This document shows, one piece after another, positions 1-64,000 of a DNA stretch of 64,000 nt. The notes under the pieces were generated by a model, which saw nothing but the letters and a program-made list of their open reading frames with translations, was not told where the DNA came from and made no database searches. Within the stretch, counting starts at the first letter, position 1. The number at the start of each line of letters is the position of its first letter. Origin of the DNA: Pteria penguin (taxonomy: Eukaryota; Mollusca; Bivalvia; Pterioida; Pteriidae); contig CM068581.1 of the NCBI GenBank assembly GCA_035048485.1, forward strand, positions 63,093,393 through 63,157,392, read 5' to 3'. The translations under genes were made by a program, and so were the position numbers.

Positions 1-309
1 CCGACCTAATCTGATGAAGTGGTCAAGGAATCTCACAAATACAAAAATTCATGCCTCCTTTTTATACTTAACTGGCATGATAAATTCATATTCGATAATA
101 AACAATGTAAATCGACATATCTCTTTCATTTCATACATATAGATTTATAATGTATCTGCAGTGTTGATTCAGACGAGCATGAATATCTGAATTCAAAAGA
201 CGATATATGTACATTTTGTAAATAAAAGAATGCAATATTTTGTTTATTACATTTTATGCCTAACAGGATAACCTCCGACATATATACATTTGTGATTTTG
301 CATAAATAC

Positions 310-395
310 AAAATTGACCCGGAGTACTGGAGTCGGATGCATGCTTTGCTGTTTACCAAAAGGTCCCGGATTCCAGTCCCATCAGCGGTTCGTCG
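310..395 (+). repeat. tRNA-like SINE head (degraded)
   Basis: A B-box-like stretch (ggtcccggattccagtccc, 361-379) sits downstream of an A-box-like segment. No recognisable SINE tail follows, so this is probably a decayed tRNA-derived SINE head. The 300 bases before it show nothing I can identify. Confidence 0.35.
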
Positions 396-540
396 GTGTC
401 TGGTCTTTCAATAGATGCTGCCATCATTTGACTTCGCTACTATGGCTCTATTTTATATTGATACTAAAAGAAAGTTACATGTACTATGAAGAAGGTTACT
501 CTGTCGTAGCAAATCTGTAAATAAAAACCCCAACAAAATG

Positions 541-845
541 TGTTTGTGAAACACGAATCCCCCCCGGTGGCAACAACAGAAACCAAATACGGCAAAGTTT
601 GAAACGTACGTCAATTGTCACGGTCAAGGTCACGAGATAAATGACCTCGGTGTAATTTAAGAGATTTGAATTACTGGAGTACAAATGCCAAATATGAAGT
701 CTTTATCTCTTACGGTTCAAAAGTTACGACTAAGGTTAAAGTTGGCATCATACGGACACACAGACACACAACTAACAGAGAGACAGACAAGTCAAAAACA
801 ATATGCATATGCCCCGATCTATCGATCCGGGAGCATAAAAATCCC
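541..845 (+). repeat. Dispersed repeat family F, near full copy
   Basis: This copy shares a common order with those at 11597, 13005, 16932 and 25316: a (C)n GGTGGCAAC start, a tcaaggtcac stretch, a block ending in ATGAAGT..TCTCTTACGGTTCAAAAGTTACGAC, a GACAGACA-rich part, and a terminal hairpin GCCCCGat..atCCGGGAGC followed by ATAAAAATC. There is no coding capacity. The 3' hairpin and tetranucleotide-rich interior suggest a short pearl/Helentron-like element. Confidence 0.6.
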
Positions 846-849
846 TTAC

Positions 850-3360
850 AGCTACGATGAGTTCGGTACTTGGGTCCAAACATTTGTTTTGTGCAATACA
901 TCTTGTAGATGTTGTCATGTGAACTAATCTTGGCAAGACAAGAGACGAATAAATCTAAATACAAAATGCATCATACTCGGGCTTATACAGTTCTTTAAGT
1001 TTCATGCTTGGAAATCATGCATCAGATTCGTGCCAAAATATCCGTAAACATGCCTCAAACTCTAGCCTCATCCTAGCACACTAATAGTTACACACTCATC
1101 TTCTTGAAATCTACATAATATGAATAACAACTTCAAAATATGTAAAATTCAAAAGGCCTTCAAAATCAATACACAGTTTCAGCTTTAAGACAATATTTTC
1201 TTGAATATTACATCATTAAACAAACGCCGTTACAGTGTTAGCTTATATTATTAAAGTTCTGTTGGATATTCCATTGAATCTTTCATTTCGGACGATTACC
1301 ACCGAATAGAATCAACATAACATTCAAAGCTGGATTGCCGATACAGAACCTTAGGTCAATATAAAGGATATTACTCGTCCCTTTGGTCAACAACGACCGC
1401 GTGTGAACTACGTCTAGCGAGTTCTGGGACGGTCACATTGAATGTAAAGCAAATACAAATGTATGCTAGTTTGTCGAATTAAGAAAAATAAGTGTCAAAG
1501 TTTGAGGGACACCTCTGACGCATCTTTACAATTTGTAATTTCATTTTATGGGCGATGGAATATGCATGTACATGGGTGGATTGATATCAAGAACAAAAGT
1601 CAATACAAGAGAGGGTGGTGTCCACTTTACATACTATGGCCTTGCAGAATTAAAGGGTAAGGTCATGACTTTGTTAAAAGTAAGCGAAAATCGTCCCAAC
1701 GATTGCGGTACAAAACTTATGAATACAGTCAGATTTATACACACTGAATGATTATAACAATCAAAGTTAATACTAACAGAAATTACTAGCAGACAGACGA
1801 ACTGAGGTCATACATCATACATCCATGATACGACCCCGTCATAATACAGTCTTATCACAAACTGGTCTGTAGCATGGCAATTCGGTTCTTCAGCTACTCA
1901 ATTACAAGCCTTTCTCTTGAAAGTAAAACTAGTATAAACCACCGCGCATAAAACTACATTCGAATCTAGCATCCAGAAGACAATGTGATTTTGGGCAAGA
2001 CCATGCATGTTTGAGACGAACCACAAAACTTCCTAAAACATCCAAGCCCTATGATTCCGGTCCAACATAATCCCGAGTTTCGGTTTCACCGTTTGTTTTA
2101 AAACAGTCAATAAGTTACATTGTGGTAATAGTAATAAGTATACAGGAATTTGCTAGCTTTGTTGTGAAAGATGCGAAGTTTAACTTGTACTACGCGACCA
2201 TTTAGACTTTTAACCACCACATGCTAAATATATTATTGACCGGAAAACAAGACCTGCTAATATTTTTCAAGAAAAGTTGAATTCCATGCGAACAATACGG
2301 TCAAAGCATAGCTTGCGCCACACAAAGATTTCATTTGTATTGACTTTGTGTCAGCAAAGTTTAGTGTTGACTTTACTCTTCGATCTTTTCCCTGAATTGA
2401 AGCAAATTTCCCTCGTTACATGTAAGATGCCATGATTTAACTTTATCTAAACACAGCAACCCCTTGAAATTGATTTGTGAATCCGTAAACGAGTAATAAA
2501 TGAAGTTCCAGGGAAAGTATCCGTAAACACACTCATCGATTCTGCTCGGGGATGAACGTAAAAAAGAAGACAAGTAAAGTTAGCTAATATTGAAACAGAA
2601 AGTTCAAACATGCACTAAAATGGCACTTTTCAATATGAAACAGGAAGAGAAATTCAAGAGTCTGAAACTTTGCTGTAAAATATGGACACTGTAAAACCAT
2701 TTTGGATCACGAAAGCGCCGATACTGATAAACAAAACTCTTGACAATTATAAGGTATTAGTGAGTACATGAAAGGACAAAATGGAAAATTAAACGATCTT
2801 AGAATTTTCGAAAGTGTTTTAATCCAATGAGTACAAAAACTAAAAAACATCGTTCATGAGAACTGAATGGAAACTATTTGTACATACTATTACAGAAATC
2901 GTCTATAAAAACTTCCGATTCCTGTTGTAATATGTTTGATTCCAAACCAATTAAGAATGGGAGGTCTTTCAATTATGAAACGGAAAAAGTAAAACCAATT
3001 TAGTTTTCCGACAGTTGAAGGTAGCATGCCAGACAGCCAGTTCCCGTCTGCTGATCTGGCTGACAGTCAGTCGGTGACCATTAAGCATACGAGTCACCGA
3101 TCGTATTCAGCAACTTGTTTGTTGGTGATTTGTTTTCTAACTGTGGAAGTCTTTACAAAACAGATATTGACCAGCTCTATGACTGACCTGATATGACGGT
3201 AATAATATACCCGGTCAATAAATCCTACATGAAGTTTGCTGTTAACCAATATGGGATATTACTGACTTTGTATAAATAAAGTGGACTAAATAACGTCCAT
3301 AACACTGTAAGAAATATATAACCAATTGTCTATATGTACATTTATCACAAAATGATCGCC
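850..3360. other. No recognisable feature
   Basis: AT-rich DNA. I see no exon-like frame with splice borders, no RNA gene and no clear repeat structure. It could be intergenic DNA or distal intron of the minus-strand tomosyn gene. Confidence 0.4.
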
Positions 3361-3364
3361 ATAT

Positions 3365-3440
3365 ATGTGGTATAGCAGTTAAGTGCTCGCCTTGATATGC
3401 AGGCCGTCCACGTTCTAGTAACGGATTGTGTCGCTAAAGT
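3365..3440 (+). repeat. tRNA-like SINE head
   Basis: A tRNA-like A-box segment (gcagttaagtgctcgcc) is followed by a B-box-like gtccacgttctag. Folding into a functional tRNA is not supported. It is probably a SINE relic. Confidence 0.35.
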
Positions 3441-3599
3441 TCAAAGAACAGAAACAACCTACTTCCATGTCTAAATACTAATTACTATGGAAAAAATTAC
3501 TGATAATGGCATTAATCTCCTACGAACCAAATACGACTGAGGCATTTGACACATGTTAAAAACGCCAGTTAAATAATAACACAAGTTTAATTCCAATAT

Positions 3600-3835
3600 G
3601 TCTCTGTTATCGGTATATTATATGTAGGTCTGTGTATTAAATGGTATATAATATGTCTGTTATAGGTATACAATATGTCTCAGTCGTATTGATATACAAT
3701 ATATTTGTTATAGGCATACAAAATGTTTGTCTCATTGTTATACAATATGTTTAATATAGGTATACAATATGTCTGTCTTAATGATATGCAATATGTTTGC
3801 TATAGGTGTAAAATATGTCTGTCTTATATGTCAAA
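3600..3835. repeat. Degenerate minisatellite, ggtatacaatatgtctgt type
   Basis: About ten diverged copies of a 20-30 bp unit built on ggtatacaatatgt. It is the same motif family as the larger array at 5108-5600, 1.3 kb away, so the two are probably products of one amplification. Confidence 0.75.
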
Positions 3836-4571
3836 ATATAGATTGTCATCCTATAAATTAGCCACTGAACAAGGACTGTATATTACAATAATTTAATTTT
3901 ACATGTGACACGCATTCTAATTGGTTTAAAAAGTTGTGGTATATTTCATCTACGAAATTTTTCTGACGACGTAATTTCCCGCGTTTTCTAACTGTGACGT
4001 CAATACTCACACCACCGCGACAGAAATTTAGAGATGTTGAGAAACTGCGCATACACAACGTACCAATATACCGATCCACTTTCGTCCAATGTTAAGCATT
4101 TAAGCGCGAAATACGACTATGATAAAGTCAAGCAAGGTTGGACAAGTCGGATATTTGACTATGACGTCATAAGTATACAATCAAAAGTCCGCCAAACATC
4201 GCTTTCTATGCTGAAAAGTGAATCGGTGTATTTCTGAGAATATAAAACATGTTTGAAAGGAATTAAATGATAAGGAATAAATCTCATTTGTTTTTCATTG
4301 GATGGTGGTATACCACAAAAAATAGGACGCAAAACATATGCACCATGCACTACGCGCAATGATACAGTTTTCCATCTTTTTTTTTTTGTGTGGTATATCT
4401 CCATCCAACGAAAAACAAATTAGATTCATTCTCTAAATAAATTGAAAAGATCGCATGCGTAGACTATGTACTTTCAACCAAATAGAGAATGAATACCGCT
4501 TTATACTTGTATAACCATTTTACACCTACTTTCGTCGTCTATACATTAAGAATATTACTCACTACACTACC

Positions 4572-4746
4572 CATGCGCGGATACAGAGGGGGGTTAGGGG
4601 GGTCTGGCCCCCCCCTGGAATCCGAAAATTTTACCAAAAAAGGTAATATTTGGGCATTTTTGGGGTTGGACCCCCCTCGTCTAAGAGAAAAAATTTACCT
4701 TTTTTGGTTGGACCCCCTCTGACAAAAATTTCTGGATCCGCGCATG
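4572..4746. mobile_element. hAT-like MITE, 5 bp target duplication
   Basis: The ends are inverted repeats: CATGCGCGGATACAGA at the left and TCTGGATCCGCGCATG at the right. CTACC is duplicated on both sides (4567-4571 and 4747-4751). The interior is G/C-rich and noncoding, with inverted runs such as ggaccccc. The GCGGATCCAGA-type terminus is common in hAT MITEs, although classical hAT duplications are 8 bp. Confidence 0.75.
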
Positions 4747-5107
4747 CTACCGATGTTCAGACTTGCGCAAATTTCGTCGATACGAAATAGGAAACGGTCG
4801 TGTAGTTTCGGAAGGTATTATCTACAGGAGGATTGTTTTCTAATGGAGGGTTTAAATTAATTACCTAAATTTCCATTGTCTGTTGCAATCATTAGTCATA
4901 ATTGTATATAATTTTCTTGGTTTTACTTTACATTACATGACTGTGTTTCCTATATAGATCTATTAATATACAGTCAATACATGTATGCAATTATGCTGTT
5001 TGAGCGGTACATGTACGAGTCATTCCTCCGTTGTAGCCTGATCTTGACTTTATGTTCACTGAACATAATCCCATGTTCACTGAACATAATCCTGCTAGTT
5101 TTTTGCT

Positions 5108-5600
5108 AATAAACTATAATATACCATACAATATGTTTGTTATTCGTATACAATATTTTTGTATTATTAGTATACAAAATGACTGTTATTGGTATACAAC
5201 ATGTTTGTGTTATTGATATACAAATATACAACATGTTTGTGTTATTGGTATACAATAAGTCTGTTACTGGTATACAACGTATCTGTGTTATAGGTATACA
5301 ACATGTCTGTTATTGGTATATAACATGCATGTGTTATAGATATACAAAATATCAGTTATTGGTATACAACATGTCTGTGTTATAGGTATACAACATGTCT
5401 GTGTTATAGGTATACAACATGTCTGTTATTGGTATATAACATGTCTGTTATAGGTATACAACATGTCTGTGTTATTGGTATACAACATGTCTGTGTTATA
5501 GATATACAAAATATCTGTTATTGATATACAATATGTCAGTGTTATGAGTATACAACATGTCTGTGTTATTGGTTTACAACATGTCTGTTAAAGGTTCACT
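5108..5600. repeat. Minisatellite, 20-26 bp unit ggtatacaacatgtctgtgttatt
   Basis: More than fifteen imperfect copies alternate between a shorter unit (gttattggtatacaacatgtct) and a longer one with an extra tgtgtt. It produces an artefactual repetitive open frame. There are no spacers of uniform size, so it is not a CRISPR array. Confidence 0.9.
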
Positions 5601-5849
5601 GAGATTTTTTTTATGAATGCAACCGAACCATCCTTAGCATTGAGGAAGCTTTTATATGCTAACGCCTACTGAGTCACCTTGCTTTTACTGTGTCATATTA
5701 AAGACGGGGCACCAACGAATTACGAGGCGCCAGTTAGGTTCGAATGCCCCTTCTCCAAAACAAAAACACGCTAACCACGCCGTCTTGATATACAATACCA
5801 GACGGACAAAATACAATGCAAACTGGTCTAAAACATTAAACATATTTAC

Positions 5850-6291
5850 TGTCCGCGCCACTCACCTTGTAAACCGAAAAATCTGGATTTTCACTTATTT
5901 ATCTTTAAAATAGTTTTACAAAATTAATATCAATCGACAGATCTTGTTTAGTCGTAACTTTTGGTGTATGTTATATATTTCTACAAAGAAGCATTCGTAT
6001 TTTATTCGTATTTCATTTTAGATAGGGCGTTTTCTATGTTAATTTTGACGTGACGTCGCCGATGTTTAACATTGAGTCTATGGGAAACTTGGCAACGTCA
6101 CGTCAAAATTTAGCATGGAAATCGCCCTATCTAAAATTGATTTTTTCTATAAAATATGAACGCTTCTCCATACAAACATATAGCATACACCAAAAGTTAC
6201 GACTAAACAAGATCTATCGAATGGTTTTGCCTTTTTGAAATTATTCTGGAGATGAATATTTTCCAGTTTCCAGAGTGAGTGGCGCGGACAG
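5850..6291. mobile_element. Fold-back MITE, almost fully palindromic
   Basis: Outer inverted repeats CTGTCCGCGCCACTCAC (5850-5866, 6275-6291) enclose further paired blocks: the arm holding CTTGTTTAGTCGTAACTTTTGG pairs with 6190-6215, and GATAGGGCG..GACGTGACGT (6021-6057) pairs with the complement ending in CGCCCTATC near 6131. The whole 442 bp can fold into one long hairpin with a short loop at about 6060-6090. It is noncoding. Confidence 0.85.
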
Positions 6292-6299
6292 AATGTTTT

Positions 6300-7850
6300 T
6301 TTTTTTCATTAAACTTTGCATGACGTTCCTAATTTACGTCTTTTTACAACTTGTTAAAAGATTCAATGCCTTACATGTATCCTATGCATTCTCCGGGTGT
6401 ATTATTGAAGAAAATTAATTGAAAATACCAAATGACTACATGCTGTTGGTTTATCATTCAGCAAATCACAATGACTGCAAAAAATGCAACAATATGACAC
6501 CCTGGTTGGGGAATTCCTGCAACAGCATTGAATCAGCTACTCTACACACGCTGGTAGGACACCTTCTGTTGTAATGCTTTCTATCTGAACGGTCATAAAG
6601 TTCCAATGGTGAATATCATTATACAAAATTGACTGCAATAATTGCAGTGTTGGCAAAACTACTATAGCACGCAGATACTTTTTCTTGTTGGATGAATCAT
6701 GTTAAGAGTACAAGTCAATACTGCTTAGGTTGACAGTCATGATGCAAATCTGTATTGGGTAGAGACCCTTCACTGGGTCAATTGTGTCCCTTGCAAAGCT
6801 CTCGCATGTAATAACTACAAAATAAAACTATTATCACCAAAATATTTTTCATTGTTCATTGACCACCCATCAACCCCTTATCAATTGATAAATTGACAAT
6901 AGTACCATTTTCCTCTAACAATTTTATGGATGAAAATTGCCCAAGATAGACGGGACATGAGGTATGAATTATGAATATTTCAACACATAGGATACCTGCC
7001 ATAATGTCCCACATTAACAAGTTAAATTAATATTTAATAAAATCGCTTAAAATACATTTCACAATCTACTGGGTACAAACTAACGATGAATAATGAATTA
7101 CAATGCTCTCTCTCTCTCTCTCCACAATATGGGAACCCAACCCCTTTCACCCTCCCTGTTCCATGGTTTTTGCACTTGTCCTTGGTCTACTACAAATAGT
7201 CTACCCACTATCTCCTGGATTACACGGACGTTCTGGTCTATAAATCTAGAAAAGATCAGCGCGGCAGATTAGAAACATTACCCGAGGCGCAATAATGCGA
7301 TCAATAGCTAACGTCTGTGTCGAGCAACATCTTCTAAACTATATGAATCTATTGTGTGCTACACAGAGATAAAAAGACGAATCGTGCCGTGTTTGTAGCC
7401 CACATCACAGCCTCTCTGCAGCCCTAACCTTATATGGGGATAAAACCCTATCCCTCGGTAAAGGTCAACAGCGATATAAGTCAATTTACTTCAGCTTGAA
7501 ATCTATTTTCATTTACAAAAGATTGAACTGCCTGCTCAATAAAGCAACAAAATCGATGCTTCAACACTGCAATAAAGCTTGTGTCTCCCAAACACGTACG
7601 CACAGTTCAAACTGTGAAAGTCCTTAATGTCTTACTTGAAATTCTAACTACGATCTCTAAAGTTATCAACGAGTGGGAAACTGATACCGCTGTGTCTTTA
7701 ATGTATTTATGATATTGACCAAAAAATTCAGTCGCTTAACTATATAGATGAAGATATTTGAATCTGAAAAATAGAGAACCTATAAATAAATCATCAGATT
7801 TAACAAAACTTCGAAATACGCACAACTCATGTTAACGACAGAATGACACC
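6300..7850. other. No recognisable feature
   Basis: Non-repetitive AT-rich DNA apart from a short (CT)n run near 7108-7123. No exon, RNA or mobile element was identified. Confidence 0.4.
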
Positions 7851-7854
7851 CTTC

Positions 7855-8150
7855 AAACCACTGAGTCAAGTGTTCCGTACAGGATATAAAGGTTCAGGAT
7901 TCAAATCCTGTCGGAGTGCCGTAGGTACAAAAATGTACAATGTCCTTCCAGTGACTTAATAAAGAAAACCATGTCAGTGTCACAGAAGACGTTAGGATAC
8001 AAATTATAAAAGAATCGACACTGTTTCCAGAGGGTCCGTTTCACTGGTAAAATCTATTAAAGCACCAGACAGGTGTCGCCACAATAAAGGTGGAATAACT
8101 CTGATGTGGTGTTATACAATGACCAGTCAATGAGTGAATACCGCAAAACT
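7855..8150 (+). repeat. tRNA-derived SINE, family A
   Basis: It has a B-box-like ggttcaggattcaaatcc (7889-7906) and a 3' domain caggtgtcgccacaataaag..ggaataactctgatgtggtgt (8069-8115). That 3' domain recurs at 24262 and 30370. Poly-A is absent, and the tail is gttatacaatgacc. Confidence 0.7.
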
Positions 8151-8289
8151 GCTTCAAATAAGACAAAATTTAATGAAAGGGTTCGAGAAAGGTGTTACAT
8201 TTTTCACGTATCTTTCTTTGTCCGGCTAACGCTGCGGTCATTTACTAATAATGTAGTGCACTTTGTCTAAAATACAAGGATCGAATTTG

Positions 8290-8420
8290 TTATCCTACCA
8301 CGACTGTGTAGCTGTGCTACATTTTTTTTTTGTCTCGTGTGATAAAATAGTATATCAACTTTATCACAGGCGTGGCTAACCAAGAAGGAGACGCCTACTC
8401 TTCCATATATTGCGTAAGTC
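8290..8420 (+). repeat. Dispersed repeat family G
   Basis: The segment with gtgtagctgtgctac and aggcgtggctaaccaagaaggagacgc is matched, on the opposite strand, at 58930-59150 beside the gene at the end of the window. Its nature (DNA element or SINE part) is unknown. Confidence 0.55.
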
Positions 8421-8469
8421 CCCGTCTCAACTTTCTTTCCAGAGATCCATGAATGAACACCTTGTTATT

Positions 8470-8506
8470 ACTATATTATTGTTGTTGTTGTTATTGTTGT
8501 TGTTAT
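8470..8506. repeat. (GTT)n microsatellite
   Basis: Trinucleotide run of gtt/att. Confidence 0.85.
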
Positions 8507-8861
8507 ATCATATACAACAAAAACATGTTAAAGACTTGGATCAATTTTACCTTACCGTCTAGGTACAATACCTATAGGTAGCATTTCATTAGTTCGTTGG
8601 ACGTTCAAGTTTCAACACGGAAGTAGATACTATCAGATAGATTGCATGTAGCTGTGTCCTATGAAGTATTCGATTTCTTGCATACAGCTTTGTCAGAAGT
8701 CTTCTGTTTTCTCTTTGAAATACTCGTTATGTCTAGTCTTATTTGTATGATTTCATAGGAGAGTTGGAAAAGGTGGGGGTTAATTTGATGTATTTGCAGA
8801 GATTTATCATTTAGGGCTTTTGTTGCAATGTATGTCATCCTGGTATGATTCTCGGATTGCA

Positions 8862-8925
8862 CCACTGCGTTAATGGGTTGGTTATCTCCTCCTTCCATGT
8901 CGCTATTATATCACTGTTAAACTGT
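8862..8925 (+). repeat. SINE family D, 3' fragment
   Basis: ggttggttatctcctccttccatgtcg..gttgaaag matches the 3' half of the complete copy at 52437-52612. The tRNA head is lost. Confidence 0.5.
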
Positions 8926-9084
8926 TGAAAGTAAGGTAAAATAACACATGAATCTACGTCTTTACTACAAGTATCACCACCAAACATAGCACATATCTAC
9001 GATATTTCAGACGGAAGTGATCTTTTTCGCTATTATTCGAATCGATTGACTAATTGATTCTTTTATGTACCTTCACGATTATTT

Positions 9085-9290
9085 TATGTATATGGCGCCT
9101 GATGCATAGCATAAATATTTATACCTTTGCAACGGGCCCATCCGAAGTAGTTGGTGAGGGGAGGGGGTTCTTTTACGTGCCAGGTCTACCATGTTACGGG
9201 AGCTCGGTTTTGGCTGTCTCATAAAAAAGACAGGATATCGGCAGTAGTCGAACTCGGAATCCTTTGGTCACGAACTAAGCAACACCGGTT
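9085..9290 (-). repeat. tRNA-derived SINE, family B
   Basis: On the minus strand it has a B-box (complement of agtcgaactcggaatcc) and then the family domain with ggatcttttacgtgcca, tgcaacgggccca and gcctgatgcat. The same order occurs at 31783, 53008, 58442 and 62437. Confidence 0.75.
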
Positions 9291-9299
9291 TCTTCGCAA

Positions 9300-10925
9300 A
9301 CGACAAAAAAAAAAATTTTCCCAAAGGGAAAAAAAAAACCGGAAATATTGTCGACCCCCCGTATGATGGGAAAAATACAAAAAGCGAGGTTAGAGACCGC
9401 ACATCATACATTATTATACTGCAGGAAGCAAATCGATAAATCTCGTGATGGAAGTTCTGCCAACACGTCTCTTGCCTTCCTTACCCAATTACGTGGTCAA
9501 TCAAATATTTCATATTCCTATCATTCACCAGAGAAACAGATCATAGATTAGTTAGCGATGCCCGGCTCCTCTGGCGAACATGGGCCGCGCGTGACCCTGC
9601 TTTCAAAGCGCCGCGTCAAAAAGAGGCGCTGTTCATTCTTATGCTACCTCACAAACAAATACGAAAGGAGACATCTTATATAATAGACAGTCCTATCTTC
9701 GTTCTTTTCTGTCTGAGTAAATATTCATCATTGGGCAAAGTAAACGCTAAATTCAATATCCAATATCGTATGAGTGAGCCCCATGATGAAATTACCACTT
9801 GGTATTTGATGTAGGCGGAACAGTAGATGGCCCGAATGTCATCTCCAACTTTGATTTTCATCTTGGTGAGTGGATTAGGCTTTTGAAGTAGTGAACAAAA
9901 ACTAATTATAACTCTCGTCATTGATGTTGCCATTTTTCAAATAACTTGTGACAAAAAGGAATCCCCTATAAAACCAAAGTTTACCTTTTAATGCCCGATT
10001 CACACGCTGCGACAAATTTCACACTTTACATGTAGTCATAATTTTCTTTTAAAGGTATTAACCATCATCACATCCTTTCATTATAATAGTTTTACTATGT
10101 AGACATGAACCATAATTTACCTTTATAGCTCTCACCAAACATTAAATTCAGGTGAAAATACTCAATTTCGTTCGATTTTCGTCCAATTTACGTTTCCAGT
10201 CTGATCGTTTCGATGAATTAGCGATATAATTTGAAGATAACTCATCTCGATACAATTAAGTATGATTTCAGCTATTACTCAAAACAACATTTATGTATGC
10301 AGTTGTTTTTTTTTATTCGCGTCCACACTTACATCTACTATCCCCCTCCTCCAAGCAATATCTAAAAAGTTAACAACAGCAAAACGTAAAATTAATAAAA
10401 CTTTTAAAACAACACAATTAATAAGAGGGGACATAATATCACTTGGATTTACTTTCATAGTACGAAGAATTTCACACTCAACGTCCAGCAAATGACGTCT
10501 TACTGCGGTTACTTAACAAGCTCGAATTACTGTGACCTTTAACACTGTTTTATGAGGAAATAAACAGAATAAGAAATTGTCTACATTAAAAGATTACATT
10601 TATTGTTGAAATACTACACTCGTAACTATACCAGTATTATCTTACTATTCATCAAAAATATTGCGTTCTGGTTATATCAGATTATTTCATTCTCTATAGG
10701 ACTTTTAATAATTTTATGGTTTTTAAATCTCCAATAAAAATCGTTACTCCCTAGTCATTATTCGTTTCGTTACATCGACCCCTTGTTACGTGTATCGTGT
10801 TTACGTCATGCAATGTTAATGGTCCCGGATTTTCCAGACACTGTTATTCATTATTACAGTTTGCAGCGTCATAATTCTACTTTTAAGTAATTGACGGTCG
10901 AAGGTCAATTCTTGTACTCTCCATC
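9300..10925. other. No recognisable feature
   Basis: AT-rich sequence. The short open frames here have no splice context or family resemblance. Confidence 0.4.
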
Positions 10926-10929
10926 AAAA

Positions 10930-11480
10930 GCCGTATGCCGTTCATTTGCGGTAAACGGTCATGTCATCTGTCTCCATGTTACAGATTGCGGTATGGTTCC
11001 TCTGTCAAGACTGCGCCACGATTCTCTTGCCGGGGACTTGGTCTAAGTGTCCATGTCAAAGACTACGACATGGTTCCTATTTCAAGGACTTGGTTTCAGT
11101 TGTCAGGCCAAGGACTGAGTCATGGTAATGGCTGCTATGTCAACTACTTAACTATGATGATTCGCACGTCAAAACCTTGTTAAGATGGTTCCATGTTAAG
11201 GATGTTATCATGGCTTTTATATCAAGGATTTAATCACAGAGTCGGTATCAAAAGCTTGGTCAGAGTTCTTATGTCAATAACGGGGTCGTGATTTTCATGT
11301 CAAGAACTAAGATCTAGCAAGAACTCAATTACAGTTTCAATGTCAAGAACCAATTCTTGACTTTATGTCAAGGAATGGTTCGTGGTTTAATGTCAAACAC
11401 TTGGCTATGGTTCCCATTTCAAGGCTGGACCAGGGTTCCCATTGATTTCAAGACCAGGATCATGATTTAAATGTAAATGA
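10930..11480. repeat. Highly degenerate tandem array, about 34 bp unit
   Basis: About fifteen diverged units of the form atggttcc.atgtcaaggacttggtc. Copy-to-copy divergence is high, so the array is old. No coding function is supported. Confidence 0.7.
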
Positions 11481-11596
11481 TTCGGTCAAATTTCCATTCA
11501 ATGACATTTGGTGGTAATCACTTGCACGGTTAGATTCACGGATATTATTCGATTTCAAATGAATTTTTTAATTCCAACTGAACAGGATGCGTTTGC

Positions 11597-11800
11597 AAAA
11601 CACTACGTCCCGGGTGGCAACATGAATTTAGCATAAAAATCATGGTCAAGGTCACAAGATCACTAACCTTGTTGTAATTAGAAAGGGCATTATTAGTGGA
11701 GTACATTTGTGTGTATGCAAAATATAAATTTCATATCTCTCACGGTTTAAAAATGATGCAGTGAAAATGAAATATCGTCGGACGGACGGCCAAGTCCGTT
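11597..11800 (+). repeat. Dispersed repeat family F, 3'-truncated
   Basis: It contains the common cccgggtggcaacatgaatttagcat start, the tggtcaaggtcac motif and the tctctcacggttt block. The terminal hairpin is missing. Confidence 0.6.
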
Positions 11801-12006
11801 ATATTGACGCCGGTTTGTTATATAATCTAAATTTTCTGCACCTATTGTCCGGTGATTTCCAGAAGCGATTTCGGTTTCAAACATATTTCTAATGTCATCA
11901 TGATGTACATTTTGCTTTCAGTTTTGTAAAAAATTGCTTCCGTCTGGTGAATTGTCCTAGTTTACCAGACCGAATGTCCTGTAAATATTTTAACAATTTC
12001 ATATTA

Positions 12007-12986
12007 CAGGGGTTTTTTTTGTCCTTTGGGAATGGGGCCGGGTCCCTTGCAATTGGGAAAAATAGCGCGATTTTGGTAAAAATTGGGAAAATTTTAAAAA
12101 ACAATAGAAGTTAAGCTTACAGTCAGTGCATCAACAGTTTACTTATCTTTGTGTTACAACAGTTTATAATTTGATATCTCTAGGTCTTTGAGTTTTGAAT
12201 TTTTCAATTACAGCATTAATCTCATGATCATTTAGCTTTTTATGATTTGTTATTAACAGAATATTGTTAAGGGATTCTTGAGATAAACGATTTCTCTCGG
12301 ATGAGCAGTGCCCTGACTTTGCTGCACTGTAGTAGAGCCATTCAAATTTGTGTTCATATTTTGAGGATACAAACAGTCTGGCATCAGGTACTCCAACACT
12401 ACACCCAGTGGCAGTAGACTGATCATCTGATTCTGAATCACTAGTTACCGTCGTTGACACCGGAGGCGAAGGTGACCCTTGCCCTTGGTCACATGTGACG
12501 GTGCTACATGCGTCAACTGTCTTAACTGGGGGGTTGTTATTCGCCGGATCATCGGCAGGTTTCTCAGATTGTTTGAGAATGGATTGTCGAAACAATACAT
12601 CGATTTTCGGGGTTGATTTCGAGTCCATTGCCTTCAATTTCTTCAAGTAATACTTGCTGTTGTGCGACATTTTTCGCAAGACCGGTTACGCAACATTTGC
12701 CGTAAAGCACGAAACCTGAACCGGTTATACAAATTACGGAATACCACGTGCAATCCGCTATCGAATCCGATTTATGAAACAATATGCAGTTTACGTCTCC
12801 TCGTGTACGTGACTATAACGTTCGCGAATTTGGTTGTTGTTTTAATTGTTTTTAACCCGTCATTTCAATTTTTTTTTTAAATTTTCAATTGGGAATTTGG
12901 GGTCACTTTTTGGGAAAAAAAGATACTATTTGGCGTTGGGAACGGGTCCGTATAACGGACCCAAATCGCACTGAAAAAAAACCCTG
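12007..12986 (-). mobile_element. hAT-family DNA transposon, internally deleted
   Basis: The 980 bp element is bounded by CAGGGG(T)8 on the left and the complement of CAGGG(T)8 on the right (12979-12986), with TATTA duplicated at 12002-12006 and 12987-12991. CAGGG termini are typical of hAT. The only long frame runs from the right-hand end inward (see the CDS at 12164-12679). Inner inverted segments with gggtccc/gggaccc and runs of aattggg flank the frame. At under 1 kb it is too short for a full transposase, so it would have to be moved in trans. Confidence 0.75.
12164..12679 (-). CDS. Shortened hAT transposase-like protein (171 codons)
   Basis: The frame is uninterrupted from ATG at 12679 to TAA at 12164. 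The first 40 or so residues are basic (NSKYYLKKLK). The middle is Ser/Thr/Asp-rich linker (about 60-100). Residues about 101-160 resemble the C-terminal hAT dimerisation region: a degraded ARLFVSS..Y segment, then SERNRLSQESLNNILLI, matching the usual ERLFS..G..RNRLS...LN.LL.I pattern. The DDE-type catalytic core that should lie between is absent. I infer an internal deletion that kept the frame open. The start is the first Met; a Met at codon 4 or 18 is also possible. It may be translated or may only be a recent relic. Confidence 0.6.
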   Translation of the reverse strand: MRKMSHNSKYYLKKLKAMDSKSTPKIDVLFRQSILKQSEKPADDPANNNPPVKTVDACSTVTCDQGQGSPSPPVSTTVTSDSESDDQSTATGCSVGVPDARLFVSSKYEHKFEWLYYSAAKSGHCSSERNRLSQESLNNILLITNHKKLNDHEINAVIEKFKTQRPRDIKL

Positions 12987-13004
12987 TATTAACTGGTGAT
13001 GGCG

Positions 13005-13110
13005 AATGTTAAAATTGACAACAGACATACAACCAACCAGACAAACAAATAGATAAACGAATAAATAAAATATGCCCCGGATATATCGACCCGGGGCATA
13101 AAAATCACAT
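13005..13110 (+). repeat. Dispersed repeat family F, 3' end
   Basis: A gacaaca..gacaaacaaatag stretch is followed by the diagnostic hairpin GCCCCGGatatatcgaCCCGGGGC (13074-13097) and ataaaaatc. Confidence 0.65.
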
Positions 13111-14575
13111 AATGTAAGCCATTCCTGTATACATGTATATCGCACCTGCAACAAATATACATGTAGACCATAAATCAAAGGAATCGAGTCATTCTGATCG
13201 GTTTTCTGTAGAAATGTCTACAACATCAATAGACACTATATGACCTTATTCGACTCCGTATCTACAACGATTTGATTTTATTCACACACCTCTTTAGTAT
13301 GATAATGTTGGCATTGCTAATCAAACCATTACGTCACTGCATACATAAATCTGCTTGCACAGTGCATTACGGTGTCTATGCCAAAAACGGACCCAAATCT
13401 CCTTTTTCCTGCTAGAGAGTAAGCAGCACTGATAGTGAAGGATAGCTTGTTAGGTTCCTGCAATTTGCAGCTTACCCACCTCTAGATCGACCTCTGGCTA
13501 TTAATATGATACAATACAAGAGATTTACTCTGACGCCTTAAGACGGTCACCAAGAGATAACGAGATCCAATATTTCCAAGTCGTGTTAGTATTGATTTAC
13601 TTCCAGTTAACAAAAGCGAATGCCACTGTCAGGAAGTAGTACTCAGAAAAAGAAGTGCACGTTTTTCAACAACAATATTTCCTAGATTTTTTCATATTAA
13701 AGACGCCCCCCCCCCTTGGTCCTACATTCTTCTCGTTTTCACAATATTTAACACTAAACGTATAAACTTTTTATTTTAAACTTATCTGTAATATCTAATG
13801 ACTAGAAAATAAGGTACAATACACGAGTGGGTTCAGGTTTCAATGAAAGGGCATAAGAAAAGGATATAAGGATCTAAAGCGTAAAAAAAGAGATTCTAAC
13901 CTAATAGTATCATTCTATAGTTATATACTCTCGGCGAGAAAGTGAACTCAACCCTCCCTAACACCTTCCCTCTATTAAAATCGGTCAATACAACAGAACA
14001 ATAGTTACATAAGTCATTAAATTGCACTACATATCGAATTCAGTTCAACCCTTCATACGAAACTGGATACAATTACCTTCGCATGTCATCAAAATTATAT
14101 CAGTATTGTAAAACATGTTACTCAACACAAATCGTGTAAGCGGCGGTAAATATTTTTTTTTCAGTTTCTAAATAAATTATCATTTCCAACTTGAAACTGA
14201 AACGCGCTGCATTTGTCAAAAAAAATTTAGATTCTTGTTGACTTTTTGTAACGATGGGGTTGTTGAGTTGTCTTTCCTTGACAGATATAGTCGATGTATA
14301 TTTTTTTCTACCTGTAGGTATAATAAAACTCAAAACACAATGGATTTCAGACCAAAGTGTTAATTATTCCCCTGGTTTTCAACACTCCCAAATCCCTTCC
14401 TATCAGCCACAACAACCTTGATTTACTTAAATCAGAAACTCTCTCTTATAAAAATTACAATTTTATTTTCAAACAATTTCAAATCTATATGATTCGCCTA
14501 GTGAGTCTTTATTCCTAGAGACAAAACTCGGTGTACCCATTCACAAGTCTGGGTGCGATGCCCAATCACGGTTAA
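13110..14575. other. No recognisable feature
   Basis: AT-rich DNA with a short C run (13707-13716). No supported exon or element. Confidence 0.4.
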
Positions 14576-14711
14576 CGAGGATGTCTACCAATGTTGTTAC
14601 CAACGATTGGTGGTTTTCCCCCGAAGTACAAGTATTTGCTAAACTTCCAAGACAGACACAGAGACAGATGTCTGGTAATTGGATCGGTCTTGTAAAACTT
14701 TTACTATCATT

Positions 14712-14742
14712 ATTATTGTTGTTGTTGTTGTTGTTGTTGTTG
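14712..14742. repeat. (TTG)n microsatellite
   Basis: Run of about ten ttg/tta triplets. It creates a poly-leucine artefact in translation. Confidence 0.9.
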
Positions 14743-14779
14743 TCTCATTTAAATGTGAAATTTTATCACACATAAGTGT

Positions 14780-16930
14780 CCTGCACAGCCAGCCTTAGTA
14801 AGTCACTTATAACGTGGGGCACCTCACAATTTCCTCGTCCTGAAAACACCGGCTGCCACCATGTAAATGAAATAGCCCTAGTGTTGTTCAGCAACACACA
14901 AAATATTTCAATAACGGGAAACTCACTTTTACGACAGAGTATTAACATACGTAATTCTACGGTCACCGTGCGAGATCAGGTTTATCAGCATAGATAGTTA
15001 TTTCTCTACATCTTAAACTAATTTTATTTACACTGTGATATTAGAATAGCTTGGCAACAAAAGATGACAGTCAACATTACTATCTGAATTACAGCAATTT
15101 TAAACCCAAAAGGAAAATTTAAATTGGCTTCCTTATAATGTACACATTTATGGTATAAAGAACAAACACCTTTATCAAAAAGATTCTAAATGTTGCAAAA
15201 ATCCGGGAATAACTTCGTGACATCTGAAAGTATAAATACATGTAGCTGAATTCAATCATACTTCATGTAACCCCACTGCAAATTTGATGTATTTTAAAAT
15301 AATTGAATACACGGACCTCGTTCAATTCAAAAACGACAAACGTAGGGTATAAAATTTAACCGATATTTCAGTACGGATTTAATTTGTATAGATTAACTGG
15401 GGTGTAAATATGTAGGCTATAATTTTTATAAATCTAAAACTTATTTCATCATTTTAAAGTGCTAGAACACTACTTTCATGAACTTCATCCTTTTCTGGTG
15501 TCTGAAAATTTTTGTAAGGTATATGGTATTAATAAATGTATACCTATACCAGAGACACAAACTGAAAGTAGTCTAGGTCTTTGCTGTGCCAACCATACAT
15601 TAGGCAGCACCCCGGACACTGAAATAATTCCTGATTTATCACATCATATTTCGTGAGAAATTAGAGCAACAAAGTCACTTAGTCAGGTATATTTTTAATT
15701 TCACCCTTTCAAATGACTCACTGATTTGAACGGTTTCAAACATCTTGCTGTCTTTTTTTTTTCTTGCCTTATAAAATTTAAACCTTTTTGCCTTCCTTAT
15801 GGTCAGCTCTAATTAGTGTCAAATGCCCGTCAACAGTATGTGCTGCATGTTTATACCGTAATGTGATAAATAAACATTGATTTCCATATCGAAAATTAAA
15901 CTGAAAGTAACAATTTAAATCGCCAATGCACCTATATTTCAATGTGAAAACAAACTTATTGTTTTTATTTGTTTGGTCGGCTTGTCGATTTCCTTTCCTT
16001 TTGTATTCGAGGTGAGAAAGGAAGAGGGTTTATTGCATATATATATATATATATACACACAGAAGTCCATCACTAACTGCAAGCTATCAATATCGTACAC
16101 AATATAATTATCAAAAAAAATATTTCCAACTCGTTTCAACAGAAATATTATGTACATGGACTTCATTATTAAAATATCGAGCTAAGAGCTGAATGCGCTT
16201 ATAATTCCGGAATGAAAAAGAAAATCGACAGGGTATTTATCTAAGTTGTTAATGCCATGCACCATTGCTTTCTGCTGATGTTGTCAACAATTTCTAAAAA
16301 GCTGTACCACTCTATCCAAGATACCCATAAATAAATGTAGAGCAGAATAAAAAGGAAGGTGGCAGTTATTCGTAATTCCTTCAAGGTTAAATTCTTATTA
16401 TTGATTACGCACTAGCTTTAGGGGTTGACGGTAATGCTAGGTTTAACATCCTCGTTACGACGTATGTACAAGAAACTAATCAATCATATTATTTAATTGG
16501 TTAATCCGCTTCCCTGGTAATCGTTACCTCCGACCTAATTAGTTCAAACATCGATTTCTTCCCCCAGAAAGATTTTGCACGATTGTTTGATTTCATTCAT
16601 AATGACAACTGAATTTATGGACATCATTATTGATGTGTTCTGACATAATATTATATATGACCAATATTCAATGAAAGTGTTGAAATGCGTCATAAACAGA
16701 ATACCTGCAGCATGTTGCTTCGTCAGTTCGTCACTTCGTGTTACCAGGATTCCGCCATTTCCAGTATATGGTAGTCTACTGGCAAGTGTTGAAGTTTTGG
16801 GTAGAGGAGGAAATCAGAACATCAAATTGTTCAAGAAATAAAATCCAAAAACCTTCGGCAGACACATGTTCTGACAATCGTCATCCCAACTGCCCTGACC
16901 AAATTTCGTAAAAACAAAATAGATGTGCCT
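14780..16930. other. No recognisable feature
   Basis: Unique AT-rich DNA with a short (TA)n run at 16037-16055. A plus-strand open frame at 15459-15656 has no splice or family support. Possibly intron of the tomosyn gene, but no exon was recognised. Confidence 0.35.
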
Positions 16931-16931
16931 G

Positions 16932-17192
16932 TGTGTGTATGTGTGAAACAATATGCCCCCAGTGGCAACATGAATTTAGCATAAAGGTCATGGTCAAGGT
17001 CACGAGCTAACTAACTTCTGTATAATTTAAAAGGGCTTTATTACTATTAGTGGTCAATGCATGCCAAATATGAAGTTTCTTTCTATTACTGTTCATAAGT
17101 TATGACGAAGATTGAAATTGACAATCAACAGACAAACAGACAGACAGGACAAAAACAACATGCTGATGATCTATCGACATAAAAAACATACT
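16932..17192 (+). repeat. Dispersed repeat family F
   Basis: Starts at the (C)n agtggcaacatgaatttagc motif and includes tggtcaaggtcac, the atgaagtttctttctattact block and a gacagacagg run. It ends at a degraded terminal hairpin. Confidence 0.65.
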
Positions 17193-17640
17193 CGACAACG
17201 AACAAGGACGAGAAACTACGATAAGTTTTGCCCACAACATGTTGATTGTTGACCACCGAGACTACATCTACCAAATAAACGGGCAGATCCAGGTACAATC
17301 AAATGCTTCAAGAACGTCTACAGAATGGAGGAAAAAGCCGCCGAACGTTACAGAAGTAGACTATTAGATTCATGACTGAATAATCACTATTCACGATTTT
17401 ATTTATACACTGAAAGTGTTTAGATAGATTTATGCACACACAATAAACACATCTAAATGCCTAAAGTTATTGATTCAAATTATTATATGTTAGTAAAGCA
17501 CGGTCTGAACCTGCCCTTCATGAAACAGTCATAATATGAAGTATAGCTCTATCATGTGAGTAGACACAAGTACCTACATGTATGTCTCTATACAATAATG
17601 TCTCTCGGTTTCTATGAATACATCCAGTTTTATATAAGAC

Positions 17641-17854
17641 CCAGGGTCCGGCACCATAAACTGAGAAAATGCTAAAGTCATATTCATCTGTTCAACAATG
17701 AATTAATAACCGAGATTTGGATTTTATTGAGTGTAATTCTATGGATAAATAGAATTAAACCATTCTGTGTGACTGTTTGTTTGAAAGTTTGATGAGATAA
17801 ATTAATATGATATAAATGACTTAAGTATTTTCTCAGTTTATGGCGCTGGACCCA
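17641..17854. mobile_element. MITE with about 40 bp inverted ends
   Basis: The left end CCAGGGTCCGGCACCATAAA and following CTGAGAAAAT pair with ATTTTCTCAG TTTATGGCGCTGGACCCAG at the right. The AT-rich interior is noncoding. No clear target duplication can be assigned. Confidence 0.75.
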
Positions 17855-18043
17855 GATCTTTACTGTCCCCTTTACGTTTTTTATATATAACTCAAAGATA
17901 CTGTTAACTATAATTGCCATGTAGCCGGTATACAAAGACAATATACAGATATGTGGTACATGTAGTACTGGAGAATCTAGTGGCTGAGTGAGCTAAAGAA
18001 GACTCCAAACTCAGTTCTTGTTCAAAGCTTAAGGCTCAAATGT

Positions 18044-18044
<1 letters not shown>

Positions 18045-18134
<90 letters not shown>
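18045..18134. repeat. (TA)n microsatellite
   Basis: Near-pure (TA)n tract with one ttatta interruption. It directly abuts the fold-back element that follows. Confidence 0.95.
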
Positions 18135-18139
<5 letters not shown>

Positions 18140-18386
18140 CAAAGACACTACAGCTAACAAGGCTCCCTATATTTCACTTATATTAGTTCACCGTCTGTAC
18201 CATAGGTCGTGGGTTCGAGCCCCAGACGGGGAACGAATGAAATATAGGGAGCCTTGTTAGCTGTAGTGTATTTGTGCTTTATGTTTGTCTAATTTGTCTT
18301 AATTTCTACAGGTATTTCTTCAGAGATCCTAGGTCCATAGTACTCCCAGGTGTTTCACTTCTATTCTATTCTATTTGTGCTTTATA
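18132..18386. mobile_element. Fold-back element enclosing a tRNA-like loop
   Basis: A 45 bp arm (18132-18176) is repeated inverted at 18238-18282 with one mismatch. The 61 bp loop holds a B-box (gggttcgagcccc) and anticodon-arm-like bases. A third copy of the outermost tttgtgctttat motif (about 18375-18386) borders a second (TA)n run, suggesting the element ends inside TA repeats on both sides. Confidence 0.75.
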
Positions 18387-18399
18387 TATATATATATTT

Positions 18400-20590
18400 T
18401 TTTTTCTAAGGGAGGGGGCGATTGACAAAGAGAGTATAATATAACACCGTGGCAGTCACTGTCCTGTCTGTAAAGTTCGAGTATGAATCAAAGGCAAGGT
18501 AAATTAGTAAGTCCATCTTTTATCCTGTTCCCTGATAATAGGCCATTAACCTTCCAGATTGATTTTCTGAACCAAAGTTAATTGACATTATTTTAAGTTT
18601 ATTGGGTAATTACAAAATTTACATACATGTAAATAGACTTAAGTTTGTTTTTATCTTTCTGCCATACTTTTTTCTTTTTACCTCTTAATTATTTGATGCC
18701 AAAATTAGAAAGAGGGAAAAACAAAACACTCACTTTCAATGCTAGTACAAAAGAACAATACAGATTCTTTTTTTCATTGATCATATTGATTTCCATAAGA
18801 TACCTGCCAATAATTGTATCAATATCTATGTATTTACTGTATTTTACATGAATGTGACATAAATCGGCTGTTGAAATGAAAAATACAATACTGATCTTTA
18901 AATTTCTAAATTTCTAAATTTAAAATCCATTAAAGATATTTTAGTTATGCTTTAAAATGTCAAAAAGTACTTCATTAGTTTACACTCAATCCCTAAAATT
19001 CAGATTTCAAGATCTGGTAAACACTTTAGTTGATGTATCAAATTCATTAAATAATGTCAGCTTGAATCTGGTACATTCATCTTAATTCTATTTACATGAA
19101 GAGATACTTCCCTTTTTCTGGGTAATGAAAACCAGATAGTCTAAAACTGAAACAATAGAATCAAAATAACTCTAACACAGCACTTTTCTAGGTCCCATAT
19201 GCATTATCAGTTTATATGTACATGTACCTGGTACCTGTATAAAGTGTATTACCAATGTCAAGTGGTACATGTAACCTTTTTAGTTCAAGGGTTGATTCTA
19301 CAAATATGTTGTTACTGAAACTGAAGAAACAGGTCCTACCATGAATAAAGCTCAAAGGTCATGCCCAAAACTTGCCAAAATGACTTCTTATTTCATTAAA
19401 TTTCTAAGAAATGAAAATGAAAAGAAGGAGAGTGGAAAGAATCGATGTAATATGAGGAAAATTTATACTAAGCTGACTGTAAGTTCTGTACAAAGTTCTC
19501 TGTTTATCTAGAAAGTATCATTTGAGCAGTCATATTAAACAAAGTAAATACACCTCCTCACAACTGAACTAAAACCACTTAGAGATAACATGATAATGTG
19601 TCATAGATTGTCTGTGCACAAAAATCTAACCAGTATGAGTAACATACATGTAGGTAGATAAAACTTACATGTATCATCATGGTGATAGGTTTTTTGCCAA
19701 TACACACATTAACTATTTCTATATGTAGGTCAAAAAATTAAATAAATAAAACCACTCACCAAAGTGATAGTGAGAGAAAAAGAAAAATTAGTATTATCTG
19801 GTATTCTATCATAGAGAATTTTACATCATGCAATTTCAACTTCTTTTTTAATCAATTACATCATCTAAGTTTTAACATTTCTTTTACATTTACAACATTT
19901 ATCCTTTCTTATCAATGGTAGAAGAGCCTCGCCTACATTGCAGAGTATATGTAATCTATATCTGTCATGTATCATTCAAGGACAGGATCTTTCAGTGAAA
20001 AACCAAAAGCTATGAAGTATTTACTACAATTGTACACAGTCTGCACTGACAACAATCCTTGGAGGAATGACCTTTAGTCAAGGTCACAGCACATCTACGG
20101 GCCAATGCCAACTCCTGTGTAATTCAATAGGACTGCAATTGCAAGTTCTATCATGACATCATAATACATCACATGTCTCATTTAAAAGTAACATTGACCT
20201 TGAAGGTATACATTTAATCTTACTCTTAGGTCAAGGTCATGCCATACTATCTTAGCAATAGGAAAACTTCTTTATAATAAAACTTTAAATTAAAAGAAAA
20301 TTATAAATTAATGTACCAAGAGTTCATTTAATGGTGCAGGAATTGTATTTATTAATAAATGTAAAATAGCCTTCTGTCTTGGGTGTGGATGCTGTACAAA
20401 CTGATATCCTAGTCTGCTACATACCTCCCCTGCCAACTAGCAACTTCCTCAAAACCTTACAAACCAAAGTCTTACCCTCAGAAAAAAAAAACAAAAGAAA
20501 CTAAAATTACCAACTGATGAAATGTGATAAAAATTTGAATTCTGTAACAAACACTGCAAAAGTATAACGCTCAACTTTTGAGTACACTTC
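18400..20590. other. Presumed tomosyn intron
   Basis: AT-rich DNA on the 3' side of the two recognised tomosyn exons, so probably intron. Two tcaaggtcac-type motifs (20076, 20229) suggest old pearl-type core repeats. I looked for the next tomosyn exon (starting with the I-F-G-R-P-G block) and did not find one. Confidence 0.4.
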
Positions 20591-20594
20591 GTAT

Positions 20595-20692
20595 TGGAAG
20601 AAGAAGAAGAAAGGCTGACGTCCAGATTGGAATTCAAACCAAGAATCCCCTATCACCTTTACAGATCCTCTACCAACTGAGCTAATAATATA
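20595..20692 (-). repeat. tRNA-derived SINE, family E
   Basis: The minus strand reads ttagctcagttggtagagga (A box) followed by ggtttgaattcc (B box) at tRNA-like spacing. The sequence runs on past the tRNA-like part without CCA or a closed acceptor stem, so it is a SINE head rather than a tRNA gene. Confidence 0.65.
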
Positions 20693-21447
20693 TAATTGTA
20701 CCACATCATCAAATGAAAGAAACTTTGCAACTGAGAATTTTGCAAATCTGAAGCTGAGCACCTCATTTAATTTAACAATGATTTAATTTAACAATGTGTT
20801 TTATCAGCTATAATCTATACCCGTCCTCTTCGAGTCTTACATAATGCCCAAATCTTTAATGTGAAGAGCTCCAAAACATGCACAACATATTATGGTTTAG
20901 GAATTTCATTCTACCATTTATTTTTGGTTAAAACTTAGTACTTACTAATCTTATCATTCATATATATGTATATATATATTTAATTTACCATTTACATTCA
21001 CTGGAGAGGCATACATGTACACAGATGAAAGGTTCTTAATTATTTTCTCACTTAAGACAATGATCAAATAAAACAAAAGATTGACAGATAATATTTTACT
21101 CAGAAACTAAAAATAAATCCCAAGGGGTATCACTTATGCAAAACCACTTGTCTGAATCATCTCAGGGTTTCTGAATGAACCCTATTTCTAAGGATACATG
21201 TACAAATACACATGCAAAACAAACATCTGAAAATAGACTATAGAGTGCTTGATACATGACTCCCTACAAACACTTTCATTCCATCATTGATTTCACACCA
21301 GAGCCACTATTGTAACACAATGTCAGAACATTAATCAAATACCATTCTCTGTCAAGTCTCACATTCATGATACATGCAACCCAGATTAATGTACCTTCTG
21401 TGACAAATCATATTGAGAAATATGTGATTTTGACTTGATTTGAATGT

Positions 21448-21717
21448 TTGCCACATTTGGAACCTAAAATCAATGTAATATACATAATATTTTATGCATT
21501 AGCAAATGATGAAACCATTAACATAATCAATGTTACAAGTGAAAACCTCGCAAGGGCAGTGACAACAACCCCAGCACCACAGCATGGAATGACATATGGA
21601 GGCTGTATGTGTCAGAGTAAAATTCAGCTTCAGCTGCTGCTCACCGACTTGACAACAACACTATTGTCGCTTGTGACAGTCGCAGGCCTGGTTTACTATG
21701 TTAATCTTCAATACTGA
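21448..21717 (+). CDS. Open frame of unknown status inside tomosyn intron
   Basis: The 89-codon frame lies antisense to tomosyn. It is richer in G+C than its surroundings and encodes a Thr-rich part (TTTPAPQHG) followed by a hydrophobic segment (LLSLVTVAGLVYYV) just before the stop. I recognise no family and no convincing splice or promoter signals. It could be a chance frame or part of an unknown exon. The minus strand of the same stretch does not encode tomosyn. Confidence 0.2.
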   Translation: MPHLEPKINVIYIIFYALANDETINIINVTSENLARAVTTTPAPQHGMTYGGCMCQSKIQLQLLLTDLTTTLLSLVTVAGLVYYVNLQY

Positions 21718-21876
21718 TCAATACTTGACTCTGCAGCCAAATCGACGTAGATGAAACCAATAATGATGTCTAATGCTGATTTACTTACCTAAATCCTGTG
21801 ACAGACTGAAAAAATCACTATGCATGCTATGAAATATTATATCCATATATAAATGACACATGTTTGGCCAGGATAC

Positions 21877-21974
21877 ATCCTTAGGGATCCCGATTTTGTT
21901 CCTATGGCCAAGAGATGCTGCACGGGGTCAAAAGCAACTGATGTTGGTTGAAAGGGAAAACCATACCGCACGGT
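21877..21974 (-). CDS. STXBP5: Tomosyn (syntaxin-binding protein 5) exon 2
   Basis: The 98 nt exon has acceptor ttttattttcag and donor AT|gtatcc. It continues phase 0 from exon 1 and ends in phase 2. It encodes TVRYGFPFQPTSVAFDPVQ and then LLAIGTKSGSLR, which matches the first WD40 blade of tomosyn/Lgl-type proteins (vertebrate tomosyn has TVRHGFP..AFDPVQ..LAVGT). Tomosyn binds syntaxin and SNAP-25 through a C-terminal R-SNARE-like motif and restrains vesicle priming. The two N-terminal beta-propellers begin here. The following exon was not found in the window sequence I could recognise. Confidence 0.93.
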
Positions 21975-22102
21975 CTGAAAATAAAAAAATAAACAAAAAA
22001 ATTAAATCTAAGATCATTAATGATATCGTTAATGACAATGTCATTCAATTAAACATTTCGCCGATTTCATAAACAACTGTCAATCAACAACCCCCTTCCT
22101 AC

Positions 22103-22249
22103 CTTACAGACTTGGAAATGATCGGTACGCAACGTTTCTTCCACTTCATTTTCCATGTTAGGGGGTGCTTTCATCATTCTTATGCCATCTAGCACCCCCT
22201 TGAATGTAAACTTCTTCATTTTAGACTTCTGTTTCGAGTCCGTGGACAT
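22103..22249 (-). CDS. STXBP5: Tomosyn (syntaxin-binding protein 5) exon 1, start codon
   Basis: The exon holds 49 codons ending CK, with donor AAG|gtagga. Residues 11-21 (MKKFTFKGVLD) and 36-49 (VEETLRTDHFQVCK) match the vertebrate tomosyn N-terminus, whose own Met aligns with codon 11 here (ATG at 22217-22219). Translation may therefore start at codon 1 (22249) or codon 11. Codon 1 adds a short basic extension (MSTDSKQKSK). The exon lies 128 bases from exon 2, an unusually short first coding intron. Upstream DNA (22250-22400) is the likely 5' UTR and promoter, where I see no clear TATA box. Confidence 0.93.
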
Positions 22250-22259
22250 CTTTCAGTTG

Positions 22260-23700
22260 TAAACACTTCCATTTCATCGACCTGCTAATCTATGTTTCTG
22301 CTAAAATTATCACTGCGGTTTGCTGGGAAATGCAGACAGGTCCCGGATGAATATCATCTTTACACGCTTGATTGACTATTTTTAAGATTACATTGATACT
22401 TTAAAGGAAAACGAATATATTTAACGATAACTGGAAATAGCAGGAGGGAAGTATAGATATTAGATATATTATATGTATATGGTGAATTTTGGGAAAGGAA
22501 TGTAATGAATATACTTTGATTTTATTTGTTTAGCAAAGGTTGCTATGTTAGATCTATTGGTTATAAGGTAATGAATATACATGTACTTTTAAAATTAAGT
22601 GTATATATGTCTCTCATCTGAGATATCTTAACCATGTGTACACAATAACATTAAATTTGATTGCAAGTCAGCTGTACAATTTACTGTATATAGATAAAGT
22701 TATAAACTGAGCTTTACTAAACATCTTTAGATATACAATGTACCAGAGGCCAATTCGCCTCCCCCTCCCTTTTCCGCCATATATTTCCAAGTAATATTCC
22801 ATATTTGGCACCCAAAGCGGCTGAGTAGCTTGGCTAATACTTGACTTTCACATGTACATGTAGGATATTTAGGGGGTATTCTATCGATATAATAGGAAAA
22901 ACATTTAATTTGATAAGGTCACAGTGATTCAAATTCCATTCATGAACGAGATTATCATTCATATATCTTATTAGAAAAGCAGTTTTTATTTTCTATCGGA
23001 GAGAAAACTTAATGATTACAGGATATACCAATGTATGTGACAAAAGTACTGTATGCAAAGTGATGGAAACATAACATCAAAACTTTGACACCATCGAGGT
23101 TTGTTGTTACGGTTTGGATTCTAAACACATCCAAACACGTACATTGATGCTGTTACTGCCTCGTAAACATATACAGCGTCCACGTCGTTTTTCATTCGTG
23201 TCTTGAATTATGATGTTGTTGTATCAATTATAACGCAAACATCCTATTGTGGTCTGATACCTGGACTTAAAGTTGTGGAATTGACCATAAAACGAATCAG
23301 AAACTACAATTAGTCTCGATCTGACATCCGATGGTTGATTTCTTCTCAAATTTCGCTCTGTTATACATTTTTGTACTTTATGACAAGTTTTTATTTTGCA
23401 TAGCGAATCAACGATATTCATTCATCTTCGCACTGCAGATTTTCTGTTGAAGTAACGTTTTTCATTTAAGAAATAAATGCTACCTAACATACGGGCCCTC
23501 TGCCTGTTGACTCCCGCTATCCGCATCCAAGCATAACATGACCGTTGCGGTTACCATATAGTGAAAACGGTAACCATATAGAATTCACGTGACCTTAATG
23601 TCACACGTACGAAAAAATTACGTCATCGTGCACGTTGACAATTACTATATAATACAAGATCACTACCACTAAAGTTATAAAATCAGACGCCAATAATTAT
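22260..23700. other. Upstream flank of tomosyn, no feature seen
   Basis: Probable promoter-proximal DNA followed by AT-rich sequence. No exon or mobile element was identified. Confidence 0.4.
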
Positions 23701-23707
23701 GATATCT

Positions 23708-23767
23708 TAATAATAATAATAAAATAATAATAATAATGAAAATAAAAAAAAAATAATAATAACAATA

Positions 23768-23817
<50 letters not shown>
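23708..23817. repeat. Compound microsatellite (AAT)n and (GAT)n
   Basis: An imperfect taa/aat tract is followed by about 16 uninterrupted gat triplets. Confidence 0.95.
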
Positions 23818-23999
23818 CTTGGAAGATAACATTTGTTTTCTAATAGGTCATATGGTTACACTTTTACATTTCTGTTTTTATATTCGTGAGATATAATTTA
23901 CACAAGAAACAGAGAAGGTACGACTATCAAAATTTGTGATTACCGTATTTTGGCCTGTCTTGATATTTAAAGAACCCCGCTCAACAACACGAGAAATTA

Positions 24000-24145
24000 T
24001 ATACAAAACATACCCCTCCCCCTCGCCAAATACAACAAAACAACAAAACCAAAACAACCCCCAACACCTCCAACCCCCCACCCCACCCCAAAATACCCGA
24101 ACGAACAAACACGCCCATTCTCCCAAAAAGCAAACAAAGTAAAAA
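24000..24145. repeat. C/A-rich low-complexity tract
   Basis: Almost G-free top strand (aaacaacaaaac, ccaccccacccc). The open frames on both strands here are low-complexity artefacts. Confidence 0.7.
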
Positions 24146-24166
24146 AAAAACCATAACCGATGCTCC

Positions 24167-24320
24167 GTGTCAAGGTATACGTTGGCAGGTAAATGATCTC
24201 TCGCTGTTTCTGGTGGGATCGTAGCATGGGATAAAAAAATAATGAAGCAATGCACTACACAGGTGCCGCCACTATATAAGTGAAATAATCTTGAAATGGT
24301 GTAAAAGACAATAACAAAAC
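24167..24320 (+). repeat. SINE family A, 3' portion
   Basis: The segment caggtgccgccactatataagtgaaataatcttgaaatggtgt is the family A tail domain. The tRNA head is replaced by the low-complexity tract. Confidence 0.65.
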
Positions 24321-24449
24321 AAAAACGAAAACAAACAATAGGTTATGGTCCTCGTTGAGAAAATAATTCAATTATGGAATAATTAAAGCCTTTCCCAGAT
24401 ACCAGCCAATATCAAATGAAACCTAAAATAGTATCTTCTTTCACACCAA

Positions 24450-24660
24450 AATGATACCTACAAAGTCAATGTCACAGTGCACACATAGCCAAACTTCTTG
24501 TCTGGGCCATATCTTCTTCCTGTTATATTGCTGGAAGACTACATTTTACACAATTGTTGTCCATGACCCAAGGATGTGTAATGACCGTAAACCAAGGTCA
24601 TATCTACAAGGTCAAGGTCAGAATGCACACAAACCAGATTGTTTTCATTCATTATACTCC
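24450..24660. repeat. Decayed pearl-type core repeats
   Basis: Phrases such as ccatgacccaagg, accaaggtcatatctacaaggtcaaggtcag and cacacaaaccagat resemble the core repeat units of the elements at 34463 and 54170. It produces a spurious 121-codon frame. Confidence 0.45.
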
Positions 24661-25315
24661 AAAATGTACAAGTGGGACATCCATTACATTTATACCAGTG
24701 ATGTATCTTGGGATGAATTATTTTTTGTTTATTTTAGAGACACAATTTGGAGTCCTTGTCTCGAGAAACAACTTGCACTCATTCATTTCTACACACGTAA
24801 CCAGAGAAATAAATAAAAGAAGAATGATAATTCAATGAGGTAAAATACAATAAAAATTACAAAATGAACTTACTTTACGATCAACGACTGTTATTTTCTT
24901 GCATTCAATGATATTTCTACTAATGAAGCCCCACGGAGACTTCCCACTGATGACCGGCATGACATTTCCTATAACCTTTATATGCTAGAAAATACCACAG
25001 ATATTAACGACAAGTCATTTCACGTTGTGTAAAAAATATATAAAAATAAAATTTTTGCCATTTGATAAATAAATCGCGCAGTCTTTTAAAGGTTTTGTTG
25101 CCATTTGTGATAGTATACGCCAATTCGAGTCCATATCGATAATTAGAATATCCAACCAATAGATACCTCCCCAACCTTTTATTTATAAAATCATACAACG
25201 TATTGAAATGTGAGGATTCCATATTTAGATCTCGCAAGGTACATCGATATTTACTATTTCTTAAAATACCTTGCTGAAAATGTCTCACTTAAAGGCAAGC
25301 ATCAGCAAATCACAG

Positions 25316-25466
25316 GGAGTAGTAAAATATGAAAGCTCTACCTCTTACAGTTGCAAAGTAATACGTAAAAGAGTTTTTTTTACCACAGAGAAACGGACAA
25401 AAGGACAAACAGACAGATAAACAGATCAAAATCCAGATGCCCCGAGTCTTTCATTCCTGGGCTTAA
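25316..25466 (+). repeat. Dispersed repeat family F, 5'-truncated
   Basis: Begins in the atgaaagctctacctcttac block, then gacaaacagacagataaacag, then the terminal hairpin region atgccccgagtc..cctgggctt. Confidence 0.55.
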
Positions 25467-25651
25467 GTAATTGTAAAGCATTTGACTGCAAAAATATCTC
25501 TTATGCTTTTTCCCTATTTCAAATCATTATAAAGTAGGGGACAAGACCCTGCCATATACTAGGGACTTCTAAAACAACAAACAAAGGAGTCCATCTAGAC
25601 TGTTATACCTCATCCACTACAGATGTCATATCAGGCGTGACATAAGGAACA

Positions 25652-25952
25652 TTCTTCAATTTATTAATGACAGAGACTTGGTTGTTTGCGGAATTATTGT
25701 CTACACTGTGCCGCAATAAGACAGCACGGAGGACAGCACCATTTTGCAACAGGACCGTCCAGCACTTGAAAAAGTGGTAAGAAGAATGGCAGATATCTCT
25801 ACATCCAGAGAAATATGTTGTTATATGCAGATCGTCTGATAGCGAAGAAAAAACAACAGTGTAAATCACATCCTACACAACTACCAGCTAGCAGTAGTTG
25901 ATTCAAGTAAGTACATGGGAGTAACAATCAGCAAAAGCAAAGCAAACAAATA
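25652..25952 (+). pseudogene. Non-LTR retrotransposon reverse transcriptase, decayed
   Basis: Read across three frames with stops and frameshifts, the plus strand gives FINDRDL, then a degraded active-site region (CGIIVYTVPQ where F-A-D-D would be expected), STEDSTILQQD, EEWQISLHPEKY, and finally VDSSKYMGVTIS. This order is that of the palm/thumb of Jockey/CR1-type LINE polymerases (..FIND..ADD..ILQQDL..W...FN..K..KYLGVTIS). The catalytic aspartates are lost and the piece covers about 100 residues. An (AG)n tract follows at once, where a 3' junction may lie. Confidence 0.75.
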
Positions 25953-25966
25953 ACAGCAACAGCAGT

Positions 25967-25971
<5 letters not shown>

Positions 25972-26010
<39 letters not shown>
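25972..26010. repeat. (GA)n microsatellite
   Basis: About 20 ga dinucleotides. Confidence 0.95.
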
Positions 26011-26016
<6 letters not shown>

Positions 26017-26034
26017 AAATCTAGTGACAAGTAT

Positions 26035-26281
26035 CAGGCGTGATTTTCACTAAAGGTCGTAAGCCCAAACGTAGACATAGACGTAAACTTTGCCAAGAAA
26101 TATTTGTCTCCTCCGTAAAGAGTTCCAAATGTAACATACACCTTTTACAAAGTTTACTGATGTGATTATGTATGAACATAGACTTAAAGAAAACTTTGGT
26201 TGACGTACACGTAAATTTAGTCGCAAATTTTACGTCTACGTCTTCGTTTGGGCTTACGACCTTTAGTGAAACTCGCCCCTG
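26035..26281. mobile_element. MITE with about 55 bp inverted ends
   Basis: TTTCACTAAAGGTCGTAAGC and following CCAAACG at the left pair with CGTTTGGGCTTACGACC TTTAGTGAAA at the right, continuing through acgtagac/gtctacgt blocks. The centre (about 26095-26220) is noncoding. Confidence 0.8.
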
Positions 26282-26400
26282 GTTCGCTACAAGAAACTCC
26301 TGAGAGAGGTAATTTGGCAATGTAACCAACATGGTCATTTGATGGGAACCATTACAGATAAACTGAAGATAACAACATCAACAACAATAATAACAATATA

Positions 26401-26566
26401 CCCTTTCACAATAACTGCCGGACTAACGTTTTGGGGGAAGAATAGTGACGTTTCCCGTAAAAATTTTGACGTCATAATCAGATACGGATTGTGTCTTACG
26501 TCATTATGCGGGAACAGTGATCATCTCTTCCCCCAACACGTCAGTCCCGCAGTTATTTTGAAAGGG
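26401..26566. mobile_element. Short MITE with long imperfect inverted ends
   Basis: CCCTTTCACAATAACTGCCG pairs with CGCAGTTATTTTGAAAGGG. Internal gttttgggggaaga/tcttcccccaac and tttcccg/cgggaac blocks are also paired. 166 bp, noncoding. Confidence 0.8.
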
Positions 26567-26689
26567 TCTATAATAAAATAAATAAATAAATAATTAATTA
26601 AAAAAAACCCCAAACATACAAAACAAAAAACCCCTATTAAACCCCCTCAAAACCAAAACAAAACCGATTTTTCCCCACAGTTATTTGTG

Positions 26690-26740
26690 ACCTCCGGGTC
26701 ACGAGCCGAGCACTTCATTCACTAAGCCACACTGGCATTT
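26690..26740 (-). repeat. SINE family B tRNA-head fragment
   Basis: The complement of gacctccgggtcacgagccgagc..ttcactaagccacactggc matches the head of the family B copy at 58442-58715. Confidence 0.45.
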
Positions 26741-27007
26741 TCCATTGGAAGATGCAAGGGTTATGATTCGGAGCCACTTACGATATGCATGTGCAAAACA
26801 TATAGATGACTAAAAATATTCAAACAGTGAACATATGAAATGCATCTACACTGCGTCAAAACGCAAAACCGCAAAAAAATGTAATAACGGAAGGTCAAAA
26901 TTTCTCCATGTTTCTGTGGACCGCAAGGGAAATACGAGCAACGCCAAGCGCGGCATCCCCAGGCACGACAGCAAATTCCATGGTACTAAATAAACCTTGA
27001 CTTTTGA

Positions 27008-27480
27008 CCTTTAGACCCCAAAATCCCAATCTCCAAAGCAGAGTTAGGGTCCTTGCACTCCCTTTAATCTCTGCCAACTACTGAAAGTAGTCCCTAGTCA
27101 GAAGGCAGAAAATATAGACTGTTTTGCGTGTTTTGGGAAAAAATGTCATCGTATTAAAGTTATCTGGGCAAAAATTAGACAATGAGGTGCAAATGATAGC
27201 GTTATTGACAAACTGTATTACATAAGTTCGCTGATTTCTACGCTGAGAAAATATAGTGCGGTATAAATTCGGGGTTTATTTCTTGTTTGAAGCCCGATTA
27301 AAACTCAATATAACATGGTAAATGCTTTAAATTTAACTAATAAAGCCATTGAAGACCATGCCATATCGTCTAGAGGCAAAACTCTGATTTTACAAGAATC
27401 TTGTAAAACCTGAGACGTTGGCAGAGGTGTGTGTGGATTGTAAAGGAACGACAACTCTGCTTTGGAGATTGCCAAAATCC
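27008..27480. repeat. Inverted repeat pair, CAATCTCCAAAGCAGAGTT
   Basis: CAATCTCCAAAGCAGAGTT (about 27028-27046) recurs inverted near 27450-27470, with flanking similarity on both sides. This probably marks the ends of an unrecognised element of about 0.45 kb. Confidence 0.45.
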
Positions 27481-27598
27481 ATGGAGATCTTCCTCTCATT
27501 ACACTTTAGCTATATGTGAAGTAAGAACCCAATAGGGCTGAAACTGTGACTTCTAGAGTGTTTACAAGGTTTAATACGTCACTTGGTCTCTTCTAGTA

Positions 27599-27975
27599 CA
27601 GTGGCGGATTCAGAGGGGGAAGAGCGAGGTTGCAACCTCCCCTTTGATCGGAAAATTTCACTAACAAAAGGTTATTTTCGACAATTTTTAGAACAAAGAA
27701 CAATTAACTCAGTATTCACAATATTTCGGTCTCCTGACCTTATTCTAGTGAATTTTATTGGTATTGGTGGCTTAAGCTATGTAATATCCATCATATTTCA
27801 TAACCGATATATGAATTTTTTTTTTAATTTTTCTGCTACCCCATTCACTAAGGCCATTTTCGACCTTTTAGAGCTGCAACCCCCACCCCCTTTCCAGACC
27901 GATAGTGCAAAACATGTCATGGGAGACTGCAACCCCACCCCACCCCCTTTTCAAAAATGTCTAGATCTGCCTATG
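27599..27975. mobile_element. hAT-like MITE, 5 bp target duplication
   Basis: The left end CAGTGGCGGATTCAGAGGGG and right end (complement CATAGGCAGATCTAGA) match at 11 of 16 positions, and TAGTA is duplicated at 27594-27598 and 27976-27980. The interior has C-rich and complementary G-rich runs, like the element at 4572. The 131-codon frame covering it is not a gene. Confidence 0.75.
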
Positions 27976-28044
27976 TAGTATATAAATAAAAATGACTAAC
28001 ACATGTGACATATCTAAACTTGCGTCATAGTCATAGTTTTAAGT

Positions 28045-28165
28045 TGGTGGATTGGTGTATTACGTCACTTTCAACAATTTGATTGTTATATCGCGAGATG
28101 GAAACAGGCGATAACTAACCCTTTAAACAATGTGCCGCAATCCGGGAATCGATCATAGTCTTAAA
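28045..28165 (-). repeat. SINE family D
   Basis: The minus strand carries the family D order: tRNA-like head (complement of cgcaatccgggaatcgatc), then ggttagtta..ctgtttccatctcgcg, then tgaaagtgacgtaa. It matches 52437-52612. Confidence 0.6.
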
Positions 28166-28211
28166 AATTGAGTTCGAAAAACTAAGTCATACGTAAAGAT
28201 ACTATATCTCA

Positions 28212-28298
28212 CGTACTAGAGTCGTACGTGCAACATACGAAGTTGCACGTACAGGATTCTTAGTCATTCGTACGACATACAAAGTCGTATGTACGTAT
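28212..28298. repeat. Two adjacent hairpins rich in CGTACG
   Basis: GTACGTGCAACatacgaaGTTGCACGTAC (28231-28255 region) is followed by CGTACGACatacaaaGTCGTATG. They share a loop motif (atac-aa) and look like a diverged tandem of one hairpin unit. Confidence 0.6.
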
Positions 28299-28484
28299 AT
28301 AAGTAAACAACTCATTAGACGAAAGTCCATATTAACCCTGATCACATTGATAAAATAAGAAAGTCTGAGAATTATCATATCAATAAAATTTATCGTCAGA
28401 ACCTATCACAAAATATTTCTATAGAACATTGTGACACATTTACTTTTTCATCACATGCAGCTAATCTGATGTTTCTCTTCATGT

Positions 28485-28546
28485 CGCCCGCCCTGGATCC
28501 ATCCCTTGTAGTATGTTGCCCTGCCCTGGATCCATCCCTTGTAGTA
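28485..28546. repeat. Direct duplication of about 35 bp
   Basis: gccctggatccatcccttg followed by tagtat occurs twice in tandem. Confidence 0.85.
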
Positions 28547-29177
28547 TCTGACCGAGGAACCCCAACACTTGTAGGCATGCCTACTAAATTTCATTAGAAT
28601 TCCTTCATTAGTTCTGAAGAAGTTGGACTACAATTAATGTGTCATTTCCTAACTTAAATCGTGAATAATGAAAAGAGAGCACATGACCACTTACTTATGT
28701 GTTAATTTTCATTATTCACAATGAACAGTTCGGGGAAATGATAAATGCAATGTTAAGGAGGCGATGACTCTTGTCCACAAGTAAAGAAACCGGACATAAT
28801 TTAAGTTGCTCCTATGATATGGAGCAAGGTGAATAAACTTGATTTCTATCATCTTTTATGTTTGTCATTTTGAGCGTTTGCAATCAAATATTGATCAAAC
28901 TTGTGCGTTTAAGATCAAATGTTGATCAAACTTTGCGATATTTTTTCTTTTCTTTTTTTTTGGGGGGGTGGGGTGGGGTGTTGTATGTTGATGTTGTTGT
29001 TATTGTCGTTGTTGTTAAATATGGACGTGTATATAATACATGATTTTATCGTCTTCAGTCTGTTATGGAAGATTGGGTACTTCAGAAAATGGAGATGGAC
29101 AGTAAGTACAAAAGCTATGAGAAGATGATTTACAAAACATTATACATGTACATGTATTATGCTGTGTTAGAAAGAGA

Positions 29178-29183
<6 letters not shown>

Positions 29184-29228
<45 letters not shown>
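29184..29228. repeat. (GA)n microsatellite
   Basis: About 22 ga dinucleotides. A second run lies at 29370-29394. Confidence 0.95.
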
Positions 29229-29229
<1 letters not shown>

Positions 29230-29269
29230 CCCCCTGTTCAGTAAACATGCTACTGATGGATGACCTCAG

Positions 29270-29345
29270 ATATGAATGCCGTACCGGACCATGGCGGAAG
29301 TCGAACCCGGTATCTTTCGATCACGAGTCGAACGCAACATCCACA
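29270..29345 (-). repeat. SINE family B tRNA-head fragment
   Basis: The complement of ggcggaagtcgaacccggtat..gatcacgagtcg reads as B box then anticodon arm. It overlaps an apparent 108-codon plus frame that is therefore suspect. Confidence 0.5.
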
Positions 29346-30107
29346 TCCGAAGACCTGATGACATCATGCAGAGAGAGAGAGAGAGAGAGAGAGAGGTTGG
29401 AAAGCATGGCTATTTCCAGTAGAAGTAGGCTGCAGAGGATTTTCTGCACAATCAGTATGAAGGTTGCTTCAAGCAATGGGAATATTCGGAAGAGCCAGGA
29501 AGACGACAATAAGACAGCTACATGTAGTAGAAGCAGCAGAACGTTCTTGCTGGTTATGGCATCGCCGGATTGATCTGAGCTGGAAGTCTAGTCATCTAGT
29601 GAAGGTTGGGACCATCTGAAGACATCAGGATGAAGGACATTATGCAGTCAAATATAGATGACAGCTATATGGCAGAATACCACCATCTGTAAGATATAAC
29701 AATACTCGTCATTAAAATGCTTATTTAGTATTTAAAATTGTGTTTCTTAGTAATCATACATAGATATGGATGGGCAAATTTTCATATAATTTTACTGTTA
29801 CCATCTTATGACCGGGAAAAGTCCATGAACTAATTTAACAATTAACCTTTGAACATACAATATCAACAAGAAGCATCTATAATGGTTGTGGAAATACTTA
29901 CTGATAATACCTTTGTTTATATTTTTGTAATGCTATAGCAATGCAAAAGTAATGTCAAGTGATTTGTAAACACGGTTGTAATCAGGTAATGCAGTAAACA
30001 AAAATATTTCATTCAGATATAAATATACATAAAATGCATAACATAAATAAACATAATCCAAAATAATATATATATTTCTCGTCTAAAAAACAAGGCTTTT
30101 ATAGGTG

Positions 30108-30178
30108 CCGAAACATCTTCCCCCTGGTACAGGGTGCCGAAACATCCAGGTACCGAAACGTCCGGATACCATTCCGGG
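30108..30178. repeat. Three tandem copies of ggtgccgaaacatcc
   Basis: ggtgccgaaacatcttcc, gggtgccgaaacatcc and ggtaccgaaacgtccgg follow each other directly. Confidence 0.75.
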
Positions 30179-30179
30179 G

Positions 30180-30425
30180 CAGGTTAGTCCAATTGTATAG
30201 CACTGGACTTATTTAAAGTCTGAGGATCAAGGTTCAATTCCGGCTGTTGGCACGGATTTTTTTTTTTTCAAGGTGATCGTCATGTACATGAATCTGTTCT
30301 TCGGATGTGACAATATAAACTGAGGTACCTCTCTGCAAAGGAAAAATTATGCAACAATGTACTAGGCAGGTGCCGCCAGCATATATGTGCAATGATCTTG
30401 TAAAGGCGTAGAACAAGGACAAAAG
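30180..30425 (+). repeat. tRNA-derived SINE, family A
   Basis: The head ggttagtccaattgtatagcactgg (A-box region) and aaggttcaattccgg (B box) are followed by an internal part and the tail domain caggtgccgccagcatatatg..caatgatcttgtaaaggcg. It is the most complete family A copy. Confidence 0.8.
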
Positions 30426-30905
30426 GGTAGGAATACCCATCATGGACACACAGAGTTCATTCTGCTAAACTATGCATGCTCTTAAAACAAGTGTACATGT
30501 CTAATCTACGTATTTATGTGCAGTATCGCTATCATACCGATATTTCGTATCGTGTTTTAAACGTTCTATCAAAAATGCTGAAACCGCCACTAGGCTCTAT
30601 ATTGTTATATTCTGTCTTATCGAAAAATACATATGTATAATACTGAATCAACTATGCCAACAATTTTTCTTTTTCGTTTTTTGATAAAATAATCTGTAAT
30701 TTTGAAAACCCAGTATAGAACAACAATGGCGGCGCCTATGGACAATGTAAACATCACAAGCTTAGCTTTTAAAAAAGCTTAGAATGCAAACCCTGTAGCA
30801 TTTTTAATTGCGAGGAAAATGGTACTTGTGGGTCAGTTTAAAATGAAGACCCTTTTGTATGATGTTAGCTAGGTTGTTGTCTAAATAATAGTTAATACCT
30901 CTTTT

Positions 30906-31331
30906 CTAATGTTTATTTATGTTTAGACTTGGGTTGGGAAAGCTGACCGTCGGGATAACATTTCGTACAGTTAGGCATGGAAAAAATCGTACAAAGTACG
31001 CAGTACTTGCGCCACCAACTTCAACACCTAAAGAACACGAACTCCCCGTCGAGGCCTCTTGTGCCCAAATAATCGCTGGGGAAGTTTGCATAAGTACATA
31101 GAATGTTACAAACTGCGCAGTAATTGCTCCACCAATTAAACTGCTAGAAATCCTTGATACTCCGCCTTCATTTACTCGGAACTTTTCGAGATTTTCTATA
31201 GCCAGATAATGTACATACGCTAAAAGGTACGAACATCTAATTAGTACAAGAAACAATTTGGTGCAAGCACCAAAGTGTGGGCCGGAATGGAATGATAATA
31301 AAACTGCAAAGAATTTTAAAAAAACCCCCAA
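30906..31331 (-). CDS. 141-codon open frame, unrecognised
   Basis: The frame is hydrophobic and internally repetitive (GGAITAQFVTF and GGASTAYFVRF about 45 residues apart). That repetition reflects a roughly 125 bp imperfect DNA duplication (gcagtacttgcgccaccaac / gcagtaattgctccaccaat). No family, splice or promoter evidence was seen, so it is more likely a repeat-derived chance frame than a gene. Confidence 0.15.
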   Translation of the reverse strand: MGVFLKFFAVLLSFHSGPHFGACTKLFLVLIRCSYLLAYVHYLAIENLEKFRVNEGGVSRISSSLIGGAITAQFVTFYVLMQTSPAIIWAQEASTGSSCSLGVEVGGASTAYFVRFFPCLTVRNVIPTVSFPNPSLNINKH

Positions 31332-31513
31332 AATAATGTTTTAAAGTTTCCAGTATCACTTCCTTTTCAGCTATAATAGTTTATAAAATTGGTTCATTCA
31401 GCCCATTAAGTACATAAGGCAATAGCTAGTTTATTAGACGGACGGATTAGCCTGCATTTAGTATGGAAATGTACTTTTAAAATTACTAGCCATATCATCT
31501 ACCATTTGTTTTA

Positions 31514-31702
31514 AGCCGATGGTCTCAGTGAACAAGGTGACCGAAAGGTCCCGGGTTCGACTTCCGCCGTGTGCACATCGGTGAAACCGAGGTCCTGTGT
31601 CACGGTAGGCGTGGCACGTAAAAGATCCCCCACTTCTTCGGGAGGGTCCGTTATCTCCTGAAATAATCGTGGAGTGACGTGAAACAATAATTAATCAATC
31701 TA
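31514..31702 (+). repeat. SINE family B, plus orientation
   Basis: Head with accgaaaggtcccgggttcgacttcc, then accgaggtcctgtgtcacggtaggcgtggcacg, then the 3' end cgtggagtgacgtgaaacaataatt. The central part carrying the gatgcc segment is deleted. Confidence 0.75.
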
Positions 31703-31782
31703 CTATTTATTTTCAACAACAAAACTTAACCAATCTATGAGCAACTGGCTGTTTGCTGGGGTAACAAACCTTTACTGGTTTT

Positions 31783-32034
31783 GATTGATTTTTGTTTTAC
31801 GTCACACCACGAATATTTCACGTATATGGTGACGGCATCTGCCTGATGCGGGGCATACAAATTACAAAAACCCGAAGCAGTGAGGGATCTTTAACGTGCC
31901 ATGCATACCACGACACGGGGCCTCGGTTTTTACTGTCTCATCCGAAAGACATGACACCGGCATGACCAGAGCGGGACTCGAACCCCGGCCTCCCGATCAG
32001 GAGTCCGACGCGATACCACTAGGCCACGCCGGCT
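31783..32034 (-). repeat. SINE family B, complete minus copy
   Basis: Reading the minus strand: head ccggcgtggcctagtgg, B box ggttcgagtcccgc (complement at about 31972-31985), the cggtttcac-type domain, then the 3' end tgacgtaaaacaa. It lies 80 bases from a plus-oriented copy, giving an inverted SINE pair. Confidence 0.85.
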
Positions 32035-32621
32035 TACCTTTACTGGTTAAACTTGTGGTAATAGTGTGGCCGTGCTGGTAATCTTACTATTCTTAAGTTT
32101 TAATTTATAGACAATAATTAAGGTTTCAAAATCGTCTTACCATAATAAACAATTGTAAAATATAATTGGTTATGTTAGTCCTCCTTAGCGCAGCATTCTG
32201 AATTCAGAACTTGCATCATACTATCATACAATCGTAACAACTCATCCATTTCCGTACACAAATAAGATATTTTTTTTTTGTAAAAAATAGCGATGATGTT
32301 CCGATTGGCTATTATTAACCGAAAGTCACTTAGGCAACCGAATAATAAGTTTGCTTATGAAGAAAGCGCGTCAAATATTAAAAAATTGTAAGGTAACACT
32401 CATCCCCAGAAAATATTCCAACAAATTTTATACTTAAATCAGCGAAAGTCTCGAAGATACTACTCTTACATAAATCTATCAAACTGGGTCAGCGATGTGA
32501 CACATGCTCTCCTCCGCAGTAAATATAATCCTAATTTTATCATTGGTGTAAAATCCTGGGGGCGGGGCCTTGCAGTACCGCAGAAACGCATGCAACTTTT
32601 CCAAACCTATATCAAAGGATG

Positions 32622-32643
32622 GGCCGGCTAGTGCCGGCCCACA
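32622..32643. other. GC-rich hairpin
   Basis: TGGGCCGGC-tagt-GCCGGCCCA, a perfect 9 bp stem in AT-rich surroundings. Role unknown. Confidence 0.6.
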
Positions 32644-33389
32644 ATTACGCGGGAAATTTCTGTTGGATTATTCCACTGCTGCCGTGGGAAAGGTTACACG
32701 AATGTTGATTTTCAAAATATGAATATCCTTCATATTTATACATGTTTATGTGGCATCCACTAATTTGTCTAATAATATGTATTTTAAAGTATTCTTTTTT
32801 ATTTTTAGAATGCATTGCATGTAAGATTTATTTATCATTTATATGCATTCACTAAAGAAAATCACCCCAAGTCATAATGTCTATCCTATTAAAATCTCTA
32901 TCCTCATATACTCCTCTCTGCGTTTGAAAGTACGGTAAATACTATTCGTTTGGAACGCTTAATTGTAACATTGATTTAGTAATGAGCATTGCCTTTGAAT
33001 CAAGGGTATTCTTTCTTCATTTCTTTTCCTTTTAAGCGCATTAGAAATATCGATGTCATGGACAACACAAAACATACACTGTCTGACCTCGTAAAGTAAA
33101 GCAACTACTTTTTGGAGGCTATGTTTTCCCAGCATGCAGCATAATCATGTCGCACATGCGCATTTCCAGATTAGATATCAACGTAATATGCAAACCCCCG
33201 ACGGGGTTTGCAATTATGTTTGACTTAATTTTCATGATTTGAATGATTTTGATGATGAATGTCTGATGTAAATAAACAACTTTATCAAAAACTGTTACGT
33301 ATAAGAATTTTCAACGGATGACAAAACTGAATTTTTAAGTTGTCTTTAACGGTTCTATGTGGTCATTGTGCAATATATGGGCAGCGAGG

Positions 33390-33457
33390 AATTTCTGTTG
33401 AAACGGTTTGGCTCATACTTCACCAGTGGTATGAGCCGAACCGTTTCAATAGAAATT
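33390..33457. other. 29 bp stem hairpin, 10 base loop
   Basis: Arms 33390-33418 and 33429-33457 pair along all 29 positions with two mismatches that would be G-U in RNA. Flanks show a weak direct repeat (gcagcgagg / gcagtgggt). The design is the same as the hairpin 140 bases further on. Confidence 0.85.
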
Positions 33458-33588
33458 AGGCAGTGGGTAAGTCGGTAATCGGGTAGGTCTATCCATGTTG
33501 AGCATGCTTGCACGTTCTGACATTCAACTTGATTCAACACTTCAAGTACTAAACCGGAATATCGGGAAAACTTTTAAAAGTGCAGTCA

Positions 33589-33671
33589 GCACGACCGTAG
33601 TTACGACTGCAACGGAAGAGCTATTTCGGGACAAAATAGCTCTTCCGTTGCAGTCGTAACTAGCACGACCG
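33589..33671. mobile_element. Perfect 29 bp stem hairpin with 9 bp direct repeats
   Basis: Arms 33598-33626 and 33634-33662 are exact complements around a 7 base loop (cgggaca). GCACGACCG flanks it exactly on both sides (33589-33597, 33663-33671). This looks like a 65 bp hairpin inserted with a 9 bp target duplication, or a template-switch product. Noncoding. Confidence 0.85.
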
Positions 33672-33837
33672 ATAATGGGGCAATTTTAAGTAAAAGCAAA
33701 CAATTTGTTTATTTTGTCCACATGCCGTTGATGTTTCAGTAAAATACGCATCTATGTCACTCATATATGTGTTCCTTTCATTACGCCTATTGGTAAAGTA
33801 AAACTATATAGTTTACTATATATTTAAACAGATCGGG

Positions 33838-34330
33838 GGCAACCTCTCATTTGAGAGATAATCACTCAAATGAGTTACCATCACTGTTTTCAGTAATCAT
33901 TTTCAAGGAATGTAAACAAGTATTAAAAATTAAAGTTTCAAAATTTTGACTGAAACTTAAAGGGGCACATACAACTTTTTAATATACTGAACATAAAATA
34001 CAAAACAAGTTGACATTTTCAACTTACCGTTTGTGCAGCTATAAACTCTAAAACAGTAAGCTAAAAATGTCAACTTGTTTTGTAAACTATGTTCAGTATG
34101 TTGTAAACATGTGCCCTTTTGAATTTCAAATCATAATTCCAAAATTTCATTTTTGACCGGATTGCAAAGCAATTCCGGTCTATGAATTGGCAAAATCCGT
34201 CTGTCCGTCCGTCTGTCCGCACGGCGTCAATACTGTCCTTGATGGTTTCTTGTTTAGTACATGAAATTGATTACTGAAAAGAGAGATAGTTTCATTTGAG
34301 TGATTATTTCTCAAATGAGAGGTTGCCCCA
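33838..34330. mobile_element. Nested fold-back MITEs
   Basis: The outer arms GGGGCAACCTCTCATTTGAG and tcactcaaatg (33838-33875) pair with 34288-34328, continuing weakly through ttttcagtaatca. Inside, 33959-34024 (GGGGCACATACAAC.. ACAAGTTGACATTTT) pairs with 34065-34124, a second palindrome inserted into the first. A pearl-type start (gaccggattgcaaagcaattccgg, 34157) is inserted next to it. Confidence 0.8.
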
Positions 34331-34462
34331 ACCTGTTAAAGGCATGATCGAGTAGTGACAATAATGAATACCGTTCATGAGTGATGTTTTGATTCTGTGA
34401 TGCCAATTTACATAGTGAGAGCACCAGTATGGTGCATTGCTTCATGTCCCTTTTTTTGTTTC

Positions 34463-34843
34463 AAAGCAATTCTGGCCTATAGATTGGCGATGTCTGTCTG
34501 TTAGTCTGTCTGTTTGTCAATCCGTCAATATTTTAGTTAAAGCAAACTCTCAACATACATGCATGTATAAGAGGAGTGTAAAGATAATACTTCACACATA
34601 AATTCCTTTTGACCAGAATTTTCAAATTATATATGCCATGACTTTTGACCTAGTGACCTTGACCTTGGACTTTGACATACTTTTAACAAATTGTAACTTT
34701 GGCTTTGTATTTGAATCAAAAGGGTAGGATTTTGATACTTCACACATAGGTTCTTTATGATGAGTGCTTTCAATTGATACCATGACTTTTGACCTTGTGA
34801 CCTTGACCTTGTTTCGAATTCGCTTTGCAATTCAACCATACCA
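34463..34843 (+). mobile_element. Pearl/Helentron-like element P3
   Basis: Starts caaagcaattctggcctatag, then a (GTCT)n run and two core repeats ending cttttgacctagtgaccttgacctt, and ends gaattcgctttgcaattc. The ends are short inverted repeats (GAATTGCTTTGC type). A reverse-strand relative spans 52623-54517. Confidence 0.65.
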
Positions 34844-34984
34844 TCTTTAGCGTTTTCTGGTTTATCTTGAAATCATTAAATAATGGTTTGGATGGCGATA
34901 CTTAAGATATTTATTAGTTCCCTACCGGCATTGCCGAAGGGGACTATAGGTTTGCACTCCGTCCGTCTGTCAGTCCGTCAGTCA

Positions 34985-35650
34985 CACACACGTTTTCCGG
35001 ACTTTTTTTGTAAACGCTTGTAGACATTCATCCAATTTTTGGTGTGTGAGTCTACCACCATGAGTTACAGATCAAGTTCGAGTTTTGTTATGGTCTACTG
35101 ATTTTTGATGGAATTACGGCCCTTGGAATTAGAAAATTTCTTTAAAATGGAAGTTTTCCGGACTTTTTTTCAAAACGCTTGTAGATATTAATCCAATATT
35201 TGGTGTGTGAGTCTACCACCATGAGTTACAGAGTAAGTTCGAATTCCATTTCGGTCCACTGATTTTTGACGGAATTACGGCCCTTGGAATTAGAAAATTT
35301 CTTTAAAATGGCAGTTTTCCAGACTTTTTTTCTAAACGCTTGTAGATATTCATCCAATTTTTGGTGTGTGAGCATACCACCATGAGTTACAGATCAATTT
35401 CGAGTTTCATTACGGTCTACTGATTTTTGACGGAATTACGGCCCTTGGAACTAGAAAATTTCTTTAAAATGGCAGTTTTCCAGACTTTTTTTCTAAACGC
35501 TTGTAGATATTCATCCAATTTTTGGTGTGTGAGCATACCACCATGAGTAACAGATCAAGTTCGAGTTCTGTGTCGGTTCACTGATTTTTGACGGAATTAC
35601 GGCCCTTGGAATTAGAAAATTTCTTTAAAATGGCAGTTTTCCAGACTTTT
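34985..35650. repeat. Tandem core repeats, about 160 bp unit
   Basis: Four units, each with cttgtagatattcatccaat, accaccatgagttacagatc and ggaattacggcccttggaat. Confidence 0.95.
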
Positions 35651-35652
35651 TT

Positions 35653-38231
35653 AGCTCACCTGAGCCAAAGGCTCAAGTGAGCTATTGTGATCAATCACCG
35701 TCCGTCGTCCGTCGTCCGTCGTCCGTCCGTCGTCCGTCGTTAACTTTTCACATTTTCGACTTCTTCTCCAGAACCACTGAACAGAATTTGATGAAACTTG
35801 ATAAGCATGTAGTACTCATGGTCCCCTACAAGTGTTGTTGTTTTTCGTCCGGATTCATCAACAGGTGGCGCCACCACAGGCAAAAGTAGGTCAAAGAGGG
35901 TACCCTCCTTTGACAAACTTCTTCTTCAGACCGGGGGCATACAGAGACAAACCGAATGCATATGAATGATCTAGAGGGATGTGTGAAGAAGTGTTGTTAT
36001 TTTTGGTTCCGTTCCGAAATCAAATTTTTGACGTTTTTTTGACATTTTTTTGTACTTGGTAGTTTTAATGCAGAAAAGAGGTATTTTTTTCTTTTAGTAA
36101 ACATTGATGCATTAATTTGGTTTAATTTGATCATTTTGATGGTAAGAAATACTACTGCGAAGAAAATTTTTCAATATTTTATGTTTTGGATTTTTTATGA
36201 ATTTTTTAAGACTTTCAAGAAAAAGGGGGGGGTGGGATAATTGGTGTAAACATTTCACAGTTTGAACTTTTTCTTCGGAACCACTCGCTGGAATTCAGTG
36301 AAACTTGGCATGCATCAAATACTCAAGGTCCCCGACAAATGTGGTCATTTTTGTCAGGATCCATGAACAGGTGGCACCACCACAGACAAAAGTAGGTCAC
36401 AGAGGGTACCCTCCTTTGACAAACTTCTTATTCAGATCGGGTGCATACAGCGACAAACCGACTGCATTGGAATGATTTAGAGGCATATGGGAAGAAGTGT
36501 TGATATTTTTGGTTCCATTCCGAAATCAAATTTTTGACGTTTTTTCATTTTTATTTTGGACTTTGTTATTTTAATGCATTAAAGAGTTATTATTTTCTTT
36601 TAGTAAACATTGATGCATTCATTTGGTTTCATTTAATCATTTCTATGGTAAGGAATGCTGGTGCGAAGGAATTTTTTCAATGTCTCGATTTTTGAATTTT
36701 TTATGAATTTTTTAAGACTTCCAAGAAAAGGGGGGGGGGGGGGGACAATTTTTCATATCTTCAACTTGATCTACAGAACAACTTGAAGGATTGTGATAAA
36801 ACTGGGTAGGATGCAAGTACTCATAGTCCTTTTCAAAGGTTTTGTTTTTTGTGCGGATCATCCAAATTGGTTAACAGATAATGCCACCATGTCTAAAAGT
36901 AGGTCTCACAATGGTACATATACCACTTGGTAATTGAAATATGGAGAGTAGCGGTTCAAATCCAGCTGTGGTCAAAAAAATTTTTTTTTTTTTTTTTACA
37001 CATCTAAATAAGTTTTTAGATGTTTCTCAACACTCAACATATGAAATTAGGAATTTTACGTTTAAGACTTCCAAAAAAAAAAAAAAGGGGGGGGGGGGGG
37101 TTTTGGCCATTTTTCACATTTTCAACTTTTTCTACAAAACTGTTTGAGGGATTTTAATAAATCTTGGTAGAAATAAGTCACTTATGATCCTCTTCAAATT
37201 CTGTAGTTTTCGTCCAGACCTCTTTACAGGTGGCGCCACCATAGTCAAGAGTAGGTCTCAAAAGAGTTCCCTCGTTTAACAATATTCTTTTTCATACGGG
37301 CTGTATACAGAGACAAACAGAATGCATAGAAATGATCTAGAGGGATGAGTGAAGATGTATTGTCATTTTGGTTCCCTTCCAAAATCAAATTTTAGAATTT
37401 TTTTCGACATTTCTTTGGACTTGGTGATTCAATGCAGAAAAAAGTGTCATATTTCCTAGTTAATTGATAATGATGATTTCTTATGGACTATTGTGATCAT
37501 AATTATGGTAAGGATTGTTACTTTGAAAGAATTTTGTCAATATCTCAATTTTTGGATTTTCTATGAATTTTTTAAGACTTCCAAATGAGGGTGTATAGGA
37601 ACAATTCAATCACATTTTTCACTTCTGCTGTTATACCACATGAAAGATTTTAATGAAACATGGAATACATGAAGTACTAAAAGTCCTCTATCAATTTGGT
37701 AAATTTCATCCAAATTGGTTAACAGATAATGCCACCATGTCTAAAAAGCAGTTCTCACAATGGTACATATACCACTTGGTAATTGAAATATGGAGAGTAG
37801 CGGTTCAAATCCAGCTGTGGTCAAAATTTTTTTTTCATTTCTTTACACATCTAAATAAGTTTTTAGATGTTTCTCAACACTCAACATATGAAATTAGGCA
37901 ATTTTAAGTTAGATCTGGACAATATTTGAAACAATTGTTGTTCATGACCCAGACTTGAAATCAGTCAACAAAAGGCCCCACCTAAAGAAAATGACTAACT
38001 TGTTGCCCTGAATGACTTCTTGCAGAGACAAAGGAAATGCTTAATATCAAAATCACCTGAATGGATGTGCAAAAAAGTGTTGTTTTTTATTCTAGCCTGA
38101 AATAAAATTTGACATTTTCAACATCTGTGTTGACTTAGTCACATTAATGCAAAAATAAATGAATTCTCCTTCATGCATGACTGATAATCTAGGTACTCAG
38201 GTGAGCGATATAGGCCCACTTGGGCCTCTTG
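35653..38231 (+). mobile_element. Pearl/Helentron-like element P2a
   Basis: Begins with a hairpin AGCTCACCTGAGCC-aaa-GGCTCAAGTGAGCT and a (GTCC/GTC)n tract. It contains several roughly 450-600 bp internal repeats (ggtggcgccaccacaggcaaaagtaggtc, then gggtaccctcctttgac) separated by G-runs, plus a 170 bp block (ttggttaacagataatgcc..) duplicated at 36860 and 37710. It ends with CTCAGGTGAGC (complement of the start), hairpin AGGCCCA-ct-TGGGCCT (38212-38227), then CTTG. Inserted into an oligo-T run. Confidence 0.85.
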
Positions 38232-38420
38232 TTTCTAAACGCTTGTAGATATTCATCCAATTTTTGGTGTGTGAGCATACGACCATGAGTTACAGATCAA
38301 GTTCGAGTTTCGTTACGGTTCACTGATTTTTGACGGAATTATGGCCCTTGGAATTAGAAAAATTCTTTAAAGGTTGTGATCAAATACTTAACTTGCTGGC
38401 AGCCTGAAAGACAGTATATT

Positions 38421-38460
38421 GTGTGTGTGTGTGTGTGTGTGTAGGTGTGTGTGTGTGTGT
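38421..38460. repeat. (GT)n microsatellite
   Basis: Run of gt dinucleotides inside element P1. Confidence 0.95.
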
Positions 38461-38539
38461 TTTGGGGGTCTTAGTTTTCCATTTGCCGGTAGAGGACTTA
38501 GTATTGCCTAAGCAATACTTTCAGAATGCTTGTTTTATT

Positions 38540-39310
38540 TGATATACCCTGTTATTTTAGAATTGTTATTATAAATTGGTATCAAGACCTTGCACATTTT
38601 TCACTCTTTCTCCCATGCAATCACTTTCATCCAACAAATACGAACAGACATTAATTTTAAATATTACATGTAAATATAAACACTAAAAAATAAAAGTATT
38701 TATGATTGTAGCATATGTGGGATACACATTTTATTGTCTTATCTAGACTGTTTAGGAAAAGTGGTTGAATGCAGTGATGTATGTTATCAGTATTTGAATT
38801 CATGTGACCAAGACAGTCAAGCAGTTGAAAAGAAAATAAGTATTAATGGAAAGTTCTGAATTCATATACTGTAAAGTACATATATAGACTTTCTATTGGT
38901 TTCATTTTCTGTTAACAGTAAAAAGAGATTTTGTAAGTTTATCAAATTTTACAAAAGGCAGTGACAGAAATGGTGGATGATGTATGGAACTCTTGTGATA
39001 GATACTATAACTAAGTTTCTGAGACATTGCTTGTCATGTTCAAAGCAAAAGTTGTCAGACATACATGTACTCCCTTCTAGTGGAATGCTCCATCCGGGGC
39101 CTTAGTTTACTGTTTATGGTAACTCATTCCCTGGTATTTTATCAGGTAAACACCCACCTTTACATTCTTCTGCAAGACATACCACCCTTCCCCCTTTCCT
39201 TAAGTAAAAATTAAGTGGAAAATAAGCCTAGAGGCCCCAAATTTACAACGTACTTGTGTTTTGGTCTTATCCCTGTCCATATATGTGTATTAGTAATTAA
39301 TTTATAGTTG
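38540..39310. other. No recognisable feature
   Basis: AT-rich DNA between two pearl-type insertions. No gene seen. Confidence 0.4.
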
Positions 39311-39316
39311 TTTTTT

Positions 39317-40819
39317 AGCTCACCTGAGCCAAAGGCTCAAGTGAGCTATTGTCATCACTCTTCGTCCGTCGTCCGTCCGTAAACTTTTCACATTTTCAAC
39401 TTCTTCTTCAGAAACGCTGAAAGGATTTTCATGAAACTTGGTATGGATGAAGTGCTAGGGGTCCTCTACCACGTTTGTTCATTTCGTATAAATCCCTCAA
39501 TAGGTGGCACCACCATTGCTAAAAATAGATCTCAGAGGGTACCCCTCTTTGAAAATCTTCTTCTCCAGAAACAGTGTATGGACTATAAAACTAATGGCAT
39601 CTGAGTGATCTAGAAGGATATATGTCTCAAGTTTGTTCATATTGTTAAAATCCGATAAAAAATTTTTGACGTTTTTTGGACTTTGTAATTTTAATGCAAA
39701 AAAGAGGTATTGTTTTCTTTTAGTAAACATTAATTGATGCATTAATTTGGTTTAATTTGATCATTATGATGGTAAGAAATACTACTGTGAAGAAATTATT
39801 TCAATATTTCATGTTTTGGATTTTTTATGAATTTTTTAAAACTTTCAAGAAAAAGGGGGGGGGGGGGGACAATTGGTGTAAACATTTCACATTTTGAACT
39901 TTTTCTTCAGAACCGCAGAATGGAATTTGATGAAACTTGGTACGCATCAAGTACTAAAGGTCCCCTACAAATCTGGTCATCTTTGTCAGGATCCGTCCAC
40001 AGGTGGCGCCACCACAGGCAAAAGTAGGTCAAAGAGGGTACCCTCCTTTGACAAACTTCTTCTTCAGACTGGGGGCATACAGAGACAAACCGAATGCATA
40101 AGTTTGATCTAGAGGGATGTGTTAAGAAGTGTTGTTATTTTTGGTTCCGTTCTGAAATCAAATTTTAACGTTTTTTTGACGTTTTTTTGGACTTTGTAAT
40201 TTTAATACAGAAATGAGTTATTTTTTTCTTTTAGTAAATATTGATGCAATAATTTGGTTTAATTTGATCATTTTGATGGTAAGAAATACTACGGTGAAGA
40301 AATTTTTTCAATATTTCATGTTTTGGATTTTTTATGAATTTTTTAAAACTTTCAAGAAAAAGGGGGTTGGAACAATGGTTGTAAACATTTCACAGTTTGA
40401 ACTTCTTCTTCAGAACCACTTGATGGAATTTCATGAAACTTGGTAAGCATCAAGTACTCAAGGTCCCCTACAAATGTGGTCATCTATGTCAGGATTCGTC
40501 AACAGGTGTCGCCACCACAGGCAAAAGTAGATCAAAGAGGGTACCCTCCTTTGATAAACATATTCTTCAGACTGGGGGGATACTGAGACAAACTGAATGC
40601 ATAGGAATGATCTAGAGGAATGTATAAAGAAGTCTTGTTATATGTGGTTCAGTTTCGAAATCAAATTTTTAATGTTTTTCTACATCTTTTTGGACTTAGT
40701 ATTTTCAACATTTGTGTTGACTTAGTCACAGTAATGCAAAAATAAATGAATTCTTCCTTCATGGATGATTGATCATCTAGGTACTCAGGTGAGCGATATA
40801 GGCCCACTTGGGCCTCTTG
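39317..40819 (+). mobile_element. Pearl/Helentron-like element P2b
   Basis: A shorter sibling of P2a with the same 5' hairpin, internal repeats and 3' hairpin, ending CCTCTTG. It is flanked by six T on each side (39311-39316, 40820-40825), so it also went into oligo-T. Confidence 0.85.
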
Positions 40820-41244
40820 TTTTTTATTGATAATTATCAAACTGCAAGTGACTTTTGTAGAGTTTTGTAGATTAATACTTGATACTGCTAATATCATCAG
40901 TCAAATAAAAGATAAATTCAGTATTTCCTTTAGAAAAGGGGGAAGTAGTATCCCATCAAAATTTTTAAAATTCAGGATATTGTTAAAAACATTAATTCCC
41001 CCATATTAGATTTTATGAAAGTTTTTTGTATGTCATTTATTACTACCAAAATGACAGTTAATGCTGAGAAAACTTATAAAAATAGTTTCTAGAGCTCTAA
41101 TCTGGACTATAATGACATCATATGAAGGACTGGCTGCATTAATGTGTTGAGTATATTTCTTTATAGGAATATTTTCTGTCATTTGTCATAATTTACCTAG
41201 ATCAGGGTGAAATGTTTGAAATCATTTTTTCAACAACTTTTTTC

Positions 41245-41904
41245 TATGCCCCCACCAGGTATGGTAGGGGGCATTAAGTGTTTGCTTTGTCTGTCCTTCC
41301 ATCCTTCTGTCCTTCTGTCACACATTGGTTTCTGGACGATAACTGAAGTATTTTTCAACATATTCAAACAAATTTAGATATATGCGTACTTATTAACATA
41401 GAAAGAACTCTTCTGATTTTTGGGTCAAAAGGTCAAAGGTAAAGGTCACAGCTGGCAAAAATAAACTGTTATTATTGTTTTCCGGATGATTAGTCAAGTA
41501 CCTTTCATTACATTGAAACCAAATTTGGATATATGCTTACTTATCAAGAGAAGAAAAATCCTAATAATTTTGGGGTCAAAAAGTCAAAGGTCACAGCTTT
41601 TAGAAAAGACAGAAAATATTCGTTTCTAGGTGATTTTCATATATCATCATACAACATTTACTGCTTATCAGAATTTGATCATATTTCACATATTTTACAA
41701 ATCCAGTTTTTTTAAACAGAGGTAATTTAAAAGTTATCAAAAGGGAAGGATGCCTATAGATTTGAGGGTCAATATGTCAAAAGGCAAGGTCACTACTGGT
41801 AATATTTATAGAAGTTATGGCCTATGAAACTTAATCTAGGAAAGCTTTGTTGCTGCTATGAAATAAGCCTATATGGGGGTATATGTTTTACAAACATGCT
41901 CTAG
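41245..41904 (+). mobile_element. Pearl/Helentron-like element P5
   Basis: The 5' hairpin tatgcccccaccaggtatggtagggggcat is followed by (GTCC/TTCT)n and two and a half core repeats with ggtcaaaggtcacagct. The 3' end is ATGTTT-tac-AAACAT (41883-41897), then GCTCTAG, with tt beyond. Confidence 0.75.
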
Positions 41905-42092
41905 TTCTCATTTACAGATACTTAGCTTTACTAAATACCACAGCAAAGAACAACAGTGCACTACCGTGTGAAGTGAAAAATAATTGTTTATGGTATTTGT
42001 ATTCTTTTCCTTAGATTTAAAAATTAAAACTTTATTTATTTTACAACGATTAAAAACAAGCTAACAACTTATAGAAATCATGCTCGTTGGTA

Positions 42093-42262
42093 CGGATTTT
42101 GGTGTAAGGGTGTCGTTTATGTAGGAGGTAACCAGAGTATCCGGAGAAAATCCACGAAGCCAGGTTGGTGACAGCCCACCATCACACTTACCACACTGGG
42201 AATCGATCCCGGGTCGCACAGGTGAGAAACGAGCGCCCTACCGACTGCGCTACCTGGTCCCC
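42093..42262 (-). repeat. tRNA-derived SINE, family C
   Basis: The minus strand has an A box (gtagcgcagtcggtagggcgc, complement at about 42232-42252) and B box (complement of gggaatcgatcccgg), then a tail with ctggcttcgtggattttctccggatactc. It lacks tRNA termini. Confidence 0.75.
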
Positions 42263-42397
42263 TTTTCCTTTAAATCCAGTAATTAGTGCTTGTGGTCACA
42301 GTGTCAAGACTTCGTGTTTTTGCATCTCTACCCATGCTTTTATGAAGATAAAGAATCACAAAACATTAACATTGAATGTTGGTACTTTTGTAGAATA

Positions 42398-43568
42398 AGG
42401 GGACGAACATTTGATTCTGGAAAGGGGGGGGGGGGGGGGAGCTGGCACTTTTTGGAAATAAATATTCTGACCCTGAAAATATTGGAAATGAAAAAAATCG
42501 GGCGTTGACTGAAACGAAAATAAATATCCTGGCTGTACATATACCAGATAATGCAAATTTGAAGCTGAATGTTCTGTATAAAATACGTTGCTTGCTGCCT
42601 GTATTATACTATGTTTTAATTTAATTGTATGACTCACATTTCAGTCGAATTTATCGCATTAGACGAATTTACTCACAGTGCTATTAAATATTTTCAACAA
42701 AACTTTATAGAAGTTTTGATGTTTTGAAAAATTGTTTACATGTCCATTTGGAGGGGAGGACAGGAGGCAAGGGCTCTACCATCTGCTTTGTAAGAGATTT
42801 TCACTTGTTCTTGTTGAGAATAATGCCGTTCATGCCCCCTTTGCTGCCAATTTCCAAACCCTTTCCTTGACTCCCTCTCGTGTTGTCCGCCCTTTATTTA
42901 TACGCCAGGCACACCGATATGTTAACATTAAAACGAGTGGCCAAAATGGGTCTTAATTGGAATCGCCTCATCTCTCACCTGAGCACATATGCAAAGTCAC
43001 TGTTCAAATTAAATCATGTGCATTTCATACTCTGTGGTGGCTATATTTGTTGACAATTTTTCATTCCTGTCAAGTTTCATTCAAATCAGCCCAAAATAAA
43101 TTTTGAAATGCCTTTAAAACATTCATTCAGTGAAAAATAGCATAACTTTAAAATGAGAACAAAAGTAAAACCAACAAAAAGGTGTATGTTCACGTAACAT
43201 ATATCATAACAAAAGTAACAAGAGGCCCAAGTGGGCCTATATCGTTCACCTGAGACATAGAAAACACTGCACACTGATACTGAACAACACTTGTAGTTGG
43301 CCATAAGTCTTTAGTTTCTTTAAACCTTTGACCACCAAAGTAGTGTTTGCATGTTATTTGTTGAATTTACATTTGTACTTCATATTAGCATGGTATATAT
43401 TTACAATGCAATTCTAAAAAAGTATTTATTGTCGACATAGAATTTAAGAAAATAAATAATCTGTCCCATTATATCAAGGAAATAAATATTCCATCATTCA
43501 AAGATCTGAAAATAAATAAATTTGCAAGCCCCCCCCCCCCCCCTTTCAGGGTCAAATTGTCGTCCCCT
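42398..43568. mobile_element. Element with about 32 bp inverted ends and G/C runs
   Basis: AGGGGACGaacATTTGAttCTGgAAAGGGGG at the left pairs with the complement of CCCCCTTTCAGGGTCAAATTGTCGTCCCCT at the right. Next to each G/C run lie related gaaaataaat motifs. No transposase frame. A P2-type end is nested at 43219-43254. No clear target duplication. Confidence 0.65.
43219..43254 (-). mobile_element. P2 element 3'-end fragment
   Basis: The minus strand reads CTCAGGTGAACGATATAGGC then CCACTTGGGCCTCTTG, the 3' terminus of P2a/P2b. The rest of the element is not evident. Confidence 0.8.
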
Positions 43569-43569
43569 A

Positions 43570-44320
43570 CGTCAGTCTATGATTCACTAATTCTATATAT
43601 TTGTAAACTAAATACCACAATGAGATTTCAAAATGATAAATAGTTGGTAAGTACTAAAAGAGAACAGAAAAGGAAATGAAACAAAAAAGAAAAAGGAAAT
43701 AAAATCATATTGGCAGAAATTTCTTAGCAGTAAGTGTGATAGTGTTAGTTTAGACTTTAGAATAGAATTAAATAAACACTACTACATATATGTGGTAGTG
43801 TTAGTTTTATTTTAAACCCTAAATTAACACTACCATGTAAGCATTAGCCATATAATTCAAGTTTGTATTTAGATTCTATCCGATGTACATTATTTCTAGA
43901 AAACCTTTATTACTTACTGAGATTTCCAAATAATAACTTTTTGGACTTTGGTGCCGCCGGGGGCATTAGTGTTACACAAACAAAGCCTGTTTACGTACTG
44001 AGATTTCCAAATGATGCAATGGATTAAAAGTATTTTGTTTTCTTTTCAAAGAAACCTTTTTAGATCAAGAGATAACTTTAGATATCCAAGAATAATGATT
44101 AATCACTCTACTTTCTTTCACATAACTAAGCCTGTAGATTTCTGCCCTCTTACATGTTACATATCTATTTGTCGAAGGATACAGATTTGACAGTGATACA
44201 GATCTGACTGTGATATAAAGTCATACAAATTCTTGCAGCACAAAAGATATAATCTGCAGTATTTCAGGTAGGATGTTGAGTCACGTGTGATACAGGAAGG
44301 AGAGGTATTGAAAAAAAAAA
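43570..44320. other. No recognisable gene
   Basis: AT-rich DNA with a local inverted motif aacactaccacatatatg / actaccatg around 43745-43830. Nothing codes. Confidence 0.4.
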
Positions 44321-44329
44321 CCCTCCAGT

Positions 44330-44752
44330 GTTCAGCATCTTCCTTGTGTGTGACTATTTTCCAGAGTTATTGCCCTTTGTTCAGAATCGGTTTTCCTCAC
44401 TTTTCTTGATCGTGCTTACAGATATCAAGCTGAAACTTGGGATCAAGTTTGACTTTTGTAACAGATGACTAACTTTTTCAAGAGTAATTGCTTTTCTTTG
44501 TTCAAAGTCATTGTGACACTAAATTACAGTACATTTGAAGGCAGTTTGATGTAGAATGCTTTGACTCTCTCGGCAAAATTACAAATGAAAAAAACCGAAA
44601 GAAAACAAGCGTGCGACTCTAGCTAAAAGACATGTTAAAACTCTCGGAATGCTTGTTATCCTTTGGCATACTTTTCAGTCCTTTATGTACTTTTTGGGAC
44701 CGGTAGGGGACTTGTATTGTTTAACAACACTCTCAGAATGCTTGTTTATGTT
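44330..44752 (+). mobile_element. P1-like element, 3' part
   Basis: Core-repeat-like text (ttattgccctttgttcagaatc) precedes ggaccggtaggggacttgtattgtttaacaac and the tail ctctcagaatgcttg. This is the P1-type 3' end with a partly decayed hairpin. Confidence 0.65.
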
Positions 44753-45484
44753 TTATTTCTGCCTTAAGAATTAGAAATGAGAATTAGAAATCTCATGTGC
44801 TATTGTTTGTATAAGGAAAGCAGCTTCTTTCTTAAGCAATGAAGATATGATAAATATAAGAATTAAACAGGTTTCTGAAAACTAAAAACAACGAACTTAA
44901 CAATTTCATTAAGTAGGAATTGGATAAGAATTCTGAAATGGCCAATTCTGTGCTCTGCTGTTGAGTTTGAGATATCAGATGTAATATGTGATCGACAGTC
45001 CATGAAATCAATCCAAAAATCTGATAAATTGCATATAGGGGTCGTGATCTGCCAGATCTTATATTTTGATACTTCAAATAAATTGTAAGAAATAAGGAAT
45101 TCTTTTTTTTTTCAGTTTTCAATGTTATAATAGTACTGAACAGATTTAACAACATGTAGACGTGTGAAGAACATGTCTGAAGTGTTTTGTGTCTCAAGAT
45201 TTTCTTTTTTACTATGATTTTACCTTAGTATTACCAGCAAATGATATTGAACAAGTCTTCTTAGGGTTATGGTAAAGATGGGATTTTTAAAAAGTTTTAA
45301 AGAACAAATGTAAATTAAAGTTATAGGTACATGTATCTACCCTTGATATGTCTTGCACTTCTGTGATGTAAACTAGATTAACATATTCATCTTTTAGGTG
45401 AAAAAATTCAGGTGCAAATTCTGACAGAAGTTTCGTATTGAAGAGTATTTAGTTGGCTGGGACGAATGTCCGGAGAGCTATTAT

Positions 45485-45867
45485 TATACCCCCGGCGTCG
45501 ATGTCCGTAGACAAAAACTGTAACTTTAGAAACATTAGAAACAGGGCTCTATATTTCACATGTAAATTCCTTGTGCCAAGGCCTTTCATTGGGTACCAAC
45601 ATTTTGTACCTCATAACCTTGACTTTGAAATGTGACCTACCTGTACTTTAAAAAAAAACTTTAACCTTAATTGGTCATAACTTATGAACAGTAGGGGATA
45701 GGACTTAAATGTTTCATGTGAGCATTCCTTGTGACAAGACCTTCCATTATGTATCAACGTTTTTTTAACGTTTTAACCTTGACCTTGAAGATTAGTCTAC
45801 CCACTAAAACTTTTGCTATTTAAATTTGATTGTCAAAGCGACCTCTGTTGTCCTCTGACAACTCTTG
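45485..45867 (+). mobile_element. Pearl/Helentron-like element P7
   Basis: Begins tatacccccggcgtcgatgtccg. Two core repeats include cattccttgtgacaagaccttccatt. Ends with hairpin TTGTC-ctct-GACAA (45848-45861), then CTCTTG and tt. Confidence 0.75.
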
Positions 45868-46020
45868 TTGAAAGGTGCTACCGTAAATGTTCATGAAATG
45901 AAACACAACTTTAAAACACTGGCATTATCTAGTAGTAAAATTCGCATACATATTTAGAAATGACAAGTTTGCTTTCATGCTTTATTTCCCAATAGAACTG
46001 AATAATTTTGGAATCCTTTT

Positions 46021-46795
46021 TATACGCCGGCATTTAAAAATGGGGGCGTATTATGCTATACCGCTGTCGTCCGTCCGTCCGTCCATCCATCCTTGTCCGG
46101 GTTTCTCCTTAACTAAAGGGGGAACAAAAGTTTTGATGGTGTCATATGAAAGGGTGTAGCTTGTAGTGCATGTGGGTTTCAAAGTTGGGGTCAGGCTCCT
46201 GAGGTGGGGGAAACTGGGCGGGGTCGGAAAAGCTTGTCCTGGCTTCTTCTCTTTAACTAAAGGGGGAAACAAAAGTTTTGATGGTGTCATATGAAAGGAT
46301 GTGGCTTGTAGTTGTGCATGTGGGTTTCAAAGTTGGGGTCGGGCCCCTGGGTTGGGGGAAAATGGGTGGGGTTGGAAAGGTTTTCAGGACTTCTACTCCT
46401 TATCGAAAGGGGAAATAAAACTTTTGATGGTGTCATATGAAAGGATGTGGCTTGTACTTGTGCATGTGGGTTTCAAAGTTGGGGTCAGGCCCCTGGGGCG
46501 GGGGAAAATGGGTGGGGTCGAAAAAGCTTGTCCGGGCTTCTCCTTAACTAAAGGGGGAACAAAAGTTTTGATGGTGTTATATGAAAGGGTGTGACTTGTT
46601 GTTGTGCATGTGGTTTTCAAAGTTGGGGTCAGGTCCCTGGGGTTGGAGAAAATGGGCGGGGTCGAAAAAGCTTGTCTGGGGTTTTTTTTAACTAAAGGGG
46701 GAACAAAACTTTTGATGGTGTCCTATTCTTTCATCCATTACCACTACATTAAAACGTGATGCGGGCGTATCACGCACCCGTTAGCGGTGCCCTAT
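46021..46795 (+). mobile_element. Pearl/Helentron-like element P6
   Basis: 5' end tatacgccggcatttaaaaatgggggcgta, (GTCC)n tract, then five core repeats of about 145 bp (aaagggggaacaaaagttttgatgg). 3' end gatgcgggcgtatc with hairpin GCACC-cgttagc-GGTGC (46774-46790). Open frames on both strands here are repeat artefacts. Confidence 0.8.
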
Positions 46796-47811
46796 TTTTA
46801 CAATAAGTAAATGGAAATCTTCAAAAGGTTGTTATACGTAAACACTTCTAAACATTATATTTTGCTGACATTTTATTTTTCCAGATCTCCTACATGTATT
46901 ATATCTGCTTATACCATCAGGCCAACTTAAGAGATCTCATTGTATAGGACCATTAGCTGCTGTTTTCCAACATACTTCATGAGAAAACAAGCATTCATTA
47001 TGACAAAATCAACAAGAGTATAAATAGATAGGATAGGTAGATAATAATTGGAAAACTCCTTTTCTAATTTGATATACTCGTCCTTTCACTTAAATGGAAT
47101 ACTTCAATTATTGACCTTACATTTTTTAAAGCATCCCTTAGAAATATCTACTTAGACTTTGATACTTAAAGACATTGTTAAGGATATTATCATCCATGCT
47201 ACACTTTCATCAGTATAATTTTCTATTTGACATTCATATCGCATTCTAATATGACTTGAGATTTTCTCCCCACATATTCCATAGAGCCTAATGATTATTC
47301 TCCAACACATTCCTACGCCCACGCCTATTATACAACCACGGTTCTTAATGCTCCGCCCAATTCATTTTCTGAAAACTGAATTAGTTAATTTTTACCTAAC
47401 AACGGTACATATTAGAATAGAAATAACAACTACCTAGCCGCGGCTATTGTTATTTCTTTAAAATTATAGTGTGATTCACTTGCAGTGATTTTGTAGGTGT
47501 TACGTGTTACCTGACCTCACATACATTTTTTTTTATCTTAGCACGCAGAGTGCCCCCCCCCCCCCCTCACCCCTACCCCAACACACACACATAGAGAAAA
47601 CTAATTTCCTCTTTTGTAAATTTCCTACAGCAAACTTTGGTTAAATTAGAAAATCAGAAACAATTAGTACGCGAAGATCCGTACCAACGAGGAAGATTTA
47701 TATATGTTGTCAACTTGTTTCTCAATCATCGTAAAATAAATAAAGTTTAAATTTAGATTATTCAAAACACTCCACTCAAAAATATCTATATCCAGGGTTT
47801 TTTTTCGGGAC

Positions 47812-47940
47812 AGGTTAATCCAGTGGTATCGTACTGGGTATCAATCAGAGGACCCGAGTTCGATTCCAGCTGTCGACTAGTAATTAATCATCTTTCGTCT
47901 CCCCTATCTGTCCCTATCAAGTAGCCTTTACAACATGGAA
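47812..47940 (+). repeat. SINE family A head
   Basis: ggttaatccagtggtatcgtactgg and cgagttcgattccagctg give A and B boxes. The tail domain is missing or too diverged. Confidence 0.65.
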
Positions 47941-48263
47941 TACATATGCATTAAACTCTACCACACGACCTTTATTCAATTAAAGGAGTCGCTGATGCGT
48001 CTAGTGCACATAATGTATTGTCTACATTCATTTTCACCTGACGTATAAAAGAAAGAAAAAACAAAAATAAAAAAAACCCCCCAAAACCAGAAAAAAACCA
48101 AAAAAACAAAGTCATAAATTTTCATAAATTCGAGTCATAGCCAACATAATTAAATAATAATTAAGTAAGCTGTATTTCACAACGCTATTCGACCCCTTAC
48201 GCACATGTGCACTCTATCACTAAATCATAAAAAAGAAACTTTCAACCGCGTCAGTTCTTTCAC

Positions 48264-48287
48264 GGGACATTCCCTTTGGAATTTTCC
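48264..48287 (+). promoter_or_regulatory. Two kappaB-like sites upstream of the peptide gene
   Basis: GGGACATTCC (48264-48273) fits the Rel/NF-kappaB consensus GGGRNNYYCC at every position. GGAATTTTCC (48278-48287) is a close variant. They lie 5 bases apart and end 12 bases before a TATA box, in the position expected for inducible immune promoters. A chance occurrence cannot be excluded without expression data. Confidence 0.5.
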
Positions 48288-48298
48288 TTTCGATTACC

Positions 48299-48307
48299 TT
48301 ATAAATA
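48299..48307 (+). promoter_or_regulatory. TATA box of the peptide gene
   Basis: TTATAAATA, about 30 bases before the inferred transcript start near 48330 and 51 bases before a consensus splice donor. Confidence 0.55.
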
Positions 48308-48329
48308 CTGCGGTCAAACTGTTCATATT

Positions 48330-48357
48330 TATATGTATTTGCTGCAAGCGAAGAAAG
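48330..48357 (+). other. Secreted-peptide gene, 5' UTR exon 1
   Basis: The start is inferred from TATA spacing. The end is fixed by the strong donor GAAAG|gtaagtct. An ATG at 48333 would be in frame with exon 2 and would add 22 residues, but that N-terminus is not signal-like and would leave almost no leader. The Met in exon 2 is therefore preferred. Confidence 0.5.
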
Positions 48358-48584
48358 GTAAGTCTGGTAATCGAATAGCATAATTATAATGGATTAAAAA
48401 AGCGTCGTTTGTCACTTGGAGGGCTAAATATGTATATTTGGTGTAGTCCGAAAAGTCTGCTTTGGCCAATTTTTTTTTTGGTCATTCGAGTTTTTGTTGT
48501 ATTGCAATATATGTAACCTCAGTAGTGTGCGTGTGATGATCCATGGTTCTACTTACAGACAGCTTTATTTTTAATGCTTCCTTA

Positions 48585-48930
48585 CCATTGGTGTCGTGTA
48601 GTCCCAATATGTTTCCGTACGCTTAGCATTGGTGTCCTGTAGTCCCAATGTGTTGTCCGTATTCTTAGCACTGGTGTCGTATAGTCCCATTGTATTCTCC
48701 GTAAATTAAGCATTGTTGTCGTGTAGTCCCAATGTGTTGTCCATATATTTATCAATGGTGTCGTGTAGTCCCGATATGTTGTTCGTATACTTATCATTGA
48801 TGTCGTGTATGTCGAAATGTGTTGTCTATATACTTAGCATTGGTCGTGTAGTCCCAATGTATTTTCCGTAAATTAAGCATTGTTGTCGAGTAGTCCCAAT
48901 GTGTTGTCCGTATATTTATCATTGGTGTTA
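48585..48930. repeat. Minisatellite, about 42 bp unit, in intron 1
   Basis: Eight or more units of cattggtgtcgtgtagtccc followed by aatgtgttgtccgtatacttag, lying inside intron 1 of the peptide gene. Variation in copy number could be polymorphic. Confidence 0.9.
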
Positions 48931-49139
48931 TGTCGTAACAAATTGTTTCTGTTATTTAATTAAATATTATTCAAGATAACTATGAATAAGTCACTGTCCG
49001 TCAGTTTATTTCCAAACCTATTTGCTTGATCAGTTTTTTTTTATCCAAATGAAATAAAATACTAAAATGAATAAACAAATTAACATTTCATTTTCGTTGT
49101 AGACGTTATTTTCCTGACCACTTACACTTGGTGTGTATG

Positions 49140-49330
49140 ACAAACGGTGGTTGGTTGATTGGCTTTTTATGTTGCTTTCAACAATTTTTCAGTTACACAT
49201 GTATATCACGACATGGAAGCGGGAGGTAGCCAACCTCTTAAACATAGTGGCGCAACCTGGGAATAGAACCCAATCGTTTTCACTGCAAGCCAAACGATTA
49301 ACCCCTACACCAACTCTGCTCCTGTATACC
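49140..49330 (-). repeat. SINE family D in intron 1
   Basis: Minus-strand copy: head (complement of gtggcgcaacctgggaatagaac), ggttggctacctcccgcttccatgtcg, then gttgaaagcaacataaaaagcc. Confidence 0.75.
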
Positions 49331-49398
49331 AAAATGAAGTAAAATGATAATGACATGTATTAAAGTTCATGTACTTTTTTACGATGTCTTCTTTTCAG

Positions 49399-49490
49399 TG
49401 GTTCGACAATATTCTGTTTCCGGGATCACATTTTACGATATGACGTCAATCACGGTTACACGTGTCATCTTCTTATCTGCCGCTGTCTTT
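49399..49490 (+). CDS. Secreted six-cysteine peptide, exon 2 (signal peptide)
   Basis: Acceptor cttcttttcag and donor CTTT|gtaagtat are both near consensus. Coding starts at ATG 49440 and gives 17 codons (MTSITVTRVIFLSAAVF), ending in phase 0. With the first residues of exon 3 this forms a classic signal peptide: a short polar start, Arg, then a 14-15 residue hydrophobic core. The ATG is the first in the exon. The intron that follows is 6,076 bases, of which 5,244 belong to an inserted element and one TTAA copy. Confidence 0.75.
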
Positions 49491-50737
49491 GTAAGTATGA
49501 CTCATAGCATGATAAGATACGAATATTGTAGGTAATCAATGAAGATGAATCAGAGAGGCATATTGTTGTTGCGAATTTCTGGCGAGCGAAGCGAGCCACA
49601 TTTTAATAATAATTCATCCTACAACTTCACTTCATAAAGTGCATACGTACTTGTTTCCCTTAACTTTCTGGAAAAGGGTGGGGGAGTTATTGTTAGTAAT
49701 ACTGAATTATTTCTACAAACTTATGTCTGTACTTGATACATATAGTAGCGTGAAGCCAGGAATTAACATGGAAGCGAATCTGAGAATTTTAATGTATATC
49801 AGAGCAGCGAGCAAAATCTTTTTAATATGTACATTTTGTGCAGATGCCATACATTATTGCCAAATTAAATATTTAGTTTCTAACAAATAGAGATCGAAAT
49901 ATTTATAATTTTCAGGATATTGGAGGACAGAATATTCTTTTTTTTTTAACGTGCCAGTCCTACCCTCCCCCAATGGTCATCCCCTCATAAGTATGGGAAA
50001 AATTTATTTTTATTTGTGGTTGTAGTGGTGATGCTAGGTTGGGGGTTTAATGGATTATATGTACTTCGTTTGTTAATATAAGGTTGGGCATCAGTACGCA
50101 CTGTAGAATCTTATTTCTGTTTACTTCCGTATAAATTTTACTTTATAGTTCATCTTAAAAACTTGCTTAACAACTTAACAGAGAGTCTACGATAGAATCA
50201 GGCAGGGAGCAATTCATGAGTTGTCATAAAATTTCATAATACTCAATCTGAAATATACTTATGCCAAGTGAATTTCTACTAAAATATTTTTTTCTTGTTT
50301 ACTCTTACCTATTGACTCATATAAGGTAGATAACTCTTGTACTTAAACTACACACTATTTAGACAATAATTTTACATAAAAAGATTCAAATTCAACTTCT
50401 CATAAATTTGTTATTAATAAAAGAAATTGTAATATCAATACTTATAATGGTACATCTATTCTAAATCCTTAAAATACATTCTATAAAAAGGGAGATAATT
50501 TGTATAAATAAGGAAAGATAACTCTTGTTTAAGTACACTGTTTGACATTACTGCAAAACGCCAGATAAAGGTACATAATTAAAGAAAATTTTAATGGTAT
50601 TTGGACACTCCATTTGTTCTCTTCATATAAAAATAGTGCAGACAACAATAAAGTTATTTATTTACTATAAAGATTTTTTGGGGTTTGAGACAGTTTTGAC
50701 ACCACAGTAATTAAAAAAGATGGTAATTTCAATTTTT

Positions 50738-51689
50738 ATGCTCCCTGAAAATACCATGAAGTACGTATATCTCCTACTCCTTTCATCAGAATTTGATAAT
50801 ACTTCACGAAAATATTATTTAGGTTAACAGCTTTTTGACAAAGGTCACTCAAGGTCATTTCTGAAAGGTCAAGGTCACTCATTAACTATGACTTAAACTA
50901 CCATGAAGTACTTATATCTCCTATACCTTTCATCAGAATTTGATCTTACTTCACCAAAATGTTTTTAGGTTAAGTGCTTTTGGACAAAGGGCAGTGAAGG
51001 GCATTTCTGAAAGGTCAAGGTCACTTATTAACTATGACTTAAAGTAACTTGAAGTACCTATATCTCCTATACCTTTCATCAGAATTTGATCATACTTCAC
51101 CAAAATGTTCTTTAGGTAAAGTGCTTTTGGACAAAGGGCAGTGAAGGGCATTTCTGAAAGGTCAAGGTCACTTATTAACTATGACTTAAAGCAACTTGAA
51201 GTACTTATATCTCCTATACCTTTCATCAAAATTTGATCATACTTCACCAAAATGTTCTTTAGCTTAAGGAATTTTGTACAAAGGTCACTCAAGGTCATTT
51301 CTGAAAGGTCAAGGTCACTTATTAACAATGACTTAAAATACCATGAAGTACTTATATGTCTTACACCTTTCATCATAATTTTGGTCATACTTCACTAAAA
51401 ATGTTATTTTCTTTAAGAGCTTTTGAACAAAGGTCAATTCAAGGTCAAAGTCACTTCCGAAAGGTAGTGTTTATTATAAAAAGTTTTATTTCATAACTAA
51501 TCAAGGTCAAGCTTACTCATTTAGCTTAAGATACTGTGATCACTTGTTGTTCCACAATTGACTCAATTAGATATCTGTATGATACATTGCGTGAGATTTG
51601 AAATCGTCATCAATTAATACAATGGTTTTCCATATACTGAGTCATTCATTGTTGCCGTGTTTCTTGGAGCCTCCATCAGTTTTTCTGAT
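50738..51689 (+). mobile_element. Pearl/Helentron-like element P9
   Basis: Starts atgctccctgaaaa. Five core repeats of about 155 bp follow (taccatgaagtacttatatc, ctttcatcagaatttgat, ggtcaaggtcactta). Ends ggagcctccatcagtttttctgat, a hairpin end close to that of P4. Many TCAAGGTCA motifs. Confidence 0.75.
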
Positions 51690-51693
51690 TTTT

Positions 51694-52169
51694 GTCCCCC
51701 ACTTTTAGCAAAAGTGAGGGGACATTAAATCTCATTCGTGTGTCTGTCTGTCCGTCCGTCCGTCTGTCTGTTGTACTGTCTGTCACAAAAACTTTAACCT
51801 TGGTCTAACTTTTTAACCGTAAGTTGTAGGGCCTTCATATTTGGCATGTGTGTCCTTAACTGCACTACCTTTCCTTTGGTACCAGAAGTTTTTTTTTTAT
51901 TGTCTGACCTTGATCGTGACCTTTGACCTACTTCAATGTAACATTTTTACTGTAAAACGTAGGGCCTTCATATTTGGCATGTGTGTCTGTAGACATGCAC
52001 AACCATGGCGATATATCACAGATCACTGCACCCTTGCTGATAGAACCCTGAAAGCAGGAGACCACAATTCTCTGAATTTTCTTGTTTGTATATAAATTGA
52101 GTCATCAATTTCCTGCATTATAACTGCCGTTCGGGGAGCATGCATCTATCAGTTTTACTGATACTCTTG
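51694..52169 (+). mobile_element. Pearl/Helentron-like element P4
   Basis: 5' hairpin gtcccccacttttagcaaaa then gtgaggggac, a (GTCT/GTCC)n tract, and two core repeats with agggccttcatatttggcatgtgtgtc. 3' end ggggagcatgcatct with hairpin ATCAG-ttttA-CTGAT (52148-52162), then ACTCTTG and tt. Confidence 0.8.
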
Positions 52170-52436
52170 TTATTCTGAAAATCTGCTTTTCTAATTTTTT
52201 AAATGTAAATGAAAAACATTAATCAAGAAGGTGAAAAACCGTTTCTGTAATTTCTGCATACATGTATTTCTAAGCGTACAGCTATTGGTGTGCCAGCAAA
52301 AAGTCCACTTCTGAATAAAATCAAGAGTCCCTCGGGTATTTCAATATTTTGATTAAAAGGAGATGCCTTGCATTGAACTAGATGCACATTTATATTTTTA
52401 GTACATTCAAATATGGTAAACCCCTAAAGACGAAGG

Positions 52437-52612
52437 GGCAGGCTTGGTGTAGTGGTTAAGCGCTTGGCTTGCGGCGCCGACGATCCGGGTTCGATTCCCG
52501 GGTTGCGCCACTATGTTTAAGAGGTTGGTCGACTCCTGCTTCCATGTCGCGGTATAAACGAAGAACTCTTGAAAGCGACGTAAAACATCAATCAAGCAAC
52601 CAACCAACCTAA
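52437..52612 (+). repeat. tRNA-derived SINE, family D, complete
   Basis: The head ggcttggtgtagtggttaagcgc (A box) and gatccgggttcgattcccgg (B box) are followed by cgactcctgcttccatgtcg and gaaagcgacgtaaaacatca. The tRNA-like part is well preserved, but no CCA or acceptor closure occurs. Confidence 0.85.
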
Positions 52613-52622
52613 AAACGACATG

Positions 52623-54517
52623 ACCGGATTGCAAAGCAAATTCGAATCAGGAGCAACACCTAGTGTGGCATAATACACCTGTCACTCAGTTTGATAAGAA
52701 AAACATTATAAAGTGTGGATCCCTCCGCCCCTAACAATTAGTCAGGACTCAAGATAACACATGCTTTGGCCCAGGACAACAACTCTGTGTTATATTACTG
52801 AAATTCATAAAAGGAGGAAGTTATTGCGTGAAAGAAGACTTTAACCCCTCCCTTTTTTTCTTCTATGTTAAAAATGTAAGAATACAGAAGAAACTTGAAC
52901 TGTCCTAATGGGACACATACCACATGCGGCTACAAAATTTGAAGTAGGACAAAGACCAAGGTAAGGGTCAATAGGTCAACGATTTTGGTATCGACAGACA
53001 GGGCTTGCTAGATTAATTGATTGATTGATTGATTATTGTTTTATATCACTTCTCGATTATTTCACGTGTATGGTGATGGCATCTGCTTGATGCATTGCAT
53101 ACAAATTTAGACCTTTGCAACCGACCCACCCGAAGCAGTGAGGGATCTTTTACGTGCCACATTTACCGTGACACTGGACCTCGGTTTTTACTGTCTCATA
53201 TGAAAGACAGAACACCGGTGTCCCCAAGAAAGTAGTCGAACCCGGGACCGTCAAACGTCAAGGTCACGGTGTAAAAAATTTTGGAACCGACAGAAAGATC
53301 TTCCTTCAAGGAATACATATGCGTATTATGAAGACCCCACTTCTTTTGGTTCAAAAGTTATGGCCAAGGTTAAAGTTTTTCTCAAAAAATAGCCCAAACG
53401 TCAAGGTTTTGCCACATGGAATACACATATGTAGTATGAAGGCCCAATCTCTTTTGTATCAAAAGTTAAAGGTTAAAGTTTTCCGGACAGACTGACGGAC
53501 AAGGCGATTCCAAAATACTCCCCCCCCCCCAACTTTGTTTGCGGGTGGTATAATTATATTTATATTATAGTTCATATATAATTCTATCATAAATTTAAAT
53601 TTGAAAGAGCCTGAGTGAGAAATGAATTTCTAATAATTTTTTAATAAATGTTCAAAATAAAAATAAAAAAATCAAAGACCCATAACTCTGTACCAATGAA
53701 GAGGATATTTTCAAAATCGAAAGGCATATTCCTTTATTTTCTGTATAAATTTGATGAAAAACAATTCATGATTACTGAAATTAGTATATCCCATAGAAAC
53801 TGCCATTATGCTATCAATGAAAAGGGCCACTCAGGTAAAACCGAGTCAATCATACTGAAATGCCATCTGGTACTTACATTTATTGATATAAAGTTATATT
53901 CCAAGTTTCAATCCAATATCTTGAAATCCTGCAGAAAAAAATCCAGAAAACTGTAAAATCCTCGAAATTTTCTAGTTCAAGGGCCATAACTTTGGCAAAG
54001 CCAAGTCAATCGTACCAAAATGCAAACTAGTACCTATGCTCATTGGTATAAGTTCTATACCAAGTTTCAATCAAACCTTGAAAGACTGCAAAAAAAGTCC
54101 AGAAAACATGACTTCGGACGGATAACGTCATGCCATTATACATCCCGTCTGTCACGGGCATATAACAAGGTCAAGGTCACACGCTCAAAATTTGAGATAT
54201 CATTTGAAAGCACTCGTCATAAAGAACCTGTGTGTGAAGTATCAAAACCCTATTCCTGTTAATTTAAAAGATATAGCCAAAGTTAAAGTTCCTTAAAAGT
54301 TGGTTGAAGTCCAAGGTCAAGGTCACTACAGTAGGTCAAAAGTCATAGCATAATTTGAATGCTCTGATCATAAGAAACCTATGTTGGAAGTATTTTGTTT
54401 ATACTCCTCTTAGTTGCTGAAATTTTGCTTCAAACAGAAACTTTAACCAAAATGTTGACGGACACACGTGCGAACTGACATCGCCAATCTGTACACTGGA
54501 ATTGCTTTGCAATCCGG
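52623..54517 (-). mobile_element. Pearl-type P3 element, reverse, with nested insertions
   Basis: On the minus strand it begins ccggattgcaaagcaattcc (54517 side), with a truncated (GTCC) tract and core repeats containing ccttgaccttgg and tttcttatgatcag. It ends gaatttgctttgcaatccgg (52623 side). Between lie other core-repeat blocks (53650-54170, 53270-53540) and a SINE B, so its inner history is complex. Confidence 0.6.
53008..53250 (-). repeat. SINE family B
   Basis: The minus strand has a B box (complement of agtcgaacccgggacc), then the family B domain, ending ataaaacaataatcaatc with a (TTGA)n tail at the 53008 side. Confidence 0.8.
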
Positions 54518-55566
54518 CAAAAAATTATTTTTACTACATTTAACATTATTCTAGTTACATGCTCTAGAAAAACTACACAAGTAACTATCTGCCAAGGGGC
54601 TGCCATTTTCTTATATTTTGAACTCGTCAGCCTCCTTAAATCGCAAAAGAGTGAACACAAGGGAAGCAATCCTTGAGCGTTTTTTAATATTTTTTCCATG
54701 ATTTCATCGTAATATAGGATATTTATGAATATCAAAATAGCTTGGTTGTTCTAAACAACATACTTAAAATAACTAATTGTAAATTTAGGCAAAGTTTTGT
54801 TATCAAAATAGAGCTAAACACGAGATTAATAAGCCATAAGAAAAGTTAGCTTTGGTAATTTATGATTATTTTGTGCATGGACGCATGCAATTATTTAGAA
54901 AAACCCAATGGTAATATTTCATCTATCATATATTCAAATAGTAACTTTTTCAAAAATCAAAAAGAGATTTAAATGAAAGCGTCCAAACTTTATAAATTTC
55001 TCGGTTGAAAATACCTTATTTTTGTATTTTTTCACATTCCGTAGTTTAACCAGGATTTCATCCCGTTGCCATGACAACAACAAACTTGCAATATTGATCT
55101 GAGGTATTCAGATATATTTTTAGATGTATGAAGATAAATATAATAATAAAATTACGTTGATTCAGGTCACAAAATATGAAAATGACCATAGTTTTAATTG
55201 CAAGAAAGTAAGAAAAAACAGTACGTTTTTCAGACTAAGAATACCCCCATTTCTAGATGAGAGTATTAATGAATAACGAAAGTCATTTTTTGAACATGAT
55301 ATTACTTATAATTCTTCTGTAACTATCTTCTCTTCATTTTTGATTAAAAATAGACATTTAGAAAAATATCAGAAATTGAGATATTTGACTAATGCCTGGT
55401 TCTATCGTAGACTCTCTGTTAACAATACATGGTATTAAAAGATTTCATTGAAAAATTAAAAAGTTTTTTAAACCGAAAAATAATTGTTTAATGCAATCAT
55501 ACAAATAAAATTTTTTCAAAATTTGCATACTCCTCAACTTAAATTTTATTATATTTCTAACAACAG

Positions 55567-55737
55567 CTGGTGATGAGTAATTTCCCCATCCGAGTAGAAG
55601 GGAACTGGCTACGTGGTATAGGGGCAGCTCTGAGACCGACATGCATCGGATGTCAAGGCATATGTGAAAAACGTGGAAAAGGTTGTTCCTGCGTCGTCGA
55701 TCAAGAATGTGAGAAGAAAAGATCTGGAAAGAAATGA
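55567..55737 (+). CDS. Secreted six-cysteine cationic peptide, exon 3
   Basis: Acceptor atatttctaacaacag; 56 codons and TGA at 55735-55737. The precursor is 73 residues. A likely signal cleavage is after V-E-G (residue 29), leaving a 44-residue peptide that starts NWLRGIGAAL, has cysteines spaced C-x2-C-x3-C-x6-C-x-C-x5-C, ends in a Lys-rich tail, and carries 10 Arg/Lys against 4 Asp/Glu. Even cysteine number, secretion, positive charge, a single mature-peptide exon and upstream kappaB-like sites suggest a host-defence peptide. I do not recognise the cysteine pattern as a named bivalve family (defensin, big defensin, mytilin, myticin), and another extracellular role is possible. Confidence 0.75.
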   Translation: MVMSNFPIRVEGNWLRGIGAALRPTCIGCQGICEKRGKGCSCVVDQECEKKRSGKK

Positions 55738-55772
55738 TCGTCGTAATATATAGCAAAAAGTTTGGAGAAGTT

Positions 55773-55778
55773 AATAAA
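55773..55778 (+). terminator. Poly(A) signal of the peptide gene
   Basis: AATAAA 36 bases after the stop codon, followed by a GT/T-rich stretch (gcgtgtc..actgtttt). Confidence 0.7.
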
Positions 55779-55929
55779 AGCGTGTCAAAAACTGTTTTAT
55801 CGTTAGTTGTTGAATAAATAAGGGGGATTTGATGTATACATACTATGTATGAGTATAAATTCGTTATCAGCAGAGCTGTTGGTGAATGTGCTTATTGTTG
55901 CGGCATTGTTACCTCGGAAATCTGTTAAT

Positions 55930-56095
55930 ATTTAGTTCATTTAGTTGAAAGTTATACGGGCTTTCCCCATCTCTTGGCGTCCGTCGCCCAGATACTTTAT
56001 CCATTTTAACCCAGACACCCGGATTTTGATGAAACTTGGCATAATTGATAAATGGAAAGTCTTCTGTAAACGATCGTCATTTGTTTCTGATCGGA
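55930..56095 (+). mobile_element. Pearl-type element, 5' fragment
   Basis: gggctttccccatctcttggcgtccgtcg followed by one core unit (ttgatgaaacttggcataattgataaatgg). No 3' end found. Confidence 0.45.
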
Positions 56096-56099
56096 TGAA

Positions 56100-58440
56100 T
56101 AACATGGCCACCAGAAATATTAATATTTATATCTATTTAATTTATTTCAAATGAAAATAAATGCAATAAGGATAATCAACATAATAAATAACTATATGTT
56201 GAGATGTTGATGAATTTCAATTTGATTGTCGTTAAAATTAGACTTAAAAACTAACTATATTTGTGCTTAAATAATAATAATTATGTTAGAAGTCGGAGGA
56301 CTTATTGCATAACTGTGTAAGTATTTATTTTGCATGTTGACGTCATGGTTGCTCTCTGAACTCTGTGTTTCAAGATTATGAAGTAATGATATAATAATTC
56401 ATAGATAAGCAGTTTCATTTCTTAAATAATGAAGTAATCGTACACTTACTCACTGGTAATGTCTCTCCCGTAGCAATCCATTTATTGAATAAAATATACA
56501 ACAAACTTTAAAGTTCAAATTGAAATTTTTGAAGATCCCTATCAGAAGCAAAAAAAATATTGAGTTGTAAAAATCCTACGATGTTATGAACCAAATCTCT
56601 GACTAAATCCACACATTAACGATATGGAAAAGATTCTTAAGAGTCCAGTCATATGGTATTTACATTTCCCAATTGGTTCGATTTGAAGCCTGCACTAACG
56701 TTTTTGATTTTCATACCCCCCCCTCCCCCAAATAATAATAATAATAAAAAAAACCCCAAATTACTTCGAAAATTTTGACACAGGATTACAGATACCATAA
56801 ACTCAGAAAAATTTTCTGAAAATTCTATTGATCTTATTAGGAGCATTATTAAAATTCGGAAATACTACTTTTCAACGGAATCTCTCATCCACATTTCTAC
56901 TGTGATCTTGTATTTAAACTTAGAAAGGTAAACGTCAAGATTTTAAAATAGGCAAACACCTTCGTAATCGCCAATATGACCCTAAGATCATCGCTAAAAC
57001 AATAAGTCTTGTACTGGACCCCTCAACAGCCCCTACAGACTTTTTCTGGAGTGTTGCACTCTAACAGGGCGGTGAAGACTTTTTGACGGAGTAAAGGATC
57101 ATGTGCCTTATCCCCCTGACAATAAGTCGGGACTCCGATGGAACAAGCACTTTAGCCCGCTTTCAGAAGAGCAGAGCACGCAAACCCGTAAACTGGTTAA
57201 CTACAGCAATTGAGTAATTAGCGACATTTCAATTAACCGTCTTAAGTCTGTGCAATTGATTTTTGTGATGTCTATCTATGTCATATTGTTTGCTTTTGTG
57301 TCTGTGATGACATTTGTCACACGGCTGGGTCAGATGTCTATGCTTTTTTTTAAAGAAACACTATCCCTCAATGGATTTATGTTTTGAAACTTACTATGAG
57401 CTTTAACGTCCACATATGTATATATTAGACACTACTTCAAAGATTTACAAAAAAAACTCTTTTGAAAATACTGTACTATAAATGAGATACCAGCGAACGT
57501 TGGGAATATCGTGCTTTTCTCTGCAATTTGGCACCTAAAGAATGATTATTCATGAGCTATCAATCATGTTACCGCATTAAAATGACAAGGATGTCTTTAT
57601 TCATATCTTTTTTTTTACTTTTCATATCCGAATCGCTAAACAAATTCTTTCTTCCCCGTTTCCTTTTCATTTTCTCCATTTTGTTGATACATGTACTTTT
57701 GTTTATGTCTCGCGTCGCAATATATTATTGCACATGCGCGAAGGTGGCGCTCTCAGCAAATATGGGCATTTTATGTGCACCTCACAAGAATTCATTTTAT
57801 TTTATAAATAATGCATGATCTTTGCAGAACTAGTTTTAAATTCTTGTATCATCGAAAAGTTTACATATCAAGTCACTGATTTTTTTTTCTCAAATGCTGC
57901 AAATTCAGGCTGTGAGGGACAGTGCCTCTTTAAGGGGACACAGGATCTCGACTAATCGGCGCCCTGGATGTTATGAAATGAAATATAGTAATGACGATAT
58001 ATGAGTATCTATTCGAATTGTAGCTTACTTTTTGCTTTTCCTTGGATGAGCACCGTTATGTAGCCATATAGGATATCTCATCTCGTTTCCTTATATACGA
58101 CCAAAAGGTCTAAAAGACACAAATTCTCCACCAGCCATGTGTTTACAATAAAATAGAAACACACAATATCACAAATTAAGTGTTTCTGTTTTCAATTGAA
58201 CCAGTGCGTTTCTCTTAGGAAATCTATAAAGAATGGTTCATGTCTGTATATGCTTGGATAGATATGTCAAAAATTGGGGATATTCAAACCGAAACAGCAG
58301 TGTGGCATATACATGTAATGCAAATTAAACAGCAGTGTGCTATATACATGTAATGTATATTAAATCAAAATTTAACAAACATCCGAATAACTCTATCAAA
58401 TTCTATAAAAGACTCATTATCTTTATTTTCTCTCAAACTT
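56100..58440. other. No recognisable gene
   Basis: AT-rich DNA with a C-run and (AAT)n at 56715-56745 and a short (atacatgtaatg) duplication near 58310-58350. A frame at 57552-57818 is hydrophobic but lacks gene signals. Confidence 0.4.
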
Positions 58441-58441
58441 A

Positions 58442-58715
58442 TTTATTGATTGATTATTGTTTTACGTCACTCCACGGTTATTTCACGTATATAGTGACGG
58501 CATCTGCCTGATGCATTGCATAGAAATTTCCATCTTTGCAACGGACCCAACCGTAGCAGTGAGGGAACTTTACGTGCCACGCTAGGCGTGGCACGGGACA
58601 TCGATTTTTACTGTATCATCCGAAAGACAGAACACCGGTGTGCCCAGGGCGGGAATCGAACCCGAGACCTCTAGGTCACGAGCTGAGCATCTCATCCACT
58701 AGGCCATACCGGATT
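58442..58715 (-). repeat. tRNA-derived SINE, family B, complete
   Basis: Minus strand: head ccggtatggcctagtggatgag, B box (complement of cgggaatcgaacccgag), then the family domain, ending gtgacgtaaaacaataatca. It is the best-preserved family B copy here. Confidence 0.85.
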
Positions 58716-58929
58716 CCTCTCAAAATGAAAACTAATTGTAGTAGGAAACAGGGGACTGATAAATATTGATAAGCGAAGTCCATGCTCAAATAAAATTTTG
58801 TGTCAGATAAGCATTTCTCCCTTGAACAAGACGGACGAAAATAGTACAGAGACGATTCTCTTTGCTGTACAATGTAAAATACGAAAGTAACTGGTGTCAC
58901 ATGACTATGGCACTAACAAGTATTTACCA

Positions 58930-59150
58930 CAGTGGACATTTCACGGACCCCTGAAATTCAGAGGTGAGACCCGATGCCCAGGAGGAGTGAGCGTCTCCTG
59001 TTTGGCTAGCCACACCCGCCCTGAATGCCCTTAAATACAGACGAAACAAATATAATTCAGCACTGTATATATACACGAATGTGAACAAACACTGTAGAAA
59101 GTGTCATAGCTACACAACATCAGAAAAAGTTTATAATAACACTTAAGTCA
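58930..59150 (-). repeat. Dispersed repeat family G
   Basis: The complement of ggagtgagcgtctcctgtttgg..ctagccacacccgcc and of tgtcatagctacacaacatc matches 8290-8420. Confidence 0.5.
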
Positions 59151-59266
59151 AACCCTTAGCGGGGAACATTTTGACGAGCGAAAGGAATAAGTGTGATGTT
59201 AATGTAAAATACGAAAGTAACTATCCTGGGAAATGATGGATAAAATGTGGTGTAAAATTTAAGACA

Positions 59267-59272
59267 TTTATT
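59267..59272 (-). terminator. Possible poly(A) signal overlapping the stop codon
   Basis: The minus strand reads CAATAAATG, so AATAAA includes the TAA stop of the repeat-helix gene. Use is unproven; it would give an unusually short 3' UTR. Confidence 0.3.
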
Positions 59273-59333
59273 GCTTAAAGCAACAGCACAGACATCTAAT
59301 TCCTTTCCGGACTCTACGTAGCATTCTCCTCAT
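59268..59333 (-). CDS. Repeat-helix (AKAP-like) gene, last exon: polybasic-Cys tail
   Basis: Acceptor attattttacag; 21 codons then TAA. The encoded end RRVRKGIRCLCCCFKQ puts a run of Arg/Lys directly before four cysteines within five residues. That layout is typical of palmitoylated, electrostatically held peripheral membrane proteins, suggesting the whole protein is anchored to a membrane by its C-terminus. Phase 0, as for every other exon of the gene. Confidence 0.65.
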   Translation of the reverse strand: MRRMLRRVRKGIRCLCCCFKQ

Positions 59334-59578
59334 CTGTAAAATAATATACATGCAGTATAGTTATCTATTCTGGATAATACATTAATATTAATATCGAGAA
59401 GTAAACTCAGGTTATAGATCAACATATTACTTTGATCTATCTTTTCATACCAATGTTTTCTAAAATTTTCCAAAATAGTGAAATGAGTAAAATTTGCTTG
59501 TTAGTTATTGACTTTCGGCAAACCCTGTACGAAATAATTAATATTTTAAGTTTCTTATAAACTCAAACGTTAAAATAC

Positions 59579-59629
59579 CTTAGAGTCTTTTTTCCCCTTT
59601 GTGAATGTATCATGTGAGCAATTCAGTTC
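59579..59629 (-). CDS. Repeat-helix (AKAP-like) gene, exon of 51 nt
   Basis: Acceptor attatctttttag, donor AAG|gtatttta. Encodes ELNCSHDTFTKGKKDSK in phase 0/0, hydrophilic and Lys-rich, leading into the basic last exon. Confidence 0.65.
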
Positions 59630-60262
59630 CTAAAAAGATAATATTCGAATTAAGTCAGATTTCCATCTAGTCATAAACGTGAACCAGCTGAAAATCCCGA
59701 TACTACTGAATGATGAGTGATAATATTAAATTACCAATAACATGGTAAAATGAAGGCAGAGACAGGGGTTATTGAACAATGATTTGGCATCCAGGAAGTG
59801 TAAGAAAATCTTCTTGTCTCGCCACACTCGCCGTGAATGATTCTACATCATGTAATAAAAAGAAATCTCCAGCCAAAAACCGATGAAAGGGTCCTAGTGT
59901 TATTTTATCACTTACATCTTATTACAGACTCACAATATGACGTATAAACATAAATAATCTGCTGACGCGAAAATCTTCACAAAATACGATTATTTACATA
60001 CAACGTTGTGGTAGAATTTTGCATTGACAAAACATTGATTCACTGTAAATTTTGTATCCTTTAATTGTGAATAGAATTCAAGAATGATATCTAGATTTTA
60101 GGATAACAAATTACATGTATCTTGAAAAAAGAAGCAAAATCAAGTACTGTCAATTTCAAATTTCTTTCTTTTCAAAAATGCAAATTCTTGCAATTGCAAA
60201 ATGATGACGATGATGATCATAATGAGGAAGAGGAAGGACGGAAGGAAAAATAATTTACATAC

Positions 60263-60418
60263 CATATTGGTATCATTAACGTCCAGATTTGTTGAAGTAA
60301 ACTCCCTAGATGAGGCGGAATCATACAATGAGGTGGCATCAACAGTTGAAGCATTGTAAACTCCAATATTGAGGACTGTTGAAACGTCTCTTGTCATTTT
60401 CTCATCAAACTGCTGTCT
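60263..60418 (-). CDS. Repeat-helix (AKAP-like) gene, exon of 156 nt
   Basis: Acceptor ctgatcttttag, donor ATG|gtatgt. 52 codons, phase 0/0, Ser/Thr/Asp-rich with several possible phosphorylation sites. It begins RQQFDEKMTRDVS, continuing YRKE-R from the large exon. No domain recognised. Confidence 0.7.
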
Positions 60419-60597
60419 CTAAAAGATCAGTAACAGATAAATTTCATTCACTAAACAAACAATAGTGGATTTTTACAAAATTTCATTACATTAAAATTTT
60501 AATATCAGAAACTATCTTCAATCCGAACAATTAACATTTTCAATAAACGGCAATAATCAATTGCATCTAAAATATTTAATGAAGAAACAAACCCTAC

Positions 60598-62019
60598 CCT
60601 TTCTTTTCTATAGTCATCCATATCTAAGAGTTCAGGTGAAAATGGTGTTGGTATGGCGGTTGTATTATGGACGAGGAGCAGAAGAAGAGACGCGTCCTCA
60701 CAATCCTGCGGGGTGTATTTGATCTCAGTCCCTGGTTGTGGTTGCTTAACTTCTTGCTCAGTAGATCTCAATAAATCTTCGCTACCATCAATTTTCGCCA
60801 TTTCCTCAAGCTCTTGTTCCTCATATTTCTTTGAACCCAAACTATTCCTTATCATTTCATCAAGAATTCGTCTGGCTATGTTTGAGTGATGTTTTTCAGT
60901 AAAATTTTTCTCCCATTGGCCATTCTTAACATTTTGCTCAGTGCACTTCTGTGGATAATGAATATTTTCAGTCTTTGCCTTCTCTTTGTTCTCTCGAACT
61001 TTGCTTTGAGATAAAAGGACTAGCGATTTTGGTTGTTGCACCACTTGGTCTTCACATGATTTTTGCACCACTTGGTCTTCACATGGTTTTTGCGCCGTTT
61101 GGTATTCACATTCTAGTAAAGCTAAACTAGTATTTATTATCTCGTCTACTAATCTTTTGGCTGTGTCTTGAAGGTCTCTTTCGGCTGGTTTGTTCTTGCA
61201 CGTATCATGCTCAGATTCGCGCTCCCTGCTTTCCTCTGTTCTAAGGATATCTCTAATTGTCTTCTCGTTTACGTTTCGTTCTGGTGTTTTTCCAGGGACC
61301 ATTGATCCTTCTTCTTCGTTGCATCTTAGTGAAGCCAAGCTTTTGTCAATTATATCATTTACATATCCTCGCACCATATCTCTTAATCCTAGCTCAGTTG
61401 TGCTTGACTTGCCTTTGTCGAGGTCAGCTTCTAATTTTGTATTTTCTCGTGGAGTAGGAACGTTATCGCTGTCCTCCTTATCTTTGCTGTTTTGTTCTGG
61501 TGTTATGGCGTCTGACAGATTGGCAGTTGACATTGGATGCTCGATTTTTATTTCGTTAAACTGCAGCAATACCAAGCAGTTATCTATTATTTCATTCACG
61601 TAATTTCGCACCATGTCTCTTAATTCTGGATTCTCTTCGCATTTGACATGCTCTACTTCTCCTTGTGCATTTTCAAGATTATCTTGGAGACTGGCGATCT
61701 TTGTTTTTTCTTCTTGTTGTTCTGCAGAGGATACGTGTTCTCTGGCTTCTGCAGCAGGTTCTGCCAACTTTGGATTTCTGTTTCCTTTTACGTCACATTG
61801 CAGTAGAACTATGCTGCGATTTATGATTTCTTCAACATACTTCCTTGCCTTCTGCCCCAATTCTATTTCGCTTGTACGTGCATCATCTTGTTCTCTGTTC
61901 ATGCTTGTCACTGCTACGGATTCTTTTCTACTGTTCACTTCTTCATGTCTGGCCTTTTCGGGGTAGTTGGTCTCTTTTTCACCATTGTCATTTTTTTCTT
62001 GGTGTTTAATTAGTTGTTG
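60598..62019 (-). CDS. Repeat-helix (AKAP-like) gene, main exon with five amphipathic helices
   Basis: A 1,422 nt phase-0 exon (acceptor tttaattgcag, donor AGG|gtaggg) encoding 474 charged, mostly disordered residues. Five related segments recur 71-95 residues apart: ARKYVEEIINRSIVLLQ (61798-61848), VRNYVNEIIDNCLVLLQ (61561-61611), VRGYVNDIIDKSLASLR (61324-61374), AKRLVDEIINTSLALLE (61111-61161) and ARRILDEMIRNSLGSKK (60826-60876). Small or aliphatic residues fall at positions 1, 4/5, 8/9 and 12/13, the pattern by which A-kinase anchoring helices grip the PKA RII dimer; copies 1-3 have Tyr at position 4. A short tandem (CEDQVVQ twice) and a LLLLL run lie near the end. I recognise no named orthologue. 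AKAP function is inference; an alternative is repeated docking for another helical dimer. Confidence 0.7.
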
Positions 62020-62218
62020 CTGCAATTAAAGACATACTTAACATGCTTGAATAAATATATGTAGCTGAAAGTTGATTGGTATCAAAGTATTGACAAAAGT
62101 CTACTTATATATTTATAGTTGTGTTTCGAATTTATTTATTTACTATTTATTCACTAATTCATTTTTTAGATATAATTATCACACTTTATTATAATCTAAT
62201 GAATGCCTATATACATAC

Positions 62219-62239
62219 CTCTTTTTTCCATCTCTCAAA
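62219..62239 (-). CDS. Repeat-helix gene, micro-exon of 21 nt
   Basis: Acceptor ttttatttctag, donor GAG|gtatgt; encodes FERWKKE, phase 0/0. Confidence 0.6.
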
Positions 62240-62436
62240 CTAGAAATAAAAGAAACAAAATTTTATGAATAACAAAGAAATATTGCTAATAAATACTATA
62301 TTACATGTATATTATATTGAAATATTATATAAAACTTTTATAATATGTCGATACTAAATGTAGAAAATAAATTCAAATTAAAAATAATGAAGTCATCAAA
62401 TTTTATTTTAAATATTATTTTAAAAAGGATTGATTT

Positions 62437-62690
62437 TTTTTTCTCACAGGAAATGTTTTTCACACTTATATGGTGATGGCACCTGCCTGTTGCATGTAAA
62501 GAAATTTAGACCTATTCAACGGACCCACCAAAACACTGAGGAATTTTTAACCTGCTACGTTTACCGTGACACGGAACTTCAGTTTTCACCGTTTCATCTA
62601 ATATAGTAGATAGGACATCGTCGAGTCAGCGGTGGTACTCTAACGCGAGACCTTTCAGTTTTGAGTCAAGTACCTTACTGTTTTTGCTAC
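62437..62690 (-). repeat. SINE family B, degraded, in intron
   Basis: The complement of tatggtgatggcacctgcctg..acctattcaacggaccc..accgtgacacgg matches family B. It lies in the intron between the 21 nt and 18 nt micro-exons. Confidence 0.65.
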
Positions 62691-62964
62691 ACTTGCTCAA
62701 AGCTAATGGTATTCAGTGCTGACTATTTTACAAATAACATTCCCCTTACAATATCAACAACAACCCCCCCCCCCTCAAAAAAAAAAAAAAAACTCCCCAG
62801 AAACATAGAATAATAAAGAAATAAAAAAACTCAAACAAATAAAGAAACATAGAAATAAAGAATAAATAAATACCTAACGGGGAAAATAATTACTAAACCC
62901 AGAGAAAACAAAACAACTCCCAGAAAACAACAACCAAAACAAAAATAGTTAATAAGAATAGGAT

Positions 62965-63168
62965 TTGATATTTCTTGATATTATTTGATATGGCATTATA
63001 TGGCATGATATGGTATGATATGAAATGATATGGCACGATATGGTATGATATGATATGATATAGTATGATATGGTATGATATGACATGATATGATATGATA
63101 TGATATGATATGATATGATATGATATGATATGATAAGATATGATATGATATGATATGATATGATATAT
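62965..63168. repeat. (GATAT)n pentanucleotide array
   Basis: About 40 units, pure near 63080-63168 and diverging (gcatgatatg, gtatgatatg) toward 62965. Likely length-polymorphic. It ends 10 bases from the donor of the 18 nt micro-exon. Confidence 0.95.
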
Positions 63169-63178
63169 ATGTACATAC

Positions 63179-63196
63179 CTTTTTCTTTCGCCTTTC
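63179..63196 (-). CDS. Repeat-helix gene, micro-exon of 18 nt
   Basis: Acceptor tatatttatag, donor AAG|gtatgt; encodes ERRKKK, phase 0/0. Its donor abuts the (GATAT)n array. Confidence 0.55.
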
Positions 63197-63398
63197 CTAT
63201 AAATATAACAGAAGACAGTGTTAGAATAATTCGAACAATTAACGTTATATCATCATTGATTAAACATATTATATTTTCCCATTCCTTTAAATCATTTTTC
63301 ATTATTAATCTTCCATAAATATATTTATTTAAAGTTAGATGTAAGGAAATCGCTAAATAAGAAAAATTAAGAATGAAGGTGCTTATTGATAGCCATAC

Positions 63399-63419
63399 CT
63401 CTCGCTTTTTATGTTCATC
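63399..63419 (-). CDS. Repeat-helix gene, micro-exon of 21 nt
   Basis: Acceptor attaattttcag, donor GAG|gtatgg; encodes DEHKKRE, phase 0/0. Confidence 0.6.
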
Positions 63420-63682
63420 CTGAAAATTAATAACAAATACCTATTTTATTCCTGAAAAAGGTATTTGGATAATGGATACATGCGTTACAAATAAGAATGA
63501 ATATTTTATACATTTTAATTTCTGAGTTCTGGATCTGGGCATTATGCTCCTATCTGTATTCGAAATAACATTTGACATTGCAATGCATTAATGTACTATA
63601 GAAAATATTATTCATATCAAATGAAATATAAAGGAATGTTTGACAAAGAAACCAACGTTTTGAAACAAGCAATGGAACTTAC

Positions 63683-63757
63683 AGGTGGCAAGTCCGACAC
63701 CAGCAACCGGCCTTTAGTATGCCCATCTTCCCCTTTGTACTCATATCGATGTATTAC
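63683..63757 (-). CDS. Repeat-helix gene, first exon in window (75 nt)
   Basis: Acceptor tttatatttaaag (weak polypyrimidine tract), donor CCT|gtaagt (strong). 25 codons, phase 0/0: VIHRYEYKGEDGHTKGRLLV and five more residues. Unlike the later exons it looks like part of a folded domain (beta-strand-like, with a charged turn), which I cannot name. No Met start or upstream exon was found before the window end, so the gene's 5' part is missing. Confidence 0.6.
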
Positions 63758-64000
63758 CTTTAAATATAAAGTAAACAATAGAAAATTATATAGATAAATT
63801 GATTGCCGGGTCAACTTGAATTAACTAGACCCTTAGGAAATCATTCGGATCGAGTTTATCAAATAATTCTAAATGTATTCTTTGAATAAGAAGTGTATAT
63901 GATTTGTTATGATGCAAAATTGTTTAATGAAATAAAAGATAATATGTAGGTATAGCAAACAAACAAACAAAACCAAACAAACCCCAAAAGAAAACAATAA

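Follow-up and report, generated by a model that had tools for sequence, protein, structure and literature searches.

The gene examined here, copy A, lies on the + strand of the window, the 64,000-nucleotide stretch of Pteria penguin DNA that was analyzed. Its promoter contains two kappaB-like sites and a TATA box. Site 1 (GGGACATTCC, 48264–48273) matches the consensus GGGRNNYYCC, which occurs twice on the + strand of the window, site 1 included, and not at all on the − strand. Site 2 (GGAATTTTCC) follows at 48278–48287, and the TATA box (TATAAATA) at 48300–48307. Exon 1 (48330–48357) is non-coding; its start is presumed from the position of the TATA box, and it is followed by the donor AAAG/GTAAGT at 48358. 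Exon 2 (49399–49490) consists of the end of the 5′ UTR, the ATG at 49440 (MTSITVTRVIFLSAAVF) and 17 signal-peptide codons, and ends in phase 0 at the donor GTAAGT (49491). Beyond the 6076-bp intron 2 (49491–55566), the coding part of exon 3 (55567–55737) supplies the end of the signal peptide, the mature peptide and the stop codon (55735–55737). The predicted mature peptide (NWLRG...SGKK, 55603–55734) has 44 residues with the array C-x2-C-x3-C-x6-C-x-C-x5-C and an SGKK end, an amidation-type tail. An AATAAA poly(A) signal is found at 55773–55778. In the original prediction, the kappaB-like sites, TATA box, exon-1 donor, ATG, stop and AATAAA had been placed correctly; the basic 44-residue mature region with loops of 2, 3, 6, 1 and 5 residues is also present, with 10 Lys or Arg versus 4 Asp or Glu.

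Most of intron 2 is occupied by an element of about 5.2 kb (50175–55422, not assigned to a strand) bounded by inverted repeats. Its 30-nucleotide ends are identical at 29 positions, TTAA stands at both outer ends, and the element is probably mobile. Without it, the intron measures 832 bp.

Two further copies are present in the same genome. Copy B is a tandem copy located 14.6–19.1 kb downstream of copy A, and copy C is on another contig. Paired kappaB-like sites, a TATA box, the exon-1 donor, a signal exon (a candidate one in C), a phase-0 intron and a six-cysteine terminal exon are common to the three copies. Both kappaB-like sites are unchanged in B, which also keeps the TATA box. Copy C has GGGAATCCCC at the place of site 1, GGAATTTTCT at that of site 2 (9 of 10 bases kept) and TATATATAA as TATA box. 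The distance from the start of site 1 to that of the TATA box is 36 bp in A and B and 37 bp in C, and the exon-1 donor sequence AGGTAAGT is kept in B and C. Intron 2 is shorter in C (501 bp) than in B (786 bp). Copy B is without the element found in copy A; an exact empty site could not be retained, as the alignment gap falls at the insertion point, and the claim is therefore limited to the element being missing from B. Exon 3 starts in the same phase in the three copies. Its frame, the breaking of which in relatives had been named in the original prediction as evidence against the gene, is open in both paralogs examined (B and C). An AATAAA lies close behind the stop in B as well; in C, an ATTAAA and an AATAAA occur about 190 and 240 nucleotides past the stop. 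Translation from an ATG in exon 1 (48333) was considered and rejected: the frame joins the main one in A and runs into a stop within exon 1 of B.

Conservation between A and B is uneven. Compared with intron 2 (563 of 720 positions identical), identity is higher in the block from the kappaB sites to the TATA box (54/56, Fisher p = 4e-4) and in the exon-2 coding sequence (50/51, p = 1e-4), where the sole change is synonymous. There are no indels over the 171 bp of the exon-3 coding part. Base differences amount to 4 of 87 in the leader and 32 of 132 in the mature part (p = 7e-5), and dN/dS is 0.10 in the leader, 0.57 in the mature part and 0.29 in the cysteine core. As judged from this alignment, the leader is fixed and the mature part diversifying.

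The strength of the splice sites was ranked with matrices drawn up from general knowledge. The exon-1 donor ranks 3rd among the 3605 GTs of the + strand and the exon-2 acceptor 110th among its 3096 AGs, so that the good splice borders originally described stand for these two sites. They do not for the exon-2 donor (372nd of 3605) and the exon-3 acceptor (688th of 3096); exon 3 was thrown out by a first, stricter acceptor filter (at least 11 pyrimidines in the 15 positions before the acceptor). The window contains 13 cysteine-rich open stretches, several of which are microsatellites, versus a mean of 1.4–2.5 in simulations. With thresholds that were chosen after the gene had been seen, a signal exon paired with a cysteine exon was obtained in 147 of 661 simulated strands under loose settings and in 6 of 661 when the observed values were required, and the full chain including the promoter in 0 of 1133. 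The real + strand yields four pairings without the promoter and two with it, all with the same cysteine exon at observed-value thresholds; the scan does not pick out a single signal exon. Against chance alone, the gene model of copy A is convincing to a moderate, limited degree. It is raised above chance by the two paralogous genes that share its layout. The original proposal of a gene for a secreted six-cysteine peptide under a kappaB-type promoter is supported.

All six cysteines are kept in the three copies, with loops of 2-3-6-1-5 residues, or 2-3-7-1-5 in C. The net charge is +5.7 in A, about −0.3 in B and +6.4 in C; as copy B is near-neutral, cationicity is not a family-wide property. 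The first cysteine is preceded by 13 residues in A and B and by 16 in C, with no dibasic site among them. In A this N-terminus is amphipathic (moment 0.73, shuffle p = 0.014). The predicted structure consists of two strands followed by a helix (pLDDT 72, pTM 0.37); modelling of the entire exon-3 protein gave an unusable result (pLDDT 59.9, pTM 0.33). A gamma-core motif was discarded as evidence, its chance occurrence being too frequent.

No match to a known family came from Pfam, NCBIfam and the PDB, from 5.8 billion proteins or from the literature searched, and Pfam profiles, that of big defensin included, gave no match of any kind up to an E-value of 10. No relatives outside the genome were found in large collections, mostly prokaryotic, viral or metagenomic, an absence that is weak because animal genomes and proteomes were not among them. 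A pattern search of genome contigs matched 88 stretches, none of which was upheld by tblastn. One viral match (L001) keeps the run AALRPTCI without the cysteine pattern, is antisense to a 321-residue reading frame, and was attributed to chance. Single occurrences of the five-letter string GICEK in four papers were also dismissed, as these deal with unrelated subjects. For the 506-residue neighbour, no E-value as low as 0.001 was obtained among the 8000 candidate proteins scored, and a Pfam scan of neighbouring reading frames (89 of 118) returned five weak single-member matches and no recognisable gene. Two GAAA/TTTC pair patterns for IRF/ISRE sites were absent from 48151–48330. Single GAAAC and AA..GAAA matches are present in this segment.

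Several known families share part of this design. Cyclotide- or knottin-type knots have in common with the A–C peptides a C-x-C followed by five residues to the last cysteine and three possible disulfides; loop 1 (2 residues) and loop 3 (6–7 residues) of A–C are presumably outside the usual ranges. The cysteine spacing of big defensins probably also differs, and their terminal pair of adjacent cysteines has no counterpart in A–C. Big defensins are likewise secreted six-cysteine peptides encoded by three exons; exon 1 is non-coding and the coding sequence split over exons 2 and 3 in most bivalve members (PMC7203481). Their second intron is described as phase 1 (PMC7203481), whereas all three copies have a phase-0 intron at this place. 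Also missing from A–C are the large, globular and hydrophobic domain at the N-terminus of big defensins and the dibasic site of their prodomain.

The CRP-I peptides of Mytilus are likewise secreted, with six cysteines, a short non-coding exon 1, a cysteine-rich last exon, a conserved leader with a diverse mature part, and amidation assumed for the peptide tested (PMC10138031). Their array, given as C(X3-6)C(X1-7)CC(X3-4)C(x3-5)C, has cysteines 3 and 4 adjacent (PMC10138031), whereas these are separated by 6 or 7 residues in A–C, where no cysteines are adjacent. Their coding part is on three exons, instead of two, and they have a dibasic propeptide site, of which there is none before the mature part in A–C. 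Mytilins, myticins and mussel defensins (CS-alpha-beta) also combine a signal exon, a cysteine-rich mature part and a non-coding exon 1, the latter stated for myticin and "other mussel AMPs" (PMC7168163, PMC7356231). C-x3-C and C-x-C elements are common to them and A–C. They have eight cysteines instead of six, in mytilin as C-X3-C-X3-C-X4-C-X11-C-X-C-X-C-X2-C (PMC7168163), and a C-terminal extension or fourth exon that A–C are without. The spacing elements of the CS-alpha-beta fold (a helix, then two strands, with C-x3-C bonded to C-x-C) are present in A–C; the model, at pLDDT 72 and pTM 0.37, has the order strand-strand-helix. Proximal kappaB-like sites conserved between copies, a feature of Rel/NF-kappaB targets, are found in A, B and C.

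Because the layout recurs in two sister genes, A–C appear to form a new family of animal defence peptides. We consider, with somewhat better than even confidence, that copy A encodes a small secreted, disulfide-stabilised defence peptide and that A–C are members of one paralogous set of at least three genes. An antimicrobial function is predicted from sequence. Transcription would be switched on by Rel/NF-kappaB upon infection or injury. Signal peptidase would cut just ahead of the conserved [N/S]W (VEG/NW in A and B, AEA/SW in C), three disulfides would form in the mature peptide, and A and C may shed their basic or glycine tails before being amidated. The peptide would then act extracellularly. 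Two parts of it, the amphipathic N-terminal segment (for A, NWLRGIGAALR) and the basic, cysteine-bounded GICEK...C loop, may bind to the membranes or surface polymers of microbes. With its charge lost, copy B probably has another target or a modulating role.

Three other readings were weighed against this one. It is possible, with clearly less confidence than for a defence peptide, that the genes encode a real secreted cysteine-rich peptide without antimicrobial action. It could be a protease inhibitor, an ion-channel peptide or a signalling peptide under stress or immune control, directed at parasites or at cells of the animal itself. The neutrality of B is in line with this, as are the SGKK tail of A and the terminal G of C, which resemble amidation signals; amidation is described as common in molluscan short peptides, and the one CRP-I peptide tested had no antimicrobial activity and did not inhibit proteases, its authors proposing a role against eukaryotic parasites (PMC10138031). 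The paired kappaB-like sites in three promoters and the strongly cationic nature of two of the three members argue against it. So does the faster divergence of the mature part relative to the leader, which a hormone whose receptor is fixed does not usually show.

That copy A is a degenerate remnant, once working and no longer productively expressed owing to the element that fills most of its intron 2 and is missing from that of B, is unlikely. Its GT/AG splice sites and frame are intact, its promoter block is conserved, and metazoan introns frequently contain such elements. A chance assembly of unrelated splice-like and cysteine-rich sequence would account for the mediocre exon-2 donor and exon-3 acceptor, in a window rich in cysteine-bearing open stretches where simulation occasionally produces the coding chain alone. 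It is strongly contradicted, and most improbable, as the design is repeated at two other loci with open frames and conserved cysteines, and conservation between A and B tracks the predicted functional parts.

A fuller version of the defence-peptide reading is put forward tentatively, at somewhat less than even confidence. It would be a so far undescribed, Rel-controlled host-defence family with an amphipathic N-terminal segment and an unrecorded spacing in its six-cysteine domain, which is possibly folded as strand-strand-helix. The family would be old enough to occupy two chromosomal loci under one promoter grammar, and would now be splitting into cationic effectors (A and C) and a neutral, functionally shifted B. 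If true, a defence-peptide family would have been added from raw DNA alone. The three paralogs would also constitute a natural experiment, with one promoter design and one cysteine frame carrying charges of +5.7, −0.3 and +6.4; as these differ on a shared design, the need of charge for immune function would be directly testable.

All elements of the original prediction for the peptide gene of the window (copy A; 48264-55778, plus strand, three exons) were found in the sequence: the TATA box with its kappaB-like sites, an exon for the signal peptide, and a last exon that encodes a basic peptide of 44 residues, six of them cysteines. The splice borders, described as good, proved to be strong at two sites and mediocre at the other two, and a stricter initial pyrimidine filter for acceptors rejected exon 3. 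Exon 2 spans 49399-49490, with the translation start at 49440 and a phase-0 end; exon 3, from 55567, encodes LVMSNFPIRVEG followed by NWLRGIGAALRPTCIGCQGICEKRGKGCSCVVDQECEKKRSGKK. The promoter contains two GGRRNNYYCC sites ahead of the TATA box. It is the one place on the plus strand of the window with this motif at most 80 bp upstream of TATA[AT]A[AT], and the combination does not occur on the minus strand. The G+C content of exon 3 is 47%, versus 24% and 33% in the flanking 200 bp on each side, a value matched or exceeded by 289 of 6383 sliding windows. At 45357-45432, some 3 kb ahead of the gene, a tRNA-Lys (ttt) is predicted.

The chance of such a gene model was examined on strands simulated with an order-4 Markov model built from the window. 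The window has 13 cysteine-rich open stretches, several of which are microsatellites, versus a simulated mean of 1.4-2.5. A signal exon followed by an in-phase terminal six-cysteine exon was found in 6 of 661 simulated strands with thresholds picked after the fact at the observed values, and in 147 of 661 with loose ones. The full chain, including the kappaB-TATA-donor promoter and with an uncharged signal-exon end additionally demanded, was found in none of 1133. No signal-to-cysteine exon chain was detected in the reversed window or on the minus strand. The real plus strand contains 4 such chains at the observed thresholds and 30 at the loose ones, so that the scan alone does not pick out the signal exon of copy A. 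For a genome of 838 Mb, the simulation is suggestive, short of conclusive.

The decisive evidence for the gene is its two paralogs. In the assembly (838,482,794 bases, 49 contigs; window at C2:63093393-63157392), the exon 3 DNA has one further match, with 80% identity, at C2:63163565-63163730 (2/2 candidates). It is surrounded by a complete second gene, copy B, with two kappaB sites letter-identical to those of copy A (C2:63160763 and 63160777), a TATA box (63160799), an exon-1 donor (63160854), exon 2 (63162687-63162778) and exon 3 (from 63163565). Exon 2 DNA matches copies A and B genome-wide (2/2 candidates), and the exon 3 protein matches these and a third, copy C (3/3 candidates), on the minus strand of contig C9, with 64% identity over residues 2-54. 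Within 181,607 bp around the window, the only matches of this protein better than E 0.6 are copies A and B. Exon 3 of copy C starts in phase 0 at C9:36858955. Its candidate signal exon, MASSSVKIAFFVCAIVVM, lies 501 bp upstream and is terminated by GTAAGT; it scored best among the listed candidates, homology playing no part in the choice. About 1.88 kb upstream are GGGAATCCCC, GGAATTTTC and TATATATAA, with the exon-1 donor GAG/GTAAGT. The promoter elements follow the same order as in copies A and B at nearly equal spacing, the TATA box coming 37 bp after the start of the first kappaB site, versus 36 bp in the other two. The number of family members is a minimum, the genome-wide queries being exon 3 (DNA and protein) and exon 2 (DNA) of copy A. 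Copy A is very probably a real gene. Two apparent tandem arrays lie downstream of exon 3 of copy C, on the same strand. The nearer, at a distance of about 3-5 kb, consists of TCLGC-coding matches regularly spaced by multiples of 66 bp; in the other, about 12 kb away, GIHAAL-coding matches are spaced by multiples of 44 bp.

Between copies A and B, 54 of 56 positions are identical in the kappaB-TATA block and 50 of 51 in the exon-2 coding sequence, where the sole change is synonymous, versus 563 of 720 with 15 indels in intron 2 without its insert (Fisher tests, p = 4e-4 and 1e-4, respectively). Exon 3 is identical at 135 of 171 positions without indels (p = 0.03 at the indel rate of the intron), and the downstream region at 152 of 243. 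The overall dN/dS is 0.51 (Fisher p = 0.05), with 0.10 for the leader (29 codons), 0.57 for the mature part (44) and 0.29 for the cysteine core (23). The conservation of all six cysteines is in itself only mildly unusual, with p = 0.085 when 38 of 56 residues are retained. The three-way alignment has 25 invariant columns, including the six cysteines, GICEK and DQEC.

Copy B arose from the tandem duplication of a block of at least some 16 kb (47765-63985 versus C2:63160294-63171403). Among the matched pieces, identity is 72-77% in the part that holds the peptide gene (to 57193) and 82-88% from 57934, which suggests uneven constraint or gene conversion. The latter part carries a 506-codon open frame (60508-62025, minus strand; paralog at C2:63167422-63169623) that has no homologue at E 0.001. 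This frame has a helical repeat like RxYVxEIIxxSLxLLxC, present in five degenerate copies, that may resemble AKAP-type anchoring helices. Intron 2 of copy A owes its length to an element at 50175-55422 with 30-nt inverted ends (29/30) and TTAA at both outer ends. The 786-bp intron of copy B is without it, so that insertion would most simply be later than the duplication; the exact empty site falls in an alignment gap and is unreadable. The element contains a 147-bp tandem array (50748-51433) and a tRNA-like segment, along with sequence that recurs in other parts of the window; no transposase domain was found among 89 reading frames of the window. A tRNA-like short interspersed repeat is present in two mutually inverted copies of about 80% similarity, at 49191-49323 and 52434-52567, the second overlapping a tRNA-Arg predicted by ARAGORN. 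Other tandem arrays are at 34992-35652 (161-bp unit), 46092-46726 (144 bp) and 48581-48928 (42 bp), the last being in intron 1 and common to copies A and B.

Searches of Pfam, NCBIfam and the PDB gave no match, nor did 5.8 billion predicted proteins. Sequence strings gave nothing relevant in the text of 5.39 million papers, a coverage that excludes subscription papers and sequences in figures. For an animal gene these negative results carry little weight, as the large collections are chiefly prokaryotic, viral or metagenomic. The cysteine spacing had been said to fit no known bivalve family, and a new antimicrobial-peptide family had been inferred from this. The claim held for the arrays of mytilins and of the six-cysteine Mytilus family CRP-I (PMC10138031), both unlike that of copy A; the spacing presumably also differs from that of big defensins. 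Most bivalve big defensins are described as having three exons with the coding part divided between exons 2 and 3, a layout like that of copy A but with a different intron phase (PMC7203481). The first exon of mussel antimicrobial peptides is reported to be non-coding, which also resembles copy A (PMC7356231).

The peptide is predicted to be secreted and to form disulphides, and the conserved sites suggest Rel control; predicted NF-kappaB sites are reported in oyster immune-gene promoters (PMC6685332). The peptide may target microbes. Against such action stand copy B, which is neutral in charge, and mussel sCRP-I H1, also secreted and with six cysteines, which is reported to have inhibited none of four proteases significantly and to have an MIC above 32 uM for each of four strains (PMC10138031). 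A role in defence is rather likely, and the chances that the peptide is directly antimicrobial are about even. On the likeliest reading, it would be under Rel-type control, be secreted and folded by disulphides, and act on microbes outside the cell through its amphipathic start and basic loop.
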